Origin: Sphingobium sp. TKS
GTDB lineage: Bacteria; Pseudomonadota; Alphaproteobacteria; Sphingomonadales; Sphingomonadaceae
DNA length: 64,000 nucleotides
NCBI RefSeq assembly: GCF_001563265.1
Contig: NZ_CP005083.1
Location: forward strand, 1,181,001 to 1,245,000
Direction: 5' to 3'
Shown here: one piece after another, positions 1 to 64,000 of the stretch
Position numbering within the stretch: the stretch's first letter is position 1
Layout: each line of letters opens with the position of its first letter
Translations under genes and position numbers: made by a program
Notes under the pieces: model-generated
What the model was told of the DNA's origin: nothing
The model's input: the letters and a program-made list of their open reading frames with translations, nothing else
The model's database searches: none

Positions 1-489
1 CGCGTCCAGATCGTCGCAGAAGAAGATGACATGCGGATTGCCGACATTGACCGCTACTGGCGCGGGCAGCTCTTCCCAGCTTACCGGCATGACCAGCGTG
101 TCCATGGCGTAGGCGAGGGGGATCGCATCCCACTCCAGCCGGGGTTCGCCCATGTCGACGCTGGCGCCGCCGTCCACGCCCTTCGCGTCCAGCAGTCCGG
201 CCTTGGTTTCGATCAGCACGTCCCGCCCGACGAACAGCGGCACGCAGCGGGTCGCGTTGCCGCAAGCCTCCACTTCGCTGCCGTCGCTGTTGAAGATGCG
301 CATCGACACGTCGGCGCGGTCGGAATGGCCGATGAGGATGAGCTGATCGCAGCCGATCCCGGCATGGCGGTCGGCAATGGCCTGCGCGCGCGCAGGCGTC
401 ATGTCGAGCGCCGCGTCCCGCGCGTCGATCACGACGAAGTCGTTGCCCAAACCATGCATTTTCGAAAAACGGCCCATAGCGCGGCGCAT
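1..489 (-). CDS. dapF: diaminopimelate epimerase, 3' end outside window
   Basis: Interconverts LL- and meso-diaminopimelate in the lysine and peptidoglycan pathway (cytoplasmic). The frame runs from an ATG at 489 to the window edge without a stop, giving 163 residues of a family of about 270, so the C-terminal part is missing. The N-terminus has the family motif KMHGLGNDFVVID at about residues 10-22, and EACGNATRC carries the first catalytic cysteine. A second in-frame ATG (477) is an alternative start; neither has a strong ribosome binding site. It lies 41 bases downstream of the permease gene on the same strand and could be read through from it. Identification is firm from motifs. Confidence 0.93.
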   Translation of the reverse strand, partial: MRRAMGRFSKMHGLGNDFVVIDARDAALDMTPARAQAIADRHAGIGCDQLILIGHSDRADVSMRIFNSDGSEVEACGNATRCVPLFVGRDVLIETKAGLLDAKGVDGGASVDMGEPRLEWDAIPLAYAMDTLVMPVSWEELPAPVAVNVGNPHVIFFCDDLDA

Positions 490-530
490 GTAAGGCCAAT
501 GCGGGGAAAAGACCAGCCTATCCGGCGTGC

Positions 531-1931
531 CTATCCCGTATTCAGGGCCGCACGCTTGCGTCCATAGAGGAAATAGACAGCCAGCCCGATCGCGTTCCAG
601 ATGAAGCAGGCGAGGATGGTCTTCACCGGCAGGCTGATGAACAGATAGGCGCAGCCGCCAATCGCGCCAAGGCCGACCAGCCATCCCGCAGGGGCGCGGA
701 AGGGGCGCTTGAGGTCGGGCATCCGCCGTCGCAGGATCAAGAGGCAAGCGCCCACGGCGGTAAAGGCGATCAGCGTCCCCGCATTGGCGAGCGCGGCGAT
801 CTCATCGATGGGTAGCACGCCCGCTATGATCGCGACCAGCACGGCGGTCATGCCGGTGATCCGGGCGGGCGTGCCGCGCTTGGAGATCAGCGCCAGCCTC
901 TGCGGCAGGAAGCCGTCCCGCGCCATGACGAGGAAGATGCGGCTCTGCCCATAGAGAAAGCCGAGCAGCACCGTCGGCAGCGCAATCACCGCCGCTATGG
1001 CGACGATCCTGGCCACCTGTCCCTGCCCCATCTCCCGCAGGATCAGCGCCAGCGGCTCCGGGCTGTCGGCAAAGCGGGTGAAGGGCATCGCCCCGATCGC
1101 CGCCGCCGCTACAGCCACATAGATCAAAGTGCAGACGATCAGCGACCCGACGATGCCGATGGCAAGGTCGCGATCCGGGTTCTTCGCTTCCTCCGCCGCG
1201 GTCGAGATCGCGTCGAAGCCGTAAAAGGCGAAGAAGATAATCGCCGCCGCCGCCATGACGCCGCGCTCGACGCCATCCGGCCCCATCGACTTGGCGAAGC
1301 CGAAGGGCATGAAAGGCGAGAGATTCTGCGCGTCGAAGGCGGGCAGAGCGATGGCGACGAACAGGCTGAGGGTGGCGATCTTGATGAGGACCAGCAGCGC
1401 GTTCAGTCGCGCGCTTTCATGGGTGCCCAGCATCAGCAGCCCCGCCACCACGGCGATGATGAAGATGGCAGGCACATTGACGAGACCGCCCAGTTCCGGC
1501 CCCTTGGTCAACAGCTCGGGAAAGCCCACCAAGGTCAGCAGCGGCGCGGCATAGCCCGACCAGCCCACCGCCACGGTCGACACCACCAGCGAATATTCGA
1601 GGATCAAGCTCCATCCGACGATCCAGGCGATGCCTTCGCCCAGGACCACATAGCTGTAGCTATAGGCACTCCCGGCCGCGGGCATCATGGTGGAAAGCTC
1701 GGCATAGGCCAGCGCCGCGCAGGCGCAGATCGCGCCCGCGATGGCGAAGGACAGCAGCACCGCTGGCCCCGCCCGGTCCGCGCCGACGCCGATCAGCGTC
1801 AATATGCCGGTGCCGACGATCGCTCCCACGCCCAGCGCCAGCAGATGCGGCCAGGACAAGGTGCGTGCCAGCCTATGCCCTTCCTGTGCGGGCATCATCG
1901 CCCCCATCGGCTTGCGGCGCGTCCAGCTCAT
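531..1931 (-). CDS. APC-family cationic amino-acid permease
   Basis: Inner-membrane amino-acid transporter of the APC superfamily, nearest to the CAT/YfnA-type permeases. The protein is 466 residues with about 12-13 hydrophobic segments. The first helix carries the APC substrate-site pattern GVGAIVGTGILTLIG, followed by an AALAYAELSTMMPAAGSAYSY segment typical of the family. The frame is open further upstream, but the start at 1931 (MSWTRRKP) is preferred because a GGGGGAG Shine-Dalgarno lies just before it and the upstream residues look non-coding. Substrate cannot be decided from sequence; a basic or neutral amino acid is likely. The gene lies just upstream of dapF, which may or may not be functional linkage. 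Confidence 0.85.
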   Translation of the reverse strand: MSWTRRKPMGAMMPAQEGHRLARTLSWPHLLALGVGAIVGTGILTLIGVGADRAGPAVLLSFAIAGAICACAALAYAELSTMMPAAGSAYSYSYVVLGEGIAWIVGWSLILEYSLVVSTVAVGWSGYAAPLLTLVGFPELLTKGPELGGLVNVPAIFIIAVVAGLLMLGTHESARLNALLVLIKIATLSLFVAIALPAFDAQNLSPFMPFGFAKSMGPDGVERGVMAAAAIIFFAFYGFDAISTAAEEAKNPDRDLAIGIVGSLIVCTLIYVAVAAAAIGAMPFTRFADSPEPLALILREMGQGQVARIVAIAAVIALPTVLLGFLYGQSRIFLVMARDGFLPQRLALISKRGTPARITGMTAVLVAIIAGVLPIDEIAALANAGTLIAFTAVGACLLILRRRMPDLKRPFRAPAGWLVGLGAIGGCAYLFISLPVKTILACFIWNAIGLAVYFLYGRKRAALNTG

Positions 1932-2103
1932 GTCCTTTTTCTCCCCCTTTTGCGGGCACCTTGCCGTTGCAGGAGCGGCTGGCAAGAAAAATTTATACAA
2001 ATGTAAATCAACTGATCGCCGCCTCTCGCGACTCCGCTGATATTCTGTTACAGGGCCGTAAACAAAGGTCGCGACAGCTTTAATCTTCCAAGGGGGGCGT
2101 CCG

Positions 2104-2823
2104 ATGGATGCTGCTGCGTCGACCGTTCCGGTATCGGTCCGGAACAATGGCTTTTATCTGGGAATGTCGGTCGCCATCGCGGCGACGGTGATTGGCGGTT
2201 TCGGTTCCTTCGCGCTGCGCGGGTTCGTGGATGTCGGACGCGTGCCCTATTGGGTGCATGTCCATGGCGCCGTGTTCGTGAGCTGGACGCTGCTGTTCGT
2301 GATGCAGAACGCCTTCGCCCATCGCGGGTCGATGGCCCTGCATCGGCGCATGGGATGGGTCGCTGTCGGGCTGGCCACGGCGATGGTGCCGCTGGGCGTC
2401 GTTACCGTGTGCATGGCGGTGGTCCTCGATCGGGTGCCGCCTTTCTTCACCCCCACGATCTTCCTGGCGTTGAGCGTGCTGGAGCTGATCGGCTTCATCA
2501 CGTTGCTGACTGGCGCGATCCGGCTGCGGCGCTCCACCGAATGGCATCGGCGGCTGATGCTGTGCGCGATGGTGGCGATTATCGGACCGGCCTTCGGGCG
2601 CTTGCTGCCGATGCCGCTATTGGGGCCTTGGGGCGGGCTGGCGGTCATGAGCGGGCAGATGCTGTTCGTGGCGGTCGGCGTCGTCCATGATCTCGCCTCG
2701 CGTGGGCGGGTGCATCCGGCCTATGCGGTGGGCGCGGCGGTGATTTTGGCGGAAGGGCTGGCGGTGCCGATCCTCGCCGCCACGCCGCCCATCGTCTGGC
2801 TGGCCTCCGCTTTGGCAGGCTGA
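2104..2823 (+). CDS. multi-pass membrane protein of unknown function
   Basis: I do not recognise a named gene. The 239-residue product has about seven hydrophobic segments and no signal peptide. Histidines cluster at membrane edges (WVHVHG near residue 51, an AFAHRG and LHRRMGW stretch near 75, and TEWHRRLML near 140). This resembles the DUF2306/cytochrome b561-like small membrane proteins, where histidines bind haem, but haem binding here is inference. AAGGGGGG lies 5-12 bases before the ATG. It stands alone between the divergent permease and ffh. A GC-rich hairpin follows at about 2944. Confidence 0.6.
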   Translation: MDAAASTVPVSVRNNGFYLGMSVAIAATVIGGFGSFALRGFVDVGRVPYWVHVHGAVFVSWTLLFVMQNAFAHRGSMALHRRMGWVAVGLATAMVPLGVVTVCMAVVLDRVPPFFTPTIFLALSVLELIGFITLLTGAIRLRRSTEWHRRLMLCAMVAIIGPAFGRLLPMPLLGPWGGLAVMSGQMLFVAVGVVHDLASRGRVHPAYAVGAAVILAEGLAVPILAATPPIVWLASALAG

Positions 2824-2943
2824 GCCGCTTTCGGTTGCGTCGGGGGCGTGCTTGCGTTAAGGGCGCCCCTGCAATCGGACGGCTTGCCGTTTGATACCCT
2901 GACAGATCCATGGCGCTTGAAATGGGGCACCGGATGGACGCTG

Positions 2944-2974
2944 GCCGGCGAGGATTCGCCCGCCGGCGATTTTG
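2944..2974 (+). terminator. possible weak terminator or leader hairpin before ffh
   Basis: GCCGGCG (2944-2950) pairs with CGCCGGC (2961-2967), then ATTTTG. The U-tract is short, so termination after the membrane-protein gene is possible but weak; it could equally be a structured ffh leader. Confidence 0.35.
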
Positions 2975-3029
2975 TCGTTTGGCGGGGTAAGCACAGTTTT
3001 CCGGGCTTTTCGGCCCAAATGAGGTGATG

Positions 3030-4478
3030 ATGTTCGATTCGCTAAGCGATCGTCTCGGTGGGGTATTCGACAAGCTGCGTGGGCGCGGTGCGCTTACGGA
3101 GGACGATGTCCGCGCCGCGATGCGCGAGGTGCGAATCGCGTTGCTCGAAGCCGATGTCGCCCTTTCCGTCGTCCGCGAGTTCGTCGAGGATGTGACCGAA
3201 CAGGCGGTCGGCCAGAACGTCCTGCGTTCGGTGACGCCGGGCCAGCAGGTGGTGAAGATCGTCAGCGACGCGCTGACCGCCGTGCTGGGGTCGGAAACCT
3301 CCGATCTGCTGATCGACGTGACGCCACCCGCCGTCATCATGATGGTCGGCTTGCAGGGGTCGGGCAAGACCACCTCCACCGCCAAGATCGCCAAGCGCCT
3401 CAAGGAAAAAGAGCGCAAGAAGGTGCTGATGGCGTCGCTCGACGTCCAGCGCCCCGCCGCGCAGGAGCAGTTGGCGGTTCTGGGCACCCAGACCGATGTG
3501 GCGACGCTGCCGATCGTGCCGGGCCAGCAGCCGGTCGAGATCGCCAAGCGCGCCTTGCAGGCGGCGAAGCTCCAGGGTTTCGACGTGGTGATGCTCGACA
3601 CCGCCGGGCGTCTGCATGTCGATCAGGCGCTGATGGACGAGATGAAGGCTGTCGCTGACGTCTCCAACCCGGCGGAAATCCTGCTGGTGGTCGACTCGCT
3701 GACCGGCCAGGACGCGGTGAATGTCGCGTCCAGCTTTACGAGCCAAGTGCCGCTGACCGGCGTGGTGCTGACCCGTATGGACGGCGACGCCCGTGGCGGT
3801 GCGGCGCTGTCGATGCGCGCGGTGACCGGCCGTCCGATCAAGTTTGCGGGCACCGGCGAAAAGCTGGATGCCATTGAGCAGTTCCATCCGCAGCGTGTCG
3901 CGCAGCGCATTCTGGGCATGGGCGACGTCGTGTCGCTGGTCGAGAAGGCGGCCGAGAGCATCGACGCCGAGGAAGCCGACAAGCTCGCCAAGAAAATGGC
4001 CAAGGGTCAGTTCGACATGAACGACCTGCGCGCCCAACTGGGTCAGATGCGCCGCATGGGCGGCCTTGGCGCGCTGGCGGGCATGTTGCCGGGCTTGAAA
4101 AAGGCGCAGGCGGCGATGGCCAATAGCGGCGCCAACGACAAGACGCTGATTCATCTCGACGCGATGATCGGCTCTATGACGCCCAAGGAGCGGGAAAAGC
4201 CCGCCCTCATCAACGCCAAGCGCAAGATTCGCATCGCCAAGGGTAGCGGCACCACGGTGCAGGAAGTGAACCGTCTCCTGAAAATGCATCAGGAAATGGA
4301 AACGGCGATGAAGAAGATCCGCAAGATGGGCGGCCTGAAGGGGCTGGCCAAGATGTTCACCGGTGGTGGGCTCGATGGGATGCTCGGCGGTGGCGGCGCG
4401 CCTCCGCAGGGTCTGCCGGGGCTGGGGGGCAATATGCCCAACCTTCCGCCCGGTTTTCAGAATTTCCTCAAGAAATAA
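3030..4478 (+). CDS. ffh: signal recognition particle GTPase Ffh (SRP54)
   Basis: Binds SRP RNA and signal sequences and delivers ribosomes to FtsY for co-translational membrane insertion. The 482-residue protein has the N-domain helices (ALTEDDVRAAMREVRIALLEADV), the GTPase domain with P-loop GLQGSGKTT near residue 108, DTAGR and TRMDGDARGG, and a Met-rich M domain. The C-terminus is an unusually Gly/Pro-rich tail (GGGLDGMLGGGG then PGLGGNMPNLPPG). GTG 3024, ATG 3027 and ATG 3030 are in frame in a row; 3030 is chosen because GAGG at 3021-3024 is best spaced for it. First gene of the ffh-rpsP-rimM-trmD-rplS translation operon. Confidence 0.97.
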   Translation: MFDSLSDRLGGVFDKLRGRGALTEDDVRAAMREVRIALLEADVALSVVREFVEDVTEQAVGQNVLRSVTPGQQVVKIVSDALTAVLGSETSDLLIDVTPPAVIMMVGLQGSGKTTSTAKIAKRLKEKERKKVLMASLDVQRPAAQEQLAVLGTQTDVATLPIVPGQQPVEIAKRALQAAKLQGFDVVMLDTAGRLHVDQALMDEMKAVADVSNPAEILLVVDSLTGQDAVNVASSFTSQVPLTGVVLTRMDGDARGGAALSMRAVTGRPIKFAGTGEKLDAIEQFHPQRVAQRILGMGDVVSLVEKAAESIDAEEADKLAKKMAKGQFDMNDLRAQLGQMRRMGGLGALAGMLPGLKKAQAAMANSGANDKTLIHLDAMIGSMTPKEREKPALINAKRKIRIAKGSGTTVQEVNRLLKMHQEMETAMKKIRKMGGLKGLAKMFTGGGLDGMLGGGGAPPQGLPGLGGNMPNLPPGFQNFLKK

Positions 4479-4525
4479 ATATTTTCAAGCAATTAGATTA
4501 GTCAGAAAGGTAAGGTCAGTTATCC

Positions 4526-4984
4526 ATGGCAACGTCCATTCGTCTTTCGCGCGGCGGTTCCAAGAAGCGTCCCTATTATCGCATCGTCGTGGCCGACAGC
4601 CGCGCCCCGCGTGACGGCAAGTTCATCGAGCGCATCGGCAGCTACAACCCCGTCCTGCCCAAGGGCGACGAAAAGCGCGTCGTGATCGACGTCGAGCGCG
4701 CCAAGCACTGGGTTGCCGCAGGCGCCCAGCCGACCGACCGCGTGGCCCGCTTCCTCGATGCCGCGGGCGTGAAGGAACGCGCTGCCCGCAACAACCCGAA
4801 GAAGGCCGAGCCGGGTCAGAAGGCCAAGGATCGCGCCGAAGACCGCGCCGCCAAGGCTGCGGAAGCCGCTGAAGCTGCCGAAGCCGCCAAGGCTGCCGCC
4901 GCTGAAGCCGCTGCCGCTCCGGCCGTGGAAGAAGCCCCGGCTGCTGAAGAAGCGGCTCCGGCTGAAGAACAGGCTGAAGGCTGA
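4526..4984 (+). CDS. rpsP: 30S ribosomal protein S16 with long Ala/Glu tail
   Basis: Small-subunit ribosomal protein. Residues 1 to about 80 are the canonical S16 fold ([29 protein letters not shown]). The protein is 152 residues against about 80-90 for enterobacterial S16: from about residue 90 it continues as a Lys/Ala and then Ala/Glu-rich low-complexity tail ending in [12 protein letters not shown]. Such acidic or alanine-rich extensions are known in alphaproteobacterial S16; their role is not established. A ribosome binding site AAAGGTAAGG precedes the ATG. The stop codon lies 5 bases before the rimM start, so translation of the two is likely coupled. Confidence 0.97.
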
Positions 4985-4989
4985 ATCCT

Positions 4990-5484
4990 TTGACCGACAC
5001 GCCCGTCACTCTCGCCGTCATCATCGGTGCGCATGGGGTGGCGGGCGAAGTCCGTCTGAAGCTCTTTGGGGAGGGGGCTGAGGCTCTCAAATCCTATAAG
5101 GGCTTCGATGCGGCGGGGCGCACGCTGACCTTGAAGTCGGTGCGCCCCGGCCCCAATGGCGCCGTCGCGCGCTTCGCTGAGATTGGCGACCGGAGCGCTG
5201 CCGAAGCCCTGCGCGGGACCGAACTCACCGTGCCCCGTTCCGCCCTGCCTCCGCTGGGGGAGGGCGAATATTATCATGCCGATCTCATTGGCTTGCCCTG
5301 CCTCTCCAGCGATGGCGAGGCGTTGGGCCATATCGTCGCGGTCGAGAATTTCGGCGCGGGCGATATCATCGAAGTCGAACGGACAGCTATTGATGGCAAG
5401 GGCGGCAAACGCTTCATGGCGCCGATGCACGCCGTGACCATCGCGGATGATCGGGCGGTGATCGAGGTGGCATTCGCCGTCTGA
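4990..5484 (+). CDS. rimM: ribosome maturation factor RimM
   Basis: Assists assembly of the 30S head region around S19 and 16S helix 31/33b. The 164-residue product has the N-terminal beta-barrel (VTLAVIIGAHGVAGEVRLK) and the PRC-barrel domain (GEYYHADLIGLPCLSSDG, GHIVAVENFGAGDIIEV). It starts with TTG, 5 bases after rpsP, with AAGG inside the rpsP end serving as ribosome binding site. No ATG or GTG gives the conserved N-terminus. Position in the S16 operon agrees with the assignment. Confidence 0.95.
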   Translation: MTDTPVTLAVIIGAHGVAGEVRLKLFGEGAEALKSYKGFDAAGRTLTLKSVRPGPNGAVARFAEIGDRSAAEALRGTELTVPRSALPPLGEGEYYHADLIGLPCLSSDGEALGHIVAVENFGAGDIIEVERTAIDGKGGKRFMAPMHAVTIADDRAVIEVAFAV

Positions 5485-5514
5485 TTGATCGAGTTTAGTG
5501 AAGCATGGAAGATC

Positions 5515-5538
5515 GTGCTCCAGCCTTTGCAGGAGCGC
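5515..5538. repeat. extragenic palindrome, GTGCTCC type (single copy)
   Basis: GTGCTCCAGCC TTT GCAGGAGCGC: an imperfect hairpin of the same kind as those at 23479, 50080 and 54874. It sits between rimM and the small membrane-protein gene, inside the operon. Confidence 0.5.
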
Positions 5539-5571
5539 GCATAGTTGAAAACCACAGTAAGGCGCCCAACC

Positions 5572-5844
5572 ATGCCGAAAATCCTTGCTGCCCTCTATCT
5601 GCTGTTGATGGTCGCCGCTGGCTGGCGGCTGTTCACCATGTCCTGGTCACGCGGGCTGAAAATCGCTGCGGCGGTAGGGCTGATCATTCCTATTCCCATG
5701 CTGTTCCTGCTGCCGGCGCTGATGCAGCCGGATCGGCCCTTCGCCGATCTGCTGCGCGCCATCGGCGTCGCATTGATGGGTGGTGGCGCGGTGTCGCTGC
5801 TGGGCGGCATGGCGGGGGCATGGCTCAAGGCGCGCAAGGCATGA
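5572..5844 (+). CDS. small membrane protein between rimM and trmD
   Basis: Not a recognised family. The 90-residue protein is almost entirely hydrophobic: helix 1 about residues 3-20 ([15 protein letters not shown]), helix 2 about 29-50 ([20 protein letters not shown]), helix 3 about 66-85 ([21 protein letters not shown]), and a basic C-terminus LKARKA that should be cytoplasmic. ATG 5572 is preferred over an in-frame TTG at 5545 because AAGG lies 9 bases upstream. Its stop overlaps the trmD start (ATGA), so it is translationally coupled to trmD and is part of the ribosomal operon. Function unknown. Confidence 0.7.
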
Positions 5845-6572
5845 GCTTTCATGCGCAGATACTGACGCTTTATCCAGAGATGTTTCCGGGGCCGCTTGGC
5901 CTATCGCTTGCGGGACGGGCGCTGGTTGAGGGAAAGTGGGCCTGCGACCCTATCCATATTCGCGACTTTGCCACTGACAAGCATCGCACGGTGGACGATA
6001 CTCCGGCGGGCGGCGGTGCGGGCATGGTGCTGCGCGCCGATATCCTTGGCCTCGCCATCGACCATGCGCTGGAAAAGGCGCCCGATCTGCCCGTCATCGC
6101 CATGACGCCGCGCGGGGCGCCGATCACCCAGCGCCGTATCCGCCAGCTCGCCGCCGGACCCGGAGCCACCATCCTCTGCGGCCGGTTCGAGGGTTTTGAC
6201 GAACGGATTTTCGAGGCGCGCCCGGTCGAGCAGATCAGCATGGGCGACATCATCCTCTCCGGCGGAGAGATGGGCGCGCTGATGCTGCTGGATGCTTGCA
6301 TCCGCCTGCTTCCTGGGGTAATGGGCGCCGCTTCCAGTGGGGATGAAGAGAGCTTCGAAAGCGGCCTTCTCGAATATCCGCACTATACCCGACCCGCTGA
6401 GTGGGAAGGGCGCACGATCCCTGAAGTGTTGCGATCGGGGGATCATGCGAAGATCGCCGCCTGGCGGAAACAAAGGGCGGAGGATGACACACGGCTAAGG
6501 CGGCCGGACCTTTGGGAACGCCATATCGGCGTTCGGGACCAGTCGCCCTCTGGTGCGCAACGCGAAAAGTAG
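5841..6572 (+). CDS. trmD: tRNA (guanine-37 N1)-methyltransferase
   Basis: Makes m1G37 in tRNAs with G36, preventing +1 frameshifting. The 243-residue product has the SPOUT knot fold with the AdoMet site pattern ([36 protein letters not shown]), the [16 protein letters not shown] loop near residue 52, and [16 protein letters not shown]. The start is the ATG at 5841 inside an ATGA overlap with the preceding gene; the open frame upstream of this is not conserved. The stop (6570-6572) lies 10 bases before rplS. Confidence 0.97.
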
Positions 6573-6582
6573 GACTAAGCTC

Positions 6583-6951
6583 ATGAACTTGATCCAGCAG
6601 ATCGAGGCTGAAAACATCGCGGCTCTCGCCAAGGATATTCCGGAATTCCGTCCGGGTGACACGCTGCGCGTCGGCGTGAAGGTCATCGAAGGTGAGCGCA
6701 GCCGCGTTCAGAATTATGAAGGCGTCTGCATCGCCCGCTCGAACAAGGGCATGGGCAGCAACTTCACCGTGCGCAAGATCAGCTTCGGTGAAGGTGTGGA
6801 GCGCGTTTTCCCGCTCTATTCCCCGAACATCGATTCGATCACCGTCGTCCGCAAGGGCGTGGTGCGTCGCGCGAAGCTCTATTATCTGCGCGGCCGCACC
6901 GGCAAGCGCGCTCGCATTGCCGAGCGCCGCGACGTGCGCAGCGAGGATTGA
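6583..6951 (+). CDS. rplS: 50S ribosomal protein L19
   Basis: Large-subunit protein at the 30S-50S interface. 122 residues beginning [15 protein letters not shown], with the core [20 protein letters not shown] and [17 protein letters not shown] lies 8-11 bases before the ATG, overlapping the trmD stop codon. Last gene of the translation operon; a strong intrinsic terminator follows 38 bases later. Confidence 0.97.
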
Positions 6952-6989
6952 TCGCTTTTACGCCGTCTTGACAGTTGTAAAAAAGAGAC

Positions 6990-7024
6990 AGGCGGCGTCC
7001 CATCGGGACGCCGCCTTTTTCTTT
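6990..7024 (+). terminator. strong intrinsic terminator of the ffh-rplS operon
   Basis: Perfect 12-bp stem AGGCGGCGTCCC (6990-7001) / GGGACGCCGCCT (7005-7016) with a 3-base loop, followed by TTTTTCTTT. Confidence 0.95.
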
Positions 7025-7293
7025 ATATCTCAATGATTTGATGAAAGATGAACGCGTTTTTCGTCTTCCGTTTTCCAAGAGATTTTGCGCCGCAGCAGAA
7101 ATTCATTTTTCTTTGATGGCGGTTTTGTGTCAGCGTTCCGTTTCCAGAGATTGCTCAATATTTCCAAAATTCAATCCTGCGGGTTTGGAGCAGGATCAAT
7201 GCGTCTCAAATAATTTGCCGAAAACGGATAAATAATAACGAGAAAATATCGGTCGGGAGAGGCTCTCTTCATAATGAAGCAAGGGGCTGGTTC
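7025..7293 (+). promoter_or_regulatory. AT-richer leader region before the first TonB-dependent receptor
   Basis: No gene seen. The stretch is visibly richer in A/T than its surroundings and should hold the receptor promoter. I could not place a convincing -35/-10 pair. AAGGGG just before 7294 is the receptor's ribosome binding site. Confidence 0.4.
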
Positions 7294-9789
7294 ATGAACC
7301 GTAAGAGTTTCGTTTCTCGCGCAGCCATGGTTATAGCGCTGTCTTCTCCAGCGGCCGTTCTGGCACAGACCGATCCGCAGGCGGCCTCCGCTACCGATGG
7401 CGCGGCGATCATCGTCACCGGCACACGCGCGACCGGCGTCACGGCGGCCGAAAGCGCTGCGCCGATCAAGGTTCTCGATAGCGAAGCGCTGACCAAGGTC
7501 GGGCAACCCAATCTCAACCAGGTGCTGACGCAGCTTGTTCCTTCCTTCACTGCGGAAGCCTTTGGCGGGGACACGGCGAACCTGACACTCTCGGCGCGTC
7601 TGCGCGGCCTCAGCCCGAACCATGCACTGGTCCTGGTGAACGGCAAGCGGCGGCACGGCACGGCCAATCTTCACGTTCTGGGTGGGCCCTTCCAGGGTGC
7701 GGTGGCGCCCGACCTCGACCTGATCCCGCCGGGCGCAATCGGCCGGATCGAGGTGCTGGAGGACGGCGCGGCGGCGCAATATGGGTCCGATGCGATCGCG
7801 GGCGTCATCAACATCATCCTCAAGGAAGACAAGGGCTCCATCTCCGGCAATCTGACCGCCGGGCAATATTATAAGGGCGACGGCAACACTTATTCGGGCA
7901 GCGTGACCTTCGCGCCGGACGTCGGGCCGGACGGCTATCTCAACTTCACCATGTTCCATCGCTTCCACGGTTTCTCGCAGCGCGGTGGCGTTGATTCGCG
8001 CATCTATAATGAAGACGGCACGCTGCGGTCCGATCTTGGCGCCGCGCATACGGCGATGGCGGCGATCGGCCTGCCCAATGCGCCCTATACCAACCGCATC
8101 GTTGGCGATTCGCGCTCGACGCTCAGCACTATCATGTATAATGCGGGCTATGATTTCGGGGGCGTCGAACTTTACGCTTTCGGCAGCTATGGGCGGCGCG
8201 AGGCGAGCGCCTATGAAAATTACCGCCAACCCTGGCGCGTCTCTCGCTCCCCGGTCCTGGGCGTTGCTGGCGAGCAGATTCTATATAGTGCCACCGGCTT
8301 CAACCCGCGTGAGGCGATCAAGGAGGATGATTTCTCCAACACCGGCGGGATCAAGGGCGAGGCGGGCGGCTTCCGCTGGGATCTCAGCACCACCTATGGG
8401 CAGGATTATGCCAAGCTCTACACGCTGGATTCCGCCAACCGGAGCCTGTTCATCAACACCGGATCGACGCCGAGCAATTTCTATGACGGCTTCCTGAAGG
8501 CGACGGAATGGACCAGCAATCTCGACATCGCAAAGGAGTTTGATGTCGGCCTGGTGCAGCCGGTCAATCTGGCCTTCGGCGCGGAATATCGGGAGAATAC
8601 ATTCTCCATCGGCAAGGGCGACTTCGCATCGACCTATTTCGAGGGGGGCCAGTCCTATCCGGGCTTCGTGTCGACCGACGCTGGCAAGCATAAGCGGCAC
8701 AACGTCGCGGCCTATGTGGACCTGGCGCTGAATCCGATCGACATGTGGAAGATCGACGGAGCTGTCCGTTACGAGGATTATAGCGATTTCGGCACAAAAT
8801 GGACGTGGAAGGTCACGACCCGCTTCGACTTTACCGAGCAGTTCGCATTGCGCGGTACGGTCAGCACCGGCTTCCGCGCGCCGTCGCTGCTGGAGGAATA
8901 TTATTCCTCGACCAATGTCGGGCCGACGACGGCCTTCGTTCAGTTGCCGCCCAACTCGGCCGCGGCGAAGCTGCTGGGCTATGACGACCTGAAACCGGAA
9001 ACGTCGACCAATTTCAGCGCTGGCCTGGTCATCCGGCCAATCCCCAAGCTGAACGTCACGATCGATGCTTATCAGGTGAAGGTGAAGGACCGAATCGTCG
9101 GGACAGGGTCCATCTTCGGTCTCGTCGGTGGGCAATTGGCGCCGAGCAACGGCCAGTTTTCAGGTCAGGACGTGCTCGATGCCATTGCCGCCCATGGCAA
9201 TGTTCTCGATCCCTTCGTGCTGCAGAATGGCGATGCTGGCATCACGCTCTTCACCAACGGTGCCGACACCCGGACGCGCGGCGTCGACGTGACGGCCAGC
9301 TATCCGACGCCCATCGGGGACGGCAGCATCCTCTGGTCCCTGTCAGCGAATTATAATGAAACGAAGATCACCCATCTCAATCTGACCGATGCCTTCTTCG
9401 CGGCGGACTCGCGCAGCATATTGGAGAACGCCTCACCCAAATATAAGGTGATTCTGGGCGCTCTGCTGACCTGGGGCGGCTTCAGCATGAACCTGCGGGA
9501 GACCTTCTACGGCAAAGCCTCGCAGGTGGTGCTGTATAATGGCACGACTCCCACGGTGAAGTCGGGGGCCGCCGCGCTCACCGATCTGGAAGCGAGCTAC
9601 GACCTGACCCCGGCGATCAAGCTGTCGTTCGGCGCCAACAACCTCTTCAACAAGAAGGCGGATACGGTGCCCAATGGGGCTGACGGCCTGCCGATCGATG
9701 GTGGAGCGGTGCTGAATGCGCCGGTCACGTTCACGCCCTATGGCATCAATGGCGGCTATTATTACGGCCGTATCAACTTCAGCTTCTGA
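7294..9789 (+). CDS. TonB-dependent outer-membrane receptor (paralogue 1)
   Basis: Outer-membrane active transporter energised by TonB-ExbBD. The 831-residue protein has a signal peptide (about 1-24, cleavage after VLAQ or so), a semi-TonB-box-like IIVTGTRA near residue 40, a plug domain (about 50-165, with NQVLTQLVPSF, LRGLSPNHALVLVNGKRRH and AAAQYGSDAIAGVINIILK), and a beta-barrel ending in aromatic F (YYYGRINFSF). It is clearly paralogous to the receptor at 26179 over the plug and the barrel. The substrate is not deducible; no transporter or hydrolase gene lies beside it. A terminator follows at 9801. Confidence 0.92.
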   Translation: MNRKSFVSRAAMVIALSSPAAVLAQTDPQAASATDGAAIIVTGTRATGVTAAESAAPIKVLDSEALTKVGQPNLNQVLTQLVPSFTAEAFGGDTANLTLSARLRGLSPNHALVLVNGKRRHGTANLHVLGGPFQGAVAPDLDLIPPGAIGRIEVLEDGAAAQYGSDAIAGVINIILKEDKGSISGNLTAGQYYKGDGNTYSGSVTFAPDVGPDGYLNFTMFHRFHGFSQRGGVDSRIYNEDGTLRSDLGAAHTAMAAIGLPNAPYTNRIVGDSRSTLSTIMYNAGYDFGGVELYAFGSYGRREASAYENYRQPWRVSRSPVLGVAGEQILYSATGFNPREAIKEDDFSNTGGIKGEAGGFRWDLSTTYGQDYAKLYTLDSANRSLFINTGSTPSNFYDGFLKATEWTSNLDIAKEFDVGLVQPVNLAFGAEYRENTFSIGKGDFASTYFEGGQSYPGFVSTDAGKHKRHNVAAYVDLALNPIDMWKIDGAVRYEDYSDFGTKWTWKVTTRFDFTEQFALRGTVSTGFRAPSLLEEYYSSTNVGPTTAFVQLPPNSAAAKLLGYDDLKPETSTNFSAGLVIRPIPKLNVTIDAYQVKVKDRIVGTGSIFGLVGGQLAPSNGQFSGQDVLDAIAAHGNVLDPFVLQNGDAGITLFTNGADTRTRGVDVTASYPTPIGDGSILWSLSANYNETKITHLNLTDAFFAADSRSILENASPKYKVILGALLTWGGFSMNLRETFYGKASQVVLYNGTTPTVKSGAAALTDLEASYDLTPAIKLSFGANNLFNKKADTVPNGADGLPIDGGAVLNAPVTFTPYGINGGYYYGRINFSF

Positions 9790-9800
9790 CGGCACCTTGG

Positions 9801-9838
9801 GCGGTCACCGGCTTTCGGGCCGGTGGCCGCTTTCCTTT
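9801..9838 (+). terminator. intrinsic terminator of the TonB receptor gene
   Basis: 12-bp stem GCGGTCACCGGC (9801-9812) / GCCGGTGGCCGC (9819-9830) with one G-U pair, loop TTTCGG, then TTTCCTTT. Confidence 0.85.
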
Positions 9839-9867
9839 CGGGGATATGGCCGCCAACCGGGCCGATC

Positions 9868-10375
9868 ATGACCTTACTGACTCACAGGCTGGCCACGCTC
9901 ACGGATGAAGCATCGCTTTCCGCTGCTATGACATTGGCCATTGACCGGTTGCAGGATGATTTCCTCACGCCGGCACAGGTGAGGGCCAGCCATGCCTTCA
10001 TGGGGCTGGACAGCCGGTTGATCAGCGACGGCACTTATTTCGTGATCGAGGATCGGGGGCAGATCGCCGGTTGCGACGGCTTATGGCGGCAATCATAGCG
10101 CAGGCCGTGACGACCGGCTGCTCGATCCGGGGACAGAGGCGGCCAAGGTGCGGGCGATGTACACGCATCCCGACCATGTGCGCAAAGGCGTTGGCAGGTT
10201 GATCCTGTCGCTCTGCGAACAGGCGGCGCGGGTGGAGGGTTTCTCCGCGCTGGAACTGTCCGCCACCATGGCGGGCGTGCCGCTTTATCGCAGCTTCGGT
10301 TTCATCGATGTGCACGCGTTCGAGGATCGCGGCGTGCCGCTGATCTTGATGCGCAAGCCTATTGCCGACTTGTGA
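9868..10375 (+). pseudogene. GNAT N-acetyltransferase, disrupted by an internal out-of-frame deletion
   Basis: The first part (ATG 9868 to about 10073) reads as the N-terminal half of a GNAT enzyme, ending GTYFVIEDRGQIAGC, then runs to a stop at 10096. The second part is in the +1 frame and resumes at about 10074 with TAYGGNHSAGRDDRLLDPG and then the acetyl-CoA site RAMYTHPDHVRKGVGRLIL and the C-terminal strand MAGVPLYRSFGFID. Relatives have several residues of the GGWSRR kind between AGC and YGGNHS; these are missing, so the break fits a short deletion of length 3n+2 (about 17 bases) rather than one lost base. The 3' end overlaps the convergent transporter gene by 17 bases. Probably non-functional; an assembly error is the alternative. 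Confidence 0.8.
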
Positions 10376-11666
10376 ACCAGAGGCCGATCAGGCTGAGCGC
10401 CGCTGCCGCCGACATATAGAGGCCGACCAGTTCCACCCCCTGAACCTGGATCAGCCAGGTCGCGACGATCGGCGCCAGCGCGCCGCCGATGATCCCGCCC
10501 AGATTGAAGGCGAAGGACGCGCCGGTATAGCGAAGCTGCACCGGGAAGAGATGCGGCAGATAGGCGCCCAGCGGGCCATAGACGAAGCCCATCAGAAACA
10601 GCGCGAGGCTGAGGATCAGGAAGATCGGCAGCAATTGCCCGGTGCCGATGGCGGGGCCGAAAATCACGCCCATCAGCACCGTGCCGATGCAGCCCGCCAC
10701 CAGCACGCGGGTCGGGCTGCTCCTGTCCGCCCACCAGCCGGCGAGGATGATGCTGAGCGCCATGAACAGGATCGCGCCGAGCTGGATCGCCAGGAAGGTT
10801 TCCCGGTCGATCATGAGCGTGGCGGTGCCGTAGCCAAGGGCAAAGGCTGTCGCGATATAATAGACCGCGAAGCAGGCGGCGCAGGCAAAGGTGCCCGCGA
10901 TCGCGGCGCCCAAATGGTTCTTGAACAGCGTGGCCAGCGGCACGGCGGGCGGCGGGGCTTCGGCTCTGGCGGCGGCGAATTCCGGCGTCTCGGTGAGTTT
11001 CAGGCGAATCCACAGACCCAGGAACACCAGGACCGCGCTGCCCAGGAAAGGCAGGCGCCAGCCCCAGGCGAAGAAATCCTTGTCGCTGAGGAAGGTGCCA
11101 AGGATCAGGAACAGCCCGTTGGCGGCGAGGAATCCGACCGGCGCGCCCAATTGCGGGAACATGCCGAAGCGCGCCCGCCAGCCAGGCGGGGCGTTCTCCA
11201 CCGCCAGCAGAGCCGCGCCGCCCCATTCGCCGCCCAGCCCGAACCCCTGACCGAAGCGCAGGATGCAGAGGATCAGCGGCGCCCACCAGCCGATGCTCTG
11301 ATAGGTCGGCAGGAAACCGATGGCGAGGGTCGATCCGCCCATCAGCATCAGCGACGTCACCAGCGTCGTCTTGCGCCCGATGCGGTCGCCATAATGGCCG
11401 AACACCGCCGCGCCCAAGGGCCGGGCGAAAAAGGCGAGGGCAAGGCTGCCATAGGCCGCCAGCAATTGCGCGGAAGGGGAGGAGGAGGGAAAGAAAAGCG
11501 GGCCGAAGACCAGGCTGGCGGCGGTGGCGTAGATATAGAAGTCGTAAAATTCGACCGCCGTGCCGATCAGGCTGGCCGCCAGCACCCGCTTGTGGCGCAG
11601 CATCGCGTCCATCCCGCCCATTTTCCCGGCCCCTGCCTCCACCGCTTGCACGCCCCCCGTCGCCAT
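10359..11666 (-). CDS. MFS transporter, metabolite:H+ symporter (MHS) type
   Basis: Inner-membrane proton symporter of the major facilitator superfamily. The 435-residue protein has 12 predicted helices and the MHS-family signatures: GTAVEFYDFYIYATAASLVF in helix 1, FFARPLGAAVFGHYGDRIGR between helices 2 and 3, and RFGQGFGLGGEWGGAALLAVE in helix 4-5. Relatives carry proline/betaine, shikimate, citrate or dicarboxylates; the substrate here is undecided. The ATG overlaps the stop of the TrmH-type gene by one base, so the two form a minus-strand operon. An internal start (MGGMDAML) 15 codons in is possible. Confidence 0.88.
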   Translation of the reverse strand: MATGGVQAVEAGAGKMGGMDAMLRHKRVLAASLIGTAVEFYDFYIYATAASLVFGPLFFPSSSPSAQLLAAYGSLALAFFARPLGAAVFGHYGDRIGRKTTLVTSLMLMGGSTLAIGFLPTYQSIGWWAPLILCILRFGQGFGLGGEWGGAALLAVENAPPGWRARFGMFPQLGAPVGFLAANGLFLILGTFLSDKDFFAWGWRLPFLGSAVLVFLGLWIRLKLTETPEFAAARAEAPPPAVPLATLFKNHLGAAIAGTFACAACFAVYYIATAFALGYGTATLMIDRETFLAIQLGAILFMALSIILAGWWADRSSPTRVLVAGCIGTVLMGVIFGPAIGTGQLLPIFLILSLALFLMGFVYGPLGAYLPHLFPVQLRYTGASFAFNLGGIIGGALAPIVATWLIQVQGVELVGLYMSAAAALSLIGLWFTSRQ

Positions 11667-12466
11667 TATTTCGTCGCCCGCTTCTGGTTCAGCAATTCAT
11701 AGGCCATGACCGCGCAGGCGACCGCCGCGTTCAAACTGTCGGCCTTGCCCAGCATCGGCATCTTCACCAGCAGGTCGCATTCGGCCTCATAGCTTTCAGG
11801 TAAACCCTGCGCTTCATTGCCGACCAGCAGGAAGCTGGGGCTTTGGTAGCGCGGCTCCTGATAGTCGTGCGTGGCCTTCAGGCTGGTGCCGATCAGTTCG
11901 CCCGGCCCCTCGCGCAGCCAGTGCATGAACTCGCCCCAGCGCGCCTGGGTGATACTTTGGGTGAAGAGGGCGCCCATGCTGGCGCGCACGGATTCGACGG
12001 AAAAAGGATCGACGCAATCGTCGATCAGGATCAGCCCGCCCGCGCCCACGGCATCTCCGGTGCGCAATATGGTGCCCAGATTGCCGGGATCGCGCAGCGA
12101 CTGGGCGACGATCCAGATATCGGCCTTGCCGCGGTCGAGCTTCGCCAGCGGGGTCAGCCGGTCGCGATAGACGCCGACCACGGCCTGCGCATTATCCTTG
12201 CCGGAGATTTTCGAGAGGATATCGGGCGTGGTTTCGATGACGTCGCCGCCCGCCGCCTCCATCGCCGCGATCAGATCGGCGGCCAGCGGGTGGGTCGACC
12301 CGGCATGGAACAGCATTTCTGGCAGCACGCCTTCCTCGCGCGCTTCGGTCAGGATGCGCAGCCCTTCGGCCAGGAACAGCCCCTCGGCCTTGCGGAATTT
12401 CTTCTCCCGCAGGGAGCGGACGCGCTTCACCAGCGGGTTGGAAAATCCGGTGATTTCTCGCGCCAC
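11666..12466 (-). CDS. TrmH/SpoU-family RNA 2'-O-methyltransferase
   Basis: Methylates a ribose in rRNA or tRNA using AdoMet. 266 residues: an N-terminal substrate-binding domain (FSNPLVKRVRSLREKKFRKA, FLAEGLRIL) then the SPOUT domain with the three SpoU motifs (SLRDPGNLGTILRTGDAVGA near residue 133, LLVGNEAQGLP near 220, MLGKADSLNAAVACAVM near 240). Nearest to the RlmB/TsnR-like group of chromosomal TrmH paralogues; the exact target nucleotide is not deducible. One-base overlap with the downstream MFS gene. Confidence 0.9.
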   Translation of the reverse strand: MAREITGFSNPLVKRVRSLREKKFRKAEGLFLAEGLRILTEAREEGVLPEMLFHAGSTHPLAADLIAAMEAAGGDVIETTPDILSKISGKDNAQAVVGVYRDRLTPLAKLDRGKADIWIVAQSLRDPGNLGTILRTGDAVGAGGLILIDDCVDPFSVESVRASMGALFTQSITQARWGEFMHWLREGPGELIGTSLKATHDYQEPRYQSPSFLLVGNEAQGLPESYEAECDLLVKMPMLGKADSLNAAVACAVMAYELLNQKRATK

Positions 12467-12608
12467 GATCCTGTCTCAAACCTTTTGAATGTCCGCCGAA
12501 ACGGCCTCTCTATAGGGGGATCGCGGAAAAGGGTAGGGGGCTTGGATGTGAAGGGATTTGGTCGGAAATGGCCAGAGATGGCTATTTGCAGTCCGTCATT
12601 CCCGCACC

Positions 12609-13610
<1,002 letters not shown>

Positions 13611-13720
13611 TTACCCTCAACTGGCGAGGTGGCCTCTCCCACGTCCCGCGATTCTCGTTCAGTCTTCTCGTGATAATCGCCTGCCGATATTTAACAAAGG
13701 CTTGGCGGGCGCAGCCTGCC

Positions 13721-13993
13721 TTATTCTTCCCCGAACTTGTCCTCGACCAGCGTCACCAGCTTGCCCAGCGAATCGGCCGCTTCCGGACCAGTGGCGCTGA
13801 TGGTGATACTGTCGCCCATCGCCGCGCCCAGCATCATCAGGCCCATGATGGACGTGCCGGTGACTTCGCTGCTGTCCTTGCGCACGGTGATCTGGGCGGG
13901 CAGGCCGCTGGCCAGCGTCACGAATTTCGCGCTGGCGCGGGCATGCAGGCCGCGCCGGTTGCTGATCCTGACTTCCTGGCTGATTTCGCTCAT
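13721..13993 (-). CDS. ptsH: HPr phosphocarrier protein
   Basis: Phosphate carrier of the PTS. 90 residues with phosphorylatable His17 in RRGLHARASAKF and a conserved regulatory serine, about Ser48, in TGTSIMGLMMLGA, which is the HPr kinase target in this family. Its ATG overlaps the EIIA stop (ATGA). In alphaproteobacteria this HPr works with EI-Ntr (PtsP, not in the window) and EIIA as a regulatory rather than sugar-importing chain. Confidence 0.96.
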   Translation of the reverse strand: MSEISQEVRISNRRGLHARASAKFVTLASGLPAQITVRKDSSEVTGTSIMGLMMLGAAMGDSITISATGPEAADSLGKLVTLVEDKFGEE

Positions 13994-14394
13994 GTGGTGC
14001 TGCCCAACAGTTCCGATGCAACGCTGATATATTTCTGGCCCGCTTCCCGCGCGGCGGCGACGGCCTGGCGCACGTCCATGACCTTGCGGGCGCTTTCCAG
14101 GCGGATCAGCATGGGCAGGTTGATGCCCGCGATCACCTCGATCTCGCCCGCCTTCAGCAGCGAAATGGCCAGATTGGACGGGGTGCCGCCGAACAGGTCG
14201 GTCAGCAGGATGACGCCCGACCCGTCATTGACGCGGGCGACCGCATCCGCAATGTCGGCGCGGCGCATCTCCATATCGTCCTCAGGGCCGATGCAGATGG
14301 TCTCGATCTGCTGCTGCGGACCGACCACATGCTCCATCGCGACGACAAATTCCGTCGCCAGCGCCCCGTGGGTGACGAGTACCAGTCCAATCAT
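13990..14394 (-). CDS. PTS EIIA, mannose-family regulatory subunit
   Basis: Receives phosphate from HPr. The 134-residue protein has the IIA-Man fold and active-site His9 in LVLVTHGALATEF; also ILLTDLFGGTPSNLA. No EIIB, EIIC or EIID gene is present, so it is an orphan EIIA used for regulation. The start at 14394 is chosen from the conserved N-terminus; an in-frame GTG 18 bases upstream lies closer to an AGGTGG element and cannot be excluded. It lies between rapZ and HPr in a tight minus-strand operon. Confidence 0.93.
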   Translation of the reverse strand: MIGLVLVTHGALATEFVVAMEHVVGPQQQIETICIGPEDDMEMRRADIADAVARVNDGSGVILLTDLFGGTPSNLAISLLKAGEIEVIAGINLPMLIRLESARKVMDVRQAVAAAREAGQKYISVASELLGSTT

Positions 14395-14426
14395 CTTGCT
14401 TACGTGGCCCACCTGTTTTTCATGGA

Positions 14427-15359
14427 TTACGCTTTCGGGCCTCCCGGTCCGCGCTTCTCCAGGGCGTCCTGGGGCGCTGATTCCATATTGCGGTGCGAGA
14501 CCGTGGGCGAAAAGCCCGCATCTTGCAAGTATCTGGCGACGCGTTCGGTCACATGGACGGAGCGATGACGGCCCCCCGTACATCCGAAAGCAACGGTAAT
14601 GTAGCTTTTTCCGCCCCCCGCATAGCGCGGCAGCAGCAGGGTCAGCAATTGTTCGATGCGCCCGATCGCCTCCTCATAGGCCGGATCTTCCATGATATAG
14701 GCGGCGACATCGGGATCGAGGCCGGTTTTCGGCCGCAATGCGTCCTCCCAATGCGGATTGCGCAGGAAGCGCATGTCGAACATCAGGTCGGCGCTCAGCG
14801 GCACGCCGCGCGAATAGCCGAAGGACATGATCGTCAGAACCGGGTCCGACAGCCCCTCGCGGGAGAAGCGGTTGCGGATTTCCTGCTGCAATCCATTGCT
14901 GGACAGGCTGCTGGTGTCGATCACCTGATTGGCCCAGCGGCGCAGCGGCTCGGTCAGTTCGCGTTCGCGGGCGATGCCATGGGCGGCGGGGCGGTCGGCG
15001 GCCAGCGGGTGACGGCGGCGCGTCTCGGCAAAACGGCGCTCCAGCTCCGCGTCCGAACAATCCAGGAACAGCGTCTCCACGTCATGGCCGTGGCGGGACC
15101 GCAGCGCCTTGATCCGCTGGACGATGGCGCCAGCGTCGAAGCCGCGGGTACGCGCATCGATGCCCAGCGCGAGCGGCCGGTCGATCCCCTCGTTATGCCC
15201 TTCGGGCAGGGGAGTGTCGAGCAGCCGGCCGAGCAGCACCAGCGGCAGATTGTCCACCACTTCCCAACCCATATCCTCCAGCGTCTTGAGCGCGGTGGTC
15301 TTGCCCGCGCCAGACAGGCCGGAAACGAGCAATATGGTCTTCGGCGTTTCGAAACTCAC
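14427..15359 (-). CDS. rapZ: RNase adapter / nucleotide-binding protein RapZ (YvcJ family)
   Basis: In Escherichia coli RapZ binds GlcN6P and small RNAs and directs RNase E to GlmZ; in alphaproteobacteria the role is less defined. 310 residues: Walker A GLSGAGKTT near residue 14, VVDNLPL, and the C-terminal phosphosugar domain (SFGYSRGVPLSADLMFDMRF, TVAFGCTGGRHRSVHVTER). Its start overlaps the hprK stop (ATGA), so it is co-translated with hprK and precedes EIIA and HPr. Placement links it to the PTS control circuit. Confidence 0.93.
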   Translation of the reverse strand: MSFETPKTILLVSGLSGAGKTTALKTLEDMGWEVVDNLPLVLLGRLLDTPLPEGHNEGIDRPLALGIDARTRGFDAGAIVQRIKALRSRHGHDVETLFLDCSDAELERRFAETRRRHPLAADRPAAHGIARERELTEPLRRWANQVIDTSSLSSNGLQQEIRNRFSREGLSDPVLTIMSFGYSRGVPLSADLMFDMRFLRNPHWEDALRPKTGLDPDVAAYIMEDPAYEEAIGRIEQLLTLLLPRYAGGGKSYITVAFGCTGGRHRSVHVTERVARYLQDAGFSPTVSHRNMESAPQDALEKRGPGGPKA

Positions 15360-15805
15360 GATAGGCTCATGGTCTTCAGGCCCATGTTCCTGACGGCCAG
15401 TTCCACCTTGATCGCGGCGGAGGCTTCGAACGGGGCGAGCCGGACGACGGGGACGTCGATACCGGCGATCGGACGCATCGCGGGTTCCAGCGGCATGCGC
15501 TCCACCATGTCGCTAAGGTCGACGGCGAGGGCGACAGGGGCGTTGTCGGCATGGGGCATGTCGATGAGGCCAATCCCGCGCACTTCCATCATGCCGACGA
15601 TCCGGTCGGGCGCGCGGGCGAACAGGCGGCCCTCGATTTCAAGCACGCGGGTATAGTCGTCGCTGACGAGCACGGCGCCGCGATCGATCAGGCGCAGCGC
15701 CAGATCGGATTTGCCCATGCCGCTGGGACCGCAGAGCAGGACGGCCTGGCCATTGATCGCCACGCTGGTCGCATGCAGGGTTTCGGAAGAAGGTGTCGAC
15801 GCCAT
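15356..15805 (-). CDS. hprK: HPr kinase/phosphorylase, short alphaproteobacterial form
   Basis: Phosphorylates HPr on its regulatory serine. 149 residues, about half of the Firmicutes enzyme: the N-terminal domain is absent and only the catalytic domain remains, as is usual in alphaproteobacteria. Walker A GPSGMGKSD is at residues 26-34; VLVSDDYTRV and MEVRGIGLIDM are the family signature. Overlaps rapZ by four bases. It lies 109 bases downstream of the chvG stop, so it could be part of the chvI-chvG transcript. Confidence 0.94.
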   Translation of the reverse strand: MASTPSSETLHATSVAINGQAVLLCGPSGMGKSDLALRLIDRGAVLVSDDYTRVLEIEGRLFARAPDRIVGMMEVRGIGLIDMPHADNAPVALAVDLSDMVERMPLEPAMRPIAGIDVPVVRLAPFEASAAIKVELAVRNMGLKTMSLS

Positions 15806-15914
15806 ATCGCCTTATCGCTTTGACGTCATATTAGCTCTTGTTGGCGCTGGTGGGAATGGAATTAACCGGGGCGTTTCTCATTATGGTGCACGTTCAATGC
15901 ACGAAGCGGTGCGC

Positions 15915-17510
15915 CTATTCCGAAATCATGCCGGGGTCGCGTTCCACCGCCATGGGCAGGCGCATGATGAAGCAGGCGCCGCTCTGCGCATCCTGGCGGT
16001 CGGCAATGCTGATCTTGCCCTGATGCCCCTCCACGATCGAGCGGGCGATGGCCAGGCCAAGGCCCGAATGCTTGCCGAACGCCTCATTTTCCGGACGGAC
16101 GCTGTGGAAGCGGCGAAAGACATGTTCGCGCTCGGATTCAGGGACGCCCGGTCCCTGATCCTCGACGCTGACCAGCACTTCATTGTCCGCCACCGTCGCG
16201 ACGATCTGGACCAGCCCGCCATCGGGGGAGAAGGACACCGCATTGTCGATGAGATTGTCGAGCACGCGGATGATCCGCTGTTCCTCGCCCAGCACCACCG
16301 CGACATTCTTGCGCGGGCGGGCGAAGGCCAGGCGGACGCCGCGGCCGACGCCGCGCGCCTCCCGCGCGACGACCATCTTCTCGATCAGCAGGCCAAGGTC
16401 GATCGGCTCGAACCGGGTGCGCGACAATTGGGCGTCGATGCGGGAGGCTTCGGCAATGTCGGTGACCAGCCGGTCGAGCCGGCGCACATCGTCCTGCGCG
16501 ATCGCCATGAGCTGGGCGCGCAGCTCCGGCTTGTCCACCCGGTCCAGCGCGTCCAGCGCGGAGCGGAGCGAGGCGATCGGGTTCTTGAGTTCATGGCTGA
16601 CATCGGCGGCAAAGGCGTCGGTCGCGTCGATCCGCTGGCGCAGCGCATGGCTCATGTCCGACAGGGCGCGGGCGAGCATGCCGATTTCGTCGCGCCGGTC
16701 GGGCAGGCGCGGCACGGTGACTTCGCGCGCCCGGCCCAGCCGCACCCGCACCGCCGCGCGGGCGAGGCGCTGCAACGGCTGCACGATGGTCCGCGCCAGG
16801 AAAAGCGATAGCAGCACCGAAGCCAGCACCGCTGCCGCCAGCACCATGCCCAGGCGGAACCGCTCGGCCCGGACGACGCGGGTGATGTCGCGGGCATTTT
16901 CGGTCCCGAGCAGGTTGGTGCCGTCCTTCACGATGACGGCGGCCGAAATCATGAAAGTGCGGTCTGGCGCATAGCGGTTCACCGCCTGGGTCCGGCCGCT
17001 TTTCCGCGCCAGCACCAGTTCGGGCCAGGCCTGCGCCCGGTCGACTGCCGGCTCCTCGAAATTGGGCGGCCGGTCGGCGGAGACGACGCGGTCGATCACC
17101 TTGTCCAGGAAGCGGGCGACATGGCGCTGCCATTCTTCCTCATCGGGCAGGCGCAGGCGATAGCGCGGCGCATTCATGGTGAAGCTGTCCGCGATCAGCC
17201 GCCCCGCGCCGTCATAGCGGCGGACGCGATCCCCCGTCTGCCACGCATAAGTGGCGATGAGCGCGTTCTGCCGGTCCGCCGGGGCATTTTCCAGGCCGAT
17301 CGCCAGCAGCTCCAGTTCCCGCGCCGATTGCTCCAGCCGGTCGTCGACGATGCGCGTGCGATAGCTGTCGAGATAGAAGAAGCCCCCCGCCAGCAGCGCC
17401 AGCGCGAACACATTGACCGCCAGGATGCGCGGGGTCAGGCTGATCCGGCCGGACCAGCTCCACCCTGCGCCCGCGTCATACTTCTTCGGAGAAGCGGTAG
17501 CCGGCGCCAT
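15915..17510 (-). CDS. chvG: ChvG-like membrane sensor histidine kinase
   Basis: Inner-membrane kinase of the ChvG/ExoS family that controls envelope and acid responses in rhizobia. About 531 residues: TM1 about 28-48 ([19 protein letters not shown]), periplasmic sensor about 49-255, TM2 ([21 protein letters not shown]), HAMP, phospho-acceptor [17 protein letters not shown]-box [12 protein letters not shown], and G-boxes VEDQGPGVP and [12 protein letters not shown]. The start is uncertain: no ATG, GTG or TTG lies between the chvI stop and TM1, so the in-frame ATG at 17510 is used, which overlaps chvI by 35 bases. The short linker there could hide a non-standard start. Confidence 0.9.
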
Positions 17511-18183
17511 AGAGGGTGTCGATTGCGTTGAATTCGGGGTCGGCTTCGCGGAACTTGCGGCGCAGGCGCTTGATGTGGCTGTCGATGGTGCGGTCGTCGA
17601 CATAGACGTCATCCTGATAGGCGGCATCCATCAACTGGTTGCGGTTCTTGACCACGCCGGGACGCTGGGCGAGCGTTTCCAGGATCAGGAATTCGGTGAC
17701 GGTCAGCGTCACGTCCCGGCCCATCCATTTCACCCGGTGGCGGGCCGGGTCCATTTCCAGCCGTCCGCGCACGATCGGTTCCGCGACCGGCTCGTCGGGC
17801 GCGGCATCCGCCTTGCTGACCTCCGCCCGGCGCAGGATGGCGCGGATGCGCGCGATCAGCAGCCGCTGGGAGAAGGGCTTGGAGATATAGTCGTCCGCGC
17901 CCATGGCCAGGCCCAGCGCCTCGTCCAGCTCATCGGCCTTGGACGTCAGGAAGATGACCGGCATATGGCTTTTCTCGCGCAGCCGCCGCAGCAGTTCCAG
18001 GCCGTCCATGCGCGGCATCTTGATGTCGAACACGGCAAGGTCGGCCGGATTGTCGATCAACGCCTTCAGCGCGGACTCCGGATCCGAATAGAGGCGCGTC
18101 ATGAACCCCTCCGTCTGCAACGCGATCGAGACGGAGGTCAGGATATTCTTGTCATCGTCCACCAGAGCGATGGTTGCGGTCAT
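17476..18183 (-). CDS. chvI: ChvI-like OmpR-family response regulator
   Basis: DNA-binding partner of the kinase encoded next to it. 235 residues: receiver domain with acidic pair Asp9/Asp10, phosphorylation site Asp53 in [13 protein letters not shown], signalling Thr in FLTSKAD and Lys in YISKPFS; winged-helix output domain from about residue 135 ([44 protein letters not shown]). Start chosen at 18183 ([11 protein letters not shown]), the family N-terminus. Divergent from pckA across 293 bases, which is the classical chvI-pckA arrangement of alphaproteobacteria. Confidence 0.95.
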
Positions 18184-18331
18184 ACTGCGCCCCGAAAATC
18201 GTCGGCAATGGAAATGTGCCCATGCGTTAGACGAAGGTGGCTCCCCCCGCAAGGAAGCTCGGGCAGGCGGGTTATGCGGCGTACCCGTGGGAATTCGGGA
18301 TAAATGCAGCGGTTGCGGCGTTTTCCGGGGT

Positions 18332-18359
18332 TTGACGCACCATCTGCAAAAGCTTATGC
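18332..18359 (+). promoter_or_regulatory. candidate sigma-70-type promoter for pckA
   Basis: TTGACG (18332-18337), 16-base spacer, TTATGC (18354-18359), in the chvI-pckA divergent region and about 120 bases before the pckA start. The -35 is good and the -10 weak. Overlap with ChvI binding is possible but no motif was recognised. Confidence 0.35.
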
Positions 18360-18476
18360 CCGCTTCGTCTGCAGCAGATGGCGCCACGCGGCACGAAGAT
18401 CGCGGCGCTGAGAGGCGGACCGGTCGTGAACATGATAAGATGGCGGCCGGACATAATGATATTCAGGAGCAAAGGC

Positions 18477-20072
18477 GTGCAGGCCAAATCCTCTTTCACC
18501 CTCGATCAGCAGGGCATTTCCACCAAGGCTGATCAATTTTGGAATCTGGGCACCGCGCCCCTCGTCGAAGCCGCGCTCGCCAATGGCGAAGGCATTTTGG
18601 CCAAGGACGGCCCGCTGGTCGTCAAGACCGGCAAGCATACCGGCCGCAGCGCCAGCGACAAGTTCATCGTGAAGGATGCGGAAACCGAAAGCACCGTCTG
18701 GTGGGGCAAGACCAATGTGCCCATGACGCCGGAGCATTTCGCCGCGCTCAAGGCCGATTTCTTCGCCGCTCTGGGGCAGAAGGACAAGCTCTACGTCGCT
18801 GACCTGTTCGGCGGGTCGCAACCCGAACATCGCGTCAATGTGCGCGTCATCAACGAATTGGCCTGGCACAATCTGTTCATCCGCACGCTGCTGGTCCGTC
18901 CGGGCGCGGATGAGCTGAGCGGCTTCGCGCCCGAATATACGATCATCGACCTGCCGACCTTCAAGGCCGATCCGGCCCGCCATGGCAGCCGCAGCGAGAC
19001 CGTGATCGCGGTCAACTTCACCGAGAAGCTGATCCTGATCGGCGGCACGCGTTATGCGGGCGAGATGAAGAAGTCGGTCTTCGGGATCTTGAACTATCTG
19101 CTGCCGACCCACGGCGTGATGCCGATGCACTGTTCGGCCAATATCGGCCCCAATGGCGACACCGCCGTCTTCTTTGGCCTGTCGGGCACCGGCAAGACCA
19201 CCCTGTCGGCCGACGCCAGCCGCACGCTGATTGGGGACGACGAGCATGGCTGGTCGGACACTGCCGTCTTCAATTTCGAGGGTGGCTGCTACGCCAAGAT
19301 GATCAACCTGTCGGCCGAGGCCGAGCCGGAGATCTTCGCCACCACCAAGCGGTTCGGCACGGTGCTGGAAAATGTCGTGATCGACGAGGAAACCCGCGAG
19401 ATCGACCTGGACGACAACAGCCTGGCCGAGAACAGCCGAGGTTCCTATCCGATCGATTTCATCCCGAACGCGTCGGAAAAGAATCTGGGGCCGGTGCCGA
19501 AGAACATCATCTTCCTCACCGCTGACGCTTATGGCGTGCTGCCGCCGATCGCGCGGCTGACGCCGGATCAGGCCATGTATCACTTCCTCTCGGGCTATAC
19601 CGCGCGCGTCGCGGGGACCGAGATCGGCGTGACGGAGCCGTCGGCCACTTTCTCGACCTGCTTCGGCGCGCCGTTCATGCCGCGTCATCCGTCCGTCTAC
19701 GGCAATCTGCTCAAGGAACGCATCAACAAGGGCGGCGTCACTTGCTGGCTGGTCAACACCGGCTGGACCGGCGGCAAATATGGCGTCGGCAAGCGCATGC
19801 CGATCAAGGTCACGCGTGCTTTGCTCAACGCGGCGCTCGATGGCAGCCTGAATAATGCCGAATTCCGGACCGATCCGAATTTCGGCTTCCAGGTGCCGGT
19901 AGCGGTGCCGGGCGTAGATTCGACCATGCTCGATCCGCGGGCGACCTGGACCGACAAGGCGGCTTATGACGAAACCGCCGGCAAGCTGGTGAAGCAGTTC
20001 GTGGACAATTTCGCCCAGTTCGAGGACCATGTCGACGCATCGGTGCGCGAAGCGGCGCTGACGGCTGCCTGA
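18477..20072 (+). CDS. pckA: phosphoenolpyruvate carboxykinase (ATP)
   Basis: First committed step of gluconeogenesis: oxaloacetate + ATP to PEP + CO2 + ADP. 531 residues, the usual length. Kinase-1a loop [13 protein letters not shown] near residue 235, kinase-2 motif [10 protein letters not shown], and the PEPCK-specific [17 protein letters not shown]. Start is GTG at 18477 with AGGAG at 18464-18468; the open frame upstream is not conserved. Divergent from chvI. The linkage of gluconeogenesis to ChvI/ChvG and HPr kinase suggests shared carbon control. A strong terminator follows. Confidence 0.97.
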
Positions 20073-20090
20073 CGCCAGAGCGATCCGTAA

Positions 20091-20135
20091 CGAAAGAGGC
20101 CGGGGGAGCAATCTCCCGGCCTCTTTCGCTTTCTG
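20091..20135 (+). terminator. intrinsic terminator of pckA
   Basis: CGAAAGAGGCCGGG (from 20091) pairs with CCCGGCCTCTTTCG (to 20128), loop of about 10 bases, followed by CTTTCTG. Confidence 0.85.
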
Positions 20136-20186
20136 TCGGCGGCGCGGAATGCTATCATGCATCGAATTTTCAGCGGGATATTTCCT

Positions 20187-20504
20187 ATGGCTATGTTTGA
20201 TGATCTGATGGGCAATTTCGGTGGTCTGGAGGCGGTTGCCGCGAAGATCGGCCTTCAGCCTGAGCAGATGCAGGCGTTGATGAGCGAAATCGGCGGCAAG
20301 ATCGCTTCGGGCGAAACGGATGTCGCTGCCCTGGCGACCACGGCTGCCGAACATGGCGTTTCGGCGGACAAGCTGCAGGAACTGTTCGCGCATTTCGGCG
20401 GACCCGAGGCCATATTGTCGAAAATCGGCGGCCTGTTCGACCGTGACGGCGACGGCAATCCGCTCAATGAACTGGGCGGGCTGGCCAAAGGCCTGTTCGG
20501 CTAA
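20187..20504 (+). CDS. small soluble protein with a DxDGDG calcium-type loop
   Basis: Not a named gene. 105 residues, no signal peptide, Gly/Ala-rich, with two repeated-looking helical units (GGLEAVAAKIGLQPEQ and GGPEAILSKIGGLFD) and a DRDGDGNPLNEL stretch near residue 89. That stretch matches the first half of an EF-hand or dockerin calcium loop (D1, D3, D5) but lacks the terminal Glu. Calcium binding is inference. Start chosen at 20187 (MAMFDDLMGNFG). Lies between pckA and fpr, followed directly by a repeat element. Confidence 0.7.
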   Translation: MAMFDDLMGNFGGLEAVAAKIGLQPEQMQALMSEIGGKIASGETDVAALATTAAEHGVSADKLQELFAHFGGPEAILSKIGGLFDRDGDGNPLNELGGLAKGLFG

Positions 20505-20508
20505 TCTC

Positions 20509-20589
20509 CGTCATCCCAGCGCAGGCTGGGATCTCGTGAGGCCGGGTCGTGCCCTATCGCCTGAGATCCCAGCTTGTGCTGGGATGACG
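20509..20589. repeat. extragenic double palindrome, CGTCATCCC type
   Basis: CGTCATCCCAGC-GCAG-GCTGGGATCTC at the left end and its near-exact inverse GAGATCCCAGC-TTGT-GCTGGGATGACG at the right end, with a spacer containing GTGCCCTAT. A second, more diverged copy with a similar centre (GTGTCCTAT) lies at 60219-60298. Likely a REP/BIME-like mobile palindrome. Confidence 0.8.
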
Positions 20590-20704
20590 TTTGGCGGAAA
20601 TAGCCGGACATACCCATGATGAGGTATGCTTTTCGATAGGGAAGCGGCTATGGCCTTGCTGCGGGGACGGGCGTGTCGGCGCTCGGCAAGCAGGGGAATT
20701 CATC

Positions 20705-20914
20705 ATGATGGGGGATATGCTGCGCGGCAGCGCCGCCATTGCAGCCATATTAAGCGGCAATGCACAGGCGCAGAGCCAATTTTTGTCTGGGGAATGGATG
20801 CAGGACGGCGCGTGCGCCCCCAGCTATCGCGCGCTGCATGCTGCGGAGCCGCGCAATCTTCCCTGCTGCGTTCCGGCGCGCCGGGCGGTGCCGCCCCTTT
20901 GCCCACGATCCTGA
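20705..20914 (+). CDS. possible small secreted protein
   Basis: A 69-residue frame with a plausible signal peptide (MMGDMLRGSAAIAAILSG, cleavage after AQAQ) and a ribosome binding site AGGGGAA 8 bases upstream. The mature part (FLSGEWMQDGACAPSYRAL) is followed by a Cys/Pro/Arg-rich stretch that looks like frameshifted sequence, so this may be the remnant of a longer gene. No family recognised. From 20915 to 21074 I see no gene. Confidence 0.3.
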   Translation: MMGDMLRGSAAIAAILSGNAQAQSQFLSGEWMQDGACAPSYRALHAAEPRNLPCCVPARRAVPPLCPRS

Positions 20915-21074
20915 ATCGGGCGCGGATGATCGTCAGCTTTCGCACCGACAAGTTTTTTTCGCCTTGCCTTGAAACGTCCCAGGGGGCATTCGCGCTGCAT
21001 AGCTTATTGCGAAGCCCACGCAACTGACGCTCTTACCGGCGACGGTCGCCCTGGATTTGGCAGGGGAAAAGGTT

Positions 21075-21890
21075 TTGAACGACGTGACGATCGAAAAGCC
21101 GGTGCTGGAACCGACCGGCGCGCTTTCAGTGGAAACCGTGCTGTCGGTGCGGCATTGGAACGAACATCTTTTCAGCTTCCGCATCACGCGGCCGGCAAGC
21201 TTCCGCTTCCGTTCGGGCGAGTTCGTGATGATCGGCTTGGCTGGCGACAATGGCAAGCCGCTGCTGCGCGCCTATTCGGTCGCCAGCCCCGCCTGGGACG
21301 AGGAACTGGAATTCCTGTCGATCAAGGTGCAGGACGGCCCGCTGACCTCCAGGCTGCAATTGATCCAGCCTGGCGACCAGATTTATCTGGGCCGCAAGCC
21401 GACCGGCACGCTGGTGACGGACGCGCTGCTGCCGGGCAAGCGGCTGTTCATGCTGTCGACCGGCACCGGGCTTGCGCCGTTCCTCAGCCTGGCGCGCGAT
21501 CCGGACGTCTATGAATTTTACGAGCAGGTCGTGGTCGTCCATTCCGTCCGCCGGGTGAGCGATCTGGCCTTTCATGACGAACTGTCGGGCAAGCTGACGG
21601 AGGATCCGCTGGTGGCCGAACAGGCGGCGAGCCAGTTCCATTATGTGCCGACCGTGACGCGCGAGCCGTTCCGGAACAATGTCCGCATCGACACGCTGAT
21701 GGAGACGGGCGCGCTGTTCGAAGGCATAGCGGGCGAGGCCAAGTTCAATCCGGAAACCGACCGGATCATGATGTGCGGCAGCATGGAAATGATCAAGCAG
21801 TTCGGCGCCTGGTTCGAGGAACATGGCTTTGCCGAGGGCTCCAACGCAGCCCCGGGCGCTTATGTGATCGAGCGCGCCTTTGTCGGCTGA
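21075..21890 (+). CDS. fpr: ferredoxin-NADP+ reductase
   Basis: Transfers electrons between NADPH and ferredoxin or flavodoxin; used for redox balance, Fe-S repair and radical enzymes. About 271 residues: FAD-binding barrel with RAYSVASPAWD near residue 75 and NADP domain with LSTGTGLAPFLSLARDP near 140, DRIMMCGSMEMI near 235, C-terminus AYVIERAFVG. A TTG at 21075 is chosen as start (AGGGG 8 bases upstream); TTG 21057 is in the same frame. It could feed electrons to NasA if the nitrate reductase is ferredoxin-dependent, which is speculation. Confidence 0.93.
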   Translation: MNDVTIEKPVLEPTGALSVETVLSVRHWNEHLFSFRITRPASFRFRSGEFVMIGLAGDNGKPLLRAYSVASPAWDEELEFLSIKVQDGPLTSRLQLIQPGDQIYLGRKPTGTLVTDALLPGKRLFMLSTGTGLAPFLSLARDPDVYEFYEQVVVVHSVRRVSDLAFHDELSGKLTEDPLVAEQAASQFHYVPTVTREPFRNNVRIDTLMETGALFEGIAGEAKFNPETDRIMMCGSMEMIKQFGAWFEEHGFAEGSNAAPGAYVIERAFVG

Positions 21891-21915
21891 TGGGGTTGTT
21901 GTCATAACGGGAAAG

Positions 21916-21952
21916 AAGGGGCTGGCGGCGACGCCGGCCCTTTTTGCTTTTT
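21916..21952 (+). terminator. intrinsic terminator of fpr
   Basis: AGGGGCTGGCG / CGCCGGCCCTT with loop GCGA (stem 21917-21942, one wobble), followed by TTTTTGCTTTTT. Confidence 0.85.
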
Positions 21953-22089
21953 GGGGAATTGTCTGAATTTAGCCGTCGCGGCCGTCGCTTGGCCGTGCCG
22001 TTCCGATAATTTCTCGACCCCACCAAGCTTTTTGCGTCTGCAAGGAAATGCCCTATACTGTTCGCTTGATGCCAGGACTCAGGACAAGC

Positions 22090-23451
22090 ATGAAATCCAA
22101 TTTCTTCCGGGGCGCGGTTGCCCTTGGCGCGCTCGCGCTTATTCCCGCCACCACCGCGGCGCTCGCTGACGGGGAAGCGAGCAGCTACAAGGCGCTCGAC
22201 GAGTTCATGGACGTGTTCCAGAAGGTCCGCAGCGACTATGTCGAAAAGGTCGACGACGAAAAGCTGATCAAGGGCGCGATCGACGGCATGCTTGCCAGCC
22301 TCGACCCGCATTCCAGCTTCCTCGACGCGCGCGATTTCCAGAATCTGCGCACCCAGACCGAGGGCAGCTATGGCGGCCTCGGCCTCTCCGTCACGCAGGA
22401 GGACGGTGCGGTCAAGGTGATCGCGCCGACGCAGGATACTCCGGCCTGGCGCGCCGGGATCAAGGCGGGCGACTATATCACCCATCTCGACGGGCAGCTC
22501 ATCTATGGCGGCACGCTGGATGAGGCGGTCGACAAGATGCGCGGCGCGCCGGGCACGCAGATCAAGCTCACCATCGTCCGCCCCGGTCGCGACAAGCCGA
22601 TCGACCTCACGCTCACCCGCGAGATCATTCAGCTCAAGCCCGTGAAATGGGAAGTGAAGAACGGCATCGGCGTCATCAACATCGTCAGCTTCTCTGCCAA
22701 TACTGGCGCCGACGTGCGTCAGGCGATCCGCAGCATCGACAAGAGCCTGGGCCGCAAGCCGACCGGCTATATTCTCGACCTGCGCTCCAACCCCGGCGGC
22801 CTGCTGGATGAAGCCGTGTCGGTCAGCGACACCTTCCTGGAACGTGGCGAGATCGTGTCGCAGCGCGGTCGTCAGAAGGGCGATGTCGAGCGCTATTATG
22901 CCAAGCCCGGCGATGACGCGAAGGGTCTGCCGATGATCGTGCTGGTCGACGCAGGGTCCGCTTCGGCGTCTGAAATCGTCGCGGGAGCCTTGCAGGACCA
23001 GCATCGGGCGCTGGTGATGGGCGAGCGCAGCTTCGGCAAGGGCAGCGTCCAGACTATGCTCCCCCTGAGCAACACCACGGCGCTCAAGCTGACCACGGCG
23101 CGCTATTACACGCCCTCGGGTCGTTCCGTGCAGGAAGGCGGGATCGAGCCGGATGTGCGGGTGCCGCAGCTTAGCGATCCCGATTACAAGAACCGTCCGA
23201 AGTTCCGCGAGAGCGACCTGCGCCGGCATCTGATCAATGAGATCAAGACCGACAATGCCGCGCTGGAAGAGGACAGCAAGGACGATCCGCGCTTCGCCGC
23301 GACGGCGGAGGAATTGAAGAAGAAGGGGGTCGAGGACTTCCAGCTCGACTATGCGCTAAAGACCATTTCCCGCCTGGCAGCCAAGCCGGGGGCTGCCGTC
23401 GCTCAGGTCGATCCCAAGGCCCAGCCGGCGCGCAAGCCTGCGACGCGCTGA
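22090..23451 (+). CDS. ctpA: S41-family carboxy-terminal processing peptidase
   Basis: Periplasmic serine protease that trims or degrades proteins from the C-terminus. 453 residues: signal peptide about 1-27 (FFRGAVALGALALIPATTAALA), PDZ domain about 95-175 (GGLGLSVTQEDGAVKV, GDYITHLDGQLI), catalytic domain with Ser in DAGSASASEIVAGALQD and Lys in RSFGKGSVQTMLPL, and a C-terminal tail rich in Ala/Pro/Lys. Start at 22090 is supported by AGGA just upstream. In many bacteria ctpA follows envC; here fpr lies upstream behind a terminator, so it has its own promoter. Confidence 0.94.
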   Translation: MKSNFFRGAVALGALALIPATTAALADGEASSYKALDEFMDVFQKVRSDYVEKVDDEKLIKGAIDGMLASLDPHSSFLDARDFQNLRTQTEGSYGGLGLSVTQEDGAVKVIAPTQDTPAWRAGIKAGDYITHLDGQLIYGGTLDEAVDKMRGAPGTQIKLTIVRPGRDKPIDLTLTREIIQLKPVKWEVKNGIGVINIVSFSANTGADVRQAIRSIDKSLGRKPTGYILDLRSNPGGLLDEAVSVSDTFLERGEIVSQRGRQKGDVERYYAKPGDDAKGLPMIVLVDAGSASASEIVAGALQDQHRALVMGERSFGKGSVQTMLPLSNTTALKLTTARYYTPSGRSVQEGGIEPDVRVPQLSDPDYKNRPKFRESDLRRHLINEIKTDNAALEEDSKDDPRFAATAEELKKKGVEDFQLDYALKTISRLAAKPGAAVAQVDPKAQPARKPATR

Positions 23452-23478
23452 CAACAAAATGACCTTACCGGCTGAACT

Positions 23479-23500
23479 GCTCCTGCCTTCGCAGGAGCAC
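23479..23500. repeat. extragenic palindrome, GTGCTCC type (single copy)
   Basis: GCTCCTGCCTTCGCAGGAGC, a near-perfect palindrome between ctpA and dsbB; reverse-oriented copy of the element at 50080. Confidence 0.6.
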
Positions 23501-23578
23501 AACGGATAAAAACGATGTCCTTCCGTCCGCCCGCAAGTTCAGCATGACGAAAGGTGCGGGACGGTTTAAGCGAACGCT

Positions 23579-24064
23579 ATGAAAAGCCTGCCCCTCGCCC
23601 GCGCTCTGGCGCTGATCGTGCCCTTGGCCATGCTGGCGGGCGCTTATGCCTTTCAGTTTATCGGCGGCCTGCACCCTTGCGAAATGTGCTGGTGGCAGCG
23701 TTATGCCCATATTGCGGCGATTCCGCTGGCGCTGATCGCCTATGCGACGCGGGGCAAGGCCTGCATCAGCGCGCTGTTCACGGGCCTTGCGGGCTTCGCC
23801 ATCGGCATTGGCGGCGGCATCGGCCTGTTCCATGCGGGAGTCGAATATGGCTGGTGGCAGGGGCTGACCGCCTGCTCGACCAGTCCCGGCGGCGGCAGTT
23901 CGGCGGACATTCTCAACCAGATCATGGCGACGCCCATCACCCGCTGTGACGTCGCGCCGTGGAGCCTGTTCGGCATCTCCATGGCGGGTTATAACGGCCT
24001 CTTGTCGGGGGCGGCCGCGCTCCTCATCTTGGTGCTGCTGCTCGGAAAAGGGAGCAAGGTATGA
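23579..24064 (+). CDS. dsbB: disulfide bond formation protein B
   Basis: Inner-membrane quinone reductase that reoxidises DsbA. 161 residues with four helices. First periplasmic cysteine pair CEMC (residues 36-39 approx.), with the adjacent WWQRYAH typical of the family; second pair Cys in LTACSTSPGGGSSA and PITRCDVAPW. The stop overlaps the coq7 start (ATGA), so the two are co-translated, which suits a ubiquinone-using enzyme and a ubiquinone biosynthesis enzyme. Confidence 0.93.
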   Translation: MKSLPLARALALIVPLAMLAGAYAFQFIGGLHPCEMCWWQRYAHIAAIPLALIAYATRGKACISALFTGLAGFAIGIGGGIGLFHAGVEYGWWQGLTACSTSPGGGSSADILNQIMATPITRCDVAPWSLFGISMAGYNGLLSGAAALLILVLLLGKGSKV

Positions 24065-24612
24065 GCGCAAAGGATTTCCCCCGCCCCGGCCGCCGCGTCA
24101 CCGACAGGCAGCGCGCTTCCATGCTGCGCGTCGATCAGGCCGGCGAGTTCGGCGCGACCCGCATCTATGCGGGCCAGCTCGCCGTGATGGGGGACCGCCA
24201 TCCTGATTCCCGCGTCATCGCCGGCATGGCTGTGCAGGAAGAACGGCACCGCAAGCATTTCGATGCGATGATCACGCGGCGGGGCGTGCGGCCGACGGTG
24301 TTGCAGCCGATCTGGAGCGTGGCGGGCTTTGCCTTGGGCGCGGTGACGGCGGCGATCGGGCCGCGCGCCGCCATGGCTTGCACCGCCGCGATCGAGACCG
24401 AAATCGACCGCCATTATGCCGAGCAGCTCGAGCAATTGGGGCAGGACGATCCGGAACTCTCCACCGCCATCGCGGATTTCCAGGCGGAGGAGGTGGAGCA
24501 TCGCGACGCCGCCATTGCCCATGGCGCTGAGCAGGCTCCGGTCTATCCCTTATTGTCGGGCGTCATCCGATTGGGCTGTCGTGCCGCCATCGCCCTGTCG
24601 AAGCGCATTTGA
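24061..24612 (+). CDS. coq7: demethoxyubiquinone hydroxylase (COQ7 type)
   Basis: Di-iron hydroxylase for the penultimate step of ubiquinone synthesis. 183 residues with the carboxylate/His ligand sets: RVDQAGEFGATRIY, VQEERHRKHF, ETEIDRHYAEQ and EEVEHRDAAIAHGA. It uses the COQ7 family rather than UbiF, as is common in alphaproteobacteria. Followed 11 bases later by the secreted protein gene at 24624. Confidence 0.95.
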   Translation: MSAKDFPRPGRRVTDRQRASMLRVDQAGEFGATRIYAGQLAVMGDRHPDSRVIAGMAVQEERHRKHFDAMITRRGVRPTVLQPIWSVAGFALGAVTAAIGPRAAMACTAAIETEIDRHYAEQLEQLGQDDPELSTAIADFQAEEVEHRDAAIAHGAEQAPVYPLLSGVIRLGCRAAIALSKRI

Positions 24613-24623
24613 GGAGAAGCATG

Positions 24624-25211
24624 ATGAAGACCCGCCTGATCGCCGCCATGCTTTTGCTGGGCGCCGCCTCTCCCGTCATGGCGCAACAGGGGCCGAGCGT
24701 TCCGCAGGAGCAAGCCCCTGCCGCCCAATCGGGATCGGAACGCGTCAATCTGGTCATCGTCTACGGCGATGATCCCTGTCCGCAAAGCCAGGGCAGCGAC
24801 ATCGTCGTCTGCGCGCGCAAGGGTGAGGAGGAGCGCTATCGCATCCCCGAACCGCTGCGCGGCGATCCGAATCAGCCGAGCCACCAGGCCTGGGGCGAAC
24901 GGGTGAAGTCGATGGAATATGTCGGCCGCAGCGGCACCGAAAGCTGCTCGCCGGTCGGCGGTGGCGGCGCGACGGGCTGCTTCGCGCAATTGGCGCGGTT
25001 GGCCAAGGCGGAACGGCAGGCGGCGGACAATGCAAGCTGGAAGGATCTTGTCGCGGCGGAGCGGGCCCGGCGTCTTTCCACCATCGATGTGGAGAGCAAG
25101 GCGATCGAAGCGCAGGCCGTGGCCGAGGAGAAGGCGCAGGCTGCCCAGCAACAGCAGCAGCAAAGCCAACCACAGGGTGCGGGGCAAGGAACGGCGACGC
25201 CGCAGCCCTGA
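24624..25211 (+). CDS. secreted four-cysteine protein, tandem paralogue 1
   Basis: Function unknown. 195 residues: signal peptide about 1-21 (LIAAMLLLGAASPVMAQ), then a conserved block VYGDDPCPQSQGSDIVVCAR and EERYRIPEPLR, a second Cys pair (ESCSPVGGGGATGCFAQL), and an Ala/Gln-rich C-terminal tail with QQQQQQ that looks helical and low-complexity. ATG 24624 is used (GAGGAG 7 bases upstream). It shares the Cys pattern and the YGDDPCP core with the next gene, so the pair arose by tandem duplication. Likely periplasmic, with two disulfides formed by the Dsb pathway encoded upstream (inference). Confidence 0.75.
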   Translation: MKTRLIAAMLLLGAASPVMAQQGPSVPQEQAPAAQSGSERVNLVIVYGDDPCPQSQGSDIVVCARKGEEERYRIPEPLRGDPNQPSHQAWGERVKSMEYVGRSGTESCSPVGGGGATGCFAQLARLAKAERQAADNASWKDLVAAERARRLSTIDVESKAIEAQAVAEEKAQAAQQQQQQSQPQGAGQGTATPQP

Positions 25212-25306
25212 CGGCATTTGCCGTCGGGCGGCGTCTCGCAAAAAGGCTGCCGGCAACCGGATAATCCGGACGGCGGAAACAGGGGACGAACAAGGAATAT
25301 GAATCG

Positions 25307-25702
25307 ATGCGTCTCCTCACCACCCTTTCCCTGGCCGCCGTCGCGCTTGCGCCCTTGACGGTCGGCGGGGCGGCCCATGCCGAACCGCCGCAGAAAATCT
25401 TCAACCTGGTCGTCTATGGCGACGATCCCTGCCCGAAGGGGCAAGGCGACGAGATCATCGTCTGCGCGCGCAAACCCGAATCCGAACGCTACCGTATCCC
25501 CAAGAAGCTGCGCGAAAAACCCGAACCGGCGGGTGGTCCCGGTTGGGGCAGCCAGGTCGCGACCATGGAACAGGTGCAGCGGCAGACCTTGCCGGGCAGT
25601 TGTTCCGCCATCGGCAGCAACGGCTTCACCGGCTGCACCGCCAAGGCGCTGGAGCAATGGTTCGCGGAGCGGCGGATGCAGGAATCCAAGGGCGAGCCTT
25701 GA
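25307..25702 (+). CDS. secreted four-cysteine protein, tandem paralogue 2
   Basis: Function unknown. 131 residues: signal peptide about 1-25 (LTTLSLAAVALAPLTVGGAAHA), core VVYGDDPCPKGQGDEIIVCA and ESERYRIPKKLREK, then the second Cys pair (PGSCSAIGSNGFTGCTAKAL). It lacks the Gln-rich tail of paralogue 1. Convergent with the ridA-like gene, the stops being 6 bases apart. Confidence 0.75.
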   Translation: MRLLTTLSLAAVALAPLTVGGAAHAEPPQKIFNLVVYGDDPCPKGQGDEIIVCARKPESERYRIPKKLREKPEPAGGPGWGSQVATMEQVQRQTLPGSCSAIGSNGFTGCTAKALEQWFAERRMQESKGEP

Positions 25703-25708
25703 GCCGTC

Positions 25709-26113
25709 CTATTTGAAGCTCGCGATGCACTCGATTTCCAGCGGCGCGCCCCTTGCCAGCCCATCCGCGCCGAACGCGCTGCGGGCGGGCAGTCGCTTGC
25801 CCTGGTAATAGCTGACATAAACGTCATTGAAGCGCGGCCAGTCCGCCATATCGTCCAGCATCACCGTGCATTTGACGACATGGCCGAAGTCGAGGCCGTT
25901 ATCCTTCAATATCTTGCCGATCGAATCCATCGAGTTGCGGACGGCAGCGTCGAAACCCTCCTTATGCGGGTCCATGCCGGTGGGCACCTGCCCGATCTGG
26001 CCGGAAAGATAGAGGGTATCGCCTGCCCGCACCGCGGGGGAGAAGGGAAGAGGCTGCTGGGCCGCCAGCGGCGCGGCGCCGAGAGCCAGGAACAAGGCAA
26101 GCCATTTCTTCAT
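25709..26113 (-). CDS. exported RidA/YjgF-family protein
   Basis: RidA proteins deaminate reactive enamines/imines, normally in the cytoplasm. This 134-residue member has a typical signal peptide (MKKWLALFLALGAAPLAAQ), so it should be periplasmic. The core is intact: FSPAVRAGDTLYLSGQIG, VKCTVMLDDMADWPRFNDVY, RLPARSAFG with the carboxylate-binding Arg, and EIECIA. Start at 26113 chosen because the upstream extension adds no signal. It lies directly downstream of the TonB receptor and its terminator on the same strand and may be expressed by read-through. Substrate unknown. Confidence 0.88.
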   Translation of the reverse strand: MKKWLALFLALGAAPLAAQQPLPFSPAVRAGDTLYLSGQIGQVPTGMDPHKEGFDAAVRNSMDSIGKILKDNGLDFGHVVKCTVMLDDMADWPRFNDVYVSYYQGKRLPARSAFGADGLARGAPLEIECIASFK

Positions 26114-26132
26114 GTGCAAGTTTCCCCAATGC

Positions 26133-26165
26133 AAAAAGGGCCGGTCCTTTTCCGGACCGGCCCTT
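26133..26165 (-). terminator. intrinsic terminator of the second TonB receptor
   Basis: 12-bp perfect stem AAGGGCCGGTCC (26136-26147) / GGACCGGCCCTT (26154-26165), 6-base loop. On the minus strand it ends in TTTTTGC, 14 bases past the receptor stop codon and before ridA. Confidence 0.88.
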
Positions 26166-26178
26166 CCTTCGTGACGCT

Positions 26179-28827
26179 TTAGAATTTGAAGTCGAGGCGG
26201 GCGTAATAATAGCCGCCCGACGTGCTGTAGGGACCATGGCCATAATAGCTGTTATAGGCGCCGGCGCCGTTGATATAGGGTGAAACGCCCGCGCCCGGCG
26301 TGACGCCTTGCATCAGCGCCGGGATTTCAGGCCGCTTGTTGAATAGGTTGTTCGCGCCCACCGAGAAGGTGACGGAATCGGTGAAGTCGTAGCTCGCCTC
26401 CAGATCGGTGAGCGCGGTCGCCTTGACCACGCCGTTGAAATAGAGCTGGTTGGCGTTCACCCCGTTCACGAGGGCGCCGTCCGCAATCAGGAAGCCGCCA
26501 TTCGGAATGAAGCCCCCGGCGGGCGTGAAGGCGGGACGGACAAGCACGCTGGTCTTGCCATAGAATGTTTCCCGCAGGTTGAGCGCGAACTTCCCGCTCT
26601 TGAACAGCGCCCCGGCGACGATCTTATAGTCGGGATTAGAGCGTTCGATATTGCTTTCCGACGCGGCGTTGAAGATGGGATAGCCCACCTTGTTGTTGGT
26701 GATCTTCGTCTTATTGTAGTTCGCCGTCAGCGACAGGTTCAGCGTGCCAAAGTCCAGCGCGACCGGATAGGCGGCCGAGAAATCGATGCCCCAGGTGCGG
26801 GTGTCGATGCCGTTGGTGAAGCTCGACACGCCGATCGTGCCGTTCGTGAACAGGGCACTGTCGAGGACGATACCCGCCGCGTTCAGGGCGTTCAGGATTT
26901 GCGCCCCGCCCGGCTGCGGCACGCCGTTGAGGACGGCGTTGCGCGCCGCCGTGCCGGTGATGCGATCCTTGATCTTGATGATGTAGCCGTCGACCGTGAC
27001 GGCCAGCTTGGGCACCGGACGCAGCACGACACCGGCCGAGAAGTTCTTCGACTTTTCCGGCTTCAGGCTGCCGAAGCCCAGCAACGCCGCCGCTGGGGTT
27101 CCGGCGGGGAGCTGGGCGATGGCGCTGGTCGGGCCGACGTTGATGGTCGAATATTTCTGTTCCGCCAGCGTCGGTGCGCGGAAGCCGGTGCTGACCGTGC
27201 CGCGAAGCGCGAAGGCGTCGCTGAAGTCGTAGCGCGTGGTGATCTTGCCGATCGTCGTGTCGCCGAAGTCGGTATAATCCTCGTAACGGCCGGCAAGGTC
27301 GACGGACCAATGTTCGATTGGTTCTGCGATCAGGTTGATGTAGCCCGCGCGCGAACTGCGGCGGAACTTGCCTGCGTCGGTCGCCTTGTAGCCGGGGAAG
27401 GACTGAACGCCGGTCTTGTAGGTCGAATAATAGTCGCCCGCGACGATCTCATAGGTGTCGCGGCGATATTCGCCGCCGAACGCGAAAGTCAGCGGCCCGG
27501 CTAGCCCGGCTTCGAATTCCTTGCGGATGTCGGCGGTGACGGTGGTCTGGCTCAGGCGGAAGCCTCCGTCATAGGCCTTGTCCACCGTATTCGGCGCGCC
27601 GATGCCTCGCAGCGATGCGGCATAGCTTTCCTGCCAGACTTCGCGGTGGGCGGACGATTCCGTCCAGATGTCGTCCTTCTGATGGCCGTAGGTGGTGCTG
27701 AGGTCGTAATTCCAGCCCGAAACCTCTCCCTTGGCGCCAACGGTGAAGCTGTATTCGTCCTCGATCACATGTTGCAACGGGACCATGCCATTGATGCCGG
27801 TGTCGCCATAGCAGACATTCGGATTATAGGGCGCAGTCGTGATGCCGCCGCCCGCGTTTGTCTGAGTGATGACACCACCGACGTTCGTATATTCGTAGCA
27901 GATGCGCTTGGGATGACGGTAGCCCTGCTTGGCATAGCCGATGCGGCGGGCATAGTCGCCAAAGCTGTAGAGTTCGATGCCACCGAAATCATAGCCCATA
28001 TTGTAGAAGGCTTCGGTCAGATAGGTTTTGGGCTGGCCGCCATTGATGCCCGACAGCGCGTCGCCGGCCAGGTTCGACCATTGGGCGGGCGTGTTGGGTT
28101 GAAGCGTGCCGTCCGGCTTGGTGATCTGCACCTGCCCGGTGCCGACGGTGGTGTAATCCTGGCGGCGGTGGAACAGGCTGAGGTTGAAGAAGCCGTCCTC
28201 GCCCAGCTTGAAGCCCATATTGCCGGAGACGGAGAACAGCTCGCCCTCGCTGTCATAATATTGGCCGCCAGTGACCTTGAAGCTGCCGCCTTCGTTGTTG
28301 TCCTTGAGGATGAAGTTGATGACGCCCGCGATCGCGTCCGTGCCGTACACGGCCGCCGCACCTTCCTGAAACACTTCGACGCGGGCGATGGCGTCCGGCG
28401 GGATCAGGTCGATGCTGGGCGCCGCCGAACCCTGGAAGGCGCCGGAGATCACCTGGAGGATGCCGTTGCCGTGGCGGCGCTTGCCGTTGACCAGCACCAG
28501 CGTGTGGTTGGGGCTGAGGCCGCGCAGACGGGCGGAGAGGGAGAAGCTGGAAAGGTCGGTGCCCTGCGTTTGCGCGGTGAAGCTCGGGACGATCTGGGTC
28601 AGCACCTGGTTGAGGTTCGGCTGGCCGACGTGGCTGATCGCTTCCTGGCTCAATACCTGGATCGGCGCGGCGCTTTCAGCGGCCTGCATGCCGACGGCGC
28701 GGGTGCCGGTGACGATGATGGCGGCGCCTTCATCGGCCTGCGCGGTTTGCGCTTCTTGCGCCATCGCGCAGGCCGACCAGGACGAGGCCAGCGCAAGTGA
28801 AAGTCGAAGAGCGGATAATCTTGTCAT
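26179..28827 (-). CDS. TonB-dependent outer-membrane receptor (paralogue 2)
   Basis: 882 residues: signal peptide about 1-24 (SALRLSLALASSWSACAMAQ), IIVTGTRAVG, plug domain with NQVLTQIVPSF, LRGLSPNHTLVLVNGKRRH and AAAVYGTDAIAGVINFILK, and a beta-barrel ending YYYARLDFKF. It is clearly homologous to the receptor at 7294 but about 50 residues longer; the extra length includes an extracellular loop region with two cysteines (ICYEYTN and NPNVCYGD) that could form a disulfide, and a late loop before the C-terminus rich in Gly/Tyr (NSYYGHGPYSTSGG). Substrate unknown; the neighbour is an exported RidA-like protein. Confidence 0.92.
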   Translation of the reverse strand: MTRLSALRLSLALASSWSACAMAQEAQTAQADEGAAIIVTGTRAVGMQAAESAAPIQVLSQEAISHVGQPNLNQVLTQIVPSFTAQTQGTDLSSFSLSARLRGLSPNHTLVLVNGKRRHGNGILQVISGAFQGSAAPSIDLIPPDAIARVEVFQEGAAAVYGTDAIAGVINFILKDNNEGGSFKVTGGQYYDSEGELFSVSGNMGFKLGEDGFFNLSLFHRRQDYTTVGTGQVQITKPDGTLQPNTPAQWSNLAGDALSGINGGQPKTYLTEAFYNMGYDFGGIELYSFGDYARRIGYAKQGYRHPKRICYEYTNVGGVITQTNAGGGITTAPYNPNVCYGDTGINGMVPLQHVIEDEYSFTVGAKGEVSGWNYDLSTTYGHQKDDIWTESSAHREVWQESYAASLRGIGAPNTVDKAYDGGFRLSQTTVTADIRKEFEAGLAGPLTFAFGGEYRRDTYEIVAGDYYSTYKTGVQSFPGYKATDAGKFRRSSRAGYINLIAEPIEHWSVDLAGRYEDYTDFGDTTIGKITTRYDFSDAFALRGTVSTGFRAPTLAEQKYSTINVGPTSAIAQLPAGTPAAALLGFGSLKPEKSKNFSAGVVLRPVPKLAVTVDGYIIKIKDRITGTAARNAVLNGVPQPGGAQILNALNAAGIVLDSALFTNGTIGVSSFTNGIDTRTWGIDFSAAYPVALDFGTLNLSLTANYNKTKITNNKVGYPIFNAASESNIERSNPDYKIVAGALFKSGKFALNLRETFYGKTSVLVRPAFTPAGGFIPNGGFLIADGALVNGVNANQLYFNGVVKATALTDLEASYDFTDSVTFSVGANNLFNKRPEIPALMQGVTPGAGVSPYINGAGAYNSYYGHGPYSTSGGYYYARLDFKF

Positions 28828-29108
28828 CTATGCCCCCTGTTTTGCATTTATTCATGACAAGGGGATCAACGAACTTTTCGGATTAAACCTCTATTGCGCT
28901 GCACAAAAATTTAAGAAAAATGACATGTTTCTCGTTTATTTCCATGATAAAATCACGCCAGATTGCTATGTTGCAGGGCGGCTTGGCAATTGATTAGGAC
29001 GCACGTGGCCATGCGCATTTTGCAAGCAATGCGCATAGCGGGTTTTTGACGTAGGTTCGTTTCAGGCAACTTCACCTCTAATTCAGCATGACGGTGGGGT
29101 AAGGGGCG

Positions 29109-29729
29109 TCAGCTCGCCATCGCCGCATCGATCAATGCACGGCCTTCCTTGCTGCTCCAGTCCATCGCGCCGACCACCCGCGCCATTTCCTTGCCCTGCG
29201 CGTCATAGATGACGGTCGTGGGCAGCATCCCGGTGTTGTAATGGAAACCGAACTGGTTTTCCGGATCGATCCAGCCCTTCAAATGCGGCAGCGGGTGCTT
29301 CTCGAAAAAGGGCTTGATGACCGTTTCGCCCTGGCTGTCCTGCGAGATGGTGAGGACGGCCAGGCCTTTCTTGCCATATTCCGCCGCGACCGCATCGAGG
29401 GTGGGCATTTCCGCCACACAGGGCGCGCACCAGGTCGCCCAGAGATTGACCAGCATCGGCTTGCCCGCGAAATCCTTGAGACTGGCGTCGCTGCCGTCTG
29501 GGTTCTGGAAGGTGAAGTCGGGCGCGGGGGTGCCGGCCTTCGACCTGTCGAGCGTGTAGCTGAACTCGCCTCCCTTGCCCGGAGCGCCGCTTTGCGCGGG
29601 TCCGGTCGCCTCCCCGCTGGCGTTCGGGCCTTGCCCGGCGGGCGGCGATTGCTTATCGCACGCGCCAAGGCCAGCCAGCAGGAGCAGTGTCATTACGCAG
29701 GGTAAAGATCGGAACGGGGAAGATCGCAC
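29109..29729 (-). CDS. tlpA: TlpA/ResA-family thiol-disulfide lipoprotein
   Basis: Periplasmic thioredoxin-like reductase, membrane-anchored. About 206 residues: lipoprotein signal with lipobox LGAC (about residue 24), Pro/Gly/Ser linker, then the AhpC/TSA-thioredoxin fold with active site WCAPC in [17 protein letters not shown] and cis-Pro in MLPTTVIYD. The start is GTG 29729, giving [19 protein letters not shown], with GGAG 9 bases upstream; ATG 29693 would leave the signal peptide without charges, and ATG 29750 overlaps the argH start. Only 19 bases separate this start from the divergent argH start. Confidence 0.87.
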
Positions 29730-29748
29730 GGGAAAAAGCTCCAACAGC

Positions 29749-31128
29749 ATGTGGGGCGGACGCTTTGCGGCCGGTCCGGCTTCGGTCATGCGGGAGATAA
29801 ATGCCTCCATCCCCTTCGACAAGCGCTTGTGGAAACAGGATATCGCCGGATCGAAGGCGCATGTCGCGATGCTGGCCAAGCAGGGCATCGTCGACGGCGA
29901 GGACGCGCAGGCGATCACCGAGGGGCTGAACCGCATCGCCGCCGAATATGAAGCGGACGGCGTGCCGGTCGATCTGGACCTGGAAGACATCCACATGGTC
30001 ACGGAATCGCGGCTGGCCGAACTCATCGGTCCGGCGGCGGGGCGGCTGCACACGGCGCGCTCGCGCAACGATCAGGTGGCGACGGATTTCCGCCTCTGGG
30101 TGCGCGACGCCATCGATGAGGTCGAGGCGGGGTTGGAAGGCTTGCAGGCGATGCTGCTGACCCGTGCCGAGGAACATGCCGATGCGGTGATGCCGGGCTT
30201 CACCCATCTCCAGTCCGCGCAGCCAGTGACCTTGGGTCATCATCTGATGGCCTATTATGAGATGGTTCGCCGCGACCGCAGCCGCTTTGCCGATGCGCGC
30301 GAGCGGTCGAACGAATGCCCGCTGGGCGCGGCGGCGCTGGCGGGGACGGGCTTCCCCATCGACCGGCATGCCACGGCGGCGGCGCTCGGTTTCGCCAAGC
30401 CGACCGACAACAGCCTCGACAGCGTATCGGATCGCGACTTCGCGCTCGATTATCTGATGGCGGCGACCCAGTGCAGCCTGCACCTTTCGCGGCTGGCGGA
30501 AGAGTTCATCATCTGGGCGAGCCAACCCTTCGGTTTCGTCAAGCTGCCCGACGCTTATTCGACTGGCAGCTCGATCATGCCGCAGAAGCGCAACCCCGAC
30601 GCCGCCGAGCTGGTGCGCGGCCATGCCGGGCGGATCATGGGCTGTATGAACGCGCTATGCGTCACGATGAAGGGCCTGCCGCTCGCTTATTCGAAGGACA
30701 TGCAGGATGACAAGCCGCCGGTGTTCGAGGCGCATGACCTGCTGGGCCTGTCCATCGCGGCGATGACCGGCATGATCGAGACGGTGACGTTCCGCACCGA
30801 CCGGATGCGCGGGCTGGCGGAGAGCGGCTTCGCCACCGCGACTGATCTGGCCGACTGGCTGGTGCGGGAGGGCGATATTCCCTTCCGTGAGGCGCATCAC
30901 ATCACGGGCCGCGCCGTGGCGGCGGCGGAGGCGGCGGGCGTGCAGCTTGCCGATCTGCCGCTGGAAACGCTCAAGGCCATTGATGCGCGGATCGATGAGC
31001 GTATCTATGCGGTGCTGACGGTCGACGCCTCGGTCGCCAGCCGCAGGAGCCATGGCGGCACCGCGCCCGATCAGGTGCGGGCGCGGATCGCGCAGGCCCG
31101 GAACGACGCGAAAGGGCAGAAGAAGTGA
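29749..31128 (+). CDS. argH: argininosuccinate lyase
   Basis: Last step of arginine synthesis: argininosuccinate to arginine + fumarate. 459 residues with [11 protein letters not shown] at the N-terminus, [27 protein letters not shown] and the signature [12 protein letters not shown] near residue 278. Length is typical. ATG 29749 is the only ATG giving the conserved start. Overlaps the next gene's start by one base. Its promoter must lie inside the tlpA coding region or be very short. Confidence 0.97.
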
Positions 31129-31391
31129 TGACGGCACGGATCGCCAAGGGAGTTGCACTAGCCGCGCTGGCGCTGGCTTTGGCGTCCTGCGGCGGTCGCC
31201 AGCCGTTGAAGCCGGTACAGGGGCAAAACCTGCCCGCCGTGCCGGTGGGTGCGGCGACGGCGCCGACCGCTGCGCAACTCACCACGCCCTCTATCCAGGC
31301 GCGGCCGGAACGGAACGTCGAACTGCTGACCCAATCGAGGGTGCGCGGCGACGACCCGTTCGACCTGCCGCCGGAGAGTGACCCCCGCTGA
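31128..31391 (+). CDS. small lipoprotein, LptM (YifL)-like
   Basis: 87 residues: signal peptide with lipobox LASC (mature Cys about residue 21) followed by GGRQPLKPVQGQNLP. LptM proteins have a Cys-Gly start followed by a short GPL-like Pro motif and sit next to lysA/dapF, and they help LptD disulfide maturation. Placement between argH and lysA and the CGGxQPLKP start support the call, but the tail is longer than in E. coli LptM (about 67 residues). Otherwise it is a generic small lipoprotein. Start overlaps the argH stop by one base. Confidence 0.6.
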   Translation: MTARIAKGVALAALALALASCGGRQPLKPVQGQNLPAVPVGAATAPTAAQLTTPSIQARPERNVELLTQSRVRGDDPFDLPPESDPR

Positions 31392-31421
31392 TTTTAGCGA
31401 AGATTTCTAGGATAGACTGAC

Positions 31422-32687
31422 TTGGACCATTTTACCTATGTCGACGGCGCGATGCTGGTGGAGCAGGTGCCGATGGCGGAGATCGCCGCGCAGGTCGGCA
31501 CGCCCGTCTATATCTATTCGACCGCGACGCTGACTCGCCATGTCGGCGTGTTCCGCGACGGGTTGTCGCAGCTCAATGATCCGCTGATCGCCTTCGCGGT
31601 GAAGGCCAATCCCAATGCCGCCGTGCTGGCGACTTTGGCGAAGCTGGGTCTGGGCGCGGACGTGGTGTCGGCGGGCGAGTTGCTGCGCGCCATCGCGGCG
31701 GGCATTCCGGCGAACCGTATCGTCTTTTCCGGCGTCGGCAAGACTGCCGAGGAAATGCGCATCGCGCTGGAGCAGGGCATCTACCAGTTCAATCTGGAGA
31801 GCGAACCCGAAGCCGAGATGCTGTCCGAAGTGGCGCTGTTGATGGGGAAGAAGGCGCCGGTCGCCTATCGCATCAATCCTGATGTCGATGCCGGAACCCA
31901 TGCCAAGATTTCCACCGGCAAATCTGAAAACAAGTTCGGCATCCCCTATGACCGTGCGCTGGCCAGCTATGCCGCCGCCCGCGCGCTCCCCGGCCTCGAT
32001 GTGCAGGGCGTGGCGGTGCATATCGGCAGCCAGCTTACCGACCTCAGCCCGCTGGAAGCCGCTTTCATCAAGGTCGGCGCGCTGATCGAGAAGCTGCGCG
32101 GCGAAGGCCATGACATTCGCACCGCCGATCTCGGTGGCGGGCTTGGCGTGCCCTATGATCCTTCGCAGCCGTTGCCGCCCAGCCCCGCCGCCTATGGCGC
32201 GATGGTGACGAAGGTGACGCAGGGCTGGAATGTCCGCCTGATGTTCGAGCCGGGCCGCCTGATCGTCGGCAATGCGGGCGTGCTGCTGTCGCAGGTGGTG
32301 CGGGTGAAGCAGGGCGCGCAGGCGCCTTTCGTGATTGTCGATGCGGCGATGAACGACCTGCTGCGCCCCAGCCTCTATGACGCCTGGCACGACATCCGCG
32401 CCGTGCATCCCAAGGGCGACCGCGCCGCCGCCAATGTCGTCGGCCCGGTCTGCGAGACGGGGGACACCTTCGCCATGCATCGCGACATGGACGTGGTCGG
32501 GGCGGGCGATCTGATCGCGTTCATGACCGCCGGAGCCTATGGCGCGACCATGGCGAGCACCTATAACAGCCGCGCGCTGACCCCGGAGGTGCTGGTTTCC
32601 GGCGACAAATGGGCCGTTGTCCGCGCCCGCCCGCCGATCGAGGCGCTCATCCAGGGCGACAACATCCCCGGCTGGGTGAATGATTGA
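31422..32687 (+). CDS. lysA: diaminopimelate decarboxylase
   Basis: PLP enzyme that makes lysine from meso-diaminopimelate. 421 residues; PLP Lys61 in AFAVKANPNAAVL, HIGSQLTDLSPLEAAF, TADLGGGLGVPYD, and GPVCETGDTFAMHRDM at the active site. Starts with TTG at 31422 (MDHFTYVDGAML), AGGA 9 bases upstream; no ATG gives the family N-terminus. Partner of dapF at the left end of the window. Stop overlaps the cysG-N start by one base. Confidence 0.96.
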   Translation: MDHFTYVDGAMLVEQVPMAEIAAQVGTPVYIYSTATLTRHVGVFRDGLSQLNDPLIAFAVKANPNAAVLATLAKLGLGADVVSAGELLRAIAAGIPANRIVFSGVGKTAEEMRIALEQGIYQFNLESEPEAEMLSEVALLMGKKAPVAYRINPDVDAGTHAKISTGKSENKFGIPYDRALASYAAARALPGLDVQGVAVHIGSQLTDLSPLEAAFIKVGALIEKLRGEGHDIRTADLGGGLGVPYDPSQPLPPSPAAYGAMVTKVTQGWNVRLMFEPGRLIVGNAGVLLSQVVRVKQGAQAPFVIVDAAMNDLLRPSLYDAWHDIRAVHPKGDRAAANVVGPVCETGDTFAMHRDMDVVGAGDLIAFMTAGAYGATMASTYNSRALTPEVLVSGDKWAVVRARPPIEALIQGDNIPGWVND

Positions 32688-33445
32688 TGCATAGCCTGCC
32701 CGTCTTCCTGCGATTGCATGGGCGGGCCGTCATTCTGACGGGCGAAGGTGAGGCTGCAGACGCCAAGCGCCGCTTGCTGGAACGGGCAGGGGCGCGGATC
32801 GTGGGCGAGGCGGAAGACGCCGCACTCGCCATCGTGTCGGATGGCGACGAGGTGACGGTAGCCCGGCTCCAGGCACGCGGGATATTGGTCAATGCGACCG
32901 ACAAACCAGAGCTTTGCGACTTCACCCTGCCTGCGATTGTCGATCGCGAGCCGGTGTTGATCGCCATCGGCACGGGTGGCGCTTCGGCGGGGCTGGCCAA
33001 GGCCTTGCGTCAGCGGATCGAGGCTTTGCTGCCTGCACGGCTCGGCACGTTGGCAACGGCACTTTACGATGCGCGTGCTGCGATTCGGGCGCGTTGGCCG
33101 GATGCGGCGGCGCGGCGACGGGCGATCGATGCCGGGCTGGCGGTGGGCGGGCTGATCGATCCGCTGTCGGACAAGGCGGCCGACGCCGTGCCGGACTGGC
33201 TGGCGGGAAGTGCCGATGTCGGTGCCGACCGGCTGGAAACGATCCGGCTGCTCTCCGCCGATCCGGATGATCTCACCCTGCGCGCTGCGCGCCTGCTGGG
33301 CGAGGCGGACCGTGTCTATCATGCGCCCGATGTCCCTGCCGCGATCCTCGACCGGGCGCGGGCCGACGCCGTGCGGATCGAGGCGAGTACGCCGCCCGAT
33401 CGGCCGGGCGAAGGTTTGTCGCTCTGGCTGGAGAGAGTGCCATAA
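32687..33445 (+). CDS. siroheme synthase N-terminal domain (precorrin-2 dehydrogenase/ferrochelatase)
   Basis: Converts precorrin-2 to siroheme (CysG-B/Met8 type). 252 residues: NAD-binding domain (LHGRAVILTGEGEAADAKRRLL, LVNATDKPELCDF), IAIGTGGASAGLAKALRQRIEALLP, then a C-terminal region with no methyltransferase domain. The uroporphyrinogen methyltransferase half is a separate gene at 49286. The nucleotide loop reads GEGEAA, close to the usual GxGxVA. Product is needed by NirB (43732). Start overlaps the lysA stop; end overlaps the zntB frame. Confidence 0.88.
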   Translation: MHSLPVFLRLHGRAVILTGEGEAADAKRRLLERAGARIVGEAEDAALAIVSDGDEVTVARLQARGILVNATDKPELCDFTLPAIVDREPVLIAIGTGGASAGLAKALRQRIEALLPARLGTLATALYDARAAIRARWPDAAARRRAIDAGLAVGGLIDPLSDKAADAVPDWLAGSADVGADRLETIRLLSADPDDLTLRAARLLGEADRVYHAPDVPAAILDRARADAVRIEASTPPDRPGEGLSLWLERVP

Positions 33446-34395
33446 GCCGGGTCTTTCTCTTCGATGGCGGCAAGGCGCACGAAATCTCGCTGGAGGCTTT
33501 CTGCGCCAGGACCGAAGATGCGCCGTTTAGCTGGGTTCACGCCGATGGCTGGCGGGAGGATGCCCGCGCCGTCGCTTCCCGATGCGACCATATGCCTGAA
33601 GCTGCGCTTTCCGCGCTGCTCGCGCAGGAAACCCGGCCGCGCTGCACGCTGATGGCCCATGGCGCGCTGGTGAACTTGCGCGGGCTCGGCGCGGCGGATG
33701 ACGATGTGGGCGATCCGCTGGTGTCGATCCGCCTGTGGGCCGAACAGGCGCGTGTCATCTCCGTCAGCTATCGCCCGCTTGCAGCGATGGAACCGGTGAC
33801 GGCGCAGATGCTGGGCGGCCTGATCCGCGATCCGGGCGATCTGATCGCCGCCTTCGCGCAGCAGATCACTGAAGCGCTCGACCCCGAAGTCGCCGATTTG
33901 GGCGACGGCCTGGACGAGATCGAAAGCGCGCTCACCGCACATGGTCCGGCCGAAGCGCGGCGGCGCGTGTCGGAAATCCGCGCTACCGCGATCAGCTACC
34001 GCCGCTTTATCGCGCCTCAAAGGCAGGCGCTGGAAAGACTGTCCACCGCCGACGCGCCGTGGCTGGAACCTGACGACCGGCTGCATTTGCAGGAAGCCGC
34101 CGACCGCTGCGCCCGCATGGCCGAAGAACTGGAAGCGGTGCGCGAACGGTCTGCGCTCGCCCATGAAGAGCTGACCGATCTGCGTGCCGAGCAGATGAAC
34201 CGGCAGGCGCTGATCATTTCCGTCGTGGCTTTGGTTTTCCTGCCGCTGACCTTTCTGACCGGCCTGCTCGGCATGAATGTCGAAGGCATTCCTTATGCCC
34301 ATGAACCCTGGGCCTTTTGGGGCGTGGTTGGAGTCTGCGTTGCCATGGCGGGTGGGATCGCTGGCTGGTTCGCCGCAACCCAATGGCTGAGGTGA
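33442..34395 (+). CDS. zntB: ZntB/CorA-family metal transporter with an abnormal start codon
   Basis: Inner-membrane divalent cation (probably Zn2+) transporter of the CorA superfamily. The conserved frame begins RVFLFDGGKAHE, has FSWVHADGW near residue 30, a long cytoplasmic helical region, and two C-terminal helices with the GMNVEG signature (TGLLGMNVEGIPYAHEPWAFW). The frame is open from 33442, but the codon there is ATA inside ATAA, where ATGA would be expected; no ATG, GTG or TTG occurs in frame until 33592, which would delete about 50 conserved residues. A single G-to-A change would explain it. The gene may be poorly expressed or broken. Confidence 0.75.
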   Translation: MSRVFLFDGGKAHEISLEAFCARTEDAPFSWVHADGWREDARAVASRCDHMPEAALSALLAQETRPRCTLMAHGALVNLRGLGAADDDVGDPLVSIRLWAEQARVISVSYRPLAAMEPVTAQMLGGLIRDPGDLIAAFAQQITEALDPEVADLGDGLDEIESALTAHGPAEARRRVSEIRATAISYRRFIAPQRQALERLSTADAPWLEPDDRLHLQEAADRCARMAEELEAVRERSALAHEELTDLRAEQMNRQALIISVVALVFLPLTFLTGLLGMNVEGIPYAHEPWAFWGVVGVCVAMAGGIAGWFAATQWLR

Positions 34396-34401
34396 AGGAC
34401 G

Positions 34402-35025
34402 TCAGTTCCGCGCCGCGTTGAGGCGGGCGATCTCGTCATGCAGCGCCTGGATCGAGGAGACCAGACGTGCCCGGTCCGCCTGCATTTCGGCCAGGGCATC
34501 GCGTGTCTCGCCCAGTTCCAGCGCGCGGCGGGCGATCCGGGCGTCCAATTCCGCATTGTGCCGGGCCATCGTGCCGATCTGCTCGGCCCGCGCGCACAAA
34601 TGGCGTAGCCGCGCATCCAGGAGGTCGAAGTCGAACGGCTTTACCACATGGTCGTCCGCGCCCGCGTCCAGCGCCTCGACGGCGGACACCTTGTCCTGCC
34701 GCCCGCCGATCATGACGAAGCAGGCATTGTCGGCCAAGCCCGCCGCGCGAATCTTCCGCATCGTCACCAGTGCCGGCAGCAGCGTCAGCCCCATGTCGAT
34801 CAGGATGATGTCCACCGGCCGCGCCACCAGCATGCTGAGCGCGCCAAAGCCGTTTTCCGCCAGCGCCACATCATAGCCCAGATGCGACAGCCGCCGGGCC
34901 ACGACCGCGCGCGACGTGGCGTCTTCATCGACCAGCAGAAGCCGCAATCGCCGGGCCGAGCGCGCCGTTTCCGGAGCCTGTGCCGGTTGCAGCCTGCTGA
35001 TGCTGTCGCGTTTCCAAAATTGCAT
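34402..35025 (-). CDS. orphan response-regulator receiver protein with C-terminal coiled coil
   Basis: 207 residues. Receiver domain about 27-135 with acidic residues in LLLVDEDATS, phosphorylation site Asp77 (IILIDMGLTLLPAL) and Lys129 (HVVKPFDF). The usual signalling Thr/Ser position reads MIGG, so the output switch may be altered. Residues about 140-207 are a heptad-like coiled coil (AELDARIARRALELGETRDAL) with no DNA-binding or enzymatic domain. Start chosen at 35025. No kinase gene is adjacent. Probably a single-domain or dimerising regulator. Confidence 0.75.
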   Translation of the reverse strand: MQFWKRDSISRLQPAQAPETARSARRLRLLLVDEDATSRAVVARRLSHLGYDVALAENGFGALSMLVARPVDIILIDMGLTLLPALVTMRKIRAAGLADNACFVMIGGRQDKVSAVEALDAGADDHVVKPFDFDLLDARLRHLCARAEQIGTMARHNAELDARIARRALELGETRDALAEMQADRARLVSSIQALHDEIARLNAARN

Positions 35026-35078
35026 GACGTCCCACCTCTTGCCACCGCGCAGCATAGGATTGGGAGCCAAAGAAATGG

Positions 35079-35720
35079 TTAACGGGCGTCCGGCGCATAG
35101 GCGCGCATGAAGCAGTCGAGCCCATGGTCGACATCGGCCGCGATCTGGTCCGGGGTCGCCTGTGGGATCTGTCCCCAGATGACCAGTTGATGGCAGCCCG
35201 AAAGCATCATCATCGTGAAGGTGCGCGCCGCCAGTTCCGGGTCGGCCCGGCGCAGCAGGCCGCGATCCATGGCCCGTTCCAGAAATTCAGCGACCAGCCG
35301 CCGCGTATGGCCGGGGACGTGTTCGTAGAAGATGGCGCCCATTTCGGGAAAGCGTCCCGATTCGGACACGACCAGCCGGTACAGGGCAACGCTGTCGGAC
35401 GAGGTGATCTTCGTGAGCAGGTTCAGTCCCAGCCTGCGCAACGTTTCCACCAGGTCGCCGCCAGGATCGAGGATTTCGGCCAGGCGGGCGAGATAGGCGG
35501 TGGTCGCGTCATCCAGAAAGGCGGCGAACAGGGCTTCCTTGGACGGGAAATAGCTCCATAATGTGCCCTTCGACCCGCCCAGCGTCGCTGCGATCCCCGA
35601 CATCGTCGTCGCGGCATAGCCATTTTCCAGGAAGGACCGCGATGCCACCGCCAATATGGCTTTGCGCCGGTCGCGGCGACGCGCTTCTCGTCGGCTGAGC
35701 GGAGGGAGGAGCTTTGTCAT
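35079..35720 (-). CDS. TetR/AcrR-family repressor of the efflux operon
   Basis: 213 residues; helix-turn-helix about 20-65 (ILAVASRSFLENGYAATTMSG, KGTLWSYFPSKEALFAAF), C-terminal ligand-binding domain of the AcrR type. Divergent from the efflux operon across 90 bases that hold two copies of an operator-like element, so it very likely represses both itself and the operon. Inducer unknown. Confidence 0.9.
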   Translation of the reverse strand: MTKLLPPLSRREARRRDRRKAILAVASRSFLENGYAATTMSGIAATLGGSKGTLWSYFPSKEALFAAFLDDATTAYLARLAEILDPGGDLVETLRRLGLNLLTKITSSDSVALYRLVVSESGRFPEMGAIFYEHVPGHTRRLVAEFLERAMDRGLLRRADPELAARTFTMMMLSGCHQLVIWGQIPQATPDQIAADVDHGLDCFMRAYAPDAR

Positions 35721-35721
35721 A

Positions 35722-35742
35722 AAACCGTACCATATAGTACGC
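35722..35742 (-). promoter_or_regulatory. operator-like site 1 for the TetR repressor
   Basis: AAACCGTACCATATAGTACG, containing GTAC-CATATA-GTAC. It matches site 2 (35787) in inverted orientation, consensus AAACCGTACCAWATAGTAYG, and is immediately upstream of the repressor start. Confidence 0.7.
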
Positions 35743-35786
35743 TATTTCTGTTGACAAGGATTCGCAACCGGCGCAAAGGCCAATTT

Positions 35787-35807
35787 CATACTATTTGGTA
35801 CGGTTTG
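35787..35807 (+). promoter_or_regulatory. operator-like site 2 for the TetR repressor
   Basis: CATACTATTTGGTACGGTTT, the inverted counterpart of site 1. It overlaps a possible -10 (TACTAT, 35789-35794) and ends 3 bases before the efflux gene start, so repressor binding would block both transcription and start access. Confidence 0.7.
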
Positions 35808-35810
35808 CTA

Positions 35811-37355
35811 ATGTCCGTGAGTCGCCCCCCGAGTCTTCCCGCTCTTTCCGGTCGCGCCGGGCTTCTCGCAGGAGGCTTGGCGCTGCTCTCTGCCTGCGCG
35901 GCGGTGCCGGATCTGGGATCCCAGCCGGCGGTGCGCGCGCCTGGCAGCATTGCGGCGGAGCGCAGCCTTCAGGCTGACTATGCCACGCAATGGCCGTCCG
36001 AAGGCTGGTGGACGGCTTATGGCGATCCGCAATTGGATGCGTTGATCGAGGAGGGGCTGAAGGGATCGCCGGACGTGAGCGCTGCCGCCGCCCGCTTCGC
36101 CCAGGCCAACGCGGCCGCGCAGCAGGCGGGGGCGCCGTTGTTGCCGTCGGTCGATCTCGACGCCAATAGTGGCGTGACCAAATCCAGCTACAATATGGGC
36201 ATGCCCAAGGAATTCGTGCCCAAGGGCTGGCTCGGTACGGGCCGGGTGGGCCTGAATTTCGGCTTCGACCTCGATCTTTGGGGCAAGAATCGCGCGGCGC
36301 TGGCGGCGGCGACGTCCGAAGCGCGCGCGGCGGAGATCGACGCGCGGCAGGCGCGGCTGGCGCTGGCGACCGGCGTGGCCGATGCCTACGCCGATCTCGC
36401 CAGGCTCCATGATGAGCGCGACATTCAGGCGCGGGCGCTGGAAATCCGTACCGCCAGCCAGAAGCTGGTGGCGGATCGCCGCGCCAACGGGTTGGAAACG
36501 CGTGGCAGCGAGCGGCAGGCCGATGCTACCGTCTCCTCCGCCAAGGCGCAGCTTGCCGCCGCCGATCAGGCGATCGCGGTGCGCCGGCATCAGATCGCGG
36601 CGCTGATCGGCGCGGGGCCGGATCGGGGCATCGCCATCGCCCGGCCGCAACTCCGCAAGCCCGGTCCGCTGGGTCTGCCCGCCGATGTGACGACCAATCT
36701 GGTCGCCCGCCGTCCGGACATTGCGGCCGCGCTCGCCCGGACCGAGGCGGCGGCCAAGGGGATCAAGGTGGCGCGGGCCGATTTCTTCCCCGCCATCCGC
36801 TTGAGCGCGCTGATCGGCGTGCAGTCGCTGGGCTATCAGACCCTGCTCCAGAACGGCGCTTTTTCCGGCGGGGCCAGTTCCTTTGCGGACACGCTGTTTA
36901 AGAAGGATTCGCTGTTCGGCAATGCCGGGCCCGCGATCAGCCTGCCGATCTTCCATGGGGGTGCGCTGAGCGGCCAATATCGCGGCGCGCGCGCCTTCTA
37001 TGACGAGGCGGTGGCCAGCTATGACAAGACCGTGCTCGGCGCCTATCAGCAAGTGGCCGACGCGGTGACCGGGCGGCGGACGCTCGACCAGCGGCTGATC
37101 GACGCCCGCGCCGCGCTGACCGCATCGGAAGAAGCCTATGGCATCGCCCGCCAGCGTTATGAAGGCGGCCTCAACACCTATCTTGACGTACTGAACGTGG
37201 AAGACCAGCTTCTGGCCGCCCGTCAGACCGTCGCGGAGCTGGAGGCCAGCGCCTTCACGTCCGACATCGCCCTCATTCGCGCGCTGGGCGGCGGCTTTGC
37301 CGCCAGCGACGCCCAAATATCGCACCAGTTGTCCAAGGATATCCCCAATGGCTGA
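35811..37355 (+). CDS. outer-membrane efflux lipoprotein (NodT/TolC type)
   Basis: Outer-membrane channel of a tripartite efflux pump. 514 residues: lipoprotein signal with lipobox LLSAC near residue 31, two OEP domains (first with EGWWTAYGDPQLDALIEEGL and GWLGTGRVGLNFGFDLDLWG, second with LVARRPDIAAALARTEAAAKG and GAYQQVADAVTGRRTLDQRL). The ATG at 35811 is used although the ribosome binding site is poor. Overlaps the next gene by 8 bases. Confidence 0.92.
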   Translation: MSVSRPPSLPALSGRAGLLAGGLALLSACAAVPDLGSQPAVRAPGSIAAERSLQADYATQWPSEGWWTAYGDPQLDALIEEGLKGSPDVSAAAARFAQANAAAQQAGAPLLPSVDLDANSGVTKSSYNMGMPKEFVPKGWLGTGRVGLNFGFDLDLWGKNRAALAAATSEARAAEIDARQARLALATGVADAYADLARLHDERDIQARALEIRTASQKLVADRRANGLETRGSERQADATVSSAKAQLAAADQAIAVRRHQIAALIGAGPDRGIAIARPQLRKPGPLGLPADVTTNLVARRPDIAAALARTEAAAKGIKVARADFFPAIRLSALIGVQSLGYQTLLQNGAFSGGASSFADTLFKKDSLFGNAGPAISLPIFHGGALSGQYRGARAFYDEAVASYDKTVLGAYQQVADAVTGRRTLDQRLIDARAALTASEEAYGIARQRYEGGLNTYLDVLNVEDQLLAARQTVAELEASAFTSDIALIRALGGGFAASDAQISHQLSKDIPNG

Positions 37356-38499
37356 TGCCAGGCCCGAATTCACGTCCGAAGCGAGCAAGGCCGAGGGTGC
37401 CACGCAGCGTCAGGACACCCGCAGAAAATGGCTGGTGCGGCTGGCGCTGGTCGTGCTGGTCGTCGGCGCGGCCTATGCGATCTGGTATCTGCTGATCGGG
37501 CGCAATCATGTCAGCACCGACAATGCCTATGTGAATGCGGAAGTGGCGCAGGTGACGCCGCTGATTTCCGCGCAGGCGGTCGAGGTGCTGGTGACGGACA
37601 CCCAAGCCGTGAAGCGCGGCGACATATTGGTGAAGCTGGACCCCACCAACGCCCGCATCGCCATGGCGCAGGCGGAGGCCGATCTGGCCGAAGCCCGGCG
37701 CAAATTCCGCCAGACCGTCGCGACGAGCGGCGCGCTGGCCGCGCAGGTCGAGGCGCGTGGCGCCGACATCAACCAGGCGCGTGCCCAGCTTGCGACGGCG
37801 CAGGCTGATTTCGACAAGGCGCGCATCGACCTTCGGCGGCGCGAGGCGCTGGCGCCCAATGGCGCTGTCTCGGGCGAGGAACTGACCAGCGCGCGCAAGG
37901 GCTATGCCGCGGCGCAGGCGGCGCTCGACCTGGCGAGGGCCGGCGTGGCGACGGCGGAGGCGACACGCGGCGCGGCCAGCGGCCAGCTTGCCGCCAATGA
38001 CGCGCTGGTGCGGGGTTCTACCATCGACACCGATCCCGCCGTGCTGGCGGCCAAGGCGAAGCTGGACAATGCCCGGCTCGATCTTGGCCGCTCCGTCATC
38101 CGCGCCCCGATCGACGGCGTGGTGACGCGGCGGCAGGTGCAGGTCGGACAGCGCGTCGCGCAGGGCACGCCGATCATGAGCATCGTGCCGCTCGCCCATG
38201 TCTATGTCGACGCCAATTTCAAGGAGCGGCAGCTTGGCCGGGTGAAGCCAGGCATGCCCGCCACCGTCACGTCCGACCTTTATGGCGGCGGCGTCGTCTA
38301 TCATGGCAAGGTGGTCGGTTTTTCGGGCGGCACGGGGGCTTCCATGGCGCTGATCCCTGCGCAGAACGCAACCGGCAACTGGATCAAGGTGGTGCAGCGC
38401 CTGCCCGTGCGCATCGCGCTCGATCCCAGGGAACTGGCTGAGCATCCACTGCGCGTCGGCCTCTCCATGGAAGCCGAGATCGACCTCTCCGGCGAATAA
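37348..38499 (+). CDS. emrA: EmrA/HlyD-family periplasmic adaptor
   Basis: Links the inner-membrane pump to the outer-membrane channel. 383 residues: one N-terminal helix (LVRLALVVLVVGAAYAIWYLL, residues about 27-47), biotinyl-lipoyl motif (TDNAYVNAEVAQVTPLISAQ), long coiled-coil hairpin (about 100-215) and beta-barrel (VIRAPIDGVVTRRQVQVGQR, VYVDANFKERQLGRVKPGMP). AAGGAT lies before the ATG. Overlaps the OMF gene by 8 bases. Confidence 0.93.
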   Translation: MADARPEFTSEASKAEGATQRQDTRRKWLVRLALVVLVVGAAYAIWYLLIGRNHVSTDNAYVNAEVAQVTPLISAQAVEVLVTDTQAVKRGDILVKLDPTNARIAMAQAEADLAEARRKFRQTVATSGALAAQVEARGADINQARAQLATAQADFDKARIDLRRREALAPNGAVSGEELTSARKGYAAAQAALDLARAGVATAEATRGAASGQLAANDALVRGSTIDTDPAVLAAKAKLDNARLDLGRSVIRAPIDGVVTRRQVQVGQRVAQGTPIMSIVPLAHVYVDANFKERQLGRVKPGMPATVTSDLYGGGVVYHGKVVGFSGGTGASMALIPAQNATGNWIKVVQRLPVRIALDPRELAEHPLRVGLSMEAEIDLSGE

Positions 38500-38510
38500 G
38501 GAAGCCTTTG

Positions 38511-40040
38511 GTGAGCCGTCCGGCAGAGACATTCTCGCTCCTGTCGCCCCGTCACCGCCTGCTGGCGGGGCTGACGCTGGCGCTCAGCAATTTCATGGTC
38601 ATGCTCGACCTGACCATCGCCAATGTGTCGGTGCCGCATATTGCCGGCAATCTGGGCATTTCCGCCGATCAGGGCACCTGGATCATCACCAGCTATGCCG
38701 TGGCGGAGGCGATCTGCGTGCCGCTGACCGGCTGGCTGGCGCAGCGGTTCGGCGCGGTCAGGCTGTTCGTCTTCAGCATGTTGGGTTTCGGCCTGTTCTC
38801 GCTGCTGTGCGGCCTGTCGATGAGCCTGACCATGATCGTGGTCTGCCGCATTGGCCAGGGTCTATGCGGCGGTCCGCTGATGCCGATGTCGCAGACCTTG
38901 CTGATTCGTATCTTCCCGCCGGAGCGGCGCGGGCGCGTCATGGGGTTGTGGGCGATGACGACTCTGCTCGGCCCGGCGCTCGGCCCGATCGTCGGCGGCT
39001 ATATCAGCGACAATTGGAGCTGGCACTGGATCTTCTTCATCAACCTGCCGATCGCGGCATTGTGCGTCTTTTCCGCGCTGCTGCTGCTGCGCCCGGTGGA
39101 AACGGAGCGGGTGAAGCTGCCCATCGACTATATCGGCCTGGGGCTGCTGATCTTCTGGATCGGCTGCCTGCAGATCATGCTGGATATCGGGCGCGACCAT
39201 GATTGGTTCGGTGACCCGCTGATCGTCGTGCTGGCGGTGCTGGCGGCCATCGGCTTCTGCGTGTTCATCATATGGGAACTGACGGAGGAGCATCCGATCG
39301 TCGACCTGCGCGTGTTCCGCCATGTCGGCTTCACTTCGGGGGTGTTCACGCTGGCGCTGTGTTTCGGCGCCTATTTCGCGGGCATCGTCATCATCCCGCA
39401 ATGGCTGCAGATATCGATGGGCTATACCGCCGCCTCGGCCGGCCTGGCGACGGCGTTCACGGCGATGACGGCCATGCTCGTGGCGCCGATCGCCGGGCGG
39501 CTGGTTGACAAGGTCGACGTGCGCATCATGATTTCGGGCGCGGTCGCCTGGATCGGGTTGATGACGCTGTGGCGGGCGCATTGGACCACCGATGCGGATT
39601 TCTGGACGATCGCGATGCCGCAGTTGGTGCAGGGCTTCGGCATGCCCTTTTTCATGATCCCGCTGACGACGCTGACCCTGGGGTCGGTCCGGCCGGAGGA
39701 AACCGCCTCGGCTGCGGGCATGCAGAATTTCCTCCGCACGCTGGCCATCGCCATTTCTACCTCCATCGTGCTGACTGGCTGGGGCGATGGACAGCGCATA
39801 TCGCGCAACGAGATGGTCGGCACGCTCCACGCCGATACGACCATGGCCGACCTGACGAGCAGGGGTTTCACCCAGGACCAGGCGCGGCAGATGGTGGCCA
39901 ATCTGGTCGACGCGCAATCGCTGGTGCTGTCGATGAACCATGTCTTCTTCATCGCCGCCATGGTGCTGTTCCTGGCCGCGGCCGTGGTGTGGCTTGCCCC
40001 GCGCCCGACTAGAACCGTGGATCGCTCGGCAGCGCACTGA
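38511..40040 (+). CDS. emrB: EmrB/QacA-family drug:H+ antiporter (DHA2 MFS)
   Basis: Inner-membrane multidrug pump with 14 predicted helices. 509 residues; helix 1 VMLDLTIANVSVPHIAGNLG and QGTWIITSYAVAEAICVPLT are typical DHA2 motif D1/A regions, with LLGPALGPIVGGYISDNWSW in the antiporter motif C region. GTG 38511 is chosen over TTG 38508 from the AAGGA spacing. Together with the two preceding genes it forms a complete EmrAB-OMF pump under TetR control; substrate unknown. Confidence 0.92.
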   Translation: MSRPAETFSLLSPRHRLLAGLTLALSNFMVMLDLTIANVSVPHIAGNLGISADQGTWIITSYAVAEAICVPLTGWLAQRFGAVRLFVFSMLGFGLFSLLCGLSMSLTMIVVCRIGQGLCGGPLMPMSQTLLIRIFPPERRGRVMGLWAMTTLLGPALGPIVGGYISDNWSWHWIFFINLPIAALCVFSALLLLRPVETERVKLPIDYIGLGLLIFWIGCLQIMLDIGRDHDWFGDPLIVVLAVLAAIGFCVFIIWELTEEHPIVDLRVFRHVGFTSGVFTLALCFGAYFAGIVIIPQWLQISMGYTAASAGLATAFTAMTAMLVAPIAGRLVDKVDVRIMISGAVAWIGLMTLWRAHWTTDADFWTIAMPQLVQGFGMPFFMIPLTTLTLGSVRPEETASAAGMQNFLRTLAIAISTSIVLTGWGDGQRISRNEMVGTLHADTTMADLTSRGFTQDQARQMVANLVDAQSLVLSMNHVFFIAAMVLFLAAAVVWLAPRPTRTVDRSAAH

Positions 40041-40136
40041 GCCCGACCGATGCGCCGTCATGGGCGAGCGTCGCGCATCGCGCCCGATTGACGCGGCGCG
40101 GCATCGCCGTCACTGAGTGGCAAAAAGGTGGGGTCC

Positions 40137-40715
40137 ATGCGAATCGTCATCATCGACGACAGCGGCTTGCGCGCGACAGTCCTGGAAGAAGGCCTGCGCG
40201 AGGCGGGCTATGACGATATTCACATCGTCCCTCCGCGCGGCGGCTTCGTCGCGCGGCTGGAACGCATGGCGCCCGACGTCGTGCTGATGGACCTGGGAAG
40301 CCCCAGCCGCGACACGCTGGAGGAAATGCTGACCGTCAGCCGCGCGCTGGCCCGGCCCATCGCGATGTTCGTCGACCAGTCGGACGAATCCATGATCGGC
40401 GCGGCCATCGACGCAGGCGTGTCGGCCTATGTCGTGGATGGGCTGCGCAAGGAGCGGGTGAAGCCGGTGCTGGAACTGGCGGTGCGGCGCTTCAACGCCT
40501 TCGCCCGGCTGCAGACCGAACTGGACGAGGCGCGCACGGCGCTCTCCGACCGCAAGATCATCGACCGCGCCAAATCCATCCTGATGAGTCAGCGCGGCCT
40601 TTCGGAGCCGGATGCCTATGCGTTGCTGCGGTCGAGCGCGATGAATCAGGGGAAGAAGATCGTGGATGTCGCTCAGGCCCTCATCACGGCCAGCGATCTG
40701 TTGGGAGGGATGTGA
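40137..40715 (+). CDS. nasT: NasT: ANTAR-domain RNA-binding antiterminator
   Basis: Response-regulator-like protein that binds leader RNA and prevents termination upstream of nitrate assimilation genes. 192 residues: pseudo-receiver domain with Asp52 (VVLMDLGSPS) and a C-terminal ANTAR domain about 130-190 (RKIIDRAKSILMSQRGLSEPDAYALLRSSAM). Start 40137 has AGGTGGGG upstream. Stop overlaps the nasS start. In the Paracoccus and Azotobacter systems, NasS sequesters NasT until nitrate or nitrite binds. Two RNA targets are visible downstream (42013 and 43585). Confidence 0.93.
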   Translation: MRIVIIDDSGLRATVLEEGLREAGYDDIHIVPPRGGFVARLERMAPDVVLMDLGSPSRDTLEEMLTVSRALARPIAMFVDQSDESMIGAAIDAGVSAYVVDGLRKERVKPVLELAVRRFNAFARLQTELDEARTALSDRKIIDRAKSILMSQRGLSEPDAYALLRSSAMNQGKKIVDVAQALITASDLLGGM

Positions 40716-41917
40716 TGACGACCGACCTGCGCATCGCTTTCCTGCCGTTGACCGACGCCGCCGTGCTGGCGGTGGCACGGGAAAAGGGTTTCGCGGAAGA
40801 GGAAGGGCTGCATCTCGACCTCGTCCGCACGACGAGCTGGGCGACATTGCGCGACCGGCTGGTGTTCGGGCAGGTGCAGGCGGCGCATATGCTGGCGCCG
40901 CTGGCCGTCGCGGTGACGCTGGGATTGAGCCAGCAGGCGGCGCCGCTTTCCGCGCCCTACAAGCTCAACGTCAACGGCAATATGCTCGTGATGGCGAACG
41001 AGTTCGCGCAGGCGCTGGATCCCGACATATCGGCGCGGCTGGACGATCCGCTGGGCACCGCGCATGATTTCGCGGCGGCCATCGGTTTGTGGAAGCGCAA
41101 GCCGGTGATCGGCGTCGTCCATCGTTATTCCAGCCATTCGATGATGTTGCGCTACTGGCTGGCGAGCGCGGGCGTCGATCCGGATCGCGACGTGGTGCTG
41201 CGCGTCCTGCCGCCGTCGCTTACCGTGGAGGCGATGCGCGCCGGGGAGGTCGATGGGTTCATCGCAGGCGAGCCCTGGGGCAGCGCGGCGGTCGACGCGG
41301 GCCTGGCCGAAGCGGTGGCGATCGGGGAACGCATTTGGCGGCGCGGCGTGGAGAAGGTCCTGGCCTTCCGCACGCCCTGGCTGGATGAAAATCCCGACAG
41401 CGTCGACCGGCTGCTCCGGGCGCTGGTGCGGGCTGCGGCCTGGTGCGACGAGCCGGACCATCATGAGGCGCTCGCCCACCTCTTGTCGCAACCTCATTAT
41501 GTCGACCAGCCCGCCGAGGTGATCCTGCGCGCTCTGTCGGGCGGGATCGTGGCGCGGGTGGACATGGCGCCGCTGTCCATGCCCGATTTCATGCTCTTCT
41601 CGCGCGAGGCCACGCCCTTTCCGTGGCGCAGCCAGGCGCTGTGGATCTATTCGCAGCTCGTTCGCTGGAAGATGGTGGAACATAGCCCGGAAAATGCCGC
41701 CAAGGCCGCGTCGGTCTTCCGCCCGGACATCTTCCGCCGCGCACTGGCCGACAGCGATGTGGCGATGCCGGGGGCCAGCATGAAGGTGGAGGGAGCGGTA
41801 GCCTCTCCGCTGGCAGTGGGATCGAAACGGGGTGAATTGACGCTGGGGCCTGACAGCTTTTTCGATGGGCGGGTGTTCGATCCCGAGCGGATCGAGGATT
41901 TTCTGGCAAGTTTCTAA
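40715..41917 (+). CDS. nasS: NasS: cytoplasmic nitrate/nitrite sensor
   Basis: NrtA-like periplasmic-binding-protein fold without signal peptide, so cytoplasmic; binds nitrate and inhibits NasT when empty. 400 residues: IAFLPLTDAAVLAVAREKGF, RDRLVFGQVQAAHMLAPLA, VEAMRAGEVDGFIAGEPWGSA. There is no ABC transporter partner, which supports the sensor role rather than uptake. GGGAGGGA precedes the ATG, which overlaps the nasT stop by one base. Confidence 0.92.
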   Translation: MTTDLRIAFLPLTDAAVLAVAREKGFAEEEGLHLDLVRTTSWATLRDRLVFGQVQAAHMLAPLAVAVTLGLSQQAAPLSAPYKLNVNGNMLVMANEFAQALDPDISARLDDPLGTAHDFAAAIGLWKRKPVIGVVHRYSSHSMMLRYWLASAGVDPDRDVVLRVLPPSLTVEAMRAGEVDGFIAGEPWGSAAVDAGLAEAVAIGERIWRRGVEKVLAFRTPWLDENPDSVDRLLRALVRAAAWCDEPDHHEALAHLLSQPHYVDQPAEVILRALSGGIVARVDMAPLSMPDFMLFSREATPFPWRSQALWIYSQLVRWKMVEHSPENAAKAASVFRPDIFRRALADSDVAMPGASMKVEGAVASPLAVGSKRGELTLGPDSFFDGRVFDPERIEDFLASF

Positions 41918-42012
41918 AATCCGCCCCAAGCCTTCGGCGCAGGGAGGATTGGATTGGCTTTCGCAAATTTGTGCCTTGCAACATGAGGCGAATCACGAGA
42001 TAAGATAAGAGT

Positions 42013-42137
42013 CGCGCGATGAAGCGCGTTTTCCGGGATGAGCCCTTCCCAAGGCTGGGATCGCGTTCTCCCTACGATTTTACAGCAAAGCCGCTGGCCG
42101 GATTTCGCAAAGAGCGAGGTCCGGACGCGGCTTTTTT
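42013..42137 (+). promoter_or_regulatory. nitrate transporter leader: candidate NasT target hairpins plus terminator
   Basis: Hairpin 1: CGCGC-GATGAA-GCGCG (42013-42028), six-base loop with G at position 4. Hairpin 2: TCCC-AAGGCT-GGGA (42047-42060), loop with A1 and G4 as in ANTAR target RNAs. Then an intrinsic terminator: AAAGCCGC (42087-42094) and CCGGA pair with TCCGG and GCGGCTTT, followed by TTTTTT (ends 42137). It ends 35 bases before the transporter start. Hairpin 1 lacks the A1 and the stem of hairpin 2 is short, so this is less certain than the nirB leader. Confidence 0.6.
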
Positions 42138-42171
42138 CGTGTCCATTTTACAAGATTCGAGGGACATCATC

Positions 42172-43431
42172 ATGGCAACTGCTCATTGGGAGAGCCCGGA
42201 AGGGGGCGAAGGGCCAGAAGGTCAGAAACAAACCGGCCAGACCAGTTTCTGGAAGGCTGGGCATACGCCGACCCTGATAGCCGCTTTCCTCTATTTCGAC
42301 CTCGCCTTCATGGTGTGGGTGCTGCTTGGGCCGCTGGCGCCCTCCATCTCCAAGACGCTGGGCCTGACCCCGGCTGAAAAGGGGTTGATGGTCGCCGTGC
42401 CGACGCTGGCGGGGGCCGTGCTGCGCGTCGTCAACGGCCTGCTGGTCGACCGGATCGGCTGCAAGCAGGCGGGCGCAATCAGCCAGGTGATCGTCATCCT
42501 CGGTCTTGCGACGGCGTGGTTCATGGGCGTCAACAGCTTCGGCGGCACGCTGGCGCTGGGCGTGATCCTGGGCTTTGCCGGGGCGAGCTTCGCGATCGCG
42601 CTGCCGCTCGCCAGCCGCTGGTATCCGGCCGAGCATCAGGGCAAGGCCATGGGCCTGGCCGGCATGGGCAATTCCGGCACGGTGCTGGCCTCGCTGTTCG
42701 CGCCGATGCTGGCCAAGCTGTTCGGCTGGAACGCGGTGCTGGGTCTGGCCTGCATTCCGCTGACCATCGTCTTCGTCATCTATATGATCATGGCCAAGAA
42801 CGCGCCCAATGCGCCCGCGCCCAAGAAGCTGGTCGACTATTTCCACCCGCTGAAAAGCGCCGACGCCTGGTGGCTGATGGGCTTTTACTCGGTGACTTTC
42901 GGCGGTTTCGTAGGGCTGGCCGCCTCGCTGCCGATCTACTTCACCGACCAGTTCGGGCTGACCCCGGTGGTTGCCGGCTATTGCACGGCTGGCTGCGTGT
43001 TCGCAGGGTCGCTGGTGCGTCCGATGGGCGGCGCGCTGGCTGACAGGATCGGCGGCGTCAAGGCGCTGATGATGGTCTATATCGCCGCCGCGCTGGCGCT
43101 GTCGGGTGTTGCTTATGCGCCGACGCTGGTCTCCGCCCTTGGCTTCTTCGTCGCCGCGATGCTGGCGCTGGGCGTGGGCAATGGCTCGGTGTTCCAGCTC
43201 GTGCCGCAGCGCTTCAAGGAAGAGATCGGCGTCATGACCGGCCTGGTCGGCATGGCGGGCGGCGTCGGCGGCTTCTACCTGGCATCCTCGCTGGGTATCG
43301 CAAAGCAGCTCACCGGCAGCTTCGCGCCCGGCTTCCTGATCTTCGCGGGTCTGGCCCTGGTCGCGTTCCTTGGCATCTCCCTGGTTCGCGCCCGCTGGCG
43401 CACGACTTGGACCAGCGCTGCCCGCATCTGA
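42172..43431 (+). CDS. nitrate/nitrite transporter (NNP family, MFS)
   Basis: Inner-membrane nitrate importer of the NarK/NasA-permease type. 419 residues, 12 predicted helices. NNP signatures are present: GFAGASFAIALPLASRWYPA in helix 5 and AMLALGVGNGSVFQLVPQRF in helix 11, with GMGNSGTVLASLFAPMLAKL. Start at 42172 is supported by GAGGGA. Upstream lies the leader with a terminator, so expression should require NasT; a separate terminator at 43458 ends this transcript. Confidence 0.94.
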   Translation: MATAHWESPEGGEGPEGQKQTGQTSFWKAGHTPTLIAAFLYFDLAFMVWVLLGPLAPSISKTLGLTPAEKGLMVAVPTLAGAVLRVVNGLLVDRIGCKQAGAISQVIVILGLATAWFMGVNSFGGTLALGVILGFAGASFAIALPLASRWYPAEHQGKAMGLAGMGNSGTVLASLFAPMLAKLFGWNAVLGLACIPLTIVFVIYMIMAKNAPNAPAPKKLVDYFHPLKSADAWWLMGFYSVTFGGFVGLAASLPIYFTDQFGLTPVVAGYCTAGCVFAGSLVRPMGGALADRIGGVKALMMVYIAAALALSGVAYAPTLVSALGFFVAAMLALGVGNGSVFQLVPQRFKEEIGVMTGLVGMAGGVGGFYLASSLGIAKQLTGSFAPGFLIFAGLALVAFLGISLVRARWRTTWTSAARI

Positions 43432-43457
43432 TTGTTTCACGCTCTGACAGGAGGGGA

Positions 43458-43489
43458 GGCGGCGGCCCGCGACAGGCCGCCGCCCTTTT
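43458..43489 (+). terminator. intrinsic terminator of the transporter gene
   Basis: 10-bp perfect stem GGCGGCGGCC (43458-43467) / GGCCGCCGCC (43475-43484), loop CGCGACA, then CTTTTC. Confidence 0.85.
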
Positions 43490-43549
43490 CGCGTTTGCGA
43501 TAAAATGCGGTGGCGCGGAAGCAAAATACATCGTGCTGCGAGGAATCGC

Positions 43550-43577
43550 TTGACCTCGTCGCGATTCGGAATATGCT
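43550..43577 (+). promoter_or_regulatory. sigma-70-type promoter of the nirB leader
   Basis: TTGACC (43550-43555), 16-base spacer, TATGCT (43572-43577). Transcription would start near 43584, directly at the first hairpin of the leader, which supports both the promoter and the leader. Confidence 0.65.
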
Positions 43578-43584
43578 GCAATGC

Positions 43585-43720
43585 AAGGGACAGGGTTGTC
43601 CTTCTTCCATAGCTGCGGTGGTCCAGGGACGGACGATCAAGGCGCTTATGATGGCAAGGCCGCCATCCAGACCTTCGGTTTCAAAGCCGAGGGTCCGGAT
43701 GGCGGCCTTTTTCTTTTTCT
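43585..43720 (+). promoter_or_regulatory. nirB leader: ANTAR (NasT) dual-hexaloop RNA and antiterminated terminator
   Basis: Hairpin 1: GGAC-AGGGTT-GTCC (core 43588-43601, extendable). Hairpin 2: GTCC-AGGGAC-GGAC (43621-43634). Both loops have six bases with A at position 1 and G at position 4, the pattern recognised by ANTAR proteins such as NasT and EutV. A 13-bp terminator stem follows, AAGGCCGCCATCC (43656-43668) with GGATGGCGGCCTT (43697-43709), enclosing a smaller hairpin and ending in TTTTTCTTTTT. ATG of nirB is at 43732. NasT binding would disrupt or preclude the terminator. Confidence 0.82.
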
Positions 43721-43731
43721 GGAGTCAAGGG

Positions 43732-46236
43732 ATGGATTTTCAGAACAACGGACCGGAAGCGGCGAACGAAGAGGACATCTTCGTGCCGTCCGAGGATGTT
43801 CAGGAACATCTGGTTGTCGTGGGCAACGGCATGGCCGGTTGCCGCGCGGTCGAGGAACTGCTGGCGCGCGACAAGGATCGCTATCGCGTCACCATCTTCG
43901 GCGCAGAGCCTTATGTGAACTATAACCGCATCATGCTCTCGCCGGTTCTGGCCGGGGAAAAGAGCTTCGATGACATCATCATCAACAGCCGCGAATGGTA
44001 CTCGGAAAATAATATCGAGCTGATCGCGGGTGATCCGGTGACGGCCATAGACCGCACCGCAAAGACCGTCACGAGCCATTCGGGTCGCACCGTCGGCTAT
44101 GACAAGCTGTTGATCGCCACCGGGTCGGACCCCTTCATCGTCCCGGTTCCGGGGAAGGATCTGCCCGGTGTCATCAGCTTCCGCGACATGAAGGATGTCG
44201 ACACCATGCTGGAGGCCGCCGATAAGGGCGGCAGCGCGGTGGTGATCGGCGGCGGCCTGCTCGGCCTGGAAGCCGCGCACGGCCTGACGTTGCGCGGCAT
44301 GAAGGTGACGGTCATCCACCTCATGGACACGCTGATGGAGCGGCAGCTCGACGAAGCGGCGGGCTGGTTGCTCAAGAGCGCGCTGGAAGGACGGGGCCAG
44401 ACCATCCTGACCGGCGCCAATACCGAAGCCATCTATGGCGACGGCAAGGTCGAGGGCGTGCGCCTTAAGGACGGCACCGAAATCCCGGCGAGCCTGGTGG
44501 TGATGGCGGTGGGCATCCGCCCCTCGACTGCTCTGGCGCGGGAAGCCGGCCTCGACGTCAATCGCGGCATCAAGGTCGACGATCACATGGTGACGAGCGA
44601 CCCCGATGTTCTCGCGGTCGGTGAATGCGTCGAGCATGACGGCAATGTTTACGGCCTCGTCGCGCCGCTTTGGGAAATGTGCCGCAGCCTCGCGGACGGC
44701 CTGACGGATCAGCATACCGGCTACAAGGGCTCGGTCACTTCGACCAAGCTGAAGGTCGCGGGTCTGGACGTTTTCTCCGCCGGTGACTTCTCGGGCGGTG
44801 AGGGCTGCGAGGATATCGTCCTGCGCGACGCTTCGCGCGGCGTGTACAAGCGCGTCGTCGTCAGGGACGATAAGGTCATCGGCGCCGTGCTCTATGGCGA
44901 CACGGCGGACGGCGGCTGGTATTTCGACCTGCTCAAGAAACAGGAAGACGTCGCGGACATCCGCGACCTGCTGATCTTCGGTCAGGCTTTCGCCTCGGGA
45001 GGGGGCGCGCTGGACCCTAAGGCGGCCGTTGCGGCGCTCTCGGACGATGCCGAGATCTGCGGCTGCAACGGCGTCAGCAAGGGCCAGGTCGTCGCCTGCA
45101 TTGCAGCGGGCAATTGCAGCCTCGACGCGGTGCGCGGCACCTGCAAGGCTTCGGCAAGCTGCGGAAGCTGCACGGGGCTGGTCGAAAATCTGCTGGCGGT
45201 GGTGCTGGGCGATGACGTCCAGTCCGGGCCGAAGACGATGTGCAAATGCACCAGCTTCACCCATGATGATGTCCGCCGCGAGATCGTGGCGCAGAATATG
45301 CGCTCCATCCCCGAGGTGATGCAGCTTCTGCACTGGTCGACCCCGGACGGCTGCTCTTCCTGCCGCCCGGCGCTGAACTATTATCTGCTCTGCGCGCTTC
45401 CCGGTGAATATCAGGACGACCAGCAGAGCCGCTTCGTCAATGAGCGCATGCACGCCAATATCCAGAAGGACGGCACCTATTCGGTCGTTCCGCGCATGTG
45501 GGGTGGTCTTACCAACCCGCGTGAATTGCGCGCCATTGCCGATGTGGTCGAGAAATATGATGCGCCGATGGTGAAGGTCACCGGCGGCCAGCGTCTCGAT
45601 ATCTTCGGCATCAAGAAGGAAGATCTGCCCGCCGTCTGGGCCGACCTCAATGCCGCGGGCATGGTGTCGGGTCACGCCTATGGCAAGTCGCTGCGCACGG
45701 TGAAGACCTGCGTGGGGTCCGAATGGTGCCGCTTCGGCACGCAGGACTCCACCGGCCTTGGCGTCAAGATCGAGCGGATGACCTGGGGATCGTGGATGCC
45801 GCACAAGTTCAAGATCGCGGTGTCGGGCTGCCCCCGCAACTGCGCGGAGGCGACGATCAAGGACTTTGGCGTGGTCTGCGTGGACTCGGGTTACGAGCTG
45901 CATGTCGGCGGCAATGGCGGCATCCATGTCCGCGCTACCGACCTCTTGTGCAAGGTCGCGACCGAGCAGGAGGCGATGGACTATTGCGCTGCCTTCACCC
46001 AGCTCTATCGCGAGGAGGCGCGCTATCTGGAGCGCACTGCGCCGTGGATCGAGCGTGTCGGCGTCGACTATATCAAGCAGCGGATCGTGGAAGACGATGC
46101 GGGCCGCGAGGCGCTCCGCAGCCGCTTCCTCTATTCGCAGAGCTTCAGCCAGGATGACCCCTGGGCGCAGCGCGCAGCGGGTGCGGATAGCGAACTGCAC
46201 CAGCCTCTCGCCCCTATCGCCATCGCTGCGGAGTGA
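43732..46236 (+). CDS. nirB: assimilatory nitrite reductase, large subunit
   Basis: NAD(P)H-dependent siroheme enzyme reducing nitrite to ammonium in the cytoplasm. 834 residues in order: FAD/NAD domain (about 22-310; HLVVVGNGMAGCRAVEELL, VVIGGGLLGLEAAHGL), NirB C-domain, two BFD-like 2Fe-2S domains (ICGCNGVSKGQ near 443 and CKCTSFTHDD near 504), and the siroheme/4Fe-4S part with CVGSEWC near 660 and SGCPRNC near 700. Start 43732 has GGAG and AAGGG upstream. Preceded by the NasT leader; followed 5 bases later by nirD. Confidence 0.97.
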   Translation: MDFQNNGPEAANEEDIFVPSEDVQEHLVVVGNGMAGCRAVEELLARDKDRYRVTIFGAEPYVNYNRIMLSPVLAGEKSFDDIIINSREWYSENNIELIAGDPVTAIDRTAKTVTSHSGRTVGYDKLLIATGSDPFIVPVPGKDLPGVISFRDMKDVDTMLEAADKGGSAVVIGGGLLGLEAAHGLTLRGMKVTVIHLMDTLMERQLDEAAGWLLKSALEGRGQTILTGANTEAIYGDGKVEGVRLKDGTEIPASLVVMAVGIRPSTALAREAGLDVNRGIKVDDHMVTSDPDVLAVGECVEHDGNVYGLVAPLWEMCRSLADGLTDQHTGYKGSVTSTKLKVAGLDVFSAGDFSGGEGCEDIVLRDASRGVYKRVVVRDDKVIGAVLYGDTADGGWYFDLLKKQEDVADIRDLLIFGQAFASGGGALDPKAAVAALSDDAEICGCNGVSKGQVVACIAAGNCSLDAVRGTCKASASCGSCTGLVENLLAVVLGDDVQSGPKTMCKCTSFTHDDVRREIVAQNMRSIPEVMQLLHWSTPDGCSSCRPALNYYLLCALPGEYQDDQQSRFVNERMHANIQKDGTYSVVPRMWGGLTNPRELRAIADVVEKYDAPMVKVTGGQRLDIFGIKKEDLPAVWADLNAAGMVSGHAYGKSLRTVKTCVGSEWCRFGTQDSTGLGVKIERMTWGSWMPHKFKIAVSGCPRNCAEATIKDFGVVCVDSGYELHVGGNGGIHVRATDLLCKVATEQEAMDYCAAFTQLYREEARYLERTAPWIERVGVDYIKQRIVEDDAGREALRSRFLYSQSFSQDDPWAQRAAGADSELHQPLAPIAIAAE

Positions 46237-46241
46237 ACGAC

Positions 46242-46577
46242 ATGACCGATTGGATCGACATCGGAACGCTGGCCGACATTCCCCAGCGCGGCGCTCGCAC
46301 GGTTCAGATCGCCGGGGAGAAGGAAATCGCCATATTCCGCACCGGCGACGACCATGTCTTCGCGCTGGTCAACGAATGCCCGCACAAGCAAGGCCCGCTG
46401 AGCCAGGGCATTGTGCACGGCCACAGCGTCGCCTGCCCGCTCCATAATTGGAACATCGCCCTGAAGACGGGCGAGGCGCAGGGCAATGACGAGGGCTGCA
46501 CGCCGACCATCGAGGTCAAACAGGAAGGCGGTCGCATCCTGATCGCCCGCCCGGCCAAGCTCAAGGCGGCAGCATGA
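46242..46577 (+). CDS. nirD: nitrite reductase, small subunit (Rieske)
   Basis: Rieske-type subunit of NirBD. 111 residues; ligands Cys46-x-His48 in NECPHKQGP and Cys65-x2-His68 in VACPLHNW, so a complete 2Fe-2S Rieske site. ATG 46242 is preferred over GTG 46233 from the position of GGAG. Likely co-transcribed with nirB. Confidence 0.94.
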   Translation: MTDWIDIGTLADIPQRGARTVQIAGEKEIAIFRTGDDHVFALVNECPHKQGPLSQGIVHGHSVACPLHNWNIALKTGEAQGNDEGCTPTIEVKQEGGRILIARPAKLKAAA

Positions 46578-46584
46578 GCTTCCG

Positions 46585-46659
46585 GTCCCTGCTCTTGCCG
46601 GCAGGGGCCAGGGTGGAGGGGACGTGCTGTCCATCCCTTGCGGCACGCACCTCCACCCA
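46585..46659 (+). other. two intercistronic hairpins between nirD and nasA
   Basis: Hairpin A: GGTCCCTGC (46585-46593) with GCAGGGGCC (46602-46610), 9 bp. Hairpin B: GGGTGGAGG (46612-46620) with CCTCCACCC (46651-46659), 9 bp, enclosing GTGC/GCAC. Neither has a U-tract, so termination is unlikely; mRNA processing, stability, or differential nirD/nasA expression are possible roles. Confidence 0.55.
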
Positions 46660-46689
46660 ATTCTCTCTCAAGGAAGATGAGGTAAGGGC

Positions 46690-49299
46690 ATGAATCAGGC
46701 CATCCGCACCACCTGCGCCTATTGCGGCGTCGGCTGCGGCATCTCGGCCACGCCGACCGGCCCGCGGTCGGTCACGATCAAGGGCGATGAGGCGCACCCG
46801 GCCAATGGCGGGCGCCTCTGCTCCAAGGGCACGCATCTGGGCGAGACGGTGGGCCTGACCGGCCGCCTGCTCCACCCGATGATCGGCAACAAGCGAGCGA
46901 GCTGGGACAAGGCATTGGACCTTGTCGCCAAGCGTTTTCGCGAAACCGTCGAGCGCTACGGTCCCGACAGCGTGGCTTTCTACGTCTCCGGCCAGTTGAT
47001 GACCGAAGACTATTATGTCGCCAACAAGCTGATGAAGGGCTTTATCGGCTCGTCCAATATCGACACCAATTCGCGCCTCTGTATGTCCAGCGCGGTCGCC
47101 GGTCACAACCGTGCCTTTGGCGAGGATGTGGTGCCCGCCAGCTATGACGATCTGGAGGAAGCCGACCTGATCGTGCTGGTCGGCTCCAACACCGCCTGGT
47201 GCCACCCCATCGTTTATCAGCGCATCCAGGCGGCCCGTGCCGCGCGTGGCACCAAGCTGGTCGTCATCGACCCGCGCCGTACCGAAACCTGCGAAGGCGC
47301 CGACCTGCACCTCCCGGTGAAACCCGGCACCGACGTCGCGTTGATGAACGGCCTGCTGGCATGGTGCGACGCCGAGGGGATCACCGATCCCGGCTATGTG
47401 GCCGATCATGTCAACGCCCCCGAAGGCTTCTGGGAGCATATCCGCACCGGCCACGATCTCTGGAGCACGGCCAAGACCTGCGACATCGCGCCCGCGCTGC
47501 TGGAGCAATTCTACAAGCTGTTCGCCGCGACTCCGCGCACGGTCACGATGTTCAGCCAGGGCATCAACCAGTCGATCCGCGGCACCGATCAGGTCAATGC
47601 GATCATCAATGTCCACCTCGCCACCGGCCGCATCGGCAAGCCGGGCGCGGTGCCCTTCTCGATCACCGGCCAGCCCAACGCCATGGGCGGGCGCGAGGTG
47701 GGTGGCTTGGCCTCGACGCTGGCCTCGCACATGGACTTCGCGCCGGAAAATGTGGAACGGGTGGGCCGCTTCTGGGCCGCGCCGGCCATGGCGACCAAGC
47801 CGGGCCTGAAAGCCGTCGACCTGTTCCGCGCCATCAACGAAGGCCGGGTCAAGGCGCTGTGGGTGATGGCCACCAACCCCGCCGTGTCGCTGCCCGATGC
47901 TGGCCGCGTGCGCGAGGCGCTGGAGGGCTGCCCCTTCGTCGTGGTGTCGGACATCATGGCCGACACCGATACCGGCGTTCATGCCGATGTTCGCTTGCCC
48001 GCCGCCGGCTGGGGCGAGAAGGACGGTACCGTCACCAATTCGGACCGCACCATCAGCCGCCAGCGGCCCTTCCTCGCGCTGCCCGGCGAGGCCAAGCCCG
48101 ACTGGTGGATCGTCAAGGAAGTCGGCCGCCGCATGGGCTGGCGCAATGCCTTCGCCTATGACCGGCCTGCCGATATCTGGCGCGAACATGCCCGCCTGAC
48201 TGCCTATCAGAATGACGGCCAACGGGTGCTGAACCTGCGTGCCCAGGCGACCATCGGCAATGATGCCTATGACGCCATGGAGCCGTTCCGCTGGGGCGAT
48301 ACGCCCTTCACCGATGGTCGCTTCCCGACGCCCGACGGCAAGGCGCGGCTGGTGTTGACGAAGCAGATGGAGATTCAGGAGCCGCTGAAGCAGTGGCCGA
48401 TGACGCTCAACACCGGCCGTTATCGCGACCAGTGGCACACGATGAGCCGCACCGGGCTTTCACCGAAACTGGCTCGCCATCGCGAGGAACCGCTGGTGGA
48501 AATCCATCCCCAGGACGCCGAAGCGCTGGGCATTGTCGACCACGACCTCGCCCGCGTCCAGACGGCGCAGGGCAACAGCATCTTCCGCGTGAGCCTGAGC
48601 GAAGGCCAGCGCTTGGGGGAAATCTTCACCCCCATTCACTGGACCGATCAGATGTCGAGCGGCGGCCGCACGGGCCTGCTGCCCCGTCCGCTGGTCGATC
48701 CGCATTCGGGCCAGCCCGGCTTCAAATCCACCCCGGCCAGCGTCGAGAAGGTCGCGACCGAGTGGAAGGGCTTCCTGATCCTGCATGGCGATCAACCCGT
48801 CAAATTACCTTGTCTCTGGTCCACCCGCATCACCGTGCCGGGCGGCGCGCTGTACGAGATCGCCGGCAATGGCGACCCCGTGCGGCTTGAGGCCTGCCTG
48901 CCCAAGGGCGACCGCGTCGAAGCCATCGACCAGACGCGTGGCACGCGCCGCATCGCCATCATCAGCGAAGGCCGCCTTGCGGGCGTGCTGTTTGTCACCC
49001 GCACCGGCCTGCTACCCTCGCGCGACTGGCTCATCAGCCAGCTTGAAGTCGAGGGGGTGGGGGCTTCCGTCCTTGCTGCGCGTGGGCCGGGCAATCAGCC
49101 GGACAAGGGGCCGACCGTCTGCGTCTGTTTCGACATCGGCCTTTATCAGATCATGGCGGCGATCCGTGAACAGCAACTGGTCGATGTGCCCGCCATCGGC
49201 AAGGCGATCGGCGCCGGGACCAATTGCGGGTCTTGCCGTCCCGCGCTCGCCAATATCCTTGCTCAAACCACGCAGGAGACGCTCCATGCAGCCGAATGA
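46690..49299 (+). CDS. nasA: assimilatory nitrate reductase, catalytic subunit
   Basis: Cytoplasmic molybdoenzyme reducing nitrate to nitrite. 869 residues: N-terminal 4Fe-4S ligands Cys9, Cys12, Cys16 and Cys44 (CAYCGVGC, RLCSKG), bis-MGD domains (NSRLCMSSAVAGHNRAFGED, VIDPRRTETCEGAD, FSQGINQSIRGTDQVNAIIN), and a C-terminal BFD-like 2Fe-2S domain (VCVCFDIGLY ... GAGTNCGSCRPALA). The extra C-terminal cluster marks the NasA group that takes electrons from an NADH-dependent or ferredoxin partner; no nasB-type gene is in the window. Overlaps cobA by 14 bases. Confidence 0.96.
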   Translation: MNQAIRTTCAYCGVGCGISATPTGPRSVTIKGDEAHPANGGRLCSKGTHLGETVGLTGRLLHPMIGNKRASWDKALDLVAKRFRETVERYGPDSVAFYVSGQLMTEDYYVANKLMKGFIGSSNIDTNSRLCMSSAVAGHNRAFGEDVVPASYDDLEEADLIVLVGSNTAWCHPIVYQRIQAARAARGTKLVVIDPRRTETCEGADLHLPVKPGTDVALMNGLLAWCDAEGITDPGYVADHVNAPEGFWEHIRTGHDLWSTAKTCDIAPALLEQFYKLFAATPRTVTMFSQGINQSIRGTDQVNAIINVHLATGRIGKPGAVPFSITGQPNAMGGREVGGLASTLASHMDFAPENVERVGRFWAAPAMATKPGLKAVDLFRAINEGRVKALWVMATNPAVSLPDAGRVREALEGCPFVVVSDIMADTDTGVHADVRLPAAGWGEKDGTVTNSDRTISRQRPFLALPGEAKPDWWIVKEVGRRMGWRNAFAYDRPADIWREHARLTAYQNDGQRVLNLRAQATIGNDAYDAMEPFRWGDTPFTDGRFPTPDGKARLVLTKQMEIQEPLKQWPMTLNTGRYRDQWHTMSRTGLSPKLARHREEPLVEIHPQDAEALGIVDHDLARVQTAQGNSIFRVSLSEGQRLGEIFTPIHWTDQMSSGGRTGLLPRPLVDPHSGQPGFKSTPASVEKVATEWKGFLILHGDQPVKLPCLWSTRITVPGGALYEIAGNGDPVRLEACLPKGDRVEAIDQTRGTRRIAIISEGRLAGVLFVTRTGLLPSRDWLISQLEVEGVGASVLAARGPGNQPDKGPTVCVCFDIGLYQIMAAIREQQLVDVPAIGKAIGAGTNCGSCRPALANILAQTTQETLHAAE

Positions 49300-50068
49300 A
49301 CTGATCGCCCCCGGTGAGGTCTGGCTGGTCGGCGCAGGCCCCGGCGACCCGGACTTGCTGACCCGCAAGGCCGAAAAGCTGATCGCGGCGGCGGAGATCG
49401 TCTTTTACGATGCGCTGGTGGGGCCGGGCGTGCTGGACCTGATCCCCGAGGGCGTGGAGCGCGTGAGTGTCGGCAAGCGCTCCGGCCGCCATTCGAAAGC
49501 GCAGGAGAGCATCAACGACCTGCTCCTCGCGGCGGCGAAGGCGGGCAAGCGCGTCGTGCGCCTCAAGGGCGGCGACCCGTCGGTCTTCGGCCGCTCGGCG
49601 GAGGAGATGGAGCATCTGGCGGCGGATGGCATTTCTTTCCGCATCTGCCCCGGCATCACCACGGCCAGCGCGGCGGCGGCGAGCGGTCATGCCTCGCTCA
49701 CCCTGCGCGGCGTGGCGCGGGGACTGACGCTGGTGACGGCGCATCTCAAGGCGGGTGAGCCATTGAAGCTGGACTGGGAAATGCTGGCGCGGCCGGGCGG
49801 CACGCTCGGCATCTATATGGGCCGCGCCGCTGCGGGCGAGATCAGCCGCTCGCTGATCGCCGCCGGGCGTGATCCCGAAACGCCGGTGATGGTGGCGGTC
49901 AACGTCTCGCTGCCCAGTGAACGGCTGATCCGGGGCCAGCTGTCGGCGCTGGCCTTCCTGGTGGCGACGATCAGCGATGAAGATCCGACTTTGCTGATGA
50001 TCGGTGAGGCGGTGGCGGGCACTTACTCTTCGGCGGACATGTCGGTGAGTGCTACGCTGACGGTTTGA
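49286..50068 (+). CDS. cobA: uroporphyrinogen-III C-methyltransferase
   Basis: Makes precorrin-2, precursor of siroheme (and of B12 where that pathway exists). 260 residues: AdoMet site WLVGAGPGDPDLLTRKAEKL near residue 15 and VVRLKGGDPSVFGRSAEEME near 92, plus GITTASAAAASGHASLTLRG. The start lies inside nasA (14-base overlap), with AGGAG upstream, so it is translated together with nitrate reductase. This links siroheme supply to nitrite reductase expression. The dehydrogenase/ferrochelatase half is at 32687. Confidence 0.95.
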   Translation: MQPNELIAPGEVWLVGAGPGDPDLLTRKAEKLIAAAEIVFYDALVGPGVLDLIPEGVERVSVGKRSGRHSKAQESINDLLLAAAKAGKRVVRLKGGDPSVFGRSAEEMEHLAADGISFRICPGITTASAAAASGHASLTLRGVARGLTLVTAHLKAGEPLKLDWEMLARPGGTLGIYMGRAAAGEISRSLIAAGRDPETPVMVAVNVSLPSERLIRGQLSALAFLVATISDEDPTLLMIGEAVAGTYSSADMSVSATLTV

Positions 50069-50079
50069 ACTGAAGCGAT

Positions 50080-50145
50080 GTGCTCCTGCGGAGGCAGGAG
50101 CCCAGTTCGAACGCCTGATCTGGGTTCCTGCCTTCGCAGGAACAC
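50080..50145. repeat. extragenic double palindrome, GTGCTCC type
   Basis: Two 26-base arms (50080-50105 and 50120-50145), each itself a hairpin around CTGC..GCAG and inverted relative to each other (22 of 26 positions identical), spaced by 14 bases. Single arms of the same family occur at 5515, 23479 and 54874. Confidence 0.8.
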
Positions 50146-50160
50146 GCTGCTTTGTCGATT

Positions 50161-50700
50161 CTATTGATTACTCTTTTCCAACTTCTCCAAATCTTCGGGC
50201 CGATTGATATTGGGCAATATAAACTCCGGCCGCTCGACGATCCGCGCGCCGATCCGTTCCAGCCAGCCATAGATTGATCGGTTGTTGTCCTCGGCCAGAT
50301 GCGTGTCCAGTTCGGTCGCCAATGAAACAGGCCAGAACCCCGCCAACTGCTGGCCTTTGAGGATCGCCGCACCTTCCCCGATCAACGCTTCCGCCAGCCC
50401 GTCCGGATAGGCGGGAACATCGCACCCCGTCGTCAGCACCGCGTCATAGCCCTCCGCCAGCGCGTGATGCAGCGCTGCATTCAGTCCGCCCAAAGGCCCC
50501 ATATCCGCCGCCGGTCGATCCGGCAGCCCGGTCATTCCGTCCACCTGTCGTCCGCAAATCACGACCGCCTCGACATGGCGCCCTAGCGCCGCCGCCGCAT
50601 GGTCCAGCAGGGTCCGCCCATCCAGCATCGCCAGCGCCTTGTCGCTCCCGAACCGGCTGGATCGCCCCCCGGCCAGAACCGCTCCCAGCAACCGCATCAT
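50161..50700 (-). CDS. mobA: molybdenum cofactor guanylyltransferase
   Basis: Adds GMP to Mo-molybdopterin to form the MGD cofactor needed by NasA. 179 residues: LGAVLAGGRSSRFGSDKAL at the N-terminus, DMGPLGGLNAALHHAL, and TTGCDVPAYPDGL with the metal-binding Asp. Its start overlaps the stop of the dehydratase gene (ATGA), so it is expressed with that gene and convergently to the nas operon. Shorter than E. coli MobA (about 190). Confidence 0.92.
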   Translation of the reverse strand: MMRLLGAVLAGGRSSRFGSDKALAMLDGRTLLDHAAAALGRHVEAVVICGRQVDGMTGLPDRPAADMGPLGGLNAALHHALAEGYDAVLTTGCDVPAYPDGLAEALIGEGAAILKGQQLAGFWPVSLATELDTHLAEDNNRSIYGWLERIGARIVERPEFILPNINRPEDLEKLEKSNQ

Positions 50701-51680
50701 GCCTCTCCCGAGATGATCCGGGCATAGGCGTCCGGGTCGACATTGCTCCCCGAAATCACCACCACGCTGGCGTCCTCCGCCGCCGGAGCCAGCCCCGCCA
50801 GCATCGCCGCCAGAGCGACCGCGCCGCCCGGTTCGACCACCAGCTTCAATGCTGAAAAGGCCAAGCGCATCGCTTCCCGCACCTGATCGTCGTTCACCAC
50901 CAGGCCACCGGACAGCAACGCCCGATTGATCGGAAAGGTCAAAGCCCCCGGGGTGGGTGACAGCAAGGCATCGCAGATCGACCGTGCATCGGGCGAGACG
51001 CTTTCCCGCACGCCGCTGGCGAGCGCCCGCGCCGTATCGTCGAACCCTTCCGGCTCGACCGCATAGATCGCCACGCCGGGCTGCCGCGCTTTCACCACCG
51101 TCGCGATCCCCGACACCATGCCGCCGCCGCCGCAATTGACGAGGATCTGCCCGATCTTCGCGCCCCATTCGGCCGCCTGCTCCATTATCTCCAGCCCGAT
51201 CGTCCCTTGCCCCGCCATGATGAAGGGATCGTCGAAGGACGGCACCAACACCGCGCCGCGCTCGGTCGCCAGCGTCGTCGCGATCTCCTCCCGGTTTTCG
51301 GTGAAACGGTCATAGGCGACGATTTCCGCGCCCAGCGCCCGCGTATTGGCCGTCTTGATGGCGGGCGCGTCGGCTGGCATCACGATCGTCGCCGCGATCC
51401 CCAGCAGCCGCGCGGCAAAGGCCACCCCCTGCGCATGATTGCCCGACGACCAGGCGACGACCCCCGCCTTGCGCTCCGCCGCGCTCAATCGCGCCAGCCG
51501 GTTATAGGCGCCACGGAATTTGAACGAACCGCTGTGCTGCGCGCCCTCGAACTTCACCAGCACCCGCCGTCCGCAGCGCTCGTTCAGCACCGCATTCTCC
51601 AGCAGCGGCGTGCGGATCGCCGCCGGCGCGATGATCCGCGCGGCGTCCTCGACATCGGCGGCGCTAATGGCGAACGGCAT
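50697..51680 (-). CDS. threonine/serine dehydratase, PLP fold type II
   Basis: Deaminates threonine or serine, or racemises serine; the group is not separable from sequence alone. 327 residues: PLP Lys in HSGSFKFRGAYN near residue 55, SSGNHAQGVAFAA, and the phosphate-binding loop NCGGGGMVSGIA. No ACT regulatory domain, so the catabolic/serine-racemase-like form, not biosynthetic IlvA. Start 51680 has GGAGGGAG upstream. Operon with mobA. Divergent from the B12 riboswitch and btuB. Confidence 0.88.
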   Translation of the reverse strand: MPFAISAADVEDAARIIAPAAIRTPLLENAVLNERCGRRVLVKFEGAQHSGSFKFRGAYNRLARLSAAERKAGVVAWSSGNHAQGVAFAARLLGIAATIVMPADAPAIKTANTRALGAEIVAYDRFTENREEIATTLATERGAVLVPSFDDPFIMAGQGTIGLEIMEQAAEWGAKIGQILVNCGGGGMVSGIATVVKARQPGVAIYAVEPEGFDDTARALASGVRESVSPDARSICDALLSPTPGALTFPINRALLSGGLVVNDDQVREAMRLAFSALKLVVEPGGAVALAAMLAGLAPAAEDASVVVISGSNVDPDAYARIISGEA

Positions 51681-51775
51681 GCAATCTCCCTCCGTGGCCG
51701 CCTCTTGGCATGGCCAATGCTTTCCCTTATGGCGCGGGGCGCGGGCGGGGCAAACCCCGTACGCAAAGAAGATCG

Positions 51776-51962
51776 CGCCGGTGCCCGAAAGGGCTGAAAA
51801 CGGGAATGTGGTGCGGACGGGAAACCGTCCTATTCCGCGGCTGTCCCTGCAACTGTAAGCGGTGAGCGCGATGCATTTCGGTCGAACGACCGGCCACTGG
51901 GCGACAAGTCCGGGAAGGCGTGCATCGCTGCATTGACCCGCGAGCCAGGAGACCTGCCGGCG
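51776..51962 (+). promoter_or_regulatory. cobalamin riboswitch upstream of btuB
   Basis: Contains the conserved elements in order: P1 arm CGCCGG (51776-51781), GGGAATGTGGTGCGG, GGCTGTCCCTGCAACTG, GCCACTGGGCGACAAG-type stretch, and the B12 box AGCCAGGAGACCTGCC ending with the P1 partner CCGGCG (51957-51962). It lies about 185 bases before the btuB start; hairpins in between (CCCTGG/CCAGGG near 51975, and a GGGGG...CCCCC pair near 52055-52080) may form the expression platform. Cobalamin would repress btuB. Confidence 0.93.
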
Positions 51963-52147
51963 CATGGTCGCTCTTGCCCTGGCCCAGGGGTTGGCCATGG
52001 CACGGTGTTTTCCGTCTGAGCGACGAAGCGGCGCAGGGCCGCATCGGTGCGGGGGGAGGGCATTGGCGTCGACTTCCCCCAGTTCCGACCGCGCGAGCGG
52101 ATGCCCTGAGCCATGAAGTCGCAGCGGCGCTCAGGGAAACAGATATA

Positions 52148-53992
52148 ATGTTGAAAGCCACCATCTCTCTTGCGGCTCTGCTCGCCGCCACGCCCGCGCT
52201 CGCGGAGGATGAGATCATCGTCACCGCGCTGGGCATCGAGCAGCCCCGCGACGAAGTCGGCCAGGCCGTCACCGTCATCGACGCCGAAACCATCCAAACG
52301 CGCCAGAGCGTGAGCGTCGCAGACCTGCTCGCCACCACGCCCGGCGTCCGCTTCAACCGGGCCGATGCGGTCGGCGGCGTCACCGGCATTTCGCTGCGCG
52401 GCGCGGAAACGACCCAGACGCTGGTGCTGATCGACGGGGTGAAGGTCAACGATCCCAGCAGCATTGGCGATGCCTATGATTTCGGCAATCTGCTGGTCGG
52501 CAACATCCGCCGGATCGAGGTGCTGCGCGGTTCCAACTCGGTGGTCTATGGCAGCCAGGCGATCGGCGGCGTCGTCAACATCATGACCGGCACGCCCGCC
52601 GAAGGATTCGCGGCCAACGCGTCGGTCGATTATGGCTATAGCGATACACTGAATGCCAAGGCGGATGTTTCGGGCACCAGCGGCATCGCATCGGGCGGCC
52701 TTGGCGTCGCCTATTTCCGCACGGACGGCATCTCCGCCGAGGCTGGCGACGCGGAAAAGGACGGTTATGAGAATATCGCCGCCAACGCCAAGTTGAAGCT
52801 CGACTTCAGCGATGCCTTGAGCCTCGACCTGCGCGGCTATTATATCCATGCCGATCTCGACACGGATCTCTTTTCTTTCCCCCCGATAGACCGGACCGCC
52901 ACCAGCACGCTTGATCAATATGTCGGCTATGCTGGCCTGAACCTCAGGCTGTTCGATGGCAAGCTGACCAATCGCGCGGCGGTGACATGGTCCCGCAACG
53001 ATCGCGACTACACCTCCATTTTCGGCCCTTATGGCTATTCGGGCACGAATCTGCGTTTCGAATATGAAGGCGTTTATCAGCCGGTCGAACAGGTGACGCT
53101 GGTGTTCGGCTATGAGCATGAGCGGCCGGACTATGATTTCGCCGGCTTCGGTTCGCATGACCGCGCGAAGATCGACATCGACAGCGTCTATGCCGTCGCC
53201 GTTGTGAAGCCGGTGGAGGGTCTGACGCTGACGGGTGGCGTGCGCCGCGACGACCATAGCCAGTTCGGCGGTGCGACGACCTTTGGCGCCAACGCGAACT
53301 ACACGCCCAATGGCGGCCGCACCAACATCCGCGCCAGCTATGGCGAGGGTTTCAAGGCGCCCTCGCTCTATCAGCTTTACGATCCCTTTGTCGGCAATAG
53401 CGGGCTGCGCCCGGAACGGTCCAAGAGCTATGATATCGGCTTCGACCAGAAGCTGGCCGGGGATCGTGCTATCTTCTCCGTCACCGCCTTCCGCCGCGAT
53501 ACGCGTGACCAGATCGACTTTGACGGCGCCTTTGGAGCATTTGGCGGCTATAACAATCTCGATCGCACCCGCGCCAAGGGAGTGGAAGCGTCCTTCGCGC
53601 TGAAGCCGGTCGACGCGCTGACCGTCACGGCATCCTACAGCTATGTCGATGCGCGCAACCGCTCGCCGGGCAGCCCGGACGAAGGCCTGCGTCTGCTGCG
53701 CCGGGCGCCCAATGCGGCCAGTGTGTCGGCGGACTATGTCTGGCCTTTCGGCCTGTCGACCGGCGCAACGATCACGATGGTGGATGACAGCGTCGATATC
53801 GATTCCAGCACGCATAAGCGTGTCCAGCTCGACGGCTTTGCGCTGGTTGGCGTTCGCGCGTCCTTCCCGATCAATGAGCATCTGGAAGTCTATGGCCGCA
53901 TCGACAATCTGTTCGATGAAGGATACGCCACGGCTTATGGCTATGGCACCTATGGCCGGTCGGCCTTTGGCGGCGTGCGTGTCCGCTTCTGA
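52148..53992 (+). CDS. btuB: BtuB-type TonB-dependent vitamin B12 receptor
   Basis: Outer-membrane receptor, 614 residues, the BtuB length. Signal peptide about 1-19 (LKATISLAALLAATPALA), EIIVTALG near the N-terminus as TonB-box region, plug domain (VADLLATTPGVRFN, LIDGVKVNDPSSIGD, IRRIEVLRGSNSVVYGSQAI), barrel ending GGVRVRF. Control by the cobalamin riboswitch and the neighbouring btuFCD genes support B12 as substrate. Start 52148 has AGGGAAAC upstream. Confidence 0.94.
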   Translation: MLKATISLAALLAATPALAEDEIIVTALGIEQPRDEVGQAVTVIDAETIQTRQSVSVADLLATTPGVRFNRADAVGGVTGISLRGAETTQTLVLIDGVKVNDPSSIGDAYDFGNLLVGNIRRIEVLRGSNSVVYGSQAIGGVVNIMTGTPAEGFAANASVDYGYSDTLNAKADVSGTSGIASGGLGVAYFRTDGISAEAGDAEKDGYENIAANAKLKLDFSDALSLDLRGYYIHADLDTDLFSFPPIDRTATSTLDQYVGYAGLNLRLFDGKLTNRAAVTWSRNDRDYTSIFGPYGYSGTNLRFEYEGVYQPVEQVTLVFGYEHERPDYDFAGFGSHDRAKIDIDSVYAVAVVKPVEGLTLTGGVRRDDHSQFGGATTFGANANYTPNGGRTNIRASYGEGFKAPSLYQLYDPFVGNSGLRPERSKSYDIGFDQKLAGDRAIFSVTAFRRDTRDQIDFDGAFGAFGGYNNLDRTRAKGVEASFALKPVDALTVTASYSYVDARNRSPGSPDEGLRLLRRAPNAASVSADYVWPFGLSTGATITMVDDSVDIDSSTHKRVQLDGFALVGVRASFPINEHLEVYGRIDNLFDEGYATAYGYGTYGRSAFGGVRVRF

Positions 53993-54003
53993 TGGAACAG
54001 GCG

Positions 54004-54028
54004 AGGGGCGGGCGTGACGCTTGCCCCT
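54004..54028. terminator. hairpin between convergent btuB and btuF
   Basis: AGGGGC (54004-54009) pairs with GCCCCT (54023-54028), with GCG/CGC inside. Only short T-runs follow on either strand, so it is a weak bidirectional terminator. Confidence 0.4.
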
Positions 54029-54034
54029 TCAGCG

Positions 54035-54838
54035 TCAGGGCGCAGCGTTGACCTGCGTCACGATATAGCGCGCGGCCTCGACATAAGCGGGGCCGCCGCA
54101 CACCGTCCATGCCTGCGGCACGCGGATGCGCGGGATGGCGCGCAGGATCGGATGGTGCAGCATTTCCGTCCCCTGGTCGACGATTGTCTCGCTGCCGCTT
54201 TCGACGATCAGCCAGTCCGGGCGGGCGGCGAGCATCTCTTCCAATGGAAGCTGCGACAAAGCGGGCTTCCCCAGCTTCCCCGCCAGATTGACGAGGCCTG
54301 CGCGCTTCATGAGGTCATCGACCAACGTGCCTGTCCCGGTCATATAGCCGCGCCGCTGATAATAGGCGGCAACCCCGCCGCGCCTGGATCGAGGCAGGGC
54401 GATGAGGTCGCGGTTCATGCGCGCAATCAGCGCTTCGCCCCGTTCGGGATGGCCGACCGCCGCCGCCACCTGCCGGATCTGCGCCAGGATCATGGGATAG
54501 CTGTCCGCGCTCGCCAGTCCCAAAGTCCGCCATTGGCCGGGAGGCGCTCCGACGACGCCGTTTCCGGAAGGAAAGCCGACCAGCAGATCGGGCCGGAGCG
54601 CCATCACTTCCTCGGCGGGCCGCTTGAGCGTCTTGAAGCGGCGCGCCTTGTCGACCGCCGCAGAGAGTTCCGGATCATGGCCATAGGGGCTGAGCGCCGC
54701 GATCTGCCCCGGATCGGCCAGCGCCAGCACATATTGGTCGGCGCAGGTATTGAGCGACACGATCCGTTTCGGCGGAGCGGGCGCGGCGCCGGTCAGCATG
54801 AGCGCGCAGAGCGCCGTCGCGATTATTCTGCCGCGCAT
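54035..54838 (-). CDS. btuF: periplasmic cobalamin-binding protein (BtuF type)
   Basis: ABC-transporter substrate-binding protein of the helical-backbone class. 267 residues; signal peptide about 1-20 (IIATALCALMLTGAAPA), PKRIVSLNTCADQYVLALAD typical of BtuF/FepB, a Pro/Tyr-rich ligand cleft, and LPLEEMLAARPDWLIVESG. Divergent from btuC (96 bases apart). Annotation rests on the btuB-riboswitch-btuCD context; by sequence alone a siderophore-binding role is also possible. Confidence 0.85.
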   Translation of the reverse strand: MRGRIIATALCALMLTGAAPAPPKRIVSLNTCADQYVLALADPGQIAALSPYGHDPELSAAVDKARRFKTLKRPAEEVMALRPDLLVGFPSGNGVVGAPPGQWRTLGLASADSYPMILAQIRQVAAAVGHPERGEALIARMNRDLIALPRSRRGGVAAYYQRRGYMTGTGTLVDDLMKRAGLVNLAGKLGKPALSQLPLEEMLAARPDWLIVESGSETIVDQGTEMLHHPILRAIPRIRVPQAWTVCGGPAYVEAARYIVTQVNAAP

Positions 54839-54873
54839 CCATTTGCCTCTAAGTCTTGCCTCGAAAAGCAGCC

Positions 54874-54894
54874 GTGCTCCTGCCTTTGCAGGAG
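54874..54894. repeat. extragenic palindrome, GTGCTCC type (single copy)
   Basis: GTGCTCCTGCCTTTGCAGGAG, in the btuF-btuC divergent region. Confidence 0.55.
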
Positions 54895-54933
54895 TAGGGA
54901 GCGCTGTAGCAAGCAACGCGAGGCGCGCAAGCC

Positions 54934-55929
54934 ATGAGCGTGCGCCGCCATCCCCTGCTGATCCCCGCGCTGATCGCGCTGGCCCTGCTTGCCGCCCTCG
55001 GCTCTGTCACGCTTGGCGCCGTGCCGCTCTCTCCGGCGCGCATCTTCGCGGTCCTGATGGGCGGTGGCGATGATGTCGCCCGCGCCATCCTCATCGACCT
55101 GCGCCTGCCGCGCATGCTGCTTGGCCTGATCGTCGGCGCGATGCTCGGCCTGTCGGGCGCGGCGCTTCAGGGCTATTTGCGCAACCCCTTGGCTGAACCC
55201 TCCGTACTGGGCGCGTCCAATGCCGCGGCCCTCGGTGCTGTGGGCGCGCTCTATTTCGGCCTGGCGCAGATGCACCCGCTGGCGCTTCCGGCCTTGGCCA
55301 TCGCGACCAGCCTCATCGGCATCGGCGCGCTGTTCCTGCTTGCCGGACCGGCGGAAAGCCCGCTCACCCTGATCCTCGCCGGGATAGCCATCGCCACGCT
55401 GGCGGGGGCGGGGATCAGCCTGTCGCTGAACCTCTCGCCCAATCCCTTCGCGGCGATGGAGATCATGAGCTGGTTGATGGGGAGTCTGGAAAACCGTGCC
55501 TACGGTCATGTCTGGATCGCGCTGCCCTGCGTGGCGGTCGGGGCGGCGCTGCTGATCGCGGATGGCCGGACGCTCGACGCGCTGACCCTGGGCGAGGATG
55601 GCGCGCAGGCGCTTGGAATCGATCTCCGCCGGGCGCGCCTGCGGCTGATGCTGGGCGTCGCCATAGGTGTGGGCGGCGCGGTGGCGGTGTCGGGCGCGAT
55701 CGGTTTCGTCGGCCTGATCGTGCCGCATCTGGTGCGGCCGTTGACCGACCGTTCGCCCTCCGCGATCCTGCTGCCTTCCATGCTGGGCGGCGCGGTGCTG
55801 CTGACGCTGGCGGATATCGGCGTGCGGCTGATCCCGACCAGCAGCGAACTCAAGCTGGGCGTGCTGACGGCCTTGCTCGGCGTGCCCGTTTTCCTGATCC
55901 ACCTGATGCGGGAGCGGCGGCTATGGTGA
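54934..55929 (+). CDS. btuC: cobalamin ABC transporter permease (FecCD family)
   Basis: 331 residues with about ten hydrophobic helices: LGSVTLGAVPLSPARIFAVL, LRLPRMLLGLIVGAMLGLSG, AALQGYLRNPLAEPSVLGAS (ATPase-coupling and fold signatures), and a C-terminal GAIGFVGLIVPHLVRPLTD (the EAA-like loop). Overlaps btuD by 7 bases. Siderophore permeases share the fold, so the B12 call is from context. Confidence 0.9.
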   Translation: MSVRRHPLLIPALIALALLAALGSVTLGAVPLSPARIFAVLMGGGDDVARAILIDLRLPRMLLGLIVGAMLGLSGAALQGYLRNPLAEPSVLGASNAAALGAVGALYFGLAQMHPLALPALAIATSLIGIGALFLLAGPAESPLTLILAGIAIATLAGAGISLSLNLSPNPFAAMEIMSWLMGSLENRAYGHVWIALPCVAVGAALLIADGRTLDALTLGEDGAQALGIDLRRARLRLMLGVAIGVGGAVAVSGAIGFVGLIVPHLVRPLTDRSPSAILLPSMLGGAVLLTLADIGVRLIPTSSELKLGVLTALLGVPVFLIHLMRERRLW

Positions 55930-56702
55930 CGATCCGCACGCAGGGGCTTTCCGTCCGCCTTGGCCGTCATCCGGCAGTGAACGGCATCGACCTTCATCTG
56001 GAGCCGGGACAGCTTGTCGGCATCATCGGTCCCAATGGCGCGGGCAAATCGACCCTGATCCGCGCGATGCTGGGCCTGGTGAAGCGGGAAAGTGGCATCG
56101 TCCTGATCGACGGCGCCGACAGTGCGCGCCTGACCCGGCGGGAAATCGCCCGACGCATCGCCTATCTGCCCCAGGGCCAGACCCTGCATTGGCCGCTGGC
56201 GGTCGAGCGGCTGGTGGCGCTGGGCCGGATGCCGCATCTGGGGCCGCTCTCGCGCCTCTCGACAGAGGATGAGGCGCAGATCGACGCAGCGCTTGCCCGC
56301 GCCGATGTGCTGCATCTCAAAGGGAGGGTGGCGACCGAACTGTCAGGCGGCGAGCGTGCCCGCGTGTTGCTCGCCCGCGCGCTGGCGGTGGGCGCGCCTG
56401 CGTTGATTGCGGATGAGCCGCTGGCGGCGCTCGATCCGGGGCATCAGATCGATGTCATGGATTTGCTCAAGGCTGAAGCGCGGGCGGGTTCGCTGGTCGT
56501 TACCGTGCTGCATGATCTCGGCATGGCGGCGCGCTATTGCGATCGGCTGGTGTTGATGGATCGCGGTTCGCTGGTGGCCGATGGCGCGCCGCTGGCTGTG
56601 CTGACCGAGGCGAGCCTCGCCAGCGTCTATGGCATTTCCGCCTGTATCGAGGCGGATGGAGACTGGCCGCTGATCCTGCCGACGGGGCGTATCAAAAGCT
56701 GA
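55923..56702 (+). CDS. btuD: cobalamin ABC transporter ATP-binding protein
   Basis: 259 residues: Walker A GPNGAGKST near residue 38, Q-loop in AYLPQGQTLHWPL, signature LSGGERARVLLARAL, Walker B ALIADEPLAALDP and H-loop VLHDLGMAARYC. Energises BtuC. Overlap with btuC indicates translational coupling. Confidence 0.92.
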   Translation: MVTIRTQGLSVRLGRHPAVNGIDLHLEPGQLVGIIGPNGAGKSTLIRAMLGLVKRESGIVLIDGADSARLTRREIARRIAYLPQGQTLHWPLAVERLVALGRMPHLGPLSRLSTEDEAQIDAALARADVLHLKGRVATELSGGERARVLLARALAVGAPALIADEPLAALDPGHQIDVMDLLKAEARAGSLVVTVLHDLGMAARYCDRLVLMDRGSLVADGAPLAVLTEASLASVYGISACIEADGDWPLILPTGRIKS

Positions 56703-56708
56703 ACTTGC

Positions 56709-56736
56709 CGTCGTTCCCGCGCAGGCGGAAACGACG
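56709..56736. repeat. GC-rich palindrome between btuD and lppC
   Basis: CGTCGTTCCCGC / GCGGAAACGACG with loop GCAG, 11 of 12 pairs. Lies between convergent genes with no U-tract. A repetitive palindrome rather than a good terminator. Confidence 0.45.
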
Positions 56737-56752
56737 AGAGGGTGTACGCCCG

Positions 56753-57907
56753 TTACTCCGCGAAAGCCCGAGGCGCGGGCGCGACCACCGTGAAGGTGCC
56801 CGCACCGATCTCGGAAACCTCCAGCGCCCGCTCGGCTATCCCGTCGCGTCCGAACCGGAACGCCCCGTCGATTCCGGCAAAGCCCCCCGCATCGCGCAGC
56901 CGCGCCGCCGGGAAGGTGGTGCCCGGCTTCCAGTCGCGCGCGATCCGCACCGTCAGTAGCACCGAGTCGTAACCCAAAGCCGACAGCCGAAACGGCGCAT
57001 TGCCATAGCGCGCCCGATATTTGGTCGCGAGTTGGCCGTAGAGGCCATCCGACACGCTGGCGAACCAGGCGCCGCGCAGCGCCGGGCCGGATGCCAGACC
57101 GCTGTCGGTGTTCCAGAGTTCCGTGCCCAGCAGCCGCGCCGTCGCGCCGCCATTTTTCCGCACGATCGGCGCCACCTGCATCGCCACCTTGCCGCTGTCC
57201 GCGATCAGCAGCGCGTCATAGCTGGAAGAGGCCTGCAATTTCTTGACCGCCGCGGTGATCGAGCCCGGCGTCCGGTCGAAGCTCTGCATCGACACCACGG
57301 TCCCGCCCACACCCTCGACCGCGCGCAGCAGGGCCGTGCCCGACCGCTCGCCATAGGTCCCCTTGGGCACCAGAGCGGCGAAATGCGACATGCCCTTGCC
57401 CTTGGCGAACTGGACAACGCGCTCGATCGACTGGTTGGGGTTATAGCCCATGATGTAGACGCCATTCCCGGCGACGCTGGTGTCGTTGGAGAAGCTGATC
57501 ACCGGCACATTGGCCCGCGCCGCGATCGGCCCCACAATCCGCGCATCCTCCGCCAGCAACGGTCCCAGGATCAGCTTGTTGCCGTCCGCCAGCGCCTTGT
57601 TGACCGCCGCCGCCGCGCCGATGCCGGTGTCATAGGTGGTGATGCGCACCTTGTCGGCCTTGGTATCCAGCAGGGCGAGGGTGGTCGCATTGGCGATGGA
57701 CTGGCCGACCCCCGCATTGGGTCCGCTCATCGGCACCAGCAGCGCGACGCGATGGCGCAGCGTATCGGTGGGCAGGCCTTCGGTGACTTCCGGGCCGGTC
57801 TGCGTGGGTCCGGGCTGAGCCGGACCTGGCCCCTTGGGCACGATCGACTGACAGGCGGCGACCAGCAGCGCAGTGGCCGCGAACAAAATCCGCCCGGCGC
57901 GTTGCAT
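56753..57907 (-). CDS. LppC/LpoA-like penicillin-binding-protein activator lipoprotein
   Basis: Lipoprotein with a type-1 periplasmic-binding-protein fold; in E. coli LpoA activates PBP1A. 384 residues: lipobox VAAC at about residue 19 (MQRAGRILFAATALLVAACQ), Pro/Gly/Gln linker, then RVALLVPMSGPNAGVGQSI and LILGPLLAEDARIVGPIAA, VYIMGYNPNQSIE. Shorter than enteric LpoA (no TPR-like N-domain). Start at 57907 preferred because it gives a lipoprotein signal; the frame is open to 57967. Divergent from rsmI, a very common pairing. Whether it activates a PBP here is inference. Confidence 0.86.
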   Translation of the reverse strand: MQRAGRILFAATALLVAACQSIVPKGPGPAQPGPTQTGPEVTEGLPTDTLRHRVALLVPMSGPNAGVGQSIANATTLALLDTKADKVRITTYDTGIGAAAAVNKALADGNKLILGPLLAEDARIVGPIAARANVPVISFSNDTSVAGNGVYIMGYNPNQSIERVVQFAKGKGMSHFAALVPKGTYGERSGTALLRAVEGVGGTVVSMQSFDRTPGSITAAVKKLQASSSYDALLIADSGKVAMQVAPIVRKNGGATARLLGTELWNTDSGLASGPALRGAWFASVSDGLYGQLATKYRARYGNAPFRLSALGYDSVLLTVRIARDWKPGTTFPAARLRDAGGFAGIDGAFRFGRDGIAERALEVSEIGAGTFTVVAPAPRAFAE

Positions 57908-57978
57908 CCCCACCCCTTTTATCAAAGCGAACAAGTCCGCTTGCCGGGGGGCATCCGTCTCTGTCATCTGGCGTCCTT

Positions 57979-58833
57979 ATGGAAACTGATAAGAATCTTG
58001 GTTCTTTGGGGCTTGAGGCTGGGCTTTACATTGTTGCAGGGCCGATCGGCAACCTTGGAGACCTTACCCCCCGCGCGGCGGAAGTCCTGCGGCTGGCCGA
58101 TGTAGTCGCCGTGGAAGATACACGGGTCAGCGCACGGCTGCTGCGCCATGCCGGGTCTGACCGGCCGATGGTGCCCTATCACGACCATAGCGCCGAAGGG
58201 GTGCGCGCCCGCCTGATCGAGCGGATGGCGAGCGAATCGGTCGCGCTGCTGTCCGATGCGGGAACCCCGCTGATCTCCGATCCGGGCTATAAGCTGGTGC
58301 GCGACGCCCGCGCCGCCGGGCGCAGGATCACGACGCTGCCCGGCCCGAGCGCCGCCATTGCCGCGCTGACCTTGTCGGGTTTGCCGACCGATCGTTTCCT
58401 GTTCATGGGCTTCCTGCCATCGAAGCAGAAGGCCCGAGGGGATGCTCTGGGCGAGGTCGCGGCCCTGCGCGCCACGCTGGTCTTCTACGAAAGCGGCCCG
58501 CGCCTGTCCGAAAGCCTTGCCGCCATGGCCGAGCATCTGGGCGACCGTGAGGCCGCCGTCTCCCGCGAGATCAGCAAGACGTTCGAGGAAACCGCCACTG
58601 GCACGCTCACCGAACTTTCCGCCCGCTATGCCGACGCGCCGCCCAAGGGCGAGATCGTCGTCATTGTCGGCCCGCCTGGCGAAGCCGCTCCCGCCAGCGC
58701 AGAGGATGCCGACGCGGCATTGCTCGAAGCCATGGAACGCCTTCCTGTCTCCAAGGCGGCGGGAGAAGTCGCCAAGAAACTCGGTCTCGACCGCCGCGCC
58801 CTTTACGACCGTGCGTTGGAACTCAAAGCGTGA
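57979..58833 (+). CDS. rsmI: 16S rRNA 2'-O-ribose C1402 methyltransferase
   Basis: 284 residues of the tetrapyrrole-methylase fold: GLYIVAGPIGNLGDLTPRA, VAVEDTRVSARLLRH, LLSDAGTPLISDPGYKLV (AdoMet binding), and GFLPSKQKARGD. Methylates C1402 in the decoding centre. GTGA overlap with yraN. Confidence 0.95.
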   Translation: METDKNLGSLGLEAGLYIVAGPIGNLGDLTPRAAEVLRLADVVAVEDTRVSARLLRHAGSDRPMVPYHDHSAEGVRARLIERMASESVALLSDAGTPLISDPGYKLVRDARAAGRRITTLPGPSAAIAALTLSGLPTDRFLFMGFLPSKQKARGDALGEVAALRATLVFYESGPRLSESLAAMAEHLGDREAAVSREISKTFEETATGTLTELSARYADAPPKGEIVVIVGPPGEAAPASAEDADAALLEAMERLPVSKAAGEVAKKLGLDRRALYDRALELKA

Positions 58834-59198
58834 AGAAGCCCCTAAGTGCCAAATTGGCGGCCGAAAAGCGGGGACGGCAGGCCGAACGCATTGCGGGCTG
58901 GTGGCTGCGGCTCAAGGGCTGGCAGATCGTCGGCCGCCGCCTGCGTACGCCCGCGGGGGAGGTCGATCTGGTCGCCCGGCGGGGCAAGATGCTCGCCTTC
59001 GTCGAGGTCAAGGCCCGCGCAACCGGAGCCGATCTCGACCTGGCCATCGACGAACGCCGCCTTTCGCGGGTCGCGGCGGCGGCGGAAATTCTCTTCCACG
59101 ACCTTGCAAAACCGGGCGATGACATGCGAATCGACGTGATGCTCCTTGCGCCCGGCCGCCCGCCGCGCCATCTGGCCAATGTCTGGCACGGGGGCTAA
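58830..59198 (+). CDS. yraN: YraN-family putative endonuclease
   Basis: 122 residues with a Holliday-junction-resolvase/PD-(D/E)xK fold: KRGRQAERIAGWWLRLKGW, GEVDLVARRGKMLAFVEVKA (catalytic Asp and ExK). Usual neighbour of rsmI and gshB. Starts with GTG overlapping the rsmI stop. Molecular role not established for the family. Confidence 0.9.
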   Translation: MKKPLSAKLAAEKRGRQAERIAGWWLRLKGWQIVGRRLRTPAGEVDLVARRGKMLAFVEVKARATGADLDLAIDERRLSRVAAAAEILFHDLAKPGDDMRIDVMLLAPGRPPRHLANVWHGG

Positions 59199-59234
59199 AG
59201 GCCTTCCTGCTCTGGAAGGGAATTGAACACGCCT

Positions 59235-60209
59235 ATGACCCAGCTCAATCCGCTCACCGTCGCCGTGCAGATGGACCCGATGGAAGGGATCAAGATCGGC
59301 GGCGATTCGACCTTCCACATCATGCTGGCGGGACAGGCGCGGGGGCACAGCCTCTATCATTATCTCGCCACCGACCTCACTTACCGCGACGGCCGCGTGC
59401 TGGCCAAGGCGCGCCCGGTGAAGGTGCAGAAGGTCGAGGGCGATCATTATGTCTTCGGTGAGCCGGAAACGCTCGACCTTGGCCGCGATGTCGATGTGGT
59501 GCTGATGCGCCAGGATCCGCCCTTCGACCTCAGCTACATCACCGCCACCCATTTGCTGGAGCGGGTGCAGGCAGAAACGCTGGTGGTGAACGACCCGGCC
59601 TCCGTCCGCAATGCGCCCGAAAAGCTGTTCGTGCTGGATTATGCGCGCTTCATGCCGCCGACGATGATCACCCGCGATCTGGATGAGGTGAAATCTTTCC
59701 TCGCCCAGCATGGCGAAGTCGTGGTGAAGCCGCTCTATGGCAATGCTGGCAATGCCGTCTTCCATGTGGGGCAGTCCGGCGCGAATCTCTCGGCGCTGGT
59801 GGAACTGTTCAACGCCTCCTGGGTCGAGCCCTTCATGGTCCAGGCTTTTATTCCCGGCGTCGCGGAAGGCGATAAGCGCATCGTCCTGATCGACGGCGAA
59901 GTCGCGGGCGCGGTCAACCGCATCCCCGGCGCGGGCGAGATTCGTTCGAACCTTGCCGTCGGCGGTTCGGCGGCGAAAACCGTGCTGACCGAGCGTGAAC
60001 TGGAAATTTGCGAAGCCCTCAGTCCCGAACTCAAGCGCCGCGGCCTGCTGTTCGTCGGCATCGACGTGATCGGCGGCGAGTGGCTGACGGAGATCAACGT
60101 GACATCTCCCACCGGCATCGTCTCGATCGACGCCTTCAACGGCACCGACACAGGCGGCATGATCTGGGACGCGATCGACGCTCGGCTCGCTGCGCGGGCT
60201 GCTGCTTGA
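59235..60209 (+). CDS. gshB: glutathione synthetase
   Basis: ATP-grasp enzyme joining gamma-Glu-Cys and Gly. 324 residues: LTVAVQMDPMEGIKIGGDST, VVLMRQDPPFDLSYITATH, VVKPLYGNAGNAVF, and LRRR-type loop with EINVTSPTGIVSIDAF at the C-terminus. ATG 59235 is preferred over TTG 59223, which lies too close to GGAAGGGA. Confidence 0.95.
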   Translation: MTQLNPLTVAVQMDPMEGIKIGGDSTFHIMLAGQARGHSLYHYLATDLTYRDGRVLAKARPVKVQKVEGDHYVFGEPETLDLGRDVDVVLMRQDPPFDLSYITATHLLERVQAETLVVNDPASVRNAPEKLFVLDYARFMPPTMITRDLDEVKSFLAQHGEVVVKPLYGNAGNAVFHVGQSGANLSALVELFNASWVEPFMVQAFIPGVAEGDKRIVLIDGEVAGAVNRIPGAGEIRSNLAVGGSAAKTVLTERELEICEALSPELKRRGLLFVGIDVIGGEWLTEINVTSPTGIVSIDAFNGTDTGGMIWDAIDARLAARAAA

Positions 60210-60218
60210 TTTTGTGTT

Positions 60219-60298
60219 CGTCATCCCGGCGAAAGCTGGGATCTCGCGCCCCAGCCCGTGTCCTATGGAGAGAGATGCCAACCTCCGCCGGAATGACG
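60219..60298. repeat. extragenic double palindrome, CGTCATCCC type (diverged)
   Basis: CGTCATCCCGGCGAAAGCTGGGATCTC at the left, a more degenerate inverted arm ending GGAATGACG at the right, and a shared centre GTGTCCTAT with the element at 20509. Between gshB and dedA. Confidence 0.7.
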
Positions 60299-60303
60299 CG
60301 TAA

Positions 60304-60903
60304 ATGACCGACTGGGTTCTCCGCCTGATCGACGCGGGCGGCTATTGGGGCATTTTCGCCCTGATGGTGATCGAAAACCTTTTTCCGCCAATCCCGTCCG
60401 AACTCATCATGGGCATTGGCGGCATCCGCGTCGGACAGGGGCGGATGGACATGGGCTGGCTGCTCTTTGCGGGCACGATCGGCACGACCATCGGCAATTA
60501 TTTCTGGTATCTGGTCGGCCATGTTCTGGGCTTCGGCCGATTGAAGCCGGTGATCGACCGCTATGGCCGATGGGCGACGCTGGAGTGGAAGGATGTCGAG
60601 GCGCTCGACCATATTTTCGGCAAATATGGTCAGATCGTGGTGTTCGTCTTCCGCTTCATGCCTGCCTTCCGGACGATGATTTCCTTGCCTGCCGGTCTGT
60701 TCCGCATGGGCCATATGCGCTTCCTGCTATGGACCAGCGGCGGCGCGTTGGTGTGGAACGTCATCCTTGCCTATGCGGGCTATATTCTGGGCCAGAATTT
60801 CCGCGACATCGACAAATATGTCGGTCCTGTGGCGACGGCCTGCGTGGTCGGCGCGATCGTCTTTTACCTCTGGCGTCTCGCCACCTGGAAACCGCGCGGC
60901 TAA
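60304..60903 (+). CDS. DedA-family membrane protein
   Basis: Inner-membrane protein of the DedA/VTT family, implicated in lipid flipping and membrane homeostasis. 199 residues, about 5-6 helices. Family motifs: ENLFPPIPSELIMGIGG (acidic residue and re-entrant loop), GNYFWYLVG, and FRFMPAFRTMISLPAGLFRM with the essential arginines. Convergent with xerC; the stop codons overlap. Confidence 0.9.
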   Translation: MTDWVLRLIDAGGYWGIFALMVIENLFPPIPSELIMGIGGIRVGQGRMDMGWLLFAGTIGTTIGNYFWYLVGHVLGFGRLKPVIDRYGRWATLEWKDVEALDHIFGKYGQIVVFVFRFMPAFRTMISLPAGLFRMGHMRFLLWTSGGALVWNVILAYAGYILGQNFRDIDKYVGPVATACVVGAIVFYLWRLATWKPRG

Positions 60904-61796
60904 GCTCGCGGATGCGCATTCCGGTAGATGTCGAGCAGATGCGCCGCATCCACCTGCGTATAGATTTGCGTCGAGGACAGGCTGGCATGGCCCAGCAACT
61001 CCTGCAACGACCGCAAGTCCGCCCCGCGCCCCAGCAGATGCGTCGCGAAGCTGTGCCGCAACGCATGGGGCGTCGTCCGGTCGGATAGCCCCAGCCGCCC
61101 CCGCGCACTCTGTACCGCCCGCCGGATTAACGCTGGCGATAGCGGCCCGCCCCGCGCCCCCCGGAACAGCTGCGCATCCCTTTCCTGCCGGAAGGGACAG
61201 AGCGCCACATAGGCCTCGATCGCGTCCCGCACCTGGGGCAGCAGCGGCACGATGCGCATCTTGCCCCGCTTGCCCGTCACCCGCAGCGTCTCGCCCAGCG
61301 GCAGCACCGCTCCGGTCAGCCCAATCGCTTCCCCGATGCGCAGGCCCGCCCCGTAAAGCAGCAGCAGCACCGCCCAGTCCCGCGCCCCGATCCATGGCTC
61401 GCGCGCCGTTTCGGCAATGTCGCCCGCCAGCGCGATGGCCTCATCGGGCGACACCGGGCGGGGCAGGCCGCGCTTTACCCGCGGACCTTTCATCATCGGC
61501 ACGCGGGCATCCTCGCCACCGACAAATTTCAGGAAGCCCCGCACCGCCGACAATTCCCGCGCCGCCGAGACATTGCCGATCCCGTCCATCCGCCGCGCCG
61601 TCAGATATGCGCGCAGATCGGCCTGCTCGACCCCGGCCAGCAACGCCGCCGTCACCGCTTCGCCGCGATGCTCCTCCAGAAAGGCCACCAGCCGTTCGGC
61701 GGTCGCCACATAGGCGCGCACCGTATGTACCGACCGCCGCCGGTCGAGCGCCAGATGCCGCCGCCACTGTTCGCAAAGATCGCCTGAAGCCGTCAT
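60900..61796 (-). CDS. xerC: tyrosine recombinase XerC
   Basis: Site-specific recombinase acting at dif for chromosome dimer resolution (with XerD). 298 residues: SAM-like N-domain (about 10-95), catalytic domain with Arg in LLYGAGLRIGEAIGL, Lys in GKRGKMRIVP, HALRHSFATHLLGRG, His in GHASLSSTQ and nucleophile Tyr in IYTQV. Start at 61796 gives the usual length. No integration signs; a chromosomal gene. XerC is chosen over XerD from length and motif feel, with moderate certainty. Confidence 0.85.
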   Translation of the reverse strand: MTASGDLCEQWRRHLALDRRRSVHTVRAYVATAERLVAFLEEHRGEAVTAALLAGVEQADLRAYLTARRMDGIGNVSAARELSAVRGFLKFVGGEDARVPMMKGPRVKRGLPRPVSPDEAIALAGDIAETAREPWIGARDWAVLLLLYGAGLRIGEAIGLTGAVLPLGETLRVTGKRGKMRIVPLLPQVRDAIEAYVALCPFRQERDAQLFRGARGGPLSPALIRRAVQSARGRLGLSDRTTPHALRHSFATHLLGRGADLRSLQELLGHASLSSTQIYTQVDAAHLLDIYRNAHPRA

Positions 61797-61849
61797 GGCG
61801 CCACTGTAGGGCAGGGGATCGCCCTTGAAAACCGCCCGGAAATGGGCAC

Positions 61850-62737
61850 ATGGGGGATATGGCACCTCCCTTCGACCTGGACGATCTCCCCACGGGTACG
61901 CTTATGCGGCTTTCTCCGCTGGTGGGGCGCGTGCTGGCGCCCAATCCGTCGCCCTTCACCTATACGGGCACGCAGACCTATGTGGTGGGCGGGGAGGATG
62001 TGGCGGTCATTGATCCCGGCCCGGACGATCCGGCGCATCTCGACGCGCTGCTGGCCGTGATAGGCGGCCGTCCGGTCAGCGCGATTCTCTGCACCCACAC
62101 CCATCGCGACCACAGCCCCGCCGCCGCGCCGCTCAGCGCGCAGACCGGCGCGCCGATCATCGGCTGCGCGCCGCTGACGCTGGACGATGACGGCCCCCGC
62201 GCCGATGCCGCTTTCGACGCCGCCTACCGGCCCGACCGGGTGCTGGCGGACGGCGAACGGCTGGGCGGTCAGGGCTGGACGCTCGCCGCCGTCGCGACCC
62301 CCGGCCACACCTCCAACCATCTCTGCTTCGCATTGCTGGAGGAAAAGGCGCTCTTCACCGGCGATCATGTGATGGGCTGGTCGACCAGCGTCGTTTCGCC
62401 GCCCGATGGCGACATGGCCGCCTATATGGCGTCGATGCAGCGCCTGCTGGAGCGCGATGATGCGATCTATTATCCCGCCCATGGCGAGCCGGTGGAAAGC
62501 CCTCAGCGGCTGGTGCGCGGCATGATGGGCCACCGCAAGCAGCGCGAAGGCCAGATTCTTCGCTTCCTGGAACGCAACGGTGCATCGGAAATCCCGGCCA
62601 TGGTCATGGAAATGTACAAGGGCGTCGACCCGCGCCTCCACAGCGCGGCGGGGCGATCGGTGCTGGCTCATCTGATCGACCTCGACGGACGCGGCATCGC
62701 CGGCGCGACGGGGGATGGACGGTGGCAGTTGCGTTGA
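61850..62737 (+). CDS. metallo-beta-lactamase-fold hydrolase (LACTB2-like)
   Basis: 295 residues; metal site THTHRDHSPAAA near residue 82, second-site His in PGHTSNHLCF, Asp in LFTGDHVMGWS, and a C-terminal winged-helix-like domain (HRKQREGQILRFLERN). Closest to LACTB2/YobT-type single-domain hydrolases; human LACTB2 is an RNase, but function here is not deducible. ATG 61850 and 61859 are both possible. Confidence 0.85.
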   Translation: MGDMAPPFDLDDLPTGTLMRLSPLVGRVLAPNPSPFTYTGTQTYVVGGEDVAVIDPGPDDPAHLDALLAVIGGRPVSAILCTHTHRDHSPAAAPLSAQTGAPIIGCAPLTLDDDGPRADAAFDAAYRPDRVLADGERLGGQGWTLAAVATPGHTSNHLCFALLEEKALFTGDHVMGWSTSVVSPPDGDMAAYMASMQRLLERDDAIYYPAHGEPVESPQRLVRGMMGHRKQREGQILRFLERNGASEIPAMVMEMYKGVDPRLHSAAGRSVLAHLIDLDGRGIAGATGDGRWQLR

Positions 62738-62836
62738 GAAAACGCCATGCCGTCTCGATCGCCTGTCAATGAGATGCTGGCCAACAAGCGCAACGCCCGC
62801 TAGGGGCGCGCATGGAGGCCGAGAGGAGTGAGGCAC

Positions 62837-63823
62837 ATGACTGCGATGACCACTATCCCGCAGGGGATCGACCTGCGCGCGGAAATCGACCGGCTGCGCA
62901 AGGAACGCAACGCCGTCATCCTTGGCCATTATTATCAGAAGCCGGAAATCCAGGATCTGTCCGATTTCGTCGGAGACTCCCTTGAACTCTCACGCAAGGC
63001 GGCGGAGACGGACGCGGACGTGATCGCCTTCTGCGGCGTGCGTTTCATGGCGGAAACGGCGAAGATCCTCAGCCCCGAAAAGATCGTGGTGTTGCCCGAC
63101 ATGGACGCCGGCTGCAGCCTGGAGGACAGTTGCCCACCGGCGCAGTTCAAGGCCTTCCGCGAAGCCCATCCCGATCATATCGCCTTGAGCTACATCAACT
63201 GCTCGGCGGAGGTGAAGGCGCTCAGCGACATCATCGTCACCAGTTCGTCGGCGGAAAAGATCCTCTCGCAGATTCCCAAGGACCAGAAGATCATCTTCGG
63301 CCCCGACAAGCATCTGGGCGGCTATCTCAAGCGCAAGCTTGGCCGCGATATGCTGCTCTGGCCGGGCGTCTGCATCGTGCATGAGGCGTTCAGCGAGACC
63401 GAACTCCTAAAGCTCAAGGCCCAGCATCCCGACGCGCCGGTCGCCGCGCACCCGGAGTGCCCGCCATATATTGTCGACCATGCCGATTATGTCGGTTCGA
63501 CCAGCGGCATCCTGGAATTTTCCAAGACCATGCCCGGCGACACGCTGATCGTCGCCACCGAACCGCACATCATCCACCAGATGCAGAAGGCGGTGCCTGA
63601 AAAGACCTTCATCGGCGCGCCCGGCGCGGACGGCAATTGCAACTGCAATATCTGCCCGTACATGGCGCTCAACACGATGGAAAAGCTCTATCTGGCGCTG
63701 CGCGACCTCCAACCGCGCATAGAGATGGACGAGCAGCTTCGCCTCGGCGCGAAGAAGAGCCTCGACCGCATGCTCGAAATGGCGAGCGGTACGGTGGGGC
63801 AGGGCGACCTCGGCAACCGTTGA
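62837..63823 (+). CDS. nadA: quinolinate synthase A
   Basis: 4Fe-4S enzyme condensing iminoaspartate and dihydroxyacetone phosphate to quinolinate for NAD synthesis. 328 residues: NAVILGHYYQKPEIQDLSDF, FCGVRFMAETAKILSPEK, DMDAGCSLEDSC (first Cys ligand), AHPECPPYI (second) and NCNCNICPYM (third). Start ATG 62837 has GAGAGGAG upstream. nadB and nadC are not in the window. Confidence 0.95.
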   Translation: MTAMTTIPQGIDLRAEIDRLRKERNAVILGHYYQKPEIQDLSDFVGDSLELSRKAAETDADVIAFCGVRFMAETAKILSPEKIVVLPDMDAGCSLEDSCPPAQFKAFREAHPDHIALSYINCSAEVKALSDIIVTSSSAEKILSQIPKDQKIIFGPDKHLGGYLKRKLGRDMLLWPGVCIVHEAFSETELLKLKAQHPDAPVAAHPECPPYIVDHADYVGSTSGILEFSKTMPGDTLIVATEPHIIHQMQKAVPEKTFIGAPGADGNCNCNICPYMALNTMEKLYLALRDLQPRIEMDEQLRLGAKKSLDRMLEMASGTVGQGDLGNR

Positions 63824-63841
63824 TCCAGGGGAAGGGCGGGA

Positions 63842-64000
63842 TCAGCCCCCGCCCATTTCCGCCGCCAATTCCGCTACGCCCTCTTCCAACTGGTCGAGGC
63901 CGCTGTTCGTCCCTTCCTCGAAGCCCTGACCCAGATAGTCGTCCCGCATCGCCTTGCTTTCGAAGACGGTGTGATGGGTGAGCAGCGTGCGCCCCTCCGC
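63842..64000 (-). CDS. SRPBCC/AHSA1-family protein, 5' end outside window
   Basis: Only the C-terminal 52 residues are visible, read from the window edge to a TGA at 63842-63844. They show the family's C-terminal helix pattern: GRTLLTHHTVFESKAMRDDY then GFEEGTNSGLDQLEEGVAEL. The AHSA1/SRPBCC fold binds hydrophobic ligands. Convergent with nadA, 18 bases apart. Confidence 0.7.
   Translation of the reverse strand, partial: AEGRTLLTHHTVFESKAMRDDYLGQGFEEGTNSGLDQLEEGVAELAAEMGGG

Follow-up and report, generated by a model that had tools for sequence, protein, structure and literature searches.

The leader of nirB in Sphingobium sp. TKS (genome size 6.2 Mb) carries three hexaloop hairpins and very probably acts as a switch by which NasT controls transcription antitermination, and a leader of like build precedes nrtP in the same locus. 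This reading was drawn from the sequence and predicted structures of a window of 64,000 nucleotides, the whole stretch of DNA that was analysed, and of related loci. A sequence-only reading of the window had identified the region before nirB as a NasT (ANTAR) antitermination RNA with two hairpins. The identification was supported by comparison, because the stems covaried, the G at loop position 4 (G4) was invariant, the loops were closed by a C-G pair, the distance from promoter to hairpin was constant, a terminator was found that excludes one of the hairpins, and the sole ANTAR gene detected lay in the locus and kept the G4-contact residues. The two-hairpin anatomy had to be extended, as a third hairpin with A at loop position 1 (A1) and G4 reaches the terminator.

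By family matches, the genes of the locus were ordered as follows.

40128..40715, + strand: nasT, receiver plus ANTAR domain
40712..41917, + strand: nasS, nitrate-binding-protein-like (NrtA/CmpC type), adjoining nasT
42172..43431, + strand: nrtP-type MFS nitrate/nitrite transporter gene, start likely at 42172 and not at 42019 as in the ORF list
43732..46236, + strand: nirB (TIGR02374, 949 bits), the first gene after leader 2
46233..46577, + strand: nirD (TIGR02378, 95.6 bits)
46690..49299, + strand: gene of a nasA-type molybdopterin nitrate reductase, family scores under the NasA/NasC equivalog cut-offs
49286..50068, + strand: cobA, uroporphyrinogen-III C-methyltransferase (NF004790 and TIGR01469 above cut-off), likely start ATG 49286

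The nasT gene was the only ANTAR match detected across the genome, and the NirB protein of the window was 96% identical to that of Sphingobium chungbukense over the best segment. The nrtP start at 42172 was judged likelier than 42019 because the reading frame from 42019 runs through the nrtP leader. A terminator-like hairpin 3' of nrtP (43458-43489) was noticed by eye and was absent from the terminator scan output. Since this hairpin stands behind nrtP and each leader has its own promoter, the leaders of nrtP (leader 1) and nirB (leader 2) seem to serve two units. The earlier proposal of NasT control over nirBD-nasA-cobA as a single unit may hold but is incomplete, since nrtP carries a leader of the same build. 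No further leader was detected by the structural scan between nirD and nasA. By eye, this gap contained two hairpins lacking a T-run, at 46587-46606 and 46611-46658, the second formed by GGGTGGAGG/CCTCCACCC; they are perhaps a processing or stability element within the operon. Elsewhere in the window, a cobalamin riboswitch (51762-51975; Rfam RF00174, 111.8 bits) was found at the beginning of the gene for a TonB-dependent receptor (51920-53992), and an 'ffh' sRNA match at 2924-2976 scored 35.1 bits, barely at the gathering score of 35.

The nirB leader contained the following elements.

43550..43577, + strand: promoter TTGACC-N16-TATGCT, 9/12 consensus positions
43586..43603, + strand: P1 hexaloop hairpin AGGGAC-AGGGTT-GTCCTT, 6 pairs, loop AGGGTT at 43592-43597
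43617..43638, + strand: P2 hexaloop hairpin GTCC-AGGGAC-GGAC, loop AGGGAC at 43625-43630
43650..43667, + strand: P3 hexaloop hairpin GATGGC-AAGGCC-GCCATC, loop AAGGCC at 43656-43661
43656..43709, + strand: intrinsic terminator with a 13-bp outer stem, followed by a U-rich tract that reaches about 43720, -46.4 kcal/mol alone

The promoter at the transcript start, the P1 and P2 loops with their A1 and G4, and the 13-bp terminator with its U-rich tract all lay where the sequence-only reading had placed them. P3, which that reading had overlooked, was found by scanning for A1/G4 hexaloops, so that all three hexaloops of the window leader carry A1 and G4. The stem of P2 consists of 4 contiguous pairs, a G.G mismatch and 3 further pairs, and the linkers are 13 nt (P1-P2) and 11 nt (P2-P3). 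The promoter position puts the nirB transcript +1 near 43584. A permissive promoter pattern (TTG[AC]NN, 16-18 nt, [TC]ATNNT) was present in 46/46 leaders tested, with TTGA/TAT in 44, and the distance from the end of the -10 element to loop 1 was 14-15 nt in the same 46/46. An inverted repeat, GAATCGC-N11-GCGATTC (43543-43567), spans the -35 element of the nirB promoter and had no other exact match genome-wide; among 46 relatives, perfect inverted repeats with 7- or 8-base arms lay upstream in 32, repeats with shorter arms in 11 and none in 3. The repeat may serve a DNA-binding regulator as its operator.

The folding energy of the whole nirB leader was -74.8 kcal/mol, compared with -51.1 +/- 4.0 kcal/mol for 200 shuffles (z -5.86). 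The P1-P2 segment alone gave a z of only -0.96, and 37/200 shuffles were equally stable; its folding energy was rejected as proof of the two hairpins, and the case for P1 and P2 was therefore taken from comparison. No Rfam family reached its gathering score in the nirB leader. Sub-threshold Rfam matches (among them a miRNA family, E 0.0005, and Atu_Ti1, E 0.031) were set aside as far under their gathering scores and as mostly tracking the terminator hairpin.

The terminator is formed by 13 pairs between AAGGCCGCCATCC (43656-43668) and GGATGGCGGCCTT (43697-43709), and its 5' arm is made up of the P3 loop and the 3' arm of P3. P3 and the terminator are therefore mutually exclusive. Partition-function folding of the growing transcript showed that the mean pair probability of P3 was about 0.98 up to 43696, 0.69 at 43700 and 0 from 43704. 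P1 and P2 lie outside the terminator in both leaders, so these two hairpins alone explain no antitermination. P3 is likely the antiterminator of the nirB leader, a modelled role that fits the eut leaders, where the antiterminator is described as placed within the terminator (PMC3369931, PMC8934654).

A second three-hairpin leader with a terminator, also overlooked by the sequence-only reading, was found upstream of nrtP at 42013-42137.

42013..42028, + strand: P1', CGCGC-GATGAA-GCGCG
42047..42060, + strand: P2', TCCC-AAGGCT-GGGA
42083..42096, + strand: P3', CAGC-AAAGCC-GCTG, overlapping the terminator 5' arm
42087..42137, + strand: terminator of leader 1, with the T-run TTTTTT at 42132-42137

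The fold of leader 1 gave a z of -3.50 against shuffles. By eye, a promoter TTGCAA-N17-GATAAG was seen at 41976-42004, which again puts the first hairpin, P1', at the transcript start. The leader-1 alignment comprised 39/49 listed sequences, 2 near-duplicates and 8 diverged leaders (L048, L049, L059, L060, L062, L065, L069, L078) being omitted. In these 39 sequences G4 was present in 39/39 of each of the three loops, and A1 in 37/39 of P2' and 39/39 of P3'; loop position 1 of P1' was G in 36/39 (GACGAA type), a recurrent exception to the A1 rule. The covariation score of P1' and P2' was reached by 0/500 shuffles, and 4/4 pairs of the P3' stem were invariant.

Covariation in the nirB leader was analyzed in an alignment of 44 rows, that is, the window and 43 of the best 80 of 481 nirB relatives. 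Pairs altered on both sides numbered 5/7 in P1 and 7/8 in P2. The P1/P2 covariation score was 0.286, compared with 0.165 +/- 0.009 for shuffled alignments, 0/500 of which scored as high, and sliding the partners abolished it; stem covariation in relatives, a test set beforehand that could have refuted the proposal, was thus found for P1 and P2. In the P3 stem, 5/6 pairs never varied, so covariation hardly probes P3. One pair of the terminator was AU in 22, GC in 20 and GU in 2 of the 44 leaders. G4 was present in 44/44 of P1, P2 and P3, with positions 2, 3 and 5 of the P1 and P2 loops varying, and the loop-closing C-G pair in 44/44 of both P1 and P2. A1 was present in 32/44 of P1, 40/44 of P2 and 44/44 of P3; the P3 loop was AAGGCC in 22 leaders and AAAGCC in the other 22.

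The comparison was extended to all of the best 80 of 481 nirB loci, which included metagenome bins and several loci of a single assembly (three of S. lactosutens DS20); they held 78 distinct P1-P3 sequences, mostly of close relatives, and so are not 80 independent trials. P3 plus terminator was present in 80/80 loci (75 by regular expression; L049, L062, L065, L069 and L071 found separately), within 260 nt before nirB in 51/80 and behind nasS in 29, of which 28 were before nrtP; in the remaining one, L079, no nrtP match was found. The idea that some Sphingomonas loci are leaderless was rejected, since the leader sits behind nasS there. The leader-1 P3 motif was also present in 48/48 assessable loci having the leader before nirB, that is, the 51 minus L013 and L022 (cut before the leader-1 site) and L043 (no nrtP match).

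All three hairpins recurred in the 80 loci and the window. With a single leader counted for each locus, the window added, and P1 of L040 excluded for its 5-base loop, G4 was present in 80/80 of P1, 81/81 of P2 and 81/81 of P3, and A1 in 64/80, 72/81 and 81/81, respectively. The closing C-G pair was present in 55/59, 61/61 and 21/21 distinct sequences of P1, P2 and P3. For 13 leaders these hairpins were assigned by alignment position, the automatic pick having mostly taken the promoter palindrome as P1; one of two possible registers was counted for P2 of L063, and an alignment in which L062, L065 and L069 were out of register at P1 was discarded. Across leader types the P3 stems were compensated (GATGGC/GCCATC; CAGC/GCTG; GACAGC/GCTGTC in L065), and many Sphingopyxis leaders had a P3 of merely 3 pairs. 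The P3 loop was AATGAA, AACGAA or AATGAC in Sphingopyxis and many Sphingomonas, where A1-G4 lies outside the Watson-Crick stem of the terminator; A1 and G4 of P3 are therefore not kept by the terminator.

The P1-P2 loop distance was 33-37 nt in 76/80 leaders, and the P2-P3 loop distance was 31-32 nt in 50 leaders and 45-60 nt in 31. The mean P2-P3 linker was 14.0 nt in the short class and 38.2 nt in the long class (31/81 leaders), and in minimum-energy folds the linker bases outside predicted helices had the same mean of 10.1 in the two classes, with ranges of 4-15 and 1-16. Long linkers folded better than shuffles that preserve single-base composition only (mean z -1.69 vs 0.04 for short linkers). 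In this structural model, a helix inserted in the long linkers reads as keeping P2 and P3 near each other.

These data also bear on a reading in which NasT uses only the canonical dual motif, binding P2 and P3 as EutV binds its two hairpins, with P1 merely structuring or protecting the 5' end. The two-hairpin motif is the described ANTAR motif, NasT systems included (PMC3369931, PMC7496416), several other nasT leaders have two hairpins, and the short-class P2-P3 spacing is near that of P1-P2. However, G4 of P1 was kept throughout even though its loop changes freely at positions 3 and 5, the P1 stem covaried, and P1 was found in all 81 leaders counted (L040 as the 5-base loop) and in 39/39 of leader 1, so that a role for P2 and P3 only was considered rather unlikely.

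A reading that would add to antitermination is that the terminated short leader serves as a NasT sponge. P1 and P2, being clear of the terminator, would survive in it as a dual-hexaloop site, unlike in two-hexaloop leaders, and sequestration of EutV by EutX RNA has been discussed (PMC8934654). The extra hairpin may, on the other hand, serve recruitment only, and we consider a sponge function unlikely. It is more doubtful still that P1-P2 is the NasT site and P3 a mere by-product of the terminator, with NasT acting otherwise, for example by contacting RNA polymerase. The nearly constant P1-P2 spacing beside a P2-P3 spacing of 31-60 nt and the small variation of P3 would agree with this. Against it, A1 and G4 were kept in P3 even outside the Watson-Crick stem of the terminator, the mean unpaired linker length was equal in both classes, as a need for proximity of P2 and P3 would predict, and the second hairpin of eut leaders is described as overlapping the terminator (PMC7496416, PMC8934654). 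It is highly improbable that the region is simply a constitutive promoter with a terminator, or another attenuation device (leader peptide, riboswitch or translation), unrelated to NasT. Open reading frames with starts at 43510 and 43581 do cross the leader, but its conserved hexaloops and their closing C-G pairs are of ANTAR type, no Rfam family matched at its gathering score, and the spacing between loop 1 and nirB did not keep frame (24, 16 and 11 of 51 loci), which argues against a translated leader fused to nirB.

The specificity of the leader structure was examined using a structural scanner, tuned on these leaders, that requires an A..G hexaloop overlapping a terminator and upstream [AG]..G hexaloops and is otherwise sequence-blind. 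It gave 124 hits in the window and the 80 loci (107 triple, 15 dual and 2 single), 0 hits on their antisense strand, and 1 single, 0 dual and 0 triple hits in 6.19 Mb of first-order Markov sequence, a control that is not an exact shuffle. Of the 122 hits outside the window, 71 were within 250 nt before nrtP, 50 before nirB and 1 (L079) behind nasS. The 2 single hits were leader 1 of L059 and of L060, where P1 and P2 fall below the scanner's stem rule; the scanner found nothing in L046 and L068 and one of the two leaders only in L023, L024, L057 and L060. The genome was also searched with covariance models of leader 2 (R1) and leader 1 (R2), which scored 150/4628 and 150/7019 first-look candidates, respectively, so that diverged leaders may be missed. 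R1 scored 90.7 bits at its window site (next match 22.8 bits) and R2 84.8 bits (next 18.9 bits). Leader 1 scored 16.5 bits with R1 in the window and was unlisted in the R1 genome search; a weak R1 match of 22.3 bits lay at 37286-37350 of the window. The regulon detected by R1 and R2 in this genome consists of two leaders, both in the nas locus.

Among 59 genomes of the family (own genome included, strict filters), 25 were ANTAR-positive. At E<=1e-3, R1 matched 7/59, all ANTAR-positive, and missed 18/25 of the ANTAR-bearing genomes; at E<=0.1 it matched 20/59, 4 of them without an ANTAR gene. A wider survey covered 60 ANTAR/nasT loci, from 20 of 23 positive genomes of the class and 40 of 77 positive genomes of the phylum. 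A same-strand dual or triple leader was found in 22 of these loci and none in 38, and one dual leader lay on the opposite strand; L109 had no dual or triple hit on either strand. The triples were L095, L098 and L102, from other alphaproteobacterial loci, and the same-family L104, and L137 was scored as dual merely because its P1 closes with U-G. In a relaxed scan, 8 of 20 loci outside the class had a same-strand candidate, and 6 of these 8 showed a pair of hexaloops spaced 20-27 nt apart. An exclusive link of three hexaloops with sphingomonads was made less likely by the triples L095, L098 and L102 and by L135 and L136, of the same family, which had two hexaloops only. Three hexaloops recur in the nas leaders of the examined sphingomonad nirB loci, and they are neither unique to the family nor universal in it. 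Further observations were made in this survey. By eye, L093, L143 and L156 possibly had three hexaloops and were left uncounted. In other proteobacteria, relaxed scans gave several leader candidates near a single nasT locus, three in L155 (8401, 4904 and 1584) and two in L103 (4589 and 3060). In L101 and L107, A1/G4 hexaloops lay within 480 nt behind nasS with no T-run after them, and perhaps serve translation control.

NasT of the window was aligned with EutV (6wsh), EutV residue numbers being taken as chain index minus 2, as inferred from the sequence letters. Of 11 RNA-contact residues, 8 were identical (R142, K143, K149, E160, Y164, R168, M172 and N173), and the substitutions were K147 to R, R177 to K and R175 to G. 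The four EutV residues that hold G4 (R142, K149, E160 and Y164) were all kept. In the EutV structure as described, G4 stacks on Tyr164 and A1 has no specific contact (PMC8934654), which fits the A-to-G changes at A1 seen here.

The probable mechanism can be outlined. Transcription would begin at P1. Without nitrate, NasS would hold NasT, P1 and P2 would fold, and P3 would form briefly; as soon as RNA polymerase has made its 3' arm, the terminator would displace P3 and transcription would stop before nirB. With nitrate or nitrite, NasS would release NasT, and NasT dimers would bind the hexaloops through G4, P1 and P2 acting as recruitment hairpins and P3 as the antitermination hairpin. NasT holding P3 as RNA polymerase passes would allow transcription of nirBD and probably nasA-cobA, and leader 1 would act as the same switch for nrtP. 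The release of NasT from NasS and its binding to the leader are inferred from Paracoccus, where NasT is reported to bind the nasA leader and nitrate to dissociate NasS-NasT (PMC3795266), and the order of recruitment before antitermination follows EutV, for which a successive-binding model has been proposed in which an ANTAR dimer apparently occupies a single loop at any moment (PMC8934654). P1 may contribute as a second recruitment hairpin, through stoichiometry, or as a decoy after termination. Several findings weigh against this three-hexaloop NasT switch: A1 was not universal in P1 and P2 and was mostly G in P1', NasT has Gly at the position of EutV Arg175, the P3 stem hardly varied in either leader type, R1 missed most ANTAR-bearing genomes at the stricter threshold, the scanner was tuned on the leaders themselves, and L135 and L136 had two hexaloops. 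More speculatively, the sphingomonad leaders might form a three-hexaloop ANTAR class in which all three hairpins, two for recruitment and one for antitermination, are NasT-bound and natural spacer helices keep P2 and P3 in reach; since P1 and P2 outlast termination, each terminated leader would still be a full NasT-binding RNA, and the two leaders would compete for and buffer NasT when nitrate is scarce.

By this analysis, nitrate assimilation in sphingomonads is likely controlled by NasT antitermination at two leaders, which form a natural collection of three-hexaloop ANTAR RNAs. They allow a direct test of why several hexaloops are required in ANTAR systems if a dimer seems to bind single loops, as the EutV work proposes (PMC8934654). 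They also bear on the loop rules, G4 being kept throughout and loop position 1 of the first hairpin frequently being G, in agreement with contact to G4 and not A1 in that structure (PMC8934654). The longer linkers that accompany a predicted helix offer a ready test of distance vs linear length; the accepted hexaloop linker is given as 2-25 nt (PMC8164766), a range that takes in both linkers of the window, and that of E. faecalis eut as 5-12 nt (PMC3369931).

Judged from sequence, the leaders would belong to a known kind, NasT-NasS ANTAR antitermination; the three-hexaloop build and the presence of two leaders in one locus were not found described in the papers searched. Among these, none on three-hexaloop ANTAR leaders or sphingomonad nas leaders stood out, and the supplementary lists of predicted ANTAR RNAs in PMC3369931 may already include single sphingomonad leaders. 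The nasA leader of Paracoccus denitrificans is described with a like arrangement, nasT-nasS lying upstream and hairpins between nasS and the structural genes; there, hairpin HI is needed for expression and HII is thought to attenuate (PMC3795266, PMC5424462). By this description it is set apart by having HI and HII in one leader, whereas three hexaloops and two leaders were found here. In Bradyrhizobium diazoefficiens, another alphaproteobacterium, NasT antitermination of nitrogen-oxide genes and NasT-interaction hairpins in the leaders are reported, but the targets include denitrification genes (PMC6759348), whereas both leaders found here lie within the nas locus. Klebsiella oxytoca NasR/nasF is likewise described as nitrate-triggered ANTAR antitermination of assimilation genes, and the NasR SELEX consensus (closing C:G, A1, G4) matches the positions conserved here; in contrast, NasR itself senses nitrate and its leader has two hairpins (PMC7496416). 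Enterococcus faecalis EutV/eutP, as described, shares with the present leaders the A1/G4 hexaloops, the last of them inside the terminator 5' arm, and with NasT the G4-contact residues (PMC3369931, PMC8934654). It differs in having two hexaloops and a phosphorylation signal, whereas the sphingomonad leaders have three hexaloops, a presumed NasS sensor, and an A1 that is often G in P1.
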